A stretch of DNA of 37,093 nucleotides from a virus. Below the pieces are notes generated by a model, which worked only from the letters and a program-made list of their open reading frames with translations, had not been told where the DNA came from and searched no databases. Made by a program: the position numbers and the translations under genes. The first letter of the stretch is position 1, and each line of letters opens with the position of its first letter. Location: the IMG/VR virus record IMGVR_UViG_3300018910_000006, positions 1-37,093 of that record; one strand, 5' to 3'. Shown piece by piece: positions 1-37,093 of this stretch.

Positions 1-230
1 GCGTCCAAGTCGGTGAAGGACGTGCTGGTGGTGGTCCCGGAGTTGAGGTCGAGTTGTCCGTCTGCGCGGCGCTCGGCGATCTGGTTGACGCCGGCCACGG
101 CGAAGTGCGACCCGGCGGTGGTGGCCTTCGCCGGGGCCGTCTCGTTGAGGTTGTCGCGGACGAAGGTGTTGAACTGCGCCGCGGTGAACACGCTGTTGGC
201 GACGGCGGTCATGGGCGCGGACCAGGCCAT
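1..230 (-). CDS. Partial phage structural protein downstream of the minor tail genes (C-terminus outside the window)
   Basis: The first 76 residues are visible, beginning MAWSAPMTAVANSVFTAAQF and continuing with a DNLNETAPAKATTAG segment and a Thr/Ser-rich stretch. The ATG at 230 lies one base past the TGA of the upstream gene, so the two are probably translationally coupled. Proteins with this kind of N-terminus are, from memory, common at the tail-fibre end of Streptomyces phage late operons, usually without assigned function. Position after the minor tail protein supports a virion or tail-tip role. No catalytic motif is visible in the part present. The function is inferred from context only. 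Confidence 0.7.
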   Translation of the reverse strand, partial: MAWSAPMTAVANSVFTAAQFNTFVRDNLNETAPAKATTAGSHFAVAGVNQIAERRADGQLDLNSGTTTSTSFTDLD

Positions 231-231
231 C

Positions 232-612
232 TCAGCCCACCCCCGACAGGACAGGGCCCGGCTCGACGCCGTGCTCGACGTTCTCGTCCCGCAGGTCCTG
301 GACACTCTGGCCGTGCGGCACCCCGTACTTCAGGGCGGTCTCGTGGCCCTCGGGGTACCAGTTGCGGGTGTGCGGGATCGGCCGCAGCATCAGCACGGCC
401 ATGATCTCGTTCATGTGCTCCGGCCACTGGATGTCTGCGGTCGCCCGACAGTACGAGCAGGCGAACGTCGCCATCTGCACGGTGCGCGGTGCTCCCGGGC
501 GGTTGGTGGCCGGGTGGTAGAGGTGCTCAACGTTCCCGCACCCGCGGGGACAGTCGGCGACCCAGTCCCCGCCGTAGACGTAGGCCCGTGCCGGGGCCGC
601 AAGTAGTCTCAT
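232..612 (-). CDS. Small putative zinc-binding protein of the tail module
   Basis: This is a 126-residue protein. The ATG at 612 is preceded by AGGAGAACC, a good ribosome binding site, which decides the start over longer readings. Two cysteine pairs (C21-x3-C25 and C52-x2-C55) surround a short linker and could bind one zinc ion as a treble-clef or zinc-ribbon-like knot. The rest has no recognised domain. It sits 7 bp after the large minor tail protein and touches the next gene, so it is co-transcribed with tail genes. Many actinophage late operons carry such small Cys-pair proteins of unknown role. It may be an accessory tail protein or a moron. Confidence 0.8.
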   Translation of the reverse strand: MRLLAAPARAYVYGGDWVADCPRGCGNVEHLYHPATNRPGAPRTVQMATFACSYCRATADIQWPEHMNEIMAVLMLRPIPHTRNWYPEGHETALKYGVPHGQSVQDLRDENVEHGVEPGPVLSGVG

Positions 613-619
613 GGTTCTC

Positions 620-3600
620 CTAGGTGGCGAAGCGGCCGACGTCGAACCGCCCCTGGATGGGGTGGTCGAAGATGAAGATCGTTGCGGGGTTGTCGGCGGC
701 GGTGGGGTCGAACACGCCCTGGTCGAATCCGGATCCCGTCTGGTCGAAGGTGAACGGATTGTTTGAGGCGCCCGGGCTGGCCCGCTCCAGGCCGAACGTG
801 GCGTAGTGCACCGCCCGCCGGCAGCCGTCGACGGTCTGGCGGCGCACCTGGTGCTCCATGCGCTCGATGAAGAAGTCGGCGTCCAGGCCCAGCTCGCCGT
901 TGCGGACCGTGACCCGGTCGGAGATCGTGCGCCGCAGCACCTGCTCGTAGTGGGAGGCGTCGGAGGACACGATCCGCAGTTGCACGGTGGGGCGGCGCTG
1001 GGCGTAGTGCGCCAGCAGCAGCTGGGTGATGGCGTACGCGTCGTGGAACCCGGCGCCGCCGACGTCTCCGGGGTAGGAGCGGCGGCCGTGCCGGGCGATG
1101 GACACCGCGTCGTCGGCCGCAACTCGCTGGACACGGACGGTCTCCAGCGGGCGTGCGCGCAGTTGCAGACGGGTGACGGTCACCGCGCCGCCGACCGCTC
1201 GGAGGGTGATGACCAGCGACTGCCCAGAGCGGCGGGACAGGGCCATCTGCAGAGCGCCCGTACCGGAGGAGATCACGTCGATGCCGGGCCGGAGGTCGGC
1301 AGCCTCGGTGAAGGGGTCGTTGGTGCGGACGCTGATCTGCGTCGACTCGCCCAGGCCGAGCGTGATCGTGGCGTCGGATTCCCAGACCACCTCAAGGCCC
1401 GCGGCCAGGCGGCGCTCCTCCACGTCGAAGCTGATGACGTTGGCGATGTCCTTCAGGCCGTGGACGTAGTCGAACGGCTCGAGGTACTGGTGGGTGCCGG
1501 TCACCGCCGGGGCATTGCACAGGTCACGGGCGTTGGCGTAGAAGATGGCCTGCGGGTCCAGAGACTCGTCTCGGGTGAGCCGGTGGTGCCGGTCCCGGAA
1601 GACGAAGGTGCCGTCGCCGGCGGCGTAGGCGATCGACGGCGGGCCCTCGGCCTGCAGCAGCTCGGCCATCGCGCTGAAGGCGTCGGTGGCGTCTGCCCAC
1701 CAGTAGGGGATGTGGGTGGCGCCCAGGTCGATGTCGCGCGGCCCGGTCCAGCCGACCGCGTCGAGGATGATGTGCATCAGCTCGCCGGTGCGGCGTGCGG
1801 CGTACAGCTCGGTGGAGATCTCGGTGTCCAGCAGCGCCAGGTTGTCCTGGCCGACGATGTCCACGCTGGTGTCGCCCCGGTCGGCGTGGACGGTGAAGTC
1901 GTCCACGCGGCCGCGGACCAGCGGGTACAGCGTGCCGTCGACGACGACCTCGGCCCGGATGGGCGCGGCGGGTGAGAAGTCGTCTGCGAGCGGCGAGGCG
2001 GGGTTCTCCGGGGAGTACAGGCGGTCGGTGTTGCACAGCGAGAACCCGATCGTGCCGACCTGCGGCGGGGAGAAGGCGCGGGTCTGGTCCCGGCCGTAGG
2101 CGAAGGTCAGGGGCCCGCGGGAGAGGACGTCGTCGGTGACGTTGTCGTGGGGGTCGCTGAAGTCTCCGTCGGCGGCCCAGTCCACTGCGATCTGGTAGCC
2201 GTCCGAGAGAATCTCGGCGGTGTTGAAGTGGTCGAACTCGGCGAAGTCGGCGGTGCCGTTGTCGCGGTGCGCCAGGAGCTGCAGCCTGAGGTCACCGTCG
2301 GACACCCAGGCCGGAGAGGCGGCGGTGTGCCGCACCACCCACTCACGGCCGTCGGATGAGGTCTCCCAGTACAGCGTCCCGCCGGCTTCGCGGATCCGCA
2401 GCCAGGCGTGCTCGACCGGGTCGTACGGGATGGCGGCGCCGCCCTCGTCGGCGTAGCCGACGTGTACGGCCATCAGCAGCAGGTTGGTCGCGACGTTGAT
2501 CTCGAAAGCGATCTGCGTGCCCGCGGTGCTGGAGAGCACCAGCAGCTGGCAGTACACGTCCCCCGTGGCTCCGCCCCGGGCCGGGGGGAAGGCCTGCACG
2601 TGGACGTGGGAGTCGGCCAGGGTGTAGGCGGCGGCGGAGGCGTAGGCGGCCATCCCGGTCCCGCACGGGACGCGGGCTCGTCCCGCCGGCTGGCTGGGCA
2701 GGGCCCCGGCGGTGTTGTAGTTGTTCGGCCATCGCCCGGTGTCCACCGTCGGCGTGTCGAAGTCGTCGGTCAGTTCGGCGGCCGGGGTGCCGGGCCCGCT
2801 GGTGTCGGGCACGAACTCCACCAGCGCCCACAGCGTAGATACGCGGCGGGAGGTGATCTGGGAGACGTTCGCGCGGTAGCCGATCTGCGCGGTGTCCAGC
2901 CGGGTCGGAGTCCAGGCGGCTCCGGTCTGCGGGTCGGTGTAGGAGGTGAGCTGGTAGACGAACGGGGCTGCGGCCTTGTGGGTGGCCCAGCCGTTGAGGG
3001 CGACGCTGACGGAGGGCGATTCCGCCACGGTCCCACCCGGCTCGCTCTTGATGCGGTACACCAGCGACGCGGCGACCGTGCCGGTCGATCCGATCCGGCC
3101 GCCGACCGACACGAGGGTGATGTCGTCGGAGGCGCCGATCCCCGCCGACGCGGTGGACTGCAGCGTCACATCGTCGATGAGGTGCGTGCCGCTGAGGCTG
3201 GTCTGGTTGTAGGAGGTGCCGTCGTCGGGCGTCGTCTCCCGGAGGCGGGTGTAGTTGTTGGCCGGGGCGGGCGTGGTGCCGCCAGGGCCGGAGTCCCAGT
3301 CGTTGGAGTCACCAGTGCCGTCCGGGCGGAGGTGGACCACGTTGCCCGGGCCGGGCAGGCCGGTCTGCGCAGTGCCGGCGGTGTCGTTGACGGCGATGTC
3401 GTCGATGTAGAGGTCGCCGGTGGCGGTGGTCTGGATGCCGGCGCGGATGCGGGAGAAGCCGGGTGTGCCGGAGATCATCGCGGTGCCGGAGAACGCGGTC
3501 CCGTCCAGGTAGGCCACGACGGGGCGGGTGGTGGCGGTGCTGCCGGAGTCGGCGGCGTCGATCTCGACCCGGTACCAGGTGTTCGGTGCCAGCGGCGCCG

Positions 3601-3955
3601 AGGCGCTGCCGACGTCGGTGCTGGTGTTGGCGTCCCGCAGCCGCAGGGAGCCATCGGCCTGTAGCCGCAGGTGCAGCGGGAAGAGGCTGGCCTGGCCGAT
3701 GGCGTAGATCGTGGTCGTCGCCGACGGCAGGGCGGCCAGGCGCAGGTAGAAGCGGTGGAAGGTCCGCTTGACCGCCGAGGCGGTATCGAGGTGCTGCTCG
3801 ATGTAGCCGGTGCCCGCGGTGGGGTTGCAGCGCAGCGCGGCCGTCCCGGCGCGGTGCACCGTGGTGGAGATCGCGGTGGTGCCGGTGGCCGAGGTGACCT
3901 CGACGTTCGCGGCGAGGGTCTGCAGCTCGAAGCCGCACGTCCACAGCCGGGCCAT
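620..3955 (-). CDS. Minor tail protein with concanavalin-like (lectin) domains
   Basis: This 1111-residue protein directly follows the tape measure gene, overlapping its stop by one base (TGATG), which is the usual position for the distal tail/tail-tip protein. Residues ~1-200 and ~395-600 look like beta-sandwich concanavalin A/LamG-type modules (strand-rich, with WYRVEIDA, DLYIDDIAVND and WLRIREAGGTLYWE segments). Residues ~610-870 contain a tail-hub-like segment with APIRAEVVVDG, PLVRGRVDDFTV and VDIVGQDNLALL, typical of siphophage tail-associated proteins. The C-terminus is Asn/Phe/Asp rich. Likely role: tail-tip assembly plus carbohydrate recognition on the host surface. The lectin assignment rests on pattern, not on a database match. 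Confidence 0.85.
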   Translation of the reverse strand: MARLWTCGFELQTLAANVEVTSATGTTAISTTVHRAGTAALRCNPTAGTGYIEQHLDTASAVKRTFHRFYLRLAALPSATTTIYAIGQASLFPLHLRLQADGSLRLRDANTSTDVGSASAPLAPNTWYRVEIDAADSGSTATTRPVVAYLDGTAFSGTAMISGTPGFSRIRAGIQTTATGDLYIDDIAVNDTAGTAQTGLPGPGNVVHLRPDGTGDSNDWDSGPGGTTPAPANNYTRLRETTPDDGTSYNQTSLSGTHLIDDVTLQSTASAGIGASDDITLVSVGGRIGSTGTVAASLVYRIKSEPGGTVAESPSVSVALNGWATHKAAAPFVYQLTSYTDPQTGAAWTPTRLDTAQIGYRANVSQITSRRVSTLWALVEFVPDTSGPGTPAAELTDDFDTPTVDTGRWPNNYNTAGALPSQPAGRARVPCGTGMAAYASAAAYTLADSHVHVQAFPPARGGATGDVYCQLLVLSSTAGTQIAFEINVATNLLLMAVHVGYADEGGAAIPYDPVEHAWLRIREAGGTLYWETSSDGREWVVRHTAASPAWVSDGDLRLQLLAHRDNGTADFAEFDHFNTAEILSDGYQIAVDWAADGDFSDPHDNVTDDVLSRGPLTFAYGRDQTRAFSPPQVGTIGFSLCNTDRLYSPENPASPLADDFSPAAPIRAEVVVDGTLYPLVRGRVDDFTVHADRGDTSVDIVGQDNLALLDTEISTELYAARRTGELMHIILDAVGWTGPRDIDLGATHIPYWWADATDAFSAMAELLQAEGPPSIAYAAGDGTFVFRDRHHRLTRDESLDPQAIFYANARDLCNAPAVTGTHQYLEPFDYVHGLKDIANVISFDVEERRLAAGLEVVWESDATITLGLGESTQISVRTNDPFTEAADLRPGIDVISSGTGALQMALSRRSGQSLVITLRAVGGAVTVTRLQLRARPLETVRVQRVAADDAVSIARHGRRSYPGDVGGAGFHDAYAITQLLLAHYAQRRPTVQLRIVSSDASHYEQVLRRTISDRVTVRNGELGLDADFFIERMEHQVRRQTVDGCRRAVHYATFGLERASPGASNNPFTFDQTGSGFDQGVFDPTAADNPATIFIFDHPIQGRFDVGRFAT

Positions 3956-6900
3956 CAGCCACCCCCCACCGCGGCCGGCAGACGGCGGGCGCGTGCCAGG
4001 CGGACCATCGCCGCGGCGAGCCAGTCCTCCGCCTCACGCGGCGAGGCGATCACACCGCGGTTGACGATGGCCACCTGGTAGGTCACCGCGCGCCCCACGG
4101 CCTGGCCGCGGGCGGCGGAGGCAGCCACGTGCCGGGCCAGGTTCGGCACCGCGGCCCGGCGGACCGGCGGGACGGCGACCGCGCCGGACACCTGCACCAT
4201 CGACCGCTCCACTGCGGGGATCGGCCGCACCAGACCGCGGGCCAGACCCAGCGTGGTGAGCTGGCCGATCAGCTCCATCACCCGCGACGGCGAGCGGATG
4301 TCCAGCGCCCTGCGGATGGATTTCTGCATCGCCTTGGCGATGCCGAGCATCGTCCGCTCGATCTCTTTCTGCTGGCCCTTCAGACCGGAGAGGAACCCGC
4401 GGGATGCCTGCCGACCGGCGTCGTACAGGGTGTCGGCGCCGAAGGTCCCCAGCCTCTTCGACGCGTCGGCCACCGACAGCTCGAGCTTGTTGAGGCGCCG
4501 GATCGCGGCGTTGTCCTGCCCGGCCAGGGCCTTGGCGTAGTTCAGGCCGGCCTCGGGGCCCATCTCCATCAGTTGCCGGATCAGGCCCCGGGACAGGCCC
4601 CGCTTGCGGAGGTTGGCCAGCGTCGAGGTGAACGCCCGGATGCGCTTGGCGGCCCGGTCCATTCCCTGCTCGATCAGCCGCGGCGCGAAGTAGTCGTCCT
4701 TCACAAGCTGACCAAGGCTGCCGGTGGCCCGGGCCGCGGTCGCCGTGTCACTGGCGTACTTCTGCGCGTCCGCGATGCGCTTGGCCAGGGCGTCGCGCTG
4801 CGCGGCGAGCTTCTGCAGGCGGGCGTTGCCGCGGGTGAGCATCGACACCAGCCGGTCGTCGGTGCGGCTGCGGCTGCCCTTGAAGGCGTTGGTGATCGCG
4901 GCCGCCATCGCCTTCACCGTCTGGTCGATCTTCGACCGCTCGCCGGTCAGCCCCTTGAGGAACCCGGTCCCGACTTGCTTGCCGATCGTACGGAACCGCC
5001 GCGACGGGGAGGAGATCTGCAGCTCGTCCTCGGCCGCGGTCACCGCGGCGGCCGCCATGCGCCGGGCCTCGGCCATGACGGGCCCGTACATCGCGGCCAT
5101 GCCGTCGACCAGGCCGCGCACCAGGTCCCGCCCGGTGTCGGCCATGCCCGCCCCTGCGCCACCGCCCGGAGCTCCGCCGGAGGCGAACGCCGGCACCGGC
5201 AGCCGCATCGCGTTCAGCGCCTCCAGCAGCGGCAGCCCGTACCGGCGGACCGCCGCGGCCCGGACGACGAACTCGGTGTTGGACACCCGGAAGGGTTGTC
5301 CGGCGGACGACAGCGCCAGGATGGAGTCGGACGTCGCCGTGCCGGGGCCGCGGACCAGGCCGCCGTCGGGGTAGGACTGCACCCGGCCGCCGGCCGCGTA
5401 GCCGGGCACCGGGCCGCCCTTGGACCGCATCAGAGGCTGCCCGTTGGGCCCGCGGGGGATGACGGTGCGGATCTGCACGTAGTTGGTGCGGATCGTGACG
5501 CTCTCGTCCGGGATGGACTCCAACTGCCGCTTGGCCTCGGCCACCGCGCTCCGCAGCTGGCTCAGCTCACCTTTCAGGGCCGACCGCTTCGACGGCGGGA
5601 CGCTGGCGATCTGCTTCTTCGCCGAGCTGATCTTCTTTTCGAGGTCAGCGATCGTGGCTTTCAGATCCGACCGCTTCGACGGCGGAACGGACTTCAGCTC
5701 ACGTTTTGCTGCGGCGACCTTCGCCTGCAGGTCGGCGATCCGCGCCCGGATGTCGGACTGCATCGACGGGGGCACCGACCTGAGCTGCTTCTTCGCCACC
5801 TCGATCTTCCCCTGAAGATCGGCGATCTTCCCCTTCAGTTCGGCCCGCTTGGTGTCGGGGACGGTTTTGATGTCCTTCTTGACCTGCTCGACCTTCGCCT
5901 TCAGGTCAGCGATATCGCCCTTGACCCGGAGGGTCTTGTCCGGGGTCTTCAGCAGTTGGTTGGCCAGTGCCTGGGCCTCTTTACGGGTGAGGCCCATGGT
6001 GACGGCTGCGTCGATGAACTGCTTGCGACCGCGGTCGTAAATGCGGTTGACCTCGCTCCACGAGGCGCCGGACTCCCGCGCGGACGAGGCGGCCTCGTCG
6101 GTTTTGGCGGCGAGGTCCTGCAGCGCGGTCGCCGCGTTCCTCGCCTTCTCCGAGTTGAGATTCAGGCGGCCGTCGACCATGTCGAGAGAGCCGGCGTTCT
6201 CCTTGGCCGCTTTCGTCGCGGCGTCGATCGCGGCCTCGAACCCGATCATCCCGCCGAGCCCGGCGCGCTGGACATCGTTCAGCGCGATGAGAGCCTGCCG
6301 CAGCCCGTCCGCGCTCGCTTTCTGGTCCTTGAGCTTCTCGGACGTGGCGATCGCCTGCTGCCCGAACAGCCCCATCCCGGCGGCGGCCAACTGCTGCTCG
6401 GCCTTGACCGCGGCGACGGTGTCCCGGTAGCTCGGGAAGAGAGCGTTCAACTCCTTCAGCGGGATGCCCTGTTCGCGGGCGGCGTCCCGGATCTGGTTGA
6501 ACGCGGCCGCGGCCGCCTGGGAGTGCCCGCCGGACGCCATGCCCGCCAGCGCCTGGTCGACGGCAGCGAAGTCCTCTTTCAGCGCGTTGAGGGAGTCGCT
6601 GCCCTTGACCATGTCCTGGACCGCGCCGGACACCGCCTCAGCGATGTCGTCCAGCACGGGGATGCGGGTGCCCGTGCCAGCCCCCTGGGCGTCCTTCAGC
6701 TTCTGCGTCTCGACCTGCAGCGTCTTGATCTTCTGCACCAGGCCGTCGACGCTGCCGAACGTCGTGCGCAGCTCACCGGTGGCTTCACCGGTGTCGGCCA
6801 GCCGCTTGAGGCTGGTGGTCAGCCGGTCCACGTCCGGCGGTGCCCCCCGAGCGTGCTGGGCCAACTCCTTCACTCCGACGGCGGCGACCGCCAGGATGCC

Positions 6901-8334
6901 CAGGCGCAGCGCGGCCCGGTGCACGGCGGTCATGCGGGTTGCGATCCCGCCAAGCGCAGAGCCCAGACCACCGAACGCGACCGCGCGGAAGAACGTAGCC
7001 ACGGCCGCCGCCGCGCCGGAGGTGGCGACGGCGGCGATGCCGGCCATGCCCAGCCGCAGCAGCTTCAAAGCGGCGTACATCTGGATGAAGGTGGACAGGA
7101 GGCCGGTGGGGATGGCGTTGACCAGGGACGCGAGGGCGTTGACCACCGTCAGCACGGACGCGCCCAAGTCGGAGAACCCGACCACGATGTTGACCGCGAC
7201 GCGGGCCAGCTCCAACAGGGTGTCGGACACCAGTGGCCCGTTCTCCCGGACGTACTGCATGAATTCGCGGTACTCAGAACCGATTTCGCCGGTGTCGATC
7301 GCGCGGGCGAACCGCACCATGCCGGTGGTCGCCCGGGACAGGGAGCCGGTGGCGAACTCCTCGAACTGGCTCATCAGCCGGTCGAACGTGCCGGTTTGGG
7401 TGGCGCCGGCGATGACCGCCATCATGTGCTGCAGCTCGGCGCTCGCGCCGCGCACCAGTCCAGTGGTCTTGGGCAGGACCGCACCAGCGATGGCCAGGCT
7501 GCGGGTGAACACCGGCATCGTGTCGTCGGCCAGCGCGGCGGACCACGCCTTGTACTCGTCTTTGAAGGTCGCCAGCGCGGCCGCGGCGCGGCGGGTGGCC
7601 GGCGGCATCTCCTCGACTGCCTGGAGGTAGGCGCGCTCGGCCTCGGCGGCCTCCTTGGAGAACCGGCCGTGCTTGGAGACAGCGTCGTCGTATTTCTTCT
7701 GCGCCTCGCTCGCCTCGACCATGGCGACGACCTGGCCGCCGATGGCGACACCGAACGCGGCCACGGCTGCGCCAGCGGCGGCGGCACTCGCGGCGATCGG
7801 AACCGTCGCCGCAGCGATGGGGATCGCGGCGGAGCCCAGTGCGACCAGCGCGGTGGCCAGGTTGCTGGTCGACAGGCGCGTGCTGTCGGTGGAGGTGGAG
7901 AGGGTGCCGAGCCGACCACGGAGCCCAGTCAGGCCGGCTCCGGTGGTGGTGAGGGTGCCGTTGAGACCGTCCAGGTCGGAGCGCAGGGTGCGGGTGCGGT
8001 CGCCGAGGTCGCCCAGACGCTGGTTGGCGCCGTCGGCGCGGGTGGTCATGGTGCGCAGCGACGTCGAAGCGGTACGGGCGTTGTCCCGTAGTTCCCCGAG
8101 CGCATCAGCGGCGGCCTGGACCCGGCCGCGCAGAGTGCGCAGCGCGCGGGACGCGTCCTGAGCGGAGTCCTTCAGCGAGTCCAGCGCGCTGGCTGCTGCC
8201 GCCGCCCGCGTGGTCAAGGAGGTCAGCGCAGTGTTGGTGTTGGACAGCCGGGTGCGGAAGGTGCGGATCGACTGGGCCGCAGCGGTGGTGTTCATGTCGA
8301 TGCGGATCTCGGCATCGCCGATCAGTTCAGCCAT
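3955..8334 (-). CDS. Tail tape measure protein
   Basis: At 1459 residues this is the largest gene in the late operon, placed between the tail assembly chaperones and the minor tail protein, as expected for a tape measure. The N-terminal ~150 residues are Ala/Thr/Leu/Arg-rich coiled-coil heptads. Hydrophobic segments occur around 165-205 and 375-490 and could insert in the host membrane during DNA ejection. Residues 805-949 are five 29-residue coiled-coil repeats. A Gly-rich GPVPGYAAGGRV...GPGTATSDSI...EFVVRAAAVRRYG region and two SPSR-containing helices near the C-terminus are typical of actinophage tape measures. Length should set tail length. The gene overlaps its chaperone neighbour by 8 bp. 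Confidence 0.95.
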   Translation of the reverse strand: MAELIGDAEIRIDMNTTAAAQSIRTFRTRLSNTNTALTSLTTRAAAAASALDSLKDSAQDASRALRTLRGRVQAAADALGELRDNARTASTSLRTMTTRADGANQRLGDLGDRTRTLRSDLDGLNGTLTTTGAGLTGLRGRLGTLSTSTDSTRLSTSNLATALVALGSAAIPIAAATVPIAASAAAAGAAVAAFGVAIGGQVVAMVEASEAQKKYDDAVSKHGRFSKEAAEAERAYLQAVEEMPPATRRAAAALATFKDEYKAWSAALADDTMPVFTRSLAIAGAVLPKTTGLVRGASAELQHMMAVIAGATQTGTFDRLMSQFEEFATGSLSRATTGMVRFARAIDTGEIGSEYREFMQYVRENGPLVSDTLLELARVAVNIVVGFSDLGASVLTVVNALASLVNAIPTGLLSTFIQMYAALKLLRLGMAGIAAVATSGAAAAVATFFRAVAFGGLGSALGGIATRMTAVHRAALRLGILAVAAVGVKELAQHARGAPPDVDRLTTSLKRLADTGEATGELRTTFGSVDGLVQKIKTLQVETQKLKDAQGAGTGTRIPVLDDIAEAVSGAVQDMVKGSDSLNALKEDFAAVDQALAGMASGGHSQAAAAAFNQIRDAAREQGIPLKELNALFPSYRDTVAAVKAEQQLAAAGMGLFGQQAIATSEKLKDQKASADGLRQALIALNDVQRAGLGGMIGFEAAIDAATKAAKENAGSLDMVDGRLNLNSEKARNAATALQDLAAKTDEAASSARESGASWSEVNRIYDRGRKQFIDAAVTMGLTRKEAQALANQLLKTPDKTLRVKGDIADLKAKVEQVKKDIKTVPDTKRAELKGKIADLQGKIEVAKKQLRSVPPSMQSDIRARIADLQAKVAAAKRELKSVPPSKRSDLKATIADLEKKISSAKKQIASVPPSKRSALKGELSQLRSAVAEAKRQLESIPDESVTIRTNYVQIRTVIPRGPNGQPLMRSKGGPVPGYAAGGRVQSYPDGGLVRGPGTATSDSILALSSAGQPFRVSNTEFVVRAAAVRRYGLPLLEALNAMRLPVPAFASGGAPGGGAGAGMADTGRDLVRGLVDGMAAMYGPVMAEARRMAAAAVTAAEDELQISSPSRRFRTIGKQVGTGFLKGLTGERSKIDQTVKAMAAAITNAFKGSRSRTDDRLVSMLTRGNARLQKLAAQRDALAKRIADAQKYASDTATAARATGSLGQLVKDDYFAPRLIEQGMDRAAKRIRAFTSTLANLRKRGLSRGLIRQLMEMGPEAGLNYAKALAGQDNAAIRRLNKLELSVADASKRLGTFGADTLYDAGRQASRGFLSGLKGQQKEIERTMLGIAKAMQKSIRRALDIRSPSRVMELIGQLTTLGLARGLVRPIPAVERSMVQVSGAVAVPPVRRAAVPNLARHVAASAARGQAVGRAVTYQVAIVNRGVIASPREAEDWLAAAMVRLARARRLPAAVGGG
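5488..5922 (-). repeat. Five tandem 87-bp (29-residue) repeats inside the tape measure gene
   Basis: Residues 805-949 of the tape measure consist of five consecutive 29-residue units with consensus K-x2-IADL-x2-K-[VI]-x2-[AV]-K-x2-[LI]-x-[ST]-VP-[PD]-[ST]-[KM]-[RQ]-[AS]-[DEA]-[LI]. The last unit is the most degenerate. Each unit would form a helix with heptad spacing followed by a Val-Pro-Pro turn, so the array should stack as helical hairpins. In the DNA the VPPSK codons give similar blocks at 87-bp intervals. Copy number could change by recombination and alter tail length. Confidence 0.9.
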
Positions 8335-8707
8335 CGAGTGTCACCCCCATCGCGGCCAGGAAGGAGTCGGATGCGTCTTCGTCGCCGTGCCACCACCACG
8401 GGGCCCCGGGGTCACGCGGCGCGGGCGGCTTGGGCTGGCGGCCGGGCACCAGCCACTGGGACATGCCGAGATCGGAGTCGAATGCGGCGCGGGCCTGTTC
8501 GTAGGTCTGGCCCTTCCGGACGGTCAGGCCCTGCAGCATCTCGGCGTAGACCGCGTTCAGGAATCGGTCGGCGGGGAGGGCTCCGAAGTCGACTCCCCGG
8601 GCGGCGTACTCCCCGTCGAGCTGGTGCCAGATTCCGGGCTGGGCGACCCACCTGACGAGACCGAGGACGGCTGTGTAGGGCGCAGCCCGTACTGGTCCAG
8701 GAGCCAC
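8327..8707 (-). CDS. Tail assembly chaperone, -1 frameshift extension (T part of G-T)
   Basis: This reading frame lies in -1 relative to the preceding chaperone gene, overlaps its 3' end and ends 8 bp inside the tape measure start, the classic arrangement of lambda gpG/gpGT-type chaperones. The visible protein has YTAVLGLVRWVAQPGIW and a TYEQARAAFDSDLGMSQW segment, like the T domains of actinophages. There is no ribosome binding site for a separate start, so it is probably made only by programmed -1 slippage. The frame is open back to at least 8758. Candidate slip sites are CTG-GGG-GAC (8752-8760), where Gly-tRNA can re-pair on GGG, and CGC-CCT (8677-8682). Which site is used is not decidable by eye. 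Confidence 0.8.
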   Translation of the reverse strand: MAPGPVRAAPYTAVLGLVRWVAQPGIWHQLDGEYAARGVDFGALPADRFLNAVYAEMLQGLTVRKGQTYEQARAAFDSDLGMSQWLVPGRQPKPPAPRDPGAPWWWHGDEDASDSFLAAMGVTLDG

Positions 8708-9075
8708 ATCGCCACGTCGACGATCTGGTCCAGCTCGATCGGGTTGGCCAGGTCCCCCAGCCGCTTGCGTAGCAGGGCATAGGAGTCGGGCAGCATCACC
8801 AGCTCGAGCGCCGTCAGGATCGCTTCGTAGCTCTCCTTCAGCGGCCCGCTCTCCTGGAACTTCTCGAACCGGACGGTGAACTCCACAAGAGTCTCGCCGG
8901 GGATCGCGGACGCGGCCTCGAAGATATCGCCGTCGATGCGGAACCGCTTGGGCTGCCGCTTGACGGTGAAGTCCTTCACGCCGTCGCTCTCGGCCTGGAG
9001 TGCGGGGGCGCGGGTGAAGTCCTTCGGCTCGTCGACCGGGGCCGACGGCGTCAGGGTGTGGGTTGCTTCGCTCAT
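8557..9075 (-). CDS. Tail assembly chaperone (G protein)
   Basis: Starting at ATG 9075, this is a 172-residue protein. It has a folded N-terminal part (FRIDGDIFEAASAIPGETLVEFTVRF ... DQIVDVAMWLLDQYG) and a low-complexity Ser/Pro/Gly C-terminal tail, the usual form of Streptomyces phage chaperones that bind the tape measure during tail assembly. An in-frame TTG at 9096 exists but has no well-spaced Shine-Dalgarno. The ATG lies exactly 7 nt downstream of a TACCGT -10-like box, so the mRNA may be leaderless. Residues from about LRPTQPSS onward are replaced in the frameshifted product. Confidence 0.9.
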   Translation of the reverse strand: MSEATHTLTPSAPVDEPKDFTRAPALQAESDGVKDFTVKRQPKRFRIDGDIFEAASAIPGETLVEFTVRFEKFQESGPLKESYEAILTALELVMLPDSYALLRKRLGDLANPIELDQIVDVAMWLLDQYGLRPTQPSSVSSGGSPSPESGTSSTGSTPPGESTSEPSPPTDS

Positions 9076-9082
9076 ACGGGTG

Positions 9083-9111
9083 ACGGTAGGCCGCAACCTT
9101 CCAAGATCATT
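9083..9111 (-). promoter_or_regulatory. Late promoter copy A, upstream of the tail chaperone
   Basis: On the minus strand AATGAT (9111-9106) and TACCGT (9088-9083) are separated by 17 bp. The box is embedded in CACTCCGGAATGATCTTGG, which recurs base for base upstream of the portal gene. The start codon follows the -10 box by 7 nt, predicting a leaderless transcript. The -35 box is not a consensus housekeeping one, so an alternative sigma factor or a phage activator is possible. Confidence 0.6.
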
Positions 9112-9129
9112 CCGGAGTGTTGTGGCTGG

Positions 9130-9510
9130 TCAGATCGCCTCGCGCAGCGCCTTGGTGAGGAAGTCGTTCGGCTGGGTCCCAGGGTGGTTCACGACTCTTG
9201 CGAACACTGTCCGGCCGGCGACGGTGAACCGCAGCGCCTTCGTCCCCGGGCGCGGGCGGATCGTGTGCCTGGGAGTGCCCCTGACCACGAAGAGGGTGGC
9301 GAAGTGGCGGGAGACGATCGTGGCGGACAGGTCGCCGGCACCGCGGCGGTTGATGGTCGGCTCGGGGATCTGCTGGGGCATGCTGCCTGGCGCCCACTGG
9401 CGGGCGGCCCGGGCGACCCGGTCCGCGCGCCGCTGGAGGTCCCGGCCGACCAGGCCGTCGCGGTGGTGCAGCAGCCGGTCCAGGGCCGCCTGGTCGATCC
9501 GGATCTCCAC
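9130..9510 (-). CDS. HK97 gp10-like head-tail connector or neck protein
   Basis: This is a 126-residue protein starting at GTG 9510 with GGGGGAC upstream. It begins with an amphipathic helix rich in Leu/Arg (LLHHRDGLVGRDLQRRADRVARAARQWAP), followed by beta-rich sequence ending FARVVNHPGTQPNDFLTKALREAI. The pattern of a long helix, then a VNHPGT loop and a final helix, is characteristic of HK97 gp10-type neck/minor tail proteins that sit between head-closure proteins and tail genes. It lies just before the tail chaperones, which agrees. Function is inferred from this pattern and from position. Confidence 0.75.
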   Translation of the reverse strand: MEIRIDQAALDRLLHHRDGLVGRDLQRRADRVARAARQWAPGSMPQQIPEPTINRRGAGDLSATIVSRHFATLFVVRGTPRHTIRPRPGTKALRFTVAGRTVFARVVNHPGTQPNDFLTKALREAI

Positions 9511-9522
9511 CGCTGTCCCCCG

Positions 9523-10023
9523 TCAGTTCCTGGGGAGACAGACCCAGGCCCGCAGCTCCGAGCCGACGCAGCCGCCCAGCGGGCCCTGCATCACTTGGGG
9601 CCGGATCAGGAAGTCGTCGACGTCGTCGGCGTCGCGCAGCTCGCACAGCGTCTGGGAGACGGCGCGCAGCGTCTCGTAGGCGTCGCGGGCGACCTGCTGG
9701 GCGGAGGTGTCCAGCGCCGTGGTGGTGGGGTACAGGGACTGTCCGGTCGGGTTGGGGGCGCAGCGGATGATCTGGATGACGATCTCGCCGACCTCCCACG
9801 GGGCATCGCAGGGGCCGCTGGTGCGGGTGGTGGCCTCGTCGGGGAAGCGCTCTGAGGGGTACACGCGGGCGACGGACACGGCGAGCATGCCGCAGTCGCA
9901 GGCGTCCCACGCGATCGCGCCGGGCACGACCCCGGAGCGCTGCGGGGTGTCGGTCAGCCCGACGTGTACCGCCTGCTGTAGAGCCAGGGCGACGGTGTAC
10001 CACTTCAGCGGACCGGAGATCAT
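9523..10023 (-). CDS. Putative neck or tail-terminator protein
   Basis: The start was set at ATG 10023, giving 166 residues, because it overlaps the upstream stop as ATGA and has a GGAGG element 12-16 bases upstream; longer versions run into the upstream gene. The protein begins MISGPLKWYTVALALQQAVH and contains a DACDCGMLAVSVARVYPSERFP segment and a helical C-terminal half. Lying between the adaptor-like gene and the gp10-like gene, it is probably a head-closure or tail-terminator protein. No motif identifies it firmly. Five of its cysteines could form disulfides or bind metal. Confidence 0.75.
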   Translation of the reverse strand: MISGPLKWYTVALALQQAVHVGLTDTPQRSGVVPGAIAWDACDCGMLAVSVARVYPSERFPDEATTRTSGPCDAPWEVGEIVIQIIRCAPNPTGQSLYPTTTALDTSAQQVARDAYETLRAVSQTLCELRDADDVDDFLIRPQVMQGPLGGCVGSELRAWVCLPRN

Positions 10024-10217
10024 GAGGGGCGCCTCCACACTCGGGACAGGTCGTTGCGGGCCTTGACGGCGCGCCACGCCGCCGGCGATCCGAGGTTGAA
10101 GAGGCTCGCCTCGAGGTTGCGCTGTTCGCGCGCCCACTGCCTGCGCTTGAGCCGCCGCCGGAGCGTGCTGCCTCTTCCTCCGGCCGCGGTCAGCAGCCAC
10201 GACCACCATGCGCTCAC
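10020..10217 (-). CDS. Small arginine-rich protein of the neck module
   Basis: This 65-residue protein starts at GTG 10217, which overlaps the upstream stop as GTGA and is preceded by AGGAGG at good spacing. It opens with a short Trp-rich hydrophobic stretch (SAWWSWLLTAAGG), continues with a strongly basic RRRLKRRQWAREQRN helix and ends basic. The composition suggests a nucleic-acid or membrane contact, but nothing more specific can be supported. It is tightly coupled to both neighbours, so it is almost certainly co-translated with the connector genes. Confidence 0.75.
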   Translation of the reverse strand: MSAWWSWLLTAAGGRGSTLRRRLKRRQWAREQRNLEASLFNLGSPAAWRAVKARNDLSRVWRRPS

Positions 10218-11014
10218 GTTCCGGGCCTCCTGGGGGTGCGGCGGTCGACGGAGAAGACCCGGGCGCGCCGCTTGAGCCCGTTGGGGTTCCACGTGGCGAC
10301 GAACACGTCGGCCAGGTACACGCCGGTGCGGCCGTCCTTCAGCAGGGCACCCATGTCAGGGTAGGAGATCGTCACACCCTGGCGGACGAGTTGCTGGATG
10401 CCCGGCGGCAGAGAGCAGTCCTCCCCGTTCGCGGCCTTGGCGACCTCGCAGGCGAGGGCACCGACCGCTACGTCGGCGCCGGCGGGAACGGGCTCGCCGT
10501 AGTCGGCGGTGACCGACCAGGTGCCCGGCTCGCTGTCCGGCAGGTTGAGGTCGTTGCACCGCGGCCACTGGCCGCCGTCGGTGCGGACCAGGATGCGGGC
10601 GTTGTCCAGCCGCCAGGCGCCGGCCGCCAGCGGCGCCCCGTCCACCGTGACCTCGATGACCTGGTGCACCGGAGCCGGGAGCAGGACCTCGGAGATACGG
10701 GTGCAGGAGCAGCTCCCCGCACAAGAGCTGCTCCCGCACACCAGGTTGACCCACTGCCCACCCACAAGAGCAGGGGCCGGGTATCTGCTGCCGGCCCACG
10801 GCGGTCCGGCGTCGTCGTAGAACCGTCCGCTGTCGCAGTCGCGGGCGCAGGGGCGGAGGGTGACGCGGCACAGGCCGAACCGCTGTCCGGTCAGGGACCA
10901 CAGCAGGCTCGTGGCCAGGGACACCGCCGTCCCCGTCACCGCGGGGTTGAGGGTGTCCAGGTCACAGGTCCAGGTGACGGGCCAGTTCCCGCATGGCCCG
11001 AACTCGGCGCCCAC
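10214..11014 (-). CDS. Head-to-tail adaptor-like protein, cysteine-rich
   Basis: This 266-residue protein starts at GTG 11014 with AGGTGATCG upstream. It has a helical N-terminus, a cysteine cluster (CGSSSCAGSCSCTR) and then a beta-rich part with VIEVTVDGAPLAAGAWRLDN, WPRCNDLNLPDSEPGTWSV and a C-terminal region ending VFSVDRRTPRR. This combination, VDG followed by Y/W-R-[VL]-D then W-P, is seen in Streptomyces phage head-tail connector proteins. It follows the major tail gene rather than the capsid gene, a slightly unusual order. The cysteine cluster may bind zinc. Confidence 0.75.
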   Translation of the reverse strand: MGAEFGPCGNWPVTWTCDLDTLNPAVTGTAVSLATSLLWSLTGQRFGLCRVTLRPCARDCDSGRFYDDAGPPWAGSRYPAPALVGGQWVNLVCGSSSCAGSCSCTRISEVLLPAPVHQVIEVTVDGAPLAAGAWRLDNARILVRTDGGQWPRCNDLNLPDSEPGTWSVTADYGEPVPAGADVAVGALACEVAKAANGEDCSLPPGIQQLVRQGVTISYPDMGALLKDGRTGVYLADVFVATWNPNGLKRRARVFSVDRRTPRRPGT

Positions 11015-11025
11015 CGATCACCTGG

Positions 11026-11697
11026 TCAGAGAGTCGACGGGTTACAGGCGGCGGTCGGGGGCGGGGTGGTGGTGATGTTCCACACCCAGTGCTCGTCGTT
11101 GTAGACCGTCTCCCCTGCGGGGAGCCAGTCGGAGCCGACGAGCGCTGCCCACTGGGAGGCGGCGGCCATCGTCTCGGATGACAGCTCCAGCGTGGACCGG
11201 CCGTTCTCCACCGTGTAGTTCCCGAACCGCGTGGCGCCGACGTTCGGCCAGGCGTTGTAGATGTAGCGCTGCGCGCCGGAGGCGTCGCAGGCTCCGGAGC
11301 CAGCGACGCGCTGCCACACCTCCAGGGAGTAGCGGTTGACGGGGTTGCCCTCGGCGACGGCGAAGCCAGTGCCGGTCGTCGGGGTGCCGGACATCAGCTC
11401 GCGGGCGGAGGCAATGTACGCCGTCCCGGACGCGTTGACCTCGCACATCTGGATCGTGAGACCCATGCGCTTGAGGGTGGGGTCGTCCTTCTGGTTGACG
11501 CACGGGGTGCCGTCGGCAGTGCGCTCGAAGAATTCCTCGCCGTCCTCGTAGTCGGGCTCCATCTGGACCTGCACGAAGCCCTTGGAGACCACGACCAGTC
11601 CGGACGCGCCGGTGACGGGGATACCGCAGGTGTCGAGCGCCACGATCCGCAGGTGCGTGCCCTTGATCGGAGTGGCGCAGGTGGAGACAACAGCCAT
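11026..11697 (-). CDS. Major tail protein
   Basis: This 223-residue protein starts at ATG 11697 behind AGGAGAGAG. It begins MAVVSTCATPIKGTHLRIVALDTCG and contains ELMSGTPTTGTGFAVAEG, SLEVWQRVAG, YIYNAWPNVGATRFGNYTVENG and a C-terminal segment with WNITTTPPP. A beta-rich protein of this size with a GNYTVENGRSTLEL stretch is typical of actinophage tail tube subunits. It would polymerise around the tape measure. It lies between a capsid-linked virion protein and the connector genes. Confidence 0.85.
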   Translation of the reverse strand: MAVVSTCATPIKGTHLRIVALDTCGIPVTGASGLVVVSKGFVQVQMEPDYEDGEEFFERTADGTPCVNQKDDPTLKRMGLTIQMCEVNASGTAYIASARELMSGTPTTGTGFAVAEGNPVNRYSLEVWQRVAGSGACDASGAQRYIYNAWPNVGATRFGNYTVENGRSTLELSSETMAAASQWAALVGSDWLPAGETVYNDEHWVWNITTTPPPTAACNPSTL

Positions 11698-11711
11698 CGG
11701 TCTCTCTCCTC

Positions 11712-12596
11712 TTAGGTGGGCACGCCGAGCGTGACGTGGGCGGCCAGGTGACAGCACTCCCAGCCGAGCACGTAGGTGCGCTGGGCGATCATGCGGTACG
11801 TGTTGGTGGATCGGTCGATGGACTGGCGGGCCGGGTGCACGGTGACCTGCGAGCGGTATCCGAACACCGCGCCGGTGGCGTAGATCCACGCGGTGCCGGC
11901 GGCGGCCGCGGCCCCGTCCGGGCCGGTGCCGCGGTAGCCGCCGCCGACCGCGATCAGGTTCCCCCCGGGGGTCATCAGGCGCCCGTTGCCGTCCTCGCGG
12001 GCCAGCTTCCAGGCTGTCAGGGTGGGCAGGGCGCTGCGAGGGACGTGGATAACGCCCTGCCCGGCGTAGCAGTCGGCCAGTTCCTGTTCCAGCAGGCCGA
12101 GGCCGTGCGCGACGTCGACGCCTCCGGTGACGACCGGCGAGGCGGCCGTCTGCAGCACCACGCCTTGGTCGTCGAGGACCTCGGCCTCGGCGGCCAGGTG
12201 CGGGAAGGCGACGTCCTGCCCACCGGAGGCACCGGTCCAGAACGCGCGCTCGAGCTGCTGCTGCTCGACCCGGGCGAGCGCGTCGGAGGCCGCCCTCTCG
12301 GCGTCGCTCAGGCCGACGGTGGCGCAGTCGAACTGGGCGTAGACCGTGATGGGGGTGGCGCCGCGCAGGGTCTGCTCGACGTTCGCCGACAGCTCGGCTG
12401 GCGCCGGCGGGGAGCCGGTGCCGGTGACCGCGATGCACTCGTCGTAGGTGGTGCCGCCGGTGGGGCACCGGTCCTGCCAGGTGACGCCCTGCTGCCAGTG
12501 CGTGCCCGGTGCGGCAGGCTTCTGCGCGGCCTCCCACAGCCCGTACGGCAGCGGGGTGAAGCCGGGGGCGTCGACAAGCTGGCGTGCTCCGGCCAC
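11712..12596 (-). CDS. Virion protein of unknown role between capsid and tail tube genes
   Basis: This 294-residue protein starts at GTG 12596 behind GGAGGTGA. I do not recognise a family with certainty. The N-terminal third is Pro/Gly/Thr rich with GLWEAAQKPAAPGTHWQQGV. The middle is helical (LSDAERAASDALARVEQQQLERAF) followed by DVAHGLGLLEQEL. The C-terminal half is beta-rich and ends with RSTNTYRMIAQRTYVLGWECCHLAAHV, a pattern reminiscent of the C-terminal strands of capsid-type folds. Position directly after the major capsid gene suggests a head component such as a decoration, vertex or capsid-like protein. It is not a small cement protein, given the length. Confidence 0.65.
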   Translation of the reverse strand: MAGARQLVDAPGFTPLPYGLWEAAQKPAAPGTHWQQGVTWQDRCPTGGTTYDECIAVTGTGSPPAPAELSANVEQTLRGATPITVYAQFDCATVGLSDAERAASDALARVEQQQLERAFWTGASGGQDVAFPHLAAEAEVLDDQGVVLQTAASPVVTGGVDVAHGLGLLEQELADCYAGQGVIHVPRSALPTLTAWKLAREDGNGRLMTPGGNLIAVGGGYRGTGPDGAAAAAGTAWIYATGAVFGYRSQVTVHPARQSIDRSTNTYRMIAQRTYVLGWECCHLAAHVTLGVPT

Positions 12597-12641
12597 CGGC
12601 GCTCACCTCCAGGAACTCGTACGGGCTGTGGGGGGTGGGGG

Positions 12642-14408
12642 TCAGACTCGGACGGTGCCGGTCAGCAGCGCGCTGGTGGCGCCGTTGACGTTGAAGCCGA
12701 CCCGGTACCGGCGGGACTCGTGGCCGACCTTGGCGATCAGGTGGCACTCCTCCGACCAGGCCGCGGTGTGGTCGTTGGTCGCGTTCAGGACGCTGTCGCG
12801 GACCACGCCGAGGTCCAGGGACATGCCGTTGCCGTGGAGGAAGGTGCCGGCCGCGTAGATGAGGAAGTCGACCGTGGTGGGCCAGGCGGTCATCGCGCTG
12901 GCGTTGCCGAACTGGCCGGCGGCGCGGACCTGCCAGTCCTGCAGCCACTGCACGCGCACGTTCCGGGCGACGAAGTAGGAGTCGACCTCGGCGTTGGTGA
13001 CAGCCTGCGTGTCCGTGTCGGCCTTCCAGGCCAGGTCGGCGCGGATGACCTCGCGGACCCAGTACGGCAGGGCGACCTCGAGGACGTCGTCGATGCACAT
13101 GCCGTAGCGGGCGCGGTAGTCGGCGGCGGCGAGGCCGACGGCGTTGTAGATGCGGGGCGCGGCCGCGTCGGTTGCGGCGCCGCCGGAGATGGAGATCGGG
13201 GCGGTGGATTTGGCGACCATCAGCGCGATGAGCCGGGCGTTGACGGCGTGCTCGTGCGCGGCCATCAGCAGCCGCAGCATGTTCTGCGTGGCCTCGGGGT
13301 ACGCCTCGTCGGTCAGGTTCCCCGCGGTCAGGCAGATGCCGTAGCACTCCAGCCGCTCGTCGGTGAAATCCGGGCAAGGGACCCGGATGCACGGCTTGGT
13401 GGGGGCGCCGGTGACGGCGGCGATGTCGTCGTCCTCGGTCCACAGCCACGGCACGGAGTCGCCGGTGAACTCGGTGGAGAAGCCGCCGAAGGCCACGCCG
13501 CCGAGGGCGTCGGCCAGGGACGGGGAGACGGGGAACTGGATGCCGCCGCGGGTGACGCCGAACGTGGGCAGATCGACCAGCCCGTCGGAGCAGGCGATGT
13601 TGAAGAAGTCGTACCGGATCTCGCTGGGCGCGCACCAGCCGCCGCCGGCGACCAGGGCCTGCTGCTTCTCCGGGGCGGTGAGGTAGCGGACCAGCTCCTC
13701 AACCGTCGCCGGGCTGGATCGGTCGTCGAGGGTGTGCTCGAACTCGTTGCGGATGGACGCGACGAGCTGCTGGTTGGGCATGCCGGAGGTGACCGGCATT
13801 GAGCGGGCCTTGCGGGAGACGACGTCCGCCAGGCTTTCGAGGGTGGCGAGCTTGCCGCCGTGGGCGACGCCGGGGATGTCGACGGAGGCGGTGACCGCGA
13901 GCTGCGCGTTGGCCACCCTCGGCGCGGGGGCGTGGCGGGCGGTCTCCGACAGGGACGCGGTGGCGCGGCGGGCCAGGGCCTCGGCGTCCAGGCCGGCGCC
14001 GCGGCGCTCGCCGAGGATGGCGACCATGCCGGCGGTGACGCCGCGGGCGGCCGCCGCGGCGATGGCCTCGGCATCGACCGGCGCGGCCGCGCCCTGGTTG
14101 CCGCCGGTTCCCCCGGTCCCGTCGCCGCCGTGCACGCGGGCTTGGAGGGCAGAGAGCTGCTCGGCGGTGCGGGTCCGCTCCAGCTCGGCGTTGCGGGCGT
14201 TGCGGACCTCGCGGACCTGGAGCTCGGCGCGGATGCGGTCGAGGTCGTCGGTCAGGCGCATCGCGTACTGCAGGGTGTCCGGGTCGACGGACTCGATGCT
14301 GTTGACGCGGTCGAACTCGGCGACTCCGCGCGCCTCGAGGTCGCGCAGTTCGTCGTCGGGGACGAGGGTGAGATCGGACGGGGCGCTGAAAAGCTCTTCG
14401 GCCGGCAC
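12642..14408 (-). CDS. Major capsid protein with N-terminal scaffold-like delta domain
   Basis: The GTG at 14408 was chosen because GGAGG lies 5 bases upstream; a longer reading from TTG 14492 has no ribosome binding site and runs into a hairpin. The result is 588 residues. Residues ~1-110 (PAEELFSAPSDLTLVPDDELRDLEARGVAEFDRV and a long charged helix, then a Gly-rich linker) look like the scaffolding domain removed by the prohead protease. The remainder is HK97-type, with helical FIRNEFEHTL-like, WLWTEDDD and PYWVREVIRADLAWK segments. The maturation protease encoded upstream would cleave after the delta domain, at a site I cannot pinpoint. Confidence 0.85.
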   Translation of the reverse strand: MPAEELFSAPSDLTLVPDDELRDLEARGVAEFDRVNSIESVDPDTLQYAMRLTDDLDRIRAELQVREVRNARNAELERTRTAEQLSALQARVHGGDGTGGTGGNQGAAAPVDAEAIAAAAARGVTAGMVAILGERRGAGLDAEALARRATASLSETARHAPAPRVANAQLAVTASVDIPGVAHGGKLATLESLADVVSRKARSMPVTSGMPNQQLVASIRNEFEHTLDDRSSPATVEELVRYLTAPEKQQALVAGGGWCAPSEIRYDFFNIACSDGLVDLPTFGVTRGGIQFPVSPSLADALGGVAFGGFSTEFTGDSVPWLWTEDDDIAAVTGAPTKPCIRVPCPDFTDERLECYGICLTAGNLTDEAYPEATQNMLRLLMAAHEHAVNARLIALMVAKSTAPISISGGAATDAAAPRIYNAVGLAAADYRARYGMCIDDVLEVALPYWVREVIRADLAWKADTDTQAVTNAEVDSYFVARNVRVQWLQDWQVRAAGQFGNASAMTAWPTTVDFLIYAAGTFLHGNGMSLDLGVVRDSVLNATNDHTAAWSEECHLIAKVGHESRRYRVGFNVNGATSALLTGTVRV

Positions 14409-14470
14409 GGAGACCTCCACGGTGACGGGATCTGGTGCGCCCCTATCGACGCTACTCAGCGTCAAGTTAG

Positions 14471-14499
14471 CAGTTAGCACACGGACCGGCAAAGGTCAA
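14471..14499 (-). promoter_or_regulatory. Candidate promoter for the capsid gene
   Basis: On the minus strand TTGACC (14499-14494) is followed after 17 bp by TAACTG (14476-14471). The -35 box lies in the loop and inner stem of the adjacent hairpin. A tandem GCTAACT repeat covers the -10 region. The -10 box lacks the usual final T, so this is moderate evidence. A separate capsid promoter would explain high capsid output. Confidence 0.4.
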
Positions 14500-14515
14500 T
14501 TACCTTTACCGGTCC
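14483..14515. promoter_or_regulatory. 14-bp inverted repeat ahead of the capsid gene (terminator or operator)
   Basis: Arms GGACCGGCAAAGGT (14483-14496) and ACCTTTACCGGTCC (14502-14515) pair over 14 bp with one mismatch that is a G-U wobble in RNA; the loop is 5 nt. It lies between the 17-codon ORF and the capsid start. No U-tract follows on the minus strand. It may attenuate read-through from the protease gene, bind a regulator, or protect the 5' end of capsid mRNA. Confidence 0.7.
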
Positions 14516-14538
14516 GGTGAAATCGCAGCTCAGAGTGG

Positions 14539-14592
14539 TCAGTTGCCCGGCGGCGGGGGTGCGATCGGCTTACGCTTGTTGCATCCGCACAT
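14539..14592 (-). CDS. 17-residue Cys-x-Cys mini-protein with perfect Shine-Dalgarno
   Basis: The product is MCGCNKRKPIAPPPPGN. The ATG at 14592 is preceded by AAGGAGGTGATAAGC, a full match to the anti-Shine-Dalgarno sequence and one of the strongest ribosome binding sites in the window. That site is made of the last two Arg codons and stop of the large fusion gene upstream. Cys2 and Cys4 with following Lys/Arg could bind metal or tether to a partner. I know of comparable tiny Cys-rich ORFs before capsid genes in actinophages only in general terms and no function is established. It could be a structural peptide or a translation-coupling leader. Confidence 0.6.
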   Translation of the reverse strand: MCGCNKRKPIAPPPPGN

Positions 14593-14597
14593 GCTTA

Positions 14598-17500
14598 TCA
14601 CCTCCTTGCGTGGACGCGGTTGCGGAGCATCTCCATCACGGTGCGTACCGCCTGGCGCTCCTTCTCCTCTTGGGACAGCACCGGCGGCGCCACCGTCGGC
14701 CGGCCGGCCGCCACCAGGGCCAGCGGCTGGCCGGAAGCGACTCGGGCGCGCATCTTCGGCACGGGGAAACCGGGGACGTTCACGGCCAGCAGGCCGACCA
14801 GGCGTAGCTGGCCGCCGATCCGCCGCCAGTCCCCCGACACCTGACCGGCGGCGCGCAGTTGGTGCACCAGGTCGGGGTCCGCCCCGGGCCGGATCGCGCC
14901 GGCGACCCAGATGCCGTGCCGGTCGTTGCCGACTGCGACGTCCGCCACCGCGTGGCCGGTGTTGTCGTAGTGCTCGGCGGCCGGGCCCGCGCCGAGGTGG
15001 AGCGGGGCGTGGCCGGTACCGACGGTGATCTGCCCGACCGCGACCGGGGTGCCGTCGTCGCAGACGACCTCGCCGGTCATGTAGTACGGGTGGGCATCCT
15101 CTCTGGGCGGCTGGACGCAGGTGTCGGCGTACCCGACGTGGCAGGTGCCCCACTGGGCGGCGTGCCCGTAGATCCGGCCCGAGTCAGTGATGGTGATCGG
15201 GGTAGGCACCGACAGCTTCGGGTCGGCGAACCACGCCGCCGGCGGCCGCCACGGCCCGGACGCGGCGAGCGAGGCCCGGGAGCGGAACGGCTCCGGCTCC
15301 TGCCCGGCGTCCCGCAGGTGCTTGGCCACGTGGTCGTAGACGCCGCGGCGGTCAGCGTCGGGGATGTCCGAGCCGCCGCGGCCGCCGTGCAGTGCGGCGA
15401 TGACCGCGGAGCACGCGGCGAGGTTCGCCGCCCCGGGCCGGCCGTCCTCGCCGACCTCGTGGTGGGGGAACTTGCACGCGCTCTTGGGCAGCTCGCCGTC
15501 CTCGATGGCGGCCTCGTCGTACCAGGCGTACATCGCCCGCGCGATCTCCAGCGTCAGCGGTCCCTCCAGGCGCTTCTCGTTGGCGGCCGCGTCCCACTCC
15601 CCTTCGCTGGTGGCGGTGGAGTGGGTGGTGATCGCCCCGCCGACCATGGCAGCCTGCCGCGCCAGGTCCTCTCCCACCGGGGTGCCGCCGGCGACGATCG
15701 CGCCTTCCTCGTCGAGCAGCGCGATGTACGCCTCGGCGAAGGCGGGGATATCCACGAGGGTGGCGGCGCGGATACGGCCAGCCTTGAAGAGGATCTTCTC
15801 GGGCTGCGCGAACAGCAGCTCGAACAGGTCCTCGCTTTCCTCTCCCTCGCCTTCGACGTCGTCCTCGGGCCAGATGAACTCGATGTCCGCATCCCCGATG
15901 GAGTCGGCATCGATGGACACCCCCCGCAGGAATCCGCCCTTGAGCTTGGCGTGGACGCGGCGGCCGTCCTCGTCGGACAGGTCGAGCACACCCGCGCCCA
16001 TGACCTTGTTGCCGTCGCGCCAGATCCGGTCGATCCGGCCAACGTTGACTGCGATCGTGCGGGGCTCCCCGCCGTGGGAGTCCTCCTTGTTCCACCGCAG
16101 CGGCAGCGGCAGCTCGCCCCATGTGAGGGAGTCGGGGGCGAACTCGCGGCCGTCGCCGGTGACGATGCCCTCCACCGCCAGGACGCCTTCCCACGGCGCG
16201 GTCTTCCCGGCCATGTCCTCGCCCTCGTCCTTGTTCTCGTCGTCGTCCTGGTCGCCGCCCTCGGCCGCGTACAGCGCGGCCTGCTGCTCCTCGGCGTCCG
16301 TCTTGGTGGCGTGGCAGCCCATCAGCTCGCCGCTCTCGCCTTCGCCTTTCACCACGGCGTACGGCGTATCGGCCGCACAGTCCGGGTGACCCTCCACGAT
16401 GCTGTACGGCACAGCACCCTCCTGCCTGTCGGTGTGTTTGGTGATTGTGGCCGTCTCCGGCGCGGGCCCGGTCCGGAACGTGTCCTCGCCTTCGCCGACC
16501 CCCTGGGCGGCGCGTACCTCGGCCACGGTGGCCGTGGCCGACCGCTCGTAGGCGGCCAGCGTCGCGGCGGCCGCGTCCTCCTCGCCGTCTGCGCCCCACA
16601 CCGCGACGAAGGTGCCCCGGCAGCGGGGCCCGCCCAGGCAACCGGTGTAGCCACCGGAGGGGTACGCGGCGCGCACCGCGGTGAGGGTGGCGTACTCGGT
16701 GCCGTCGACGTTCCGGCACGGCTTGCACGTGTTGCCGTCGAGGATCTCGGTCGCCACGTACCGGGACGCAGCAGGGGCGGCCTGCAGGACGGCCATGCGG
16801 CCTTCGTTCTGCGCCGCCGACATGGCCGCGCCGAGCTGCTCGCGGACCGTCGCGTCGGACAGGCCGGCCAGGTGTTCGTCCACCTGCTGGGCGACCTGCT
16901 GGGCGGTACCGGATCCCCATAGCTGCATCGCGCGCCGTACTGCGGACTGCACCAGGCCGACGCCCAGAACGCGGGCGGTGGCCCGGGCGACCTGCCGCAG
17001 CCGGTCCCGGAACGCCGCGGCGGTCAGCGCCTCGTCGTCCAGCGACCAGTCCGGGACGGTCACGCCCTGAGCCTCTGCCTCACGCTGCATCGCCTCGCCG
17101 GCGCGCTGGGCGTAGGCGAGCATCCGGGCGGCCAGCAGCTCGGCGCCACGGCCGGTGTCGACGGTCAGGGCGTCGAGCTGGTCCAGGTCGTCGGCCTCGG
17201 CCGCCGCGGCGACGGCGGCGGTGATCTCCCCCCGCTGGGTCTCCTGCACCTCGGCCCAGGCGTCGACCGCGCCCTCGACGGCCTCGCGCCATGCGGCATC
17301 CATCGCGGCGAAGTCCGCGCGGGAGCGGGCCTCGAGGTCGGTGGGCTTGCGGCGCAGCGACCCGGCTGCGGCGGTCATGGCGCCGTCGAGGGGGATGTCG
17401 GTGTGGTCGCCGGCGAACGCGACCCTGATCCGGTCGAAGGTGATCTCGCCGAGGCGCTCCTCGAGCTGGGCCAGGAGCGCCGGGTCCGAGCTGTAGGCGG

Positions 17501-17954
17501 CGCAGATGTGCGGCACCCACGGCGAGTGCTGCTCGGGCAGCGTCTCGGTGTCCAGCTCGCTGTTGCGGATGGCGTACCAGGCGATCTCACGGGCGGTGGA
17601 CAGCAGCGGCGCGTCGGCAGGCCGGTCCTCGGTCCGCTTATCGCCTACGGCCCACACCCACGATGGTTCGTCGCTGCTCCCGTTCCAGTGGTTGGCCCCG
17701 AAGATCGTCCCTTTGATGGAGCCGGGCTGCTGGTAGCCGATCTCCTCGGTCAACAGGTCGATGAGGCTGGCGCGCTCGTCCTCGGAGAAGGCGGCGCCTT
17801 CACCGAGGTAGGCCAGCGTGCAGTGCAGCTGCCCGGCATCCTCAGCATCGGGATGGTCCAGGGCCAGGCGCTGGGCATCGGCCTCGGTGGGCATCAGCGC
17901 GATCATCGCGCCCTGGAGGTGGGAGCCGTCAGCGGCGGCTGTGAGCTGGGGCAT
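14598..17954 (-). CDS. 2H phosphoesterase - MuF head morphogenesis - capsid maturation protease fusion
   Basis: This is one frame of 1118 residues. Residues ~1-190 look like a 2H phosphoesterase (RNA ligase/cyclic phosphodiesterase superfamily): H44-C-T46-L and WVP-H149-I-C151, the second motif having Cys instead of Ser/Thr. Residues ~200-460 are MuF-like, a helical region then a metal-binding module with C410, C413, C439 and C445 (ILDGNTCKPCRNVDG ... GGYTGCLGGPRC). Residues ~510-565 form a small module with VEGHPDCA and GCHATKTDAEEQQAALY. Residues ~587-745 are a serine prohead protease with likely catalytic H627 and S680 (LRGVSIDAD) and an acidic D735. The C-terminal part resembles actinophage protease tails. 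It acts in procapsid assembly next to the portal. MuF-protease fusions are known; the 2H domain is the unusual part. Confidence 0.85.
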   Translation of the reverse strand: MPQLTAAADGSHLQGAMIALMPTEADAQRLALDHPDAEDAGQLHCTLAYLGEGAAFSEDERASLIDLLTEEIGYQQPGSIKGTIFGANHWNGSSDEPSWVWAVGDKRTEDRPADAPLLSTAREIAWYAIRNSELDTETLPEQHSPWVPHICAAYSSDPALLAQLEERLGEITFDRIRVAFAGDHTDIPLDGAMTAAAGSLRRKPTDLEARSRADFAAMDAAWREAVEGAVDAWAEVQETQRGEITAAVAAAAEADDLDQLDALTVDTGRGAELLAARMLAYAQRAGEAMQREAEAQGVTVPDWSLDDEALTAAAFRDRLRQVARATARVLGVGLVQSAVRRAMQLWGSGTAQQVAQQVDEHLAGLSDATVREQLGAAMSAAQNEGRMAVLQAAPAASRYVATEILDGNTCKPCRNVDGTEYATLTAVRAAYPSGGYTGCLGGPRCRGTFVAVWGADGEEDAAAATLAAYERSATATVAEVRAAQGVGEGEDTFRTGPAPETATITKHTDRQEGAVPYSIVEGHPDCAADTPYAVVKGEGESGELMGCHATKTDAEEQQAALYAAEGGDQDDDENKDEGEDMAGKTAPWEGVLAVEGIVTGDGREFAPDSLTWGELPLPLRWNKEDSHGGEPRTIAVNVGRIDRIWRDGNKVMGAGVLDLSDEDGRRVHAKLKGGFLRGVSIDADSIGDADIEFIWPEDDVEGEGEESEDLFELLFAQPEKILFKAGRIRAATLVDIPAFAEAYIALLDEEGAIVAGGTPVGEDLARQAAMVGGAITTHSTATSEGEWDAAANEKRLEGPLTLEIARAMYAWYDEAAIEDGELPKSACKFPHHEVGEDGRPGAANLAACSAVIAALHGGRGGSDIPDADRRGVYDHVAKHLRDAGQEPEPFRSRASLAASGPWRPPAAWFADPKLSVPTPITITDSGRIYGHAAQWGTCHVGYADTCVQPPREDAHPYYMTGEVVCDDGTPVAVGQITVGTGHAPLHLGAGPAAEHYDNTGHAVADVAVGNDRHGIWVAGAIRPGADPDLVHQLRAAGQVSGDWRRIGGQLRLVGLLAVNVPGFPVPKMRARVASGQPLALVAAGRPTVAPPVLSQEEKERQAVRTVMEMLRNRVHARR

Positions 17955-19794
17955 GGGAGCTGCTCCGGGTGATGACGTAGCCGGTGGTGTCCAGCAGGGG
18001 CAGGGGCTGGCCGATGACGAGTCGGCCGAAGGGGTCCAGTCGGGCGGCGTAGGTGCCGGAGCGGCCCGGGCGGGGCTGCCGGTCCAGGCGGACGGCGGCG
18101 TGGGTGAAGGGGCAGGAGTAGGCGTACTTCGTGCATTCGGCGGGATGCAGCAGCTCCCCCGGCTGCCCGACCTTGAAGCGAAGGGCGTGGGGAGCTCTCG
18201 CCTGGGAAATCAAGCGGTCTTCGCGGGCCCGCGTCTTTGATTCGTCGGGGCCGCCGGAGGCGGTGCGGCCTGGGGGCCCGGCATCGCCCGGTGCTGGCTG
18301 GTCGTCACGCGTGGCTGGCGCGTCCCGGTCGATGCCGCGCGGGTCCCGCTCCCCGCCGGGTGCGGTGCCGCCTGCGGGATCGGGCGGCTCGGGGGCGGCC
18401 GGGCGGATGTCGAACTCCTTCCCCGTCAGCTCCGACAGGGCAGCGCCGGCACCGGAGGGCAGGGTGTGGATGATGACCTTCAGCGCTTGCTCGATCAGGT
18501 CCTGGCCCTGCGGCCGGTCCTCGTCGCTGAAGCCGGTCTCGCGGCGCAGCGCGGCGCCGTTGATCTCCAGCCGGTCGTACAGCTGGACTGCGTCCTGCGA
18601 GCGGTCCGGGCGCAGCGCCAGCTCGCTCATGTCGTACCAGACCACCCAGGACGCGAAGTCGGTTACGTCGGCGGCCCGGAGCCTGGGCTGCAGGTAGTTG
18701 TAGGTCAGGGCCTGGCAGATCAACTCCGCGTCGGGAGCGATGTTGGTCTTCAGCGCGGCCTCGTCCATCTGCCAGGCCGACCAGTGGTTCATGTCGGACA
18801 CGCCGAGGAGGACCTCGGCGGGGACGTTCATCTGGCTGGCCAAGCGGCGGATCGCGCTGTCGCGCTTCTCGAGGATCTTGTCGTCGATCTTCAGGGTGAA
18901 GTCGATGTGCCGGATCCGGTCGACGTACTCGGCCGGCACCCGGATGGGGATGGGCACGATCGCTGAGGCGGTGCCGGGCGAGCGGATGCCTTCGGCGGCG
19001 ATCTCGATCCACTCGGCCATGAACGGGTCGTCGGCGTCGGCGAACTCCTCCCGCACGGGGAAGGTGACCTCGTCGGGGATGACGAGCACACCGGCGGAGG
19101 CGAGGCGGGAGAGGTACTGAGCGGTGATGTAGCGGTTGACCAGCTCGATCTCTCGCATCGTGGACAGGGCGGTCCGGGCTGGGGAGTCGGCCAGGTGGTG
19201 CCAGCGCTTGTGTGGCCGGTGGATACGGGTCACCAGGGACTCAGCCGCCAGGGGCCGCCACTGGGCGGCGGAGGTGGGTGAGTTCTCGTCGGTGACCTCG
19301 TACCGGCCCGGGCCGCGGGCGCGTAGCTCGTCGATGGAGCGGACCTGCCACCGCTCGATGCCGCCGGTCTCCTCACCGATCAGGTAGCCCTCGCCGGGCA
19401 CGGCGAGCTGGGTGGTCAGGTCGCTCATGATCTGGGCGCGGCCGGCGACGCCGCCGCCGAAGGCGGTCATCAGGTCGACCGCGGTGCCGGCGTTGGCGCG
19501 GACCGGCTCGTCCTGGCCGGGTTCGAGCTTGGCGGCATACAGGCGGACGCGGGAGAGCATCGCGCTCTCCCAGTCCACGCCGTACCGGAACTCCCCCAGG
19601 GTGTCGTAGAAGGACCACGCCTCGTTCTGCCACGCGTCCGAGGTGCGGACCAGTTGGGAGCTGGCGGTCTTGGCCGTGGCGGCCGCGGTCAGGGCGTGGC
19701 CGTGAGGCGGCAGCTCGAGGGTGGGTGTGGGCAGGCCGAGCGTGGGTGTGGGCAGGCGTCGTCGGCCGATGCCCAGCGCGTGCCACCATGCCAC
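17929..19794 (-). CDS. Portal protein
   Basis: This 621-residue protein starts at GTG 19794 with GGGAGG upstream and overlaps the MuF fusion by 26 bp. Portal-like features are the WENEAW/WQNEAWSFYDTLGEF N-terminal helix, VDWESAMLSRVRLYAA, the VDRIRHIDFTLKIDDKILEKRDSAIRRLASQMNVPAEVLLG segment and the MNHWSAWQMDEAALKTNIAP motif (wing and stem regions), typical of actinophage portals. The C-terminal ~120 residues are Pro/Gly/Asp rich, then carry a Cys-containing module (HPAECTKYAYSCPF). The dodecameric ring would sit at the packaging vertex and bind terminase. The extended C-terminus is longer than in minimal portals and may contact the MuF protein. Confidence 0.9.
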   Translation of the reverse strand: MAWWHALGIGRRRLPTPTLGLPTPTLELPPHGHALTAAATAKTASSQLVRTSDAWQNEAWSFYDTLGEFRYGVDWESAMLSRVRLYAAKLEPGQDEPVRANAGTAVDLMTAFGGGVAGRAQIMSDLTTQLAVPGEGYLIGEETGGIERWQVRSIDELRARGPGRYEVTDENSPTSAAQWRPLAAESLVTRIHRPHKRWHHLADSPARTALSTMREIELVNRYITAQYLSRLASAGVLVIPDEVTFPVREEFADADDPFMAEWIEIAAEGIRSPGTASAIVPIPIRVPAEYVDRIRHIDFTLKIDDKILEKRDSAIRRLASQMNVPAEVLLGVSDMNHWSAWQMDEAALKTNIAPDAELICQALTYNYLQPRLRAADVTDFASWVVWYDMSELALRPDRSQDAVQLYDRLEINGAALRRETGFSDEDRPQGQDLIEQALKVIIHTLPSGAGAALSELTGKEFDIRPAAPEPPDPAGGTAPGGERDPRGIDRDAPATRDDQPAPGDAGPPGRTASGGPDESKTRAREDRLISQARAPHALRFKVGQPGELLHPAECTKYAYSCPFTHAAVRLDRQPRPGRSGTYAARLDPFGRLVIGQPLPLLDTTGYVITRSSSHAPAHSRR

Positions 19795-19833
19795 CGTGTG
19801 CCTCCCACCAGCCCGGGTGCTGACCTGCGGGTC

Positions 19834-19862
19834 ACGGTAGGACGCCTCCGACCAAGATCATT
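19834..19862 (-). promoter_or_regulatory. Late promoter copy B, upstream of the portal gene
   Basis: On the minus strand AATGAT (19862-19857) and TACCGT (19839-19834) are 17 bp apart, within the same CACTCCGGAATGATCTTGG block found before the tail chaperone. Here the predicted transcript start leaves a ~30-nt leader carrying GGGAGG before the portal GTG. The upstream part overlaps the last codons of the preceding gene. Confidence 0.6.
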
Positions 19863-20214
19863 CCGGAGTGGTGGAAGCTTCTCCGAGGAACTGGAACTCC
19901 CAGTAGTCCGGAGGATGGCGCAGTGCCCGGTACCGGCCGTGCAGCTCGGGCCCGGTGTCCATCGCGGCGCAGTAGGCGTGCAGGCCGCACGCCATCAGCT
20001 CGTCGTCGAGCCGCTCGCGCAGCGGGTGGCGGATGGTGAACCCGTCCGCGTCGAACTGCACCAGGTGCTCGGTCTCGGTGTCGGCCAGCAGCCGGTGCGC
20101 GGCGTCCGGCCGGGGACAGCCGGTGTTCCAGCAATCGATGCGGCCGTCGGTGTCGAGGAACAGGGTCTGGCCGCAGCCCATCGGGCAGTGCCCGATGACG
20201 GCCGGCGTCGTCAT
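19858..20214 (-). CDS. Zinc-finger-like small protein, possibly DUF6085-type
   Basis: This 118-residue protein starts at ATG 20214, overlapping the upstream stop as ATGA with AGGAG nearby. The N-terminus has HCPMGCGQTLFLDTDGRIDCWNTGCPRPDA: cysteine pairs flanking a short beta hairpin, as in a zinc ribbon. The rest contains TETEHLVQFDADGFTIRHPLRERLDDELMACGLHAY. From memory this ETEH..HPLRERL pattern matches Streptomyces phage proteins labelled DUF6085, whose role is unknown. It lies between terminase and portal, so it is transcribed with head genes. A regulatory or packaging-accessory role is possible. Confidence 0.75.
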   Translation of the reverse strand: MTTPAVIGHCPMGCGQTLFLDTDGRIDCWNTGCPRPDAAHRLLADTETEHLVQFDADGFTIRHPLRERLDDELMACGLHAYCAAMDTGPELHGRYRALRHPPDYWEFQFLGEASTTPE

Positions 20215-20642
20215 GCCCACTCCTGCGCGGCGATCAGCGCGCCGACCGCCCACACCGCCAGCCACGCCAGCAGCGGAGCCGGGACGCCGACGGTGAACGC
20301 CACCGCCGCGGTGATGGCGGCCGCGATCCAGGCGGAGGCGCACCAGGGGCAGGAGACCAGCTCGGCCAGCCACCACGGCGACCAGCGGGCCTTGCGGGCG
20401 TACACCTGCGGGTCGCCGTCGATGACCTGGATGGTGCCGAGTCCGGGCACGGTGGTCTGCTGCCCCTCTCCCAGCCCGTGCGGGAACAGCTCGTGGTGCT
20501 GCTCCTTCAGGGTCGGCGGCCGCCATCCGCCGGCGAGCCGGTCGCGGAGGCGCAGCACGGGCGGGAAGGTGTCGGCAACGACCAGGCGGGTGAGCCGGTA
20601 GGTGGCCAGGGCCATCAGCAGCAGAAGCAGCCACAGCGGCAT
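20211..20642 (-). CDS. Small membrane protein, DUF1360-like
   Basis: This 143-residue protein starts at ATG 20642 behind AAGGAGG. The N-terminal segment (LWLLLLLMALATYRLTRLVVADTFPP) and a C-terminal double hydrophobic region (AWIAAAITAAVAFTVGVPAPLLAWLAVWAVGALIAA) are membrane spans. Between them is SCPWCASAWIA. The TYRLTRL...D.FPP start and CPWC motif match what I remember of the DUF1360 family, membrane proteins of unknown function found in Bacillus and phages. It is the first gene after late promoter copy C. It could alter the host envelope (superinfection exclusion or holin-like), but this is conjecture. Confidence 0.8.
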   Translation of the reverse strand: MPLWLLLLLMALATYRLTRLVVADTFPPVLRLRDRLAGGWRPPTLKEQHHELFPHGLGEGQQTTVPGLGTIQVIDGDPQVYARKARWSPWWLAELVSCPWCASAWIAAAITAAVAFTVGVPAPLLAWLAVWAVGALIAAQEWA

Positions 20643-20670
20643 GGGAAGCCTCCTTGGTGTGCGGGCGGGC

Positions 20671-22143
20671 TCAGCGTAGGCGTCCCCGGCCGGGGATCGT
20701 TCCGGAGCGCGGTCCGGCGATGTTGGCCTTCGCGGCCTGGCTGCCGAGGCTGCCCTGTCCCATGGGCACGGTGCGCACGAGCTTGTTGTGCCAGGCCGTC
20801 CAGACCATGCCGTCGAGCCGGTCCGGGGACCAGTCCAGCTCCGGGTACCAGGTGCACAGTTGAGTCTCCAGTTCCTCGAACACCCCGGCGTGGTGCCAGC
20901 CGCCCTGCGCGGTCAGCGCGGCCACGGGCTGAGCGCGCACCAGCTTGCCGCGGGTGGCGTTGACCTTGCGGACCGGAATGGGAATGCCCATGGCTTCGGC
21001 GGCGGACTGGATGACGGCGATCGCCTGGTCGCCGCCGTAGTTGATCTCCACGCAGATGTCGTCGGCCTGCCAGTCGACGGCGGCCTGGACGGCGCGGCGG
21101 CCCCAGCCGTCGGGGTCCAGGTTGCAGGAGCGGTCGTCCAGGACGAAGCCGTGGTGCCGCGGCTTCCGCTGGGCGCGGAGCGGTCGGCGTGTGGGCCGCT
21201 CGGTGTCCTCGGTGGCCACGGTGTCCTCGATGTCCGGGGCGCCGTAGTAGTTGGGCGGGAGGAGGATGCTCTTCCCGCCGACGATGATGCCCTGCTCGCC
21301 GGCGCCGCCGGAGGGGTCGACGCCGACGGTGATCCGCACCAGGTCCGGGACGTCGTCCGGGTCGACGCGGTTGGCGGCGATCATCCGGCGCTTCCACAGG
21401 GCGTTTTGGACCTCGTCGATGATCCGGCCGTACAGCTCCTGGTCGCCCAGCTCGGTGCCGGCGTACGCCTCTTCGAGCATGTCGCGGATGTGGGCGGGGA
21501 GGTGGGGGTTGTCGTACATGGTGGCGTGGGTGCGCACCACGTTCGGGATCTTCCCGGCCTCCAGGTCCTTGATGAACTGCTTCGGCTTCGGGGTTGTGGA
21601 GGCGACCCAGTGGGGGCGGGGGCCGGAGCGCAGGCCGAAGGTCATCTGGTCGTACGCCTGCTTGAGGTAGCGCCAGGCGGCCAGCTCCTCCATCCAGATC
21701 AGGCAGGTGTTGCCGCCGGCACGCAGGCGGTCGACGTCTTCCTCGCTGTGGGCACCGAAGATCTTCGCCTGGCTCCCGTTGGGCCAGCGCACCACCGTGC
21801 CGCCGGTGGTGGTGATGGGGCCGGTGGCGGTGGGGTCGTGGGCCTTGATGCCGGAGGGGCCGGTGACGCAGGCGGTTACCGCGTCGCCCTGGGTGGGGCC
21901 GATGATGCCGATCCAGTGCGGGACGGGGCCGGACATGCACGGCGGGCCGGCGACGTGCTGGGCGACGTAGGCGGCGCACGCATCCGTCTTGCCAGCGCCG
22001 CGGCCGGCGAGGAGGAGCCAGCCGTACCAGTCGCCGGGGGGCGGGATCTGGTGGGGCAGCGGAGTCCAGCGGGGTGGGCGGATGCGGGCGTTGAGGAGCG
22101 CGGCTGCGCGTTGCGCGACCTCTCGCCGATCATCGGTGCCCAT
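20671..22143 (-). CDS. terL: Terminase large subunit
   Basis: The ATG at 22143 lies 17 bp after the methyltransferase stop and gives 490 residues. The N-terminal ATPase has Walker A GRGAGKT (47-53) and Walker B CLIWMEE (147-153). The C-terminal RNase H-like nuclease has acidic residues D276 (VGVDPSGG), E367 (DDICVEINYGGDQ) and D444 (DRLDGMVW). Residues ~290-335 form an insert rich in Arg/Pro/Thr between the first two nuclease strands. It packages DNA into the prohead with the small subunit and portal. No strong ribosome binding site is visible, so translation is probably coupled. Its 3' end contains late promoter copy C. The start is the least certain part. Confidence 0.95.
   Translation of the reverse strand: MGTDDRREVAQRAAALLNARIRPPRWTPLPHQIPPPGDWYGWLLLAGRGAGKTDACAAYVAQHVAGPPCMSGPVPHWIGIIGPTQGDAVTACVTGPSGIKAHDPTATGPITTTGGTVVRWPNGSQAKIFGAHSEEDVDRLRAGGNTCLIWMEELAAWRYLKQAYDQMTFGLRSGPRPHWVASTTPKPKQFIKDLEAGKIPNVVRTHATMYDNPHLPAHIRDMLEEAYAGTELGDQELYGRIIDEVQNALWKRRMIAANRVDPDDVPDLVRITVGVDPSGGAGEQGIIVGGKSILLPPNYYGAPDIEDTVATEDTERPTRRPLRAQRKPRHHGFVLDDRSCNLDPDGWGRRAVQAAVDWQADDICVEINYGGDQAIAVIQSAAEAMGIPIPVRKVNATRGKLVRAQPVAALTAQGGWHHAGVFEELETQLCTWYPELDWSPDRLDGMVWTAWHNKLVRTVPMGQGSLGSQAAKANIAGPRSGTIPGRGRLR
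20673..20701 (-). promoter_or_regulatory. Late promoter copy C, inside the 3' end of the terminase gene
   Basis: On the minus strand AACGAT (20701-20696) and TACGCT (20678-20673) are 17 bp apart. The upstream CTCCGGAA block matches copies A and B, and all three share the -35 to -10 spacing. The predicted start leaves a ~24-nt leader with AAGGAGG before the membrane-protein ATG at 20642. Confidence 0.55.
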
Positions 22144-22160
22144 GAGCGGATTGTGACCGC

Positions 22161-22691
22161 TCAGCGGACGTGGACGTCCCGGAGCGGATCGACGAGGCCG
22201 ACCACCGCGCACTGCCACGGGGCGCGGGAGACCACGGGGAAGTCGTCCAGCCGTGGATCGTCCAAGAGGACGGCCCGGGCGGCGGTCAGCCCTGACCACT
22301 GGGCGAGGGCCAGGAGGTGGTGCTCGGTGCACTCCCACTCGTGGGCGTCGCCGGGCCAGCGGCCAGCGCCGTGGACCGCTCCCTCCAGCTCGGCCGCGGA
22401 GAGGCGGCCGTTGTCGTACAGGGCGCGGGCGCGGTCGCAGTCGGGCCCAACCATCGCCACCGCGGCGCCCGGCCGGCAGCGGGCCCACAGCGCCGTCAGG
22501 GCGCGGGCGGCGGTCCTGTACGGCAGGTGCTCCAGGACGTGGCCGAGGTAGACGGCGGTGACGTCCTGCACGGCGGGCGGGAGGTCTTCCAGGGAGCCGA
22601 CCAGGTCCGGGCAGACAGTGTCGGTGGAGACGACGTCGAGGTTGGTCCAGCCGTCGGCGTAGTGGTCGCCGCAGCCCACGTTGAGCCTCAT
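22161..22691 (-). CDS. SAM-dependent methyltransferase
   Basis: This 176-residue protein starts at ATG 22691 and overlaps the upstream glycosyltransferase stop as ATGA. The N-terminal LNVGCGDHYADGWTNLDVV is motif I of class I methyltransferases, with an acidic residue for the ribose following in LDV. VYLGHVLEHLPY is the usual post-motif helix of sugar/glycan methyltransferases related to COG4627. The C-terminal part has HEWECTEHHLLALAQWSGL. Its location behind two glycosyltransferases and two sugar-nucleotide enzymes suggests methylation of a sugar on a phage glycan. DNA or protein methylation cannot be excluded. Confidence 0.85.
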   Translation of the reverse strand: MRLNVGCGDHYADGWTNLDVVSTDTVCPDLVGSLEDLPPAVQDVTAVYLGHVLEHLPYRTAARALTALWARCRPGAAVAMVGPDCDRARALYDNGRLSAAELEGAVHGAGRWPGDAHEWECTEHHLLALAQWSGLTAARAVLLDDPRLDDFPVVSRAPWQCAVVGLVDPLRDVHVR

Positions 22692-23380
22692 CGTGCGTCG
22701 CCCCTTCCCGGGAGGCCTGACGTGTTCTGGCCGTGGTGGTGCCAGGTCCAGGTGATGTGCGGGTGGTGGACGATGCGGGCGCCAGCGGCGAGGCAGCCGA
22801 GGGTGAATGCCCAGTCCTCCCCCGCGTACCGCCGGTGCGGGGAGCGCAGATCGCCTTCGGTGCGGAACCCGACGGACTGGGCGAGGTCGGTGCGGACCAG
22901 GACGGTGATGGTGGTCTGCTGCGGGTCCTCGTTGGACCAGGAGCGGCCCAGCATCCACGGGCGGGGGTCGGTCCCGCCGGCGACGCGGTAGTGGCTGTAG
23001 ACGTAGTCCGCGCCCGTGGCCCGGGCGCAGGCGAGGAGCTGCTCGAGATGGGTGGGGTCCATCTCGTCGTCGGAGTCGAGGAACGCCACCCACTCGGTGC
23101 TCACCGCTTCCAGGCCGCGCTGGCGGGTGGCGGCCGCGCCCTGGCCGTCGGCGTCCTCGACGGTGTGCAGGGTGTGGCGTACGGTCTGCCGGCCGACGGA
23201 GTCCACCGCCCGGTAGAGCATGCCGTTGTCGGCGCGGGCCGGGTGGTAGGGGATGACGACGCTGACGTTGATCGGGGGGCGCCGGGCGGGGACGGGGTGC
23301 CCGGCCGGGTCCATGACGGTGGTGCCGTCCTGCCCGCGGCCGGAAGGGTCGACGCCGACGGTGAAGGGCTGGCCGTTCAT
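22688..23380 (-). CDS. Glycosyltransferase, GT2 (GT-A fold)
   Basis: This 230-residue protein has VSVVIPYH (39-46), VEDADGQGAAATRQRGL and the metal-binding LDSDDEMDP (acidic motif 102-107), the standard GT2 signature, then YAGEDWAFTLGCL as the ED-type catalytic region near the C-terminus. It is shorter than many GT2 enzymes but holds the full core. The first ~30 residues (FTVGVDPSGRGQDGTTVMDP) are odd: they look like the first strand of a terminase nuclease. ATGA overlaps link it to the genes on both sides. The acceptor is unknown; virion protein or teichoic/cell-wall material are possibilities. Confidence 0.85.
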   Translation of the reverse strand: MNGQPFTVGVDPSGRGQDGTTVMDPAGHPVPARRPPINVSVVIPYHPARADNGMLYRAVDSVGRQTVRHTLHTVEDADGQGAAATRQRGLEAVSTEWVAFLDSDDEMDPTHLEQLLACARATGADYVYSHYRVAGGTDPRPWMLGRSWSNEDPQQTTITVLVRTDLAQSVGFRTEGDLRSPHRRYAGEDWAFTLGCLAAGARIVHHPHITWTWHHHGQNTSGLPGRGDAR

Positions 23381-24648
23381 GACTTCCTGCCGATGCGGAT
23401 GGTGGTGACGTGGGGCTGGTCGGGCATGTAGCCGTGCGGGTCCAGGACGACGGAGCCGGGGTAGAACGGCATACCGCGGAACACGTCGTGCCGGGTGGTG
23501 ATCACCGCTACGCGCGCGCTTCCGGGTTCGAAGGGGGTGCCGTCGACGTAGGGGTCCCAGTGCTCCACGGGCAGGCCGCGGGCGCGGAGTTGATGGGCCA
23601 GCAGCAGGCCGGCCGAGCCGTTCGTCAACGAGACGTTCGGCTTGTACGCCTTGCCGAGGAGAGTGATGGGCAGGCGGGTCAACTGGTGCCAGTGCTCGAC
23701 GAGGTCGGCCAGCCACGCCGACTGTGCCTCCCGGGCGCGGGAGACGAACCCCATCAGGTCGACGGACAGGCTCAGGCGGTCGGCGAGCCAGGACATGGCC
23801 TGGTTGTCGCGGGGGTGGCAGCCGCCGGAGTCGCCCATGCCGCCGCGCAGGTACGCCGCGCTGGTGATGCGGTCCGTCGCCAGCGCCAGGCCGTCGCTGA
23901 TGTGGTCGACGTCGGCACCGGTCTTGTGGCAGATCTCCATGAGGGCGTTCGCGAACACGATCTTCATGGAGATGAACGTGTTGTAGGCGACCTTCAGCAG
24001 CTCGGCGGACTCGATACTGACGGCGTGGACGGGCCGGTCGTGGAGGGTGGCGTAGAGGTCGGCGACGTCGGCTAGGGCGGCGGGGTCGTCGGAGCCGAGG
24101 AGCACGAACTCCGGGTGGAGGAAGTCCCGCAGGGTGGTGGTCATGGCGATGAAGTACGGGCCGTACACCAGGCGCAGGTTCGGGCCGCACAGCGGCGCGA
24201 GGTGCGCGCGGGTGGTGCCGGGCAGCACCGTGGAGATCACCACGACCGTGAGGCGTTTGTCCTGCTCCTCTGCGGCCTTGGCGAGGTCGCGTACGGCTTG
24301 GATGAGGTAGCCGTATTCGAAGTCCACCGGTCGGCCGGGCATCGGCGTCTCGCCGCCGTACCGGGGGTCGTGCGGGGTCTGCACGGAGACGAACACGATG
24401 CCGTCGCCGACTTCCTGCACCAGGTCGTAGGTGTCGCCCACCAGTTCCAGGCCGTAGCCCTTGCGGGGGTCGTTGCCCTGCACCAGCTCCGGCAAGCCCT
24501 CTTCCTCGTGGGGTTGGGCGGCCCCGGCGAGGATGTCGTACGGGCGGGAGTCGCAGTCGTAGCCCACCACCCGGTGCCGGCCGTGCTCGGCGAGCGCGAG
24601 CGCGCACGTCAGTCCCAGGCGGCCCAGGCCCATCCATCCGATCGTCAT
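23377..24648 (-). CDS. UDP-glucose/GDP-mannose dehydrogenase family protein
   Basis: This is a 423-residue protein. The N-terminal Rossmann motif is GLGRLG (7-12), followed by STVLPGTT (139-146) and the substrate loop ESAELLKVAYNTF with K219 and N223. Catalytic C277 lies in GMGDSGGCHPRD, matching the family motif G-x-G-x-GG-x-C-x-PKD with Arg instead of Lys. A C-terminal LLGKAYKPNVS segment completes the NAD-sugar fold. It probably oxidises a nucleotide sugar to the uronate form with two NAD+. GGAGG precedes the ATG, which overlaps the upstream gene stop as ATGA. Which sugar it uses is not decidable. Confidence 0.9.
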   Translation of the reverse strand: MTIGWMGLGRLGLTCALALAEHGRHRVVGYDCDSRPYDILAGAAQPHEEEGLPELVQGNDPRKGYGLELVGDTYDLVQEVGDGIVFVSVQTPHDPRYGGETPMPGRPVDFEYGYLIQAVRDLAKAAEEQDKRLTVVVISTVLPGTTRAHLAPLCGPNLRLVYGPYFIAMTTTLRDFLHPEFVLLGSDDPAALADVADLYATLHDRPVHAVSIESAELLKVAYNTFISMKIVFANALMEICHKTGADVDHISDGLALATDRITSAAYLRGGMGDSGGCHPRDNQAMSWLADRLSLSVDLMGFVSRAREAQSAWLADLVEHWHQLTRLPITLLGKAYKPNVSLTNGSAGLLLAHQLRARGLPVEHWDPYVDGTPFEPGSARVAVITTRHDVFRGMPFYPGSVVLDPHGYMPDQPHVTTIRIGRKS

Positions 24649-25328
24649 CTGTCCTCCGGGGTGAGCATGCGGCGCAGGGCGCGGACGTCGTCGCGCCGGG
24701 CCTGCTGCATCGCAGGCGAGTAGAACTCTGTGGTGCGGTAGCCGGCGGCGGACTCCGCGCGGGTGGCGTCGTCGTGTCCGCCGGTGAGGTCGGCGCGGTC
24801 GTGCAGCACGGTGACGGGGATGCGCCGCTGCAGGCCGAGGGTGTCGCCGAGGTGCTGGATCCACGAATCGCAGTGCGGGCTGAGGCTGACGTGGCCGAGG
24901 GCGGTGGTCCAGGCCGCCGGCCAGATGGGGAAGGTGTTGCAGCCGGGCAGGTCGTTGGAGTGGGGCCACAGCACTCCGGGCTGCTGATCGGTCACCACGG
25001 CGTCCCAGCCCTCGGTGAGCATGCGGGCGTCGTCGTTCCACAGCATCAGCCACTTCCCGTGCGCCATCGTCGCGAGGCGGTTGACGTACTTGTGGAGGTT
25101 CGCGTAGCCGTACCGCAGCGGCGCGACCCACACCACCGCGCTCATGTCGAGGGCGGCTCTGGCGGTGGCGGGGTCGTCGGGGTCGGCAGCCACCAGGACC
25201 TGGAGGCCGTCCGGGTCCGCGGCCAGGGTGCGCAGCGTGGCGATGCTCTCGGCGAGCGGGCCCGGCCGGCCACGGGAGGGCAGCAGGATGGAGATCACGT
25301 CCCCTGCCCGTCCGTCTGGCCCCTTCAC
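24645..25328 (-). CDS. Glycosyltransferase-like protein (GT-A fold candidate)
   Basis: The start was set at GTG 25328, which overlaps the epimerase stop as GTGA; an alternative GTG at 25298 has AGGGGAC upstream and would remove ten residues. ISILLPSRGRP near the N-terminus, then VLVAADPDD and KWLMLWNDDARML (a DxD-like acidic patch) match the fold of GT2-like proteins common in actinophages. The C-terminal part has LPGCNTFPIWPAAW, SPHCDSWIQHLGDTLG and RTTEFYSPAMQQ. It lies between two sugar-nucleotide enzymes, so it most likely transfers their product. Catalytic residues are less clear than in the other glycosyltransferase. Confidence 0.75.
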   Translation of the reverse strand: MKGPDGRAGDVISILLPSRGRPGPLAESIATLRTLAADPDGLQVLVAADPDDPATARAALDMSAVVWVAPLRYGYANLHKYVNRLATMAHGKWLMLWNDDARMLTEGWDAVVTDQQPGVLWPHSNDLPGCNTFPIWPAAWTTALGHVSLSPHCDSWIQHLGDTLGLQRRIPVTVLHDRADLTGGHDDATRAESAAGYRTTEFYSPAMQQARRDDVRALRRMLTPEDR

Positions 25329-26347
25329 GCTGCGGCCATCCACGAGGGGCGGTTGACGTACCACTCGACGATGTCGGTGAGGGTCTCCTCCAGCGGCCGC
25401 GCGGGCTTCCAGCCGTGAGCGGCGAGCTTGGAGCCGTCCAGGGCGTATCGCAGGTCGTGGCCCGGGCGGGAGGAGTGGAAGGACACCAGGTCGTACTTCA
25501 GGGGCCGGTTGAGGATGTCGGCGATAGTCTGGGCGATCTCGAGGTTGGTGCGCTCCTCACCGACGACGTGGAACATCGACGGCCGGTCGTAGGCCGGGTA
25601 CATCTGCGGGGTGACAGTGGTCAGCAGGTGCACCCAGGCGGAGCCGAACTCCCGGGCGTCGATCCAGTGCCGGCTGCCGGGCACGCCTTCGGGAGAGGAG
25701 TGGATCTGGACCGTCTCCCCCGCCAGGATCTTCCGGATCACGGTGGGCACGAACTTCTCGCAGTCCTGCCCGGGCCCGATGAGGTTCATGGTCCGGGTCA
25801 GCACGACCGGCACCCCGTAGGTACGCCACCACGCGGTAGCCAGCGCGGACTGCGCCGCCTTCGATGCGGAGTAGGGGTTGGACGGGAGGACGGTGTCCCA
25901 CTCGCGGTGCTTGTAGTCGCCGTACGCCGGCCCGTACTCCTCGTCCGTGCCCATGTGCAGCACCATCCGCGGCTGTACGCGGCGGGCATACTCCAGCACG
26001 TTCATCATCAGCTCGACGTTGTTCCGCACGAACGGGCCTGGGTCGCTGATGCTGCGGTCGACGTGGGACTCGGACGCGATGTTCAGCACGTAGTCGACGT
26101 GCCCGAGTGCGTCGGCCAGCTGCGGCGGGATCGGGCAGGCGAGGTCGTGCATGAACGTAGTCACCCGGTTGTTCCACGCTCCGGGCTCCGGGGCCTGGTC
26201 GAGCGCCTCGTGCAGTCGCAGGGTGTTGCCGCGGTGCCGCAGCGTCCACGGGCACAGGACCTCGGCGTCTGTGCGTGCGAGCAGCTCGGCCAGGACGTGA
26301 GAGCCGACGAACCCGGCCGAGCCGGTGAGCAGGATGCGTGTCGTCAT
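25325..26347 (-). CDS. NAD-dependent sugar epimerase/dehydratase, RmlB-like
   Basis: This 340-residue short-chain dehydrogenase/reductase of the extended type has GSAGFVG (9-15) for NAD binding, GTDEEYG (133-139) and the catalytic Y159-x3-K163 (PYSASKAA). The adjacent Asp135-Glu136 pair is typical of dTDP-glucose 4,6-dehydratases (consensus TDEVYG), so a 4,6-dehydratase activity is more likely than simple epimerisation. The ATG at 26347 overlaps the terminase small subunit stop as ATGA and has no ribosome binding site of its own, so translation is coupled. It would supply a 4-keto-6-deoxy nucleotide sugar for the glycosyltransferases that follow. Confidence 0.88.
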   Translation of the reverse strand: MTTRILLTGSAGFVGSHVLAELLARTDAEVLCPWTLRHRGNTLRLHEALDQAPEPGAWNNRVTTFMHDLACPIPPQLADALGHVDYVLNIASESHVDRSISDPGPFVRNNVELMMNVLEYARRVQPRMVLHMGTDEEYGPAYGDYKHREWDTVLPSNPYSASKAAQSALATAWWRTYGVPVVLTRTMNLIGPGQDCEKFVPTVIRKILAGETVQIHSSPEGVPGSRHWIDAREFGSAWVHLLTTVTPQMYPAYDRPSMFHVVGEERTNLEIAQTIADILNRPLKYDLVSFHSSRPGHDLRYALDGSKLAAHGWKPARPLEETLTDIVEWYVNRPSWMAAA

Positions 26348-26931
26348 GCGCGCATGGTGCCACCGCCATCGGGGTCATCCGTTCCGGAACTGTCGGCGGC
26401 CGCGAGCAACTGCTGCTGAGCCGCGCCAAGCGCGGCCACGCGCTGGTCGTGGGTGAGATCCAGGACGTCCAGCGCGGCGGACAGGGCGGTCGCGACCAGC
26501 TCGCCCTCCAGGTCCAGGCGACGCTCGAGGGCGGCCATGACGCCGGCGTCGACGGCGGCCTTCGCGGTACGGGCGGCGAGGTTCCGCTCGTTGCGGGACT
26601 CTTTCAGCCAGGTGCGGATCTCGTCCGGCGGGCTGAGAGGGTCGCCGCCGTCGGCGATGTGCCGGCGCAGCAGCTCGCCGACGACGGAGTCGACGTAGGC
26701 GGCCCGGCCGGCGGCCTGCTTCACCAGGGTGAGCAGGGCTTCGTGGGGGCTGATGTCTTCGGTGCGGGCGATCTCCTGTGCCATGCGCCATATCTCCTCA
26801 ACGTGTGCCTGCGCCCCTCGGTGCCAGTAGCAGTGCCCGAGGCCAGGGTGCCCAGTGCCGTGTCCTGCAGGCGCGAAGCAGGAGGCGCCTCGGCGGGTGC
26901 GGGCTGGGCAGCGGGCCGGGTAGGTGGGCAC
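26344..26931 (-). CDS. Terminase small subunit-like protein with N-terminal zinc knuckle
   Basis: This 195-residue protein starts at GTG 26931. The N-terminal 40 residues have C8, C18, H24, H28, C34 and H37 in a zinc-binding arrangement. The rest is helical and charged (WRMAQEIARTEDISPHEALLTLVKQAAGRAAYVDSVVGELLRRHIADGG ... WLKESRNERNLAARTAKAAVDAG), like actinophage small terminases that bind DNA and recruit the large subunit. Position at the head of the late operon agrees. It is separated from the large subunit by five sugar-related genes plus a methyltransferase-type gene, which is unusual. GAGAATCCGACC precedes the start with only a weak ribosome binding site. Confidence 0.75.
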   Translation of the reverse strand: MPTYPARCPARTRRGASCFAPAGHGTGHPGLGHCYWHRGAQAHVEEIWRMAQEIARTEDISPHEALLTLVKQAAGRAAYVDSVVGELLRRHIADGGDPLSPPDEIRTWLKESRNERNLAARTAKAAVDAGVMAALERRLDLEGELVATALSAALDVLDLTHDQRVAALGAAQQQLLAAADSSGTDDPDGGGTMRA

Positions 26932-26996
26932 GGTCGGATTCTCGCGCGCGCGCGATAATGATCATTTCCGGGCGCGGGGGCGGCGTGGAGATGCTT

Positions 26997-27033
26997 GTGC
27001 CCCGTCCCGGGCGGATGGTCCGGGACGGGGCAC
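26997..27033 (-). terminator. Hairpin terminator after the first early gene
   Basis: A perfect 14-bp stem (GTGCCCCGTCCCGG / CCGGGACGGGGCAC) with a 9-nt loop lies ~20 bp past the stop of the gene ending at 27053. No U-tract follows, as is common in actinobacteria. It separates that gene from the late operon that starts at terminase. Confidence 0.75.
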
Positions 27034-27052
27034 GCGCAGGGCCTGCGGTAGG

Positions 27053-27325
27053 TCAGAACAGGTCGGGTGCCGGGGGCTCCTCCAGGCGGTACTCCAGGTG
27101 CCTGACGGCAGAGGCCGGGATGACGTGTATCCGGCGGGGCTGATTCGGGATGCGTTCCTCCCTGACGGGCCAGGGGTCGATGTGGAGGAACCCGCCGTCG
27201 ATCGCGACGCTCACCCCGGTGAGGCGCTGGAGGAGTTCGTGCTCGGCGTTCGGGTCGGGGATCAGCTTCTCGGTGAGTTCGAGAGTGCCGACGGTGCGCC
27301 AGTTCAGGTGGTTCTTGTTGTTCAT
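27053..27325 (-). CDS. Unknown small protein
   Basis: Starting at ATG 27325 the protein has 90 residues; an upstream in-frame GTG at 27373 would add 16 residues but has no ribosome binding site. The sequence has an alternating beta-rich pattern (WRTVGTLELTEKLIP, VSVAIDGGFLHIDPWPVREERIP, RIHVIPASAVRHLEYRLEE). I recognise no family. It is the last gene of the small-gene cluster and is followed by a strong terminator. It is probably cytoplasmic. Confidence 0.65.
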   Translation of the reverse strand: MNNKNHLNWRTVGTLELTEKLIPDPNAEHELLQRLTGVSVAIDGGFLHIDPWPVREERIPNQPRRIHVIPASAVRHLEYRLEEPPAPDLF

Positions 27326-27425
27326 GGGGCTGATCTTTGCGTATGCGGGTCGGCTGCGGGAGGGGAGTGACACATATGGCGCGGGCCGCCCCAGGTGGAT
27401 GCTCCGGGGCGGTCACGGGGGGGGA

Positions 27426-27581
27426 TCACTTCTCGTCGTCGTAGACCCAGGATCCGTCGGGGCGGGGGTCCATGGAGGTCAGGTCGCAGTCGTCGTAGCA
27501 CGTCGGCGGCCCGGGGCAGGTGTCCGCGTCGTGGTAGCTGGCGGTGGTCTCGGAGCCGCTGGACTCGGGGCGGTCGATCAC
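27426..27581 (-). CDS. Unknown 51-residue acidic protein with three cysteines
   Basis: It starts at GTG 27581 (GTGA overlap with the upstream stop) behind GGAGGAACT, a very good ribosome binding site. The protein is acidic, with the cysteine stretch CPGPPTCYDDCD in the middle and a C-terminus GSWVYDDEK. The three cysteines are spaced C-x5-C-x3-C, so a metal site with a partner protein is possible. No known family is recognised. Confidence 0.65.
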   Translation of the reverse strand: MIDRPESSGSETTASYHDADTCPGPPTCYDDCDLTSMDPRPDGSWVYDDEK

Positions 27582-27766
27582 AGTTCCTCCGTGGTGGTGT
27601 CGTGGATGATGCGCCAGGCGGCGCGGCGGGTGTTGGCGGAGCGGTAGATGGTGGCGAGGGGGGCGGGGTTGGCTCCGGCGGTGAGGGCGGCGAGCAGGTC
27701 GGAGGTCTGCAGGCGCAGGCGTTCGATGCGCTCGGCGGAGGTATCGGGCTGTGGAGTGAAGGTCAT
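27578..27766 (-). CDS. Unknown 62-residue helical protein
   Basis: This short protein (MTFTPQPDTSAERIERLRLQ then SDLLAALTAGANPAPLATIYRSANTRRAAWRIIHDTTTEEL) is predicted mostly helical and has no cysteine. No strong ribosome binding site precedes the ATG at 27766. Coupling through the GTGA overlap with the next gene supports it as real. It may be a small regulator; no evidence beyond composition. Confidence 0.6.
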   Translation of the reverse strand: MTFTPQPDTSAERIERLRLQTSDLLAALTAGANPAPLATIYRSANTRRAAWRIIHDTTTEEL

Positions 27767-27780
27767 GGCGCGGGTTGGAG

Positions 27781-28182
27781 TCAGCGGTCGGGCTGGTAGA
27801 CGAACCGGCGCTTGCGGGTGTCCCAGCGGACCTGGAGGAGGTTGCCCTGGTCCTGGGGGGTGATCTCGCCTGCCCGGGCCAGCTCGGTCATGACGTCTGC
27901 CAGAAGGCGGTAGAGGGGCGTGGAGTCGTGCTTGGGGCTGGGCCGGTGGCGGTCGACGTGGTCACGGACCCAGGCGGGCCACTGGGCGGGATAGTCGGGG
28001 CGGAGTGGGATCTCGTCGTCGTCGGTGATGATCGAGACGGCGGTGACGGCCTGGCCGAGATAGGCGACGCGCAGGCCGGTCGCGTCGGGGTCGTCCGGGG
28101 CGCCAGAGATGGCGAGTTCGATTTCCTCGCCGGGGATGCGGTTGACGACCGTGGCGGTGATTTCGGTGCCGGGGTTGGTCAT
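27781..28182 (-). CDS. Unknown 133-residue protein
   Basis: The protein starts at ATG 28182 with GGAAGACGAC upstream. It has an N-terminal beta-rich half (EITATVVNRIPGEEIELAISG, GLRVAYLGQAVTAVSIITDDDEIPL) and a helical second half ending QVRWDTRKRRFVYQPDR. No domain is recognised. It belongs to the minus-strand small-gene run driven from the operator region at 29.3 kb. Similar size and style are frequent in Streptomyces phage early regions. Confidence 0.65.
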   Translation of the reverse strand: MTNPGTEITATVVNRIPGEEIELAISGAPDDPDATGLRVAYLGQAVTAVSIITDDDEIPLRPDYPAQWPAWVRDHVDRHRPSPKHDSTPLYRLLADVMTELARAGEITPQDQGNLLQVRWDTRKRRFVYQPDR

Positions 28183-28217
28183 GGTGTGTCGTCTTCCTCG
28201 TCGCCGGTGGCGTGCGG

Positions 28218-28556
28218 TCAGGCGTCGGGCTGGGTGGGGTGGAGGGCGTAGTACAGGTCACAGCGGGTCGTCACGGAGGCGTTGCCGCGGAGCTTGGTCT
28301 CCACCAGCTCGCCGGTGTCGATGCGCTGGGCGCGGAGGACGGCCCGGCCGTGGACGCTGTCGGGGGCGGCCTCCAGGTGCGGGGGATCGAGGAGGACCAG
28401 GGCCCGGGCGCGGGGAGCGGACTCGCCGGGCAGGGCGAACACATCACCGGGGACGAGGCGCTGAACGCCGGTGGTGGTCCACCGCTCGCAGTCGAAGCCA
28501 GGGCGACGGGTGGGGGCGGGCAGGGGCGTGCGGGCGGCGGTCGGTGTGGTCTCCAC
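28218..28556 (-). CDS. Unknown 112-residue protein
   Basis: It starts at GTG 28556 behind AGGAGAACCACC. The sequence has FDCERWTTTGVQRLVPGDVFALPGE, a beta-rich core suggestive of a small barrel, and ends LRGNASVTTRCDLYYALHPTQPDA. The PGDVF segment is reminiscent of beta-barrel proteins but no family can be assigned. It is translated within the minus-strand early run. Confidence 0.65.
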   Translation of the reverse strand: METTPTAARTPLPAPTRRPGFDCERWTTTGVQRLVPGDVFALPGESAPRARALVLLDPPHLEAAPDSVHGRAVLRAQRIDTGELVETKLRGNASVTTRCDLYYALHPTQPDA

Positions 28557-28591
28557 GGTGGTTCTCCTGGGTGCTGGTGGTGCGGAAGAGG

Positions 28592-28621
28592 GGGCGGGGC
28601 GCGGTGGGGCGCGCCCCGCCC
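28592..28621 (-). terminator. Hairpin terminator
   Basis: An 11-bp perfect stem (GGGCGGGGCGC / GCGCCCCGCCC) with an 8-nt loop lies 10 bp past the stop of the gene ending at 28632. It may separate that gene from the downstream run or act as a partial read-through attenuator. Confidence 0.6.
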
Positions 28622-28631
28622 GGGCAGAGGG

Positions 28632-28853
28632 TCAGTCGATGCGCTCGACGGTCTGGGTCCAGCCGCGCATCAGCCGCTCGAAGTAGGCGCCGTGGGGGAC
28701 GTACCGGCGCTCGCCGGTGTCGGCGCGGAACTCCAGCGACAGGCCGCCGTCGACCTGCTCGGCGGAGAGGACCGTGCCGGTCTTGGTGAAGTGGGCCTTG
28801 CCGTCGGGGCGGTAGCGGGTGATGCGGACACGGCCGGTGTAGGTGGCGGACAC
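28632..28853 (-). CDS. Unknown small beta-rich protein
   Basis: This is a 73-residue protein from GTG 28853 behind GAGGAGCCGACC. The sequence alternates like a small beta barrel: YTGRVRITRYRPDGKAHF, GTVLSAEQVDGGLSLEFRADTGERRYVPHGAYFERL. It ends in an amphipathic helix (MRGWTQTVERID). There is no recognised family. It is followed by a hairpin terminator. Confidence 0.65.
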   Translation of the reverse strand: MSATYTGRVRITRYRPDGKAHFTKTGTVLSAEQVDGGLSLEFRADTGERRYVPHGAYFERLMRGWTQTVERID

Positions 28854-28889
28854 GGTCGGCTCCTCTCCGAGGGGGCGGGCGGGTGAGGG

Positions 28890-29249
28890 TCAGGCGGCGA
28901 GGGCGAGGGCGGCGCGCTTGTAGGAGGTGATCGCGGCGGCGAGGCAGAAGTCGGCCGGCGAGTAGACGAAGACGTGGATGAAGCGGCCCTGCTCGTTGCG
29001 GACCCAGCAGCGCAGGGGCTCGCGGCCGGTGCGGGCGCGGTAGTGGCGGGCGACGTGGCGGCCGAAGGGGGAGCCGTAGCGGCGGATCCACTCGGCGTCG
29101 GCACCGAGGCGCTCCAGGTGGGTGGAGACGCGGATGACGCGGCCGGCGGTGAGGTCGGCGAGGACCTGGCCGGAGAGGGTGGCGTACTTCAGGTGGGCGC
29201 TCACGGCCAGGGCGGCGGCGATGCTGCGGCGGATGCCAGTGGTCTTCAT
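28890..29249 (-). CDS. First minus-strand gene right of the operator region, unknown
   Basis: This 119-residue protein starts at ATG 29249 behind GGAGGGGAACCC. It is basic and helical at the N-terminus (TTGIRRSIAAALAVSAHLKYATLSGQVLADL), then has RVIRVSTHLERLGADAEWIRRYGSPFGRHVARHYRARTG and a C-terminal VRNEQGRFIHVFVYSPADFCLAAAI. I recognise no family. It is controlled by the divergent promoter/operator region, so it is likely the first gene of a repressor-controlled unit. The leader is ~40 nt. Confidence 0.7.
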   Translation of the reverse strand: MKTTGIRRSIAAALAVSAHLKYATLSGQVLADLTAGRVIRVSTHLERLGADAEWIRRYGSPFGRHVARHYRARTGREPLRCWVRNEQGRFIHVFVYSPADFCLAAAITSYKRAALALAA

Positions 29250-29280
29250 CGGGTTCCCCTCCGGTGGATCTCCCCTTGCC

Positions 29281-29383
29281 TTGTGGCCACAACTCTACGA
29301 CTTTTGTGGCCACAAAACAAGGGGGTTCCGGCGGGAATTTGTGGCCACAAATATCAGGGGTAAGCGTTGTTGCTGTGGCCACG
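29281..29383. promoter_or_regulatory. Array of four TTGTGGCCACAA-type operators
   Basis: Four palindromes lie in 103 bp: TTGTGGCCACAA (29281-29292), TTTTGTGGCCACAAAA (29302-29317), ATTTGTGGCCACAAAT (29337-29352) and a weaker CTGTGGCCACGACAG (29373-29387). The centre-to-centre steps are 23, 35 and 34 bp. The first three are perfect palindromes. The set sits between two divergent promoters and overlaps both, so it is almost certainly an operator array for a dimeric repressor or switch protein. Confidence 0.85.
29292..29320 (-). promoter_or_regulatory. Divergent minus-strand promoter overlapping the operators
   Basis: On the minus strand TTGTTT (29320-29315) is 17 bp from TAGAGT (29297-29292), a good actinobacterial -10 box. 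Operator 2 fills the spacer and operator 1 lies just downstream of the -10 box. Repressor binding would therefore block it. Confidence 0.7.
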
Positions 29384-29396
29384 ACAGCGGTACCCT
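29367..29396 (+). promoter_or_regulatory. Divergent plus-strand promoter giving a leaderless mRNA
   Basis: TTGTTG (29367-29372) is 18 bp from TACCCT (29391-29396), with operator 4 in the spacer. The ATG at 29403 starts 7 nt after the -10 box and has no ribosome binding site, so the transcript should begin at or near the start codon. Confidence 0.6.
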
Positions 29397-29402
29397 CCCG
29401 GC

Positions 29403-29633
29403 ATGAGCGAGGCAGAGAGCGACTACGACCCGCAGCGGAAGTTCCGTGCCCCGGACGACGAGTGGGTCCCCTTCGAGGCGGCCACCAAGGCGGTCTACCC
29501 CACAGGCCGCAGTCCGCGGACGAAGGTGATCCGCCAGTTCATCCGCTGGTACATGCGCCGGCCCGGGGCCAGGTTGCCGGAGCGGCCGCCGGCCGGCCCC
29601 TGGTCGACTCCCGGTGCTGTGGAGGAGGACTGA
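29403..29633 (+). CDS. Predicted ribbon-helix-helix DNA-binding protein, candidate operator-array regulator
   Basis: This is a 76-residue protein. A short strand-like segment (YDPQRKFRAPDDEWVPF) is followed by helix EAATKAV, a turn with Pro/Gly/Ser, and helix TKVIRQFIRWYMRRPG. That is the order strand-helix-helix found in Arc/MetJ-type ribbon-helix-helix repressors, with basic KFR on the strand. The C-terminus is Pro/Glu rich. It is the first gene after the plus-strand promoter whose spacer carries operator 4. A classical autorepressor of a divergent region is the simplest reading. It is short, so fold assignment is a pattern call. Confidence 0.7.
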   Translation: MSEAESDYDPQRKFRAPDDEWVPFEAATKAVYPTGRSPRTKVIRQFIRWYMRRPGARLPERPPAGPWSTPGAVEED

Positions 29634-29634
29634 C

Positions 29635-29868
29635 GTGAGTGACACTCCGGAAAGGAACCGTTACGACCGGGCCCTGTTCGCTGCCGTCTCCAGGCTGAGC
29701 GGCCCCCACGCCACTGCTGGGCACAAGATGGCTGCCGAGCTCGACCACCGTCTCCTGACGGAGCACGCGCCGGCCGATGGTCCCGGGCCGGAGTGCAAGG
29801 GCTGCGGTGAACCGTGGCCGTGCGGAAGGGCAGAGGGAGCCATGCGGATGGTCGGCGTCTACTCGTGA
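29635..29868 (+). CDS. Unknown plus-strand protein with CxxC pair
   Basis: GTG 29635 lies just behind the stop of the regulator and is preceded by GGAGGAGGAC, a very good ribosome binding site; earlier start codons lack one. The 77-residue protein has a helical N-terminus (TPERNRYDRALFAAVSRLSGPHATAGHKMAAELDHRLL) and ends with ECKGCGEPWPCGRAEGAMRMVGVYS, a C-x2-C plus C motif which may bind zinc. It is probably co-transcribed with the regulator. The function is unknown. Confidence 0.7.
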   Translation: MSDTPERNRYDRALFAAVSRLSGPHATAGHKMAAELDHRLLTEHAPADGPGPECKGCGEPWPCGRAEGAMRMVGVYS

Positions 29869-29934
29869 ACCCTCGACGCTCGTAGGCGGCAGCGACGTCC
29901 GTGCGTACAGGCTGTGGCGGGGCATACGGACGGC

Positions 29935-30183
29935 ATGTTCCTGGTGTTGCTGACGTGCGACGGCGCCGAGCTGCTGGGCGGTGACTGGCGGTGCCGCGCG
30001 TCCTTCGCCGAGGAGCGGCCGGCCGACGTGGACCAGGCCGCCGACGCGGCGAGGCGGCTGGACCGGCAGGCACTGTGGGAGGGCTGGCATGTGGAGCACC
30101 GCGACGGCCGGCGGCTGCGGTTGTGCCTGCGGTGCTCCCTGGCGTTGCAGGATCGCCGCAACCGCGCTCGGCGCGCGGGATGA
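29935..30183 (+). CDS. Unknown plus-strand protein with possible zinc site
   Basis: The ATG at 29935 gives 82 residues; GTG at 29914 would add seven but neither start has a strong ribosome binding site. The sequence reads as a beta hairpin start (MFLVLLTCDGAELLGGDWRCRASF) then helical, and ends with a basic HRDGRRLRLCLRCSLALQDRRNRARR tail with a C-x2-C pair. It is the last plus-strand gene and is followed by a bidirectional terminator. Confidence 0.6.
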   Translation: MFLVLLTCDGAELLGGDWRCRASFAEERPADVDQAADAARRLDRQALWEGWHVEHRDGRRLRLCLRCSLALQDRRNRARRAG

Positions 30184-30186
30184 ACA

Positions 30187-30220
30187 GGAGCCGCACACCA
30201 CTCCCCCGGTGTGCGGCTCC
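30187..30220. terminator. Convergent bidirectional terminator
   Basis: A 13-bp perfect stem (GGAGCCGCACACC / GGTGTGCGGCTCC) with an 8-nt loop lies between a plus-strand gene ending at 30183 and a minus-strand gene ending at 30232. It can terminate both. Confidence 0.8.
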
Positions 30221-30231
30221 CGCGTTGTCGG

Positions 30232-31323
30232 TCAGCGGCTGGTGAGTTCGCCGTCGCAGACCTCGTCGATGGTGTAGGCGATCAGACGGGGGAGGAACTC
30301 CAGCGCCCTGTTGAGGAGGGACTCCAGCGGGACCGCGTAGCGGCTGCGGTCGACGTCGATATGGTCGCTCCACTCGGCGGGCTGGTAGCGGGCCAGCATC
30401 GAGAGTGTGTGGAGCACGGCCCACCAGGTCATCAGGGGGTGGAGGCTGGCCGTGTTCGCGCCCAGGGCGGGGAAGAAGTAGCGAGCATCGCCGTAGCTGC
30501 GGGGAACGGTCTTCCAGAACCCCAGTTGCTCGGCGGGGGTGCCGATCTGGCCGTCCGGGACCTGCCAGTTCATCCGCAGTTCGCTCCAGCCGTCAGAGCG
30601 GTGGACGGTGAAGTCCGGCTTCGCATCCCGGCAGTCGGGATCCAGGACGTAGGAGTGGTAGCCGCGGGCGTCGGGGAAGGACGACAGGTAGTCGTCCAGT
30701 GCCTTGGTGGGGTTCGGTGAGCTCGCGACCCACGGCGGGAATTTACAGACGTCCACGCTGACCAGGGGGTGCGGCTCCTGGGTCTCGCGGGCTTCGTAGA
30801 CGTGGCGGTCCTCGACGCACAGGGGGGTGCGGCGGGATTCGTCTGCGTCTTCCAGGGGCGTCAGGCGGTTCTCCGGGAGGCTGTCCCACAGGGCGGCGAA
30901 GCGGATGGCGTCGCCTTCGTCCCATAGGGGCGAGCCGAGAAGTTCTGACAGGCGTACGAAGCTGCCGGCGTTACCGGCCTTGCGGGTGTAGACCGGCACG
31001 GCGGGCAGCGGGCCGGCGAGGGTGCCCTTCGCCTGGGTGATGCCGTGGCCGGTCAGCTGCCAGCGGTCTGCCGTGGCGGAGTTCGCCGCGGCCGCGATCG
31101 CGCGGCCGGCCTGGCTGAGGCCATAGAAGATCAGGATGGGGCTCGCTGCCGGGCTGGCTCCGGCGGCGGCGCGGAAGAACTGCTCGGCCTGCTCGAGGGC
31201 GGATATGTAGGTCTTGCGCCGCTCGGGGGTGGTCGCGGCGACGGCGGGCGGTCTCCAGCGAGTGCCGCGCAGCCACCCCCATACGTCGTCGGTCAGGTCG
31301 AGCGGGTTCATGCGCGCGATCAC
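30232..31323 (-). CDS. YaaC-like protein
   Basis: This 363-residue protein starts at GTG 31323, just past the stop of the regulator (AAGGGACAG precedes it). The core AEQFFRAAAGASPAASPILI followed by FYGLSQAGRAIAAA and then LTGHGITQAK resembles Bacillus subtilis YaaC, which has a similar FYGYSQLMKA...HGVTTRK arrangement. The C-terminal half has HPLMTWWAVLHTLSMLARYQPAEWSDHI, also typical of the family. The function of YaaC is not established. In accessory phage regions such genes are candidates for defence or exclusion, but this is only positional. It is followed by the convergent terminator. Confidence 0.75.
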   Translation of the reverse strand: MIARMNPLDLTDDVWGWLRGTRWRPPAVAATTPERRKTYISALEQAEQFFRAAAGASPAASPILIFYGLSQAGRAIAAAANSATADRWQLTGHGITQAKGTLAGPLPAVPVYTRKAGNAGSFVRLSELLGSPLWDEGDAIRFAALWDSLPENRLTPLEDADESRRTPLCVEDRHVYEARETQEPHPLVSVDVCKFPPWVASSPNPTKALDDYLSSFPDARGYHSYVLDPDCRDAKPDFTVHRSDGWSELRMNWQVPDGQIGTPAEQLGFWKTVPRSYGDARYFFPALGANTASLHPLMTWWAVLHTLSMLARYQPAEWSDHIDVDRSRYAVPLESLLNRALEFLPRLIAYTIDEVCDGELTSR

Positions 31324-31326
31324 AGC

Positions 31327-31761
31327 TCACTGTCCCTTCTTGCGGTAGCCGCGCCGGTTCGCCAGGGCGGCCGCGGCGGTGCGACCGTACCAGCGGTTGA
31401 CGCCGCCGGTGGTGTCGTCGGGCTCGGGCCAGCGGCGGGGGCCGCCCTTGCGGGAGCGGGAGAGGTCGGCGCGGATGGTGGTGGCGCTGACCCCGACCCC
31501 GGCGTCCTCCAGCTGCTGCGCGGTGTAGAGCCGGTCCGGCTCCAGCTCGACGGCCTGGCGCTTGACGTTCCGGCTGATCCAGTCGTCCACGGCCCGGCGG
31601 TCGTACTCGTTCCAGCGGCCGCGCTTGCCGACCGGGGCCGGCCATTCAGGGTGGCGCGCCCAGGTGTTGCGGATGGTGGTGACCGGGCGGCCGATGCGGG
31701 CGGCGATCTCGTCGACGGTCTCGCGGATGGCTGTCGGGCGGGGGCGGCGGTTGGCTACCAT
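31327..31761 (-). CDS. DNA-binding protein with two helix-turn-helix segments
   Basis: It starts at ATG 31761 behind AAGGACGGACC, giving 144 residues. There are two helix-turn-helix-like parts: DEIAARIGRPVTTIRNTWARHPEWPAPVGK near residues 15-45, and LYTAQQLEDAGVGVSATTIRADLSRSRKGG near 80-110, each followed by a basic, Trp-containing wing. This pattern resembles excisionase/MerR-type or AlpA-like phage regulators. It could regulate the genes of the accessory block. It lies just upstream of the YaaC-like gene and directly downstream of the three-cassette array. Confidence 0.75.
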   Translation of the reverse strand: MVANRRPRPTAIRETVDEIAARIGRPVTTIRNTWARHPEWPAPVGKRGRWNEYDRRAVDDWISRNVKRQAVELEPDRLYTAQQLEDAGVGVSATTIRADLSRSRKGGPRRWPEPDDTTGGVNRWYGRTAAAALANRRGYRKKGQ

Positions 31762-31873
31762 GGTGGTCCGTCCTTTCGAGGATGGGTCTTCGACCGGCAA
31801 GGGTTTCGTGACGCTGCTTCGGCGGTGTGGGCTTCGGCCCGGCCCTCGCCGGTCTTTCTCTTTGTGCGGGCGG

Positions 31874-31902
31874 CCCGCCCCCGGCTGGGTGCCGGGGGCG
31901 GG
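31874..31902 (-). terminator. Terminator of cassette 1
   Basis: The perfect 12-bp stem CCCGCCCCCGGC / GCCGGGGGCGGG with loop TGGGT lies 9 bp past the stop of the cassette 1 gene. The CCGGC-TGG(G/C)T-GCCGG centre recurs after the other two cassette genes. Confidence 0.75.
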
Positions 31903-31911
31903 TCGATGGGG

Positions 31912-32286
31912 TTACTCCTCGGACTGGCTGGCGAGCCAGTTGAGGAGGTCCCGGAGCGCTTCCTCGGCCATCGTCAGGTTCGACAGCAGGCCCAGGACTC
32001 GCACCCGGTCGAACTCCTCGCCTACCAGCAGGCCGTACAGGTCGACCGCGGCCAGCCAGTGAGTGCACCCGATGGAAAGGTTCACCTGGTGCTGCTCGGG
32101 GATCGGCTGGTCGTCGGCGATGTGCACGACGCGCCGGACGGCGGGCACCATCTCCAGGTTGGTCACGACGCCGATCGGCAGGCCGATCGGGATCGGGAGA
32201 CCGGAGCAGGAGGCCACGATCACGAGGTAGACCTTCGCGATGTGCTCCCACAGGTGCTGGAGTTCGTCGTCCCTCTGGTCAGACAT
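31912..32286 (-). CDS. Cassette 1 paralogue, unknown function
   Basis: This 124-residue protein starts MSDQRDDELQHLWEHIAKVYL. Shared features with cassettes 2 and 3: a helical start, an LPIPIGLP motif (~residues 30-37), VRRVVHIADDQPIPE (~50-65), a C-x-HWLAA-[VE] motif and a helical C-terminus (SNLTMAEEALRDLLNWLASQ). I recognise no family. It is translated from AGAGAGG, in a leader that can fold to hide that site. No signal peptide or clear membrane segment is present, although VIVASCSGLPIPIGLP is hydrophobic. Confidence 0.75.
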   Translation of the reverse strand: MSDQRDDELQHLWEHIAKVYLVIVASCSGLPIPIGLPIGVVTNLEMVPAVRRVVHIADDQPIPEQHQVNLSIGCTHWLAAVDLYGLLVGEEFDRVRVLGLLSNLTMAEEALRDLLNWLASQSEE

Positions 32287-32287
32287 C

Positions 32288-32385
32288 TCCGTCCTCTCTG
32301 GAGTTGTGATGGGTCCAGAGGTGCGGGGTTCGTGGCCCCGCCCTCTGATGAGTACTTTACAGCACTCACTTAGTGGATTGCAACA
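32288..32385 (-). promoter_or_regulatory. Cassette 1 leader: promoter and switch-like hairpins
   Basis: Reading on the minus strand, TTGCAA (32383-32378) is 18 bp from TAAAGT (32359-32354). The leader RNA can form hairpin 1 (12 bp, CAGAGG-GCGGGG arms over 32316-32347, one bulge, 7-nt loop) or hairpin 2 (7 bp, CUCUGGA / UCCAGAG, 32296-32320). The two share bases 32316-32320, so they exclude each other. The Shine-Dalgarno AGAGAGG (32299-32293) overlaps the 3' arm of hairpin 2. Confidence 0.75.
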
Positions 32386-32403
32386 CCATCACCCAGAGAG
32401 GGA

Positions 32404-32434
32404 GGGGCACCCCGGCTGGCTGCCGGGGCACCCC
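32404..32434 (-). terminator. Terminator of cassette 2
   Basis: The inner stem CCCCGGC / GCCGGGG has loop TGGCT; outer GGGG/CCCC pairs flank a 2-nt mismatch. It lies 6 bp past the stop of the cassette 2 gene and has the same loop as the third cassette. Confidence 0.7.
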
Positions 32435-32440
32435 CTTACC

Positions 32441-32812
32441 TCACTCCTGCTCCCGCAGCACCTCTTCGAGGCCTTCGAGAGCCACCGACGCGGCGGTGAG
32501 GTTGATCAAGGCTTGCTGAGCCCTGATCTCGTCCCACCCGCGCGCGGTGAGCAAGGTGAACATCTCGGCTGCGCTCAGCCAGTGGAGGCACACCCCCCAG
32601 ACACCGGCCTTGACCTCGTCGGACACCGGCTGGTCGTTGATGATCTCAACCACCCGCCGGACCGCCGGGACGATCTCCTTGGAGTCGTAGGCCGGGCCGC
32701 TGGGGAGGGAGATGGGAATCGGGAGGCTGGCCACAAGGGCCACGAGGAGGTCGTAGAAGTCTACGAGCTCGGCCGCCACGTTCCGCATGCCCCACTCGGA
32801 CGCGTCAGACAT
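32441..32812 (-). CDS. Cassette 2 paralogue, unknown function
   Basis: This 123-residue protein starts MSDASEWGMRNVAAELVDFY. The shared landmarks with its paralogues are LPIPISLP, IVPAVRRVVEIINDQP and CLHWLSAAEM. Most other positions differ, so the protein sequence is much more diverged than the nearly identical leader before it. The C-terminal third is helical (INLTAASVALEGLEEVLREQE). No family is recognised. Confidence 0.75.
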   Translation of the reverse strand: MSDASEWGMRNVAAELVDFYDLLVALVASLPIPISLPSGPAYDSKEIVPAVRRVVEIINDQPVSDEVKAGVWGVCLHWLSAAEMFTLLTARGWDEIRAQQALINLTAASVALEGLEEVLREQE

Positions 32813-32816
32813 GATG

Positions 32817-32914
32817 TCCGTCCTCTCTGGAGTTGTGATGGGTCCAGAGGTGCGGGGTTCGTGGCCCCGCCCTCTGATGAGTACTTTACAGCACTTGCTT
32901 AGTGGATTGCAACA
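32817..32914 (-). promoter_or_regulatory. Cassette 2 leader: promoter and switch-like hairpins
   Basis: This 98-bp leader differs from the cassette 1 leader at two positions, both in the promoter spacer. The TTGCAA and TAAAGT boxes, both hairpins and AGAGAGG are unchanged. The distance to the start codon is 4 nt longer than in cassette 1. Confidence 0.75.
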
Positions 32915-32948
32915 TCCATCGGCGGAGGGATTCCAGGCCGGACAGCAG

Positions 32949-32987
32949 CAGGGGTCGCCCCCGGCTGGCTGCCGGGGGCGACCCCTG
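32949..32987 (-). terminator. Terminator of cassette 3
   Basis: The perfect 17-bp stem CAGGGGTCGCCCCCGGC / GCCGGGGGCGACCCCTG with loop TGGCT lies 8 bp past the stop of the cassette 3 gene. It is the strongest terminator stem in the array. Confidence 0.8.
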
Positions 32988-32995
32988 TTGGAAGG

Positions 32996-33367
32996 TCAGC
33001 CCTCCCGCTGGTTACGGAACCACATCATCGCTTCGAGCCCCGCCTGATGCCCGGTCACCAGTACCACGCTGGCGCTGTGGATCCGGTGCCGTCGCGGCTC
33101 GACCTGGTCCAGGATGGAGAGTTCCGCCGCCGCCACCCACTGATGGCAGAGGAGTTCGGCGCTGATCTTGGGTTCCTCCGGGAGGGGCTGCTCGGTGATC
33201 AGCTCCGCCGCCCGGCCTACCGCCTCGATCCTCTCCAGGATGTCCGCCTCCCGGTCGGGGAGGGAGATCGGCACGGGGAGGAGATTGCAGACCGCGATGA
33301 TGGTCCGGTAGGTCGCCTCCAGGTGCTCGCGGAACATGTTCCGCATCCGGTCTTCCTGGTCAGACAT
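32996..33367 (-). CDS. Cassette 3 paralogue, unknown function
   Basis: This 123-residue protein starts MSDQEDRMRNMFREHLEATY. Shared landmarks with the other cassettes are LPVPISLP, GRAAELITEQPLPEE and CHQWVAAAELSIL. The C-terminus (SASVVLVTGHQAGLEAMMWFRNQREG) differs most. A fully conserved Cys in the C-x-HW/QW segment may be structural. No family is recognised. It is the first of the three in transcription order. Confidence 0.75.
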   Translation of the reverse strand: MSDQEDRMRNMFREHLEATYRTIIAVCNLLPVPISLPDREADILERIEAVGRAAELITEQPLPEEPKISAELLCHQWVAAAELSILDQVEPRRHRIHSASVVLVTGHQAGLEAMMWFRNQREG

Positions 33368-33371
33368 GACG

Positions 33372-33469
33372 TCCGTCCTCTCTGGAGTTGTGATGGGTCC
33401 AGAGGTGCGGGGTTCGTGGCCCCGCCCTCCGATGAGTACTTTACAGCACTTGCTTAGTGAATTGCAACA
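33372..33469 (-). promoter_or_regulatory. Cassette 3 leader: promoter and switch-like hairpins
   Basis: This 98-bp leader differs from cassette 2 at two positions. One is in the promoter spacer; the other changes an A-U pair in hairpin 1 to a G-U wobble, so pairing is kept. Boxes, hairpin 2 and the ribosome binding site are identical. Confidence 0.75.
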
Positions 33470-33485
33470 CCCTTGGGTGAAGGAC

Positions 33486-33516
33486 GGCCCCGACCCCCGC
33501 AGCAGGGGCCGGGGCC
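33486..33516 (-). terminator. Terminator after the 71-codon gene
   Basis: The stem GGCCCCGACCCC / GGGGCCGGGGCC pairs 11 of 12 bases with a 7-nt loop, 13 bp past the stop of the gene ending at 33530. It insulates the cassette array from the genes on its right. Confidence 0.65.
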
Positions 33517-33529
33517 GCGCCGGACCGCG

Positions 33530-33745
33530 CTACACCAGGGCCCACCCCGACAGCCGGTCGTCCCGGCCGACGTCGGCCATCAGCACCTTGCCCGGCAACT
33601 CCTTGACGTCCACGCCGACCGCCTCAGCGATCTCGGCGGCCGGGTACCGCGCCGGCTCGTCCCGCTCCGCCGGCGGTACGTCGGCGACGATCTCGGCCTC
33701 GTCGCCGACGAGCAGCAGGACACGCACACGCACACGCTCGGTCAT
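33530..33745 (-). CDS. Unknown small acidic protein
   Basis: This 71-residue protein starts at ATG 33745 behind GAGGCTGACGA. It begins with a strand-like VRVRVLLLVGDEAEIVADVPPAE and continues with RYPAAEIAEAVGVDVKELPGKVLMADV and ends RDDRLSGWALV. No family is recognised. Four bases separate it from the next gene upstream, so both are one unit. Confidence 0.65.
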   Translation of the reverse strand: MTERVRVRVLLLVGDEAEIVADVPPAERDEPARYPAAEIAEAVGVDVKELPGKVLMADVGRDDRLSGWALV

Positions 33746-33748
33746 TCG

Positions 33749-33898
33749 TCAGCCTCGCTTCTGGGTCGTGGTCTCGGTCGTGGTCTCGGTCTGAGGCGCC
33801 GGGCGGCCGCGGCCGCGCCGGGCAGTATCGGCCTCCGCACGGCTGCGCTGGTTCATCTTGCGCAGCTCCTGCAGAGGGATGGTCTTGCGCAGTGCCAT
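33749..33898 (-). CDS. Unknown basic 49-residue protein
   Basis: It starts at ATG 33898 behind AGGAGCCACCAGG. The protein is basic in its first part (MALRKTIPLQELRKMNQRSRAE), then has an ARRGRGRPAPQTETTTETTTQKRG tail containing a Thr/Glu repeat. The coding reading is supported by the ribosome binding site and by tight spacing to the next gene. It could bind nucleic acid. No family is recognised. Confidence 0.6.
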   Translation of the reverse strand: MALRKTIPLQELRKMNQRSRAEADTARRGRGRPAPQTETTTETTTQKRG

Positions 33899-33935
33899 CC
33901 TGGTGGCTCCTGTCTCGTCTCGTACGGGGTGGGTG

Positions 33936-33979
33936 TCCGGGGCGGTCGGCAGGCTTGGCGGTCAGACGGCCGCCCCGGA
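33936..33979 (-). terminator. Possible terminator after the 22-codon ORF
   Basis: The 10-bp arms TCCGGGGCGG (33936-33945) and CCGCCCCGGA (33970-33979) flank a 24-nt loop, 13 bp past the stop at 33993. The long loop makes this only a moderate candidate. Confidence 0.4.
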
Positions 33980-33992
33980 GTCGTCAGGGTCG

Positions 33993-34061
33993 TCAGCGGG
34001 CGGCGTGGTTGTCGCCGGGCTGGGCGGCGGCGCACGCCGCGTGGTTGTCCTGCTGGCTCAT
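33993..34061 (-). CDS. 22-residue mini-protein candidate
   Basis: The product is MSQQDNHAAC-AAAQPGDNHAAR, with DNHAA present twice. The ATG at 34061 follows GAGAGGACAGCAC, a good ribosome binding site. The short length makes coding uncertain, but the ribosome site, the internal DNHAA repeat and the candidate terminator behind it support expression. Function unknown. Confidence 0.45.
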   Translation of the reverse strand: MSQQDNHAACAAAQPGDNHAAR

Positions 34062-34177
34062 GTGCTGTCCTCTCTGTCTCGCGGGCGTTCCCGGTGTCCG
34101 GGTCTTGCTGTCCTGCCGCCGGGTGTCCGGGTGTCCGGGCCGGACGGCTCTGTGGCGTCCAGCCCGGACGGCAGGTC

Positions 34178-34375
34178 TCAGGCGGAGGTCTGGGGCCAGC
34201 CGTCCGGCTGGCGGGTGCGGGCCGCGGCGCGGGCGCACAGCTCCTGGTAAGTGCGCTGCATGGCCTGCCGGTCCTCGGGATGTCCTCCGGCGTAGAAGTG
34301 GCGGACGAGGCCCCACGCGCAGGCGTCGGCTTCGTCCTGTAGCTCGTCGGCGAGGTCGGTATTCACGGCGTCCAT
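34178..34375 (-). CDS. Unknown 65-residue protein
   Basis: It starts at ATG 34375 with AGGAG ten bases upstream. The sequence is helical and acidic first (DAVNTDLADELQDEADACAWGLVRHFYAGG), then RQAMQRTYQELCARAAARTRQPDGWPQTSA. No family is recognised. Between its stop and the next gene lies a GTCCGG-rich stretch that can fold but has no clean terminator. Confidence 0.6.
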   Translation of the reverse strand: MDAVNTDLADELQDEADACAWGLVRHFYAGGHPEDRQAMQRTYQELCARAAARTRQPDGWPQTSA

Positions 34376-34395
34376 CGGCGTCGGCTCCTGGGTGG

Positions 34396-34599
34396 TCAGC
34401 GGCGGGTCTCTGCGGCGCACATCGCGGCGGCGGCCGCGATCGACACGGTGGTCGGGACGCGCACAGCGGGCACGGGGCGTACGGCCGGGGCCGGCCGCTC
34501 GGGTGCGCCCGGGCCAGGGGCGGGCAGGCAGGGCGGGGTGATGACGGCGGCCGCCGCGGTGGCGAGGGCGGCCGCGGCGCGGGCAGGGGTCACCGGCAC
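34396..34599 (-). CDS. Low-complexity Ala/Pro/Val protein candidate
   Basis: GTG 34599 gives 67 residues, almost all Ala, Pro, Val, Thr and Arg, with one hydrophobic Ala/Val run (ARAAAALATAAAAVITPPC). It could be a secreted or membrane peptide, but in GC-rich DNA such composition can also appear by chance. A GGGGGG tract upstream is a poor ribosome binding site. Tight spacing to both neighbours is the main support. Confidence 0.4.
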   Translation of the reverse strand: MPVTPARAAAALATAAAAVITPPCLPAPGPGAPERPAPAVRPVPAVRVPTTVSIAAAAAMCAAETRR

Positions 34600-34623
34600 G
34601 CCGACCCCCCGGTGGGGGCCGGG

Positions 34624-34866
34624 TCAGCCGAGGAAGTCGGCGATCCGGGTGATGACGTACAGGGCGCCGAGGACAGCCAGGAGCAGGACGACGTTGCGCG
34701 GGTCGACGCGCTCGGCGCGGGCGTCGGGGATGAAGCCCTCGTTGCGCGGGGCGCGGCCGGCGTGGCCGTCGTCGTGGTGGCGGTAGCGGGCGGCCTCGGC
34801 GTCGGCGCGGCACATCCAGCTGGTGCGCCAGTCGCAGTCGCCGCACTCGTAGCGCCAGGTCGCCAT
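34624..34866 (-). CDS. Zinc-finger/TM protein, unknown function
   Basis: This 80-residue protein starts at ATG 34866 behind GGGAGGCGGCC. The N-terminal WRYECGDCDWRTSWMCRADAEA followed by RYRHHDDGH carries C-x2-C, a third Cys and several His, like a zinc-ribbon of the Zn-finger/TM type. The C-terminal VVLLLAVLGALYVITRIADFLG is one membrane span. Domain order suggests a cytoplasmic zinc module tethered to the membrane. No specific role is known. Confidence 0.7.
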   Translation of the reverse strand: MATWRYECGDCDWRTSWMCRADAEAARYRHHDDGHAGRAPRNEGFIPDARAERVDPRNVVLLLAVLGALYVITRIADFLG

Positions 34867-34951
34867 GGCCGCCTCCCGGGTCCGTCAACTGCTGTCGGAA
34901 TGACGGTAGCGGTCCGGGAGGGGCGGAGGAAAGCGGATGCCTTTTTGCCCT

Positions 34952-34984
34952 GGTAAGCGAGGTAAATGGTGGTAGCTAGGTAGG
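34952..34984. repeat. Four GGTA units at near-regular spacing upstream of the zinc-finger/TM gene
   Basis: GGTA starts at 34952, 34961, 34971 and 34979 (steps 9, 10, 8 bp) in the 167-bp gap between 34867 and 35033. The phase is close to one helical turn, so it could be a binding site for a regulator. The gap also has a TACCGT box. No promoter with a clear -35 box could be assigned. Confidence 0.35.
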
Positions 34985-35033
34985 GGAATTCCGGCATACC
35001 GGCGGGGGAGGAGAGGGGCAGACCGACGAGCAC

Positions 35034-35900
35034 TCAGGCCACCTCCTCGTCCTGGCCGGTCTGCACCAGGGAGAGGGAGGGCCCGGTGGGGGTGAGGTCG
35101 GGCACCAGGTGGGCGGGCAGGCGGGGGGCCCGCCCGAGGGCCCCGGCGAGGTCCTCGACATGCACCCCGGGGCAGTTGGCCTTCTTTCCCCGGACCTTGA
35201 AGTACATCTGGGGGCGCACGGGGATGCCGGTCCCCTCCAGCAGCGACCGGAACCGGGCGGTGTCCCAGCCAGGCAGGTTCCCCTCGGCCTGGAGGTCGGC
35301 GAGGAGGTCCTCGACGCGGACGCCCTTGCCCCGGGCGCGGTCGTCGGTGTGGCCGGGGTGGACGGCTGCGGCGACGGCGTACTCGACGTACTGCCACAGG
35401 AAAGCGGCCTTGCGCTCGGCGTCGGCGGCCGCGGTCTCGAGGTGCCCCTCCCCCAACGTTTCATGATCGTTTTGGGTGGTGTCCTCGTCCTCGGTGTCCT
35501 CCTTCTCTTCGTCGGCGGCCTGCTCCGGTACCTCGGCGAAGTCGCCGCGGCGGGCGGCGATGATGCAGCAGCCGACGAACCAGGCCGCTCCTCCCACGGC
35601 CCAGGTCCAGGGCCGCGGGGCGCAGAAGTACACCACCAGGTAGCCGACGAAGGTCACGGCCAGGGCCCGGCCGAGGGTCTCCCCCTTCTCTGCCTGCTGC
35701 TTCTCCTCGGCCTCTCCCTCGGCCGGCTTCTGGCCCTTCTTCACGGGCTTCTTGGGCGCCTTCTTGGAAGCCTTCTTCTTGGTCTCGCAGCGGACCCAGG
35801 CTCCGACCGCGCCGCACATCACGGCGGTGGAGCGGATGAGGACGGGCACCAGATGGTGCGCGTCGCGCACCACGTTGATCTCTCGCAGCAGCTTCCCCAT
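35034..35900 (-). CDS. Membrane protein with Lys-rich linker, unknown function
   Basis: This 288-residue protein has a short N-terminal helix with a hydrophobic part (HHLVPVLIRSTAVMCGAVGAWV), a KKKASKKAPKKPVKKGQK linker, and two membrane spans (ALAVTFVGYLVVYFCAPRPWTW and AVGGAAWFVGCCIIAARRG). The rest is a cytoplasmic acidic linker followed by a folded part with FLWQYVEYAVAAAVHPGHTDDRARGKGVRVEDLLADLQAEG, LLEGTGIPVRPQMYFKVRGKKANCPGVHVEDLAGAL. It follows the four-span gene by one base. I recall similar Streptomyces plasmid-type proteins but cannot name a family. Context suggests a membrane complex with its neighbours. Confidence 0.75.
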   Translation of the reverse strand: MGKLLREINVVRDAHHLVPVLIRSTAVMCGAVGAWVRCETKKKASKKAPKKPVKKGQKPAEGEAEEKQQAEKGETLGRALAVTFVGYLVVYFCAPRPWTWAVGGAAWFVGCCIIAARRGDFAEVPEQAADEEKEDTEDEDTTQNDHETLGEGHLETAAADAERKAAFLWQYVEYAVAAAVHPGHTDDRARGKGVRVEDLLADLQAEGNLPGWDTARFRSLLEGTGIPVRPQMYFKVRGKKANCPGVHVEDLAGALGRAPRLPAHLVPDLTPTGPSLSLVQTGQDEEVA

Positions 35901-35901
35901 G

Positions 35902-36348
35902 TCAGGCTCCGACCAGGCTGAGCGGCAGGGAGAAGAGGCTGACCAGCAGCTGCCAGATGCTGCCCTCGGCAGCGGCGAACGAGGCGCCCATCATCAGGCC
36001 GAGCAGGGCGCCGGTGACGGGCACCAGCCGCGCGAACAGCGACAGGACGATGAACAGCAGGCAGACGGCGGTCATGCCCGGGGTGCCGAGAGCCGGGTTG
36101 CCGGCCAGCGCCTGGGGGATGGACTGGACGGCCACGCCGATGTCGTGGAACGGGGCGCCGGAGCGGAGGAACGCCAGCTCGGCGATGATGCCCCACGCCT
36201 GGGCCGGGCCAGAGGCGAGCTTCTTCTTCCCCTTGCCGACGACGCCGAGGACCAGGACGACGATCAGGATCAGGGCGATGCCGGTGGCAGGGACGGCGCC
36301 GATGGCTCCGGTGAGGTCGCCGGCGGTGAGCTGGATGGTGGTGTGCAC
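35902..36348 (-). CDS. Small multi-span membrane protein, possible pilin-like component
   Basis: This 148-residue protein starts at GTG 36348 behind AAGGAACC. The N-terminal span (TGIALILIVVLVLGVVGKGKKK) is followed by a positive stop, a polar region, and three more hydrophobic stretches (MTAVCLLFIVLSLFARLVPV, TGALLGLMMGASFAAAEG and a C-terminal LLVSLFSLPLSLVGA). The size and several spans are compatible with a small membrane subunit of a secretion system, but no signature is present. It lies in a three-gene membrane cluster. Confidence 0.7.
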   Translation of the reverse strand: MHTTIQLTAGDLTGAIGAVPATGIALILIVVLVLGVVGKGKKKLASGPAQAWGIIAELAFLRSGAPFHDIGVAVQSIPQALAGNPALGTPGMTAVCLLFIVLSLFARLVPVTGALLGLMMGASFAAAEGSIWQLLVSLFSLPLSLVGA

Positions 36349-36368
36349 GGGTGGTTCCTTCTCTCAGA

Positions 36369-37093
36369 TCAGGCGGTGCCGTACAGCAGGAGCGCGGCCA
36401 CGGCGGAGGCGACGGGGATACGGACGCAGGCCCAGAACGCGACCCGGCACAGGGCGCGGGAGGCGTGGATGAGGGGGAGGACGAAGCCGAGGGCGGTGCC
36501 GCCGGCGACGACGGCTCCGACGATGACCAGGCCGCCGAGGACGTGCGGGGTGTAGGGGCTGGTGCTGGTGGCGGCAGCGTCGTGCATCCAGCTCAGGAAG
36601 AGCTGCGGCAGACCGACGTCCCACTGGTCGGTGAAGGCTCCGTAGCCCCAGGCGCCGACGGCGGCCGCGGTGCCGTTGGTCAGGACGAAGCGCTGGGCGC
36701 GGCGGCGGAGTTCGCCCCAGGGGATGGTTCGGGCGGACAGCAGGGGCGGTGCAGCCTCCGGCGCGGGCGGGGCGGTGTCGCTGCCCCGGCCGCTGTTACC
36801 CGTGTCCTGCTCTCTCTCGTCCTCGTTTGTCTCGTCGTCCTTGCTGACGGCCGGGGTGGGCCGGGGAGAGAAGCGGAGCCGGCGGCGGGCGGGCCGCTGC
36901 TCGTCGTCCTCGGCGGGTTCGGTGTCCTGTCCGTCCGGCTGGGCGTCCGGGGTGCTGTCCGTCCGGGTGTCCGGGGTGTCCCCTTGTCCGGGCGGGGTCT
37001 TCCGCCTGCCGGTCCGGGGACGGCGTCCGGGTCGAGCGCTGCCGTCCGTCCGGCCGGACGTGTCCGGGTCGCTGTCCTGTCCGGGGGCCGTCG
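36369..37093 (-). CDS. Large membrane protein, partial (N-terminus outside the window)
   Basis: The frame is open to the right edge, giving the last ~240 residues. They begin with a repetitive, low-complexity Asp/Pro/Thr/Arg-rich domain (PDTRTDSTPDAQPDGQ and similar), followed by a folded region (LSARTIPWGELRRRAQRFVLTNGTAAAVGAWGYGAFTDQW) and three hydrophobic segments (LGGLVIVGAVVAGGTALGFVLP, ASRALCRVAFWACVRIPV, ASAVAALLLYGTA). The polyspan C-terminus and disordered linker suggest a membrane-anchored subunit of an envelope complex. The identity cannot be set without the N-terminal part. Confidence 0.65.
   Translation of the reverse strand, partial: TAPGQDSDPDTSGRTDGSARPGRRPRTGRRKTPPGQGDTPDTRTDSTPDAQPDGQDTEPAEDDEQRPARRRLRFSPRPTPAVSKDDETNEDEREQDTGNSGRGSDTAPPAPEAAPPLLSARTIPWGELRRRAQRFVLTNGTAAAVGAWGYGAFTDQWDVGLPQLFLSWMHDAAATSTSPYTPHVLGGLVIVGAVVAGGTALGFVLPLIHASRALCRVAFWACVRIPVASAVAALLLYGTA

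Follow-up and report, generated by a model that had tools for sequence, protein, structure and literature searches.

A phage-specific leader motif common to tandem small-protein cassettes and an adjacent winged-HTH gene in Streptomyces-type phages

The window, by which we mean the whole stretch of viral DNA analysed (a 37-kb record of 37,093 nucleotides), carries three tandem cassettes, each with a leader, a small ORF and a terminator-like hairpin, followed by a gene for a predicted winged-HTH protein. As far as can be read from sequence comparison, what is new is that the same phage-specific motif is found in every cassette leader and in the leader of the putative regulator gene. The initial annotation had described the three cassettes and overlooked the motif in the leader of the adjacent HTH gene. 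On balance, we consider it probable that the array is a phage-specific autoregulated regulon with an acr-aca-like layout, of which the adjacent tandem winged-HTH protein is the most likely regulator. No earlier description of a regulon of cassettes and HTH gene was found in the sources searchable here.

The cassette array and its relatives

All three cassettes lie on the minus strand. Cassette A has its leader at 33368..33469, with a promoter, operator-like boxes, a hairpin and an RBS, an ORF of 123 aa at 33367-32996 and a terminator-like hairpin at 32946..32990 (inverted repeat I4). In cassette B, the leader (32813..32914) precedes an ORF of 123 aa (32812-32441) and a hairpin visible in the sequence at 32404..32434 (repeat D4), and cassette C consists of a leader at 32287..32385, an ORF of 124 aa at 32286-31912 and a hairpin at 31871..31905 (inverted repeat I18). 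The terminator hairpins are G+C-rich, and their loops read TGGCT or TGGGT on the plus strand, in agreement with the TGG(C/G)T loop reported initially. The repeat family (the 125-nt D1 family) stands far above chance, and its copies in the whole 37-kb record number three, all in the array. Tandem cassettes with near-invariant leaders and diverged ORFs, as first proposed, were thereby confirmed, with some corrections to the figures. The three-unit repeat is real, but the start-to-start distances are 555 and 526 bp and not about 510 bp; the leaders are nearly invariant, but an ungapped comparison over 98 bp gives 96 (A-B), 95 (B-C) and 93 (A-C) identities in place of the 94-96 claimed. The ORFs have the 123-124 codons described, and their products are 32-38% identical. 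LPxPIxLP is present in all three, whereas the two other stretches thought to be retained, RRVVEI-DQP and CxHW, are degraded in copy A to GRAAELITEQP and CHQW.

Upstream of the array on the same strand lies a conserved neighbour of 71 aa, here called N72 (33530..33745; phrog_34071, E=3.5e-28). Downstream of the cassettes and likewise on the minus strand, the HTH gene (31327..31761, 144 aa), the proposed cognate regulator, is preceded by a structured 5′ leader at 31792..31854, with an outer stem GACCGGCGAGGG/CCCTTGCCGGTC and internal hairpins. After the HTH gene comes a YaaC-like protein (PF14175, E=3.5e-38; window 30232-31323), and ORFs resembling, by reading, a glycosyltransferase, a nucleotide-sugar dehydrogenase, a methyltransferase and an NAD-dependent epimerase lie near the terminase (window 22161-26347).

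All three cassette ORFs match phrog_33636 over most of the protein, with E-values in the PHROGs of 4.1e-15 (A), 1.1e-11 (B) and 3.8e-20 (C). Both phrog_33636 and phrog_34071 are annotated as of unknown function, and the leader, the array and the HTH partner are not part of either entry. The AF2 model of the cassette C protein is a four-helix bundle (pLDDT 97, pTM 0.90). For the cassette proteins, no match rose above noise in Pfam, NCBIfam or PADLOC, and Foldseek and VIA-align returned generic helical bundles only, so that the fold indicates no function. The structure prediction and profile searches that had been suggested at the outset yielded a fold and a family, but no function was assigned. 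Guessing from the layout only, we regard the products as candidate early accessory, possibly counter-defence, proteins.

The array DNA, the cassette proteins and the HTH protein were without a match in 50,697 named phage records, plasmids likewise gave none for the leader and for one cassette protein, and early protein-pattern scans of viral and bacterial contigs gave one relative or none. With the better conserved N72 as bait, 16 loci were found in bacterial and 15 in viral sequences; further ones, including arrays of four and three, came from profile searching 393 Streptomyces genomes, and another 25 viral stretches from leader patterns. The scan of related phages for the leader, as proposed initially, thus resulted in 82 distinct aligned cassettes from 48 Streptomyces-type phages and prophages, with 1 to 4 copies per locus; five further copies lie outside the alignment since a -35 variant missed the cut pattern, and some of these copy counts are therefore low. 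The gene order N72, cassette(s), HTH is constant, with N72 syntenic in about 30 loci, except that in L027 and L030 the HTH gene has cassettes on both sides and that one L031 cassette is inverted. This second cassette of L031 (7590-7967) is located past the HTH gene and has kept an intact leader of its own. In L021 (1380-2028), between N72 and HTH, a decayed cassette retains just the C-terminal coding part and the terminator. N72 is separated from the first cassette by inserted genes, apparently on the opposite strand, in L018 (6200-7180), L028 (6200-7200) and L030 (4500-5500); one of these genes looks like that of a small HTH-type regulator and one is of about 60 aa.

L030 has five leaders, the fifth of which drives a DUF3846 gene (E=1.2e-9). 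At this site (L030:6029-6483), the same leader and terminator surround an unrelated protein, the sole ORF swap seen. An otherwise identical cassette with a different gene, together with copy numbers of 1-5 and the position of HTH between cassettes in L027 and L030, is what one would expect if identical leaders and terminators served as recombination ends for swapping ORFs, in the manner of moron or integron-type capture. However, all leader-borne small ORFs found but one belong to the same family, and the arrays are positionally orthologous between phages, where swapping should yield more ORF types; we therefore regard cassette exchange as very unlikely. Among 43 further leader matches, 41 precede members of the cassette family, one the DUF3846 gene, and one is a weak match to an HTH leader.

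Leader anatomy and the shared motif

The leader of cassette A contains, on the minus strand, a -35 box TTGCAA (33467-33462) and, after an 18-bp spacer, a -10 box TAAAGT (33443-33438). Two operator-like boxes, ACTAAGCAAG (33458-33449) and ACTCATCGGA (33437-33428), lie 21 bp apart; they are followed by the hairpin loop motif CACGAACCCC (33418-33409) and by the RBS GAGAGGACGGAC. The motif CACGAACCCC recurs at 32863-32854 in cassette B and at 32334-32325 in cassette C. Among the relatives, every leader has a TTGCAA-like -35 box, and the -10 boxes are of two types, TGTAAAGT or CATAAT. Promoters of the TGTAAAGT type carry two boxes of about 10 bp, 21 bp apart and straddling the -10, which are direct repeats (for example, ACTAATCAAG in L079 and TCTTAGAAGT in L046, each present two times). 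The period-21 peak in these leaders is 0.385 compared to about 0.25, and the boxes of one leader agree at 5.8/10 positions versus 3.9/10 with the boxes of other genomes (0/20000 permutations). In leaders with a CATAAT -10, such as that of L076, dyads such as ATGGCATTCGATGCCAT are found in the spacer and not direct repeats.

The hairpin that follows the promoter has an inner stem GGGG/CCCC and a loop CCRSRAA or GGTGASAG. Its outer stem varies by phage, and cognate arms pair at -7.4 kcal/mol versus -5.6 kcal/mol for permuted partners (0/20000). A covariance model of the leader (R1), run against 393 Streptomyces genomes, gave 20 matches, 19 of which are cassettes; the 20th is a weak, unrelated site. 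A leader match in G080 was rejected as chance. The bare 17-mer AGTGCTGTAAAGTACTC used as a search probe gave chance matches only, and an Rfam search returned only sub-threshold miRNA models. Promoter, covarying hairpin and phage-specific motif have been retained across dozens of phages, which supports the initial suggestion that the leaders are kept by selection.

Each leader hairpin bears a motif of 6-8 nt whose variant differs between phages (CGCGAA, CGCAAA, CGGAAA, TGCGAA, CACGAA, CGCAAT, GGTGAGAG and GGTGACAG). The HTH leader of the same genome holds the variant of its cassette loops in 29/30 genomes, or 30/30 with the start of the L082 gene corrected, compared to 23% in permuted genomes (0/20000 reach the observed value). 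Loci held out from the discovery of the motif match in 14/14 cases, with 62% after permutation, these loci having fewer motif classes since part of the loop was preset by the search pattern. In almost every one of the 22 loci scanned, the motif occurs once more than there are cassettes, on the coding strand only. The window holds exactly four occurrences of CACGAA(A)CCC, in the three cassettes and before the HTH gene, where 0.28 would be expected; the fourth copy, CACGAAACCC, is at 31810-31801 (minus strand) in a stretch predicted to be single-stranded.

In single-sequence folds, the HTH leader forms a long outer stem around hairpins and a single-stranded stretch with the motif. Cognate arms of this stem score -23.8 versus -19.2 when permuted (0/20000; 5′ arm at a fixed offset). 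RNAalifold on a MAFFT alignment of the HTH leaders, which was misaligned, found almost no structure, and no clear promoter of the HTH gene itself was seen. Another reading considered was that of the repeated hairpins as packaging signals, with the HTH gene as the terminase small subunit. Some HTH members do match terminase-small-subunit PHROGs, Nu1-type domains are among the top Foldseek matches, and the terminase lies a few kb downstream. Nevertheless, in L034 and L079 the large terminase follows separate TerS-like genes, recognised by sequence resemblance, and the elements lie in promoter-proximal 5′ leaders of single genes, which makes a packaging function scarcely credible.

Divergence of leaders and ORFs

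Over the 82 cassettes of 48 genomes, leader identity averages 81% within a genome and 55% between genomes, and cassette protein identity averages 31% within and 30% between. The arrays of the window and of L018 are positionally orthologous, with proteins 80, 59 and 41% identical (the ORF of cassette A being 80% identical to L018 cassette 1 and that of cassette B the ortholog of L018 cassette 2). The window leaders are closest to one another, at 92-97% versus at most 89% to L018. Five leader columns are fixed differently in the window copies and in L018 copies 1 and 2, and two of these, between the hairpin and the RBS, are common to all three L018 copies. Paralogous leaders are more similar than orthologous ones in 18/49 orthologous quartets, mostly from distant phages; between very close phages, orthologous leaders are more alike than paralogous ones. 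No excess of identity within genomes is seen in the alpha/beta arrays of L019-L046 (75 vs 74%). The gene conversion of leaders raised initially is thus partly borne out, by the within-genome identity and these 18 quartets, but is not universal; by these comparisons, homogenisation is real but slow.

The comparison of synonymous and nonsynonymous divergence proposed initially was run on orthologous cassette pairs and gave dN/dS values of 0.24-0.82, within the range of the neighbouring genes. These neighbour-like values speak against diversifying selection on the cassette ORFs. With dN/dS below 1 throughout, positive selection was rejected as an explanation of how the ORFs diverged, and the fast antigenic or exclusion-type diversification offered earlier as an alternative was not upheld. 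Rather, as judged from the related phages, in which they are already distinct, the three ORFs are old paralogs. They do form one known family, which the initial annotation held would weaken the cassette idea if ordinary tandem duplication accounted for it; the leaders of relatives are, however, not as divergent as the ORFs, the other observation that would have weakened it.

Ordinary tandem duplicates, with a strong promoter and UTR that are constrained and sometimes gene-converted but no dedicated phage regulator, would fit the 31/49 quartets in which orthologous leaders resemble each other no less than paralogous ones do, and also the L019-L046 arrays. We consider this explanation unlikely, because a generic promoter leaves unexplained both the phage-specific motif variants common to the HTH leader and the agreement of boxes within a phage but not across phages.

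The HTH protein as the putative regulator

The AF2 model of the HTH protein (pLDDT 87) has two winged-HTH domains, both with the pattern strand-helix-helix-strand-strand-helix, and its top Foldseek matches are winged HTH proteins, but with E>0.1. The family matches phrog_597/phrog_66 and DNA-binding and excisionase/regulator PHROGs. Promoter distance correlates with HTH protein distance at r=0.71 (0.80 in single-copy loci), compared to 0.37 (0.62) for the cassette protein and 0.32 (0.14) for N72, these being Mantel correlations that include shared phylogeny. HTH domain 1 carries most of the co-variation with the leaders (0.71-0.77). For the type-B (CATAAT) promoters alone, the correlations with HTH and with the cassette protein are equal, and in single-copy loci the leader UTR follows the cassette protein a little more closely than it follows HTH. 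The ranking of the genes is, in these sequence distances, the reverse of what linkage predicts, as the cassette gene sits between the leader and HTH.

The anatomy, the conservation, the sharing of the motif and the co-variation can all be read off the sequences, and the mechanism that we favour would build on them as follows. Each cassette would be monocistronic, with a sigma-70-like promoter and its boxes, a leader presenting the motif, one small protein and a terminator. The operator boxes and/or the leader motif would be recognised by the HTH protein (or, with lower probability, by a different phage-encoded factor), which would thereby set the expression of all cassettes and of the HTH gene itself, presumably by repression. 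Leaders would be matched within a phage because one regulator must recognise all copies: a single reader for n+1 sites would keep them alike, with the match shifting in step between phages. Selection and some recombination between copies would maintain this match, and the ORFs, fixed as old paralogs, would diverge at ordinary rates. Two winged-HTH domains in one chain would, from the model, suit repeats two helical turns apart. RNA binding has been reported for Aca2. It is possible, though on the doubtful side, that a single tandem winged-HTH protein recognises a DNA operator at the cassette promoters as well as an RNA loop motif in the cassette mRNAs and its own leader, the code being rewritten jointly at n+1 sites per lineage.

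Alternatively, the motif could be read by some other trans-acting factor (a phage protein, a small RNA, or a processing or antitermination factor), with the HTH gene merely co-regulated. The motif lies in the hairpin loop or junction of transcribed leaders, suggesting reading at the RNA level, the HTH gene has no visible promoter, and winged HTH proteins usually bind DNA. We nevertheless hold such a factor to be somewhat unlikely, since, overall, the leaders co-vary most strongly with HTH domain 1 and since, besides the weakly co-varying N72, HTH is the only strictly linked candidate.

In acr-aca loci, anti-CRISPR genes are followed by an HTH autorepressor (PMC9410906). As there, small diverse phage proteins lie beside a conserved HTH gene, with a regulator-specific site in the promoter region and, as predicted here, autoregulation. 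Unlike in acr-aca loci, promoter, structured leader and terminator are repeated for every gene in place of a shared operon promoter, the boxes are direct repeats with a period of 21 bp and not inverted repeats, and the HTH gene bears an extra copy of the leader motif. Membership in the acr-aca class thus fails on operator type and monocistronic design, and the resemblance appears to be one of layout. The nearest precedent for repeated start-proximal elements with a subgroup-specific consensus is provided by the SAS/ESAS elements of the cluster K mycobacteriophages, actinobacterial temperate phages; these elements include inverted repeats, and their consensus is common within the phage group and differs between subclusters (PMC3203893). 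Those elements, however, mark many unrelated gene families genome-wide, as opposed to one family at one locus plus its HTH neighbour, and the 13-bp GGGATAGGAGCCC by the start codon is absent here, the start-proximal sequence being AGAGAGGACGGAC. Direct repeats are bound by winged-HTH MerR-like proteins such as BldC (PMC5859096); Apl of phage 186, an RDF that is both excisionase and transcription regulator, has repeats one helical turn apart (PMC7498355), and RdfS is an RDF with a winged-HTH fold and direct-repeat sites (PMC11963761). The present protein resembles these in its AF2-predicted fold and direct-repeat sites, but differs in having two winged-HTH domains per chain, a repeat spacing of two helical turns rather than one, and sites at the promoters of paralogous genes. 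Each cassette is also like a moron in having, by sequence consensus, its own promoter and terminator within a phage genome.

In summary, the array is an example of a phage in which several promoters stay matched, as we propose, to a single regulator while the genes that they drive diverge. The dozens of naturally matched regulator/site pairs, a few letters apart, would make a protein-nucleic acid recognition code directly testable, and the locus draws attention to small Streptomyces phage proteins of an unexplored family, which are candidates for early or counter-defence factors.
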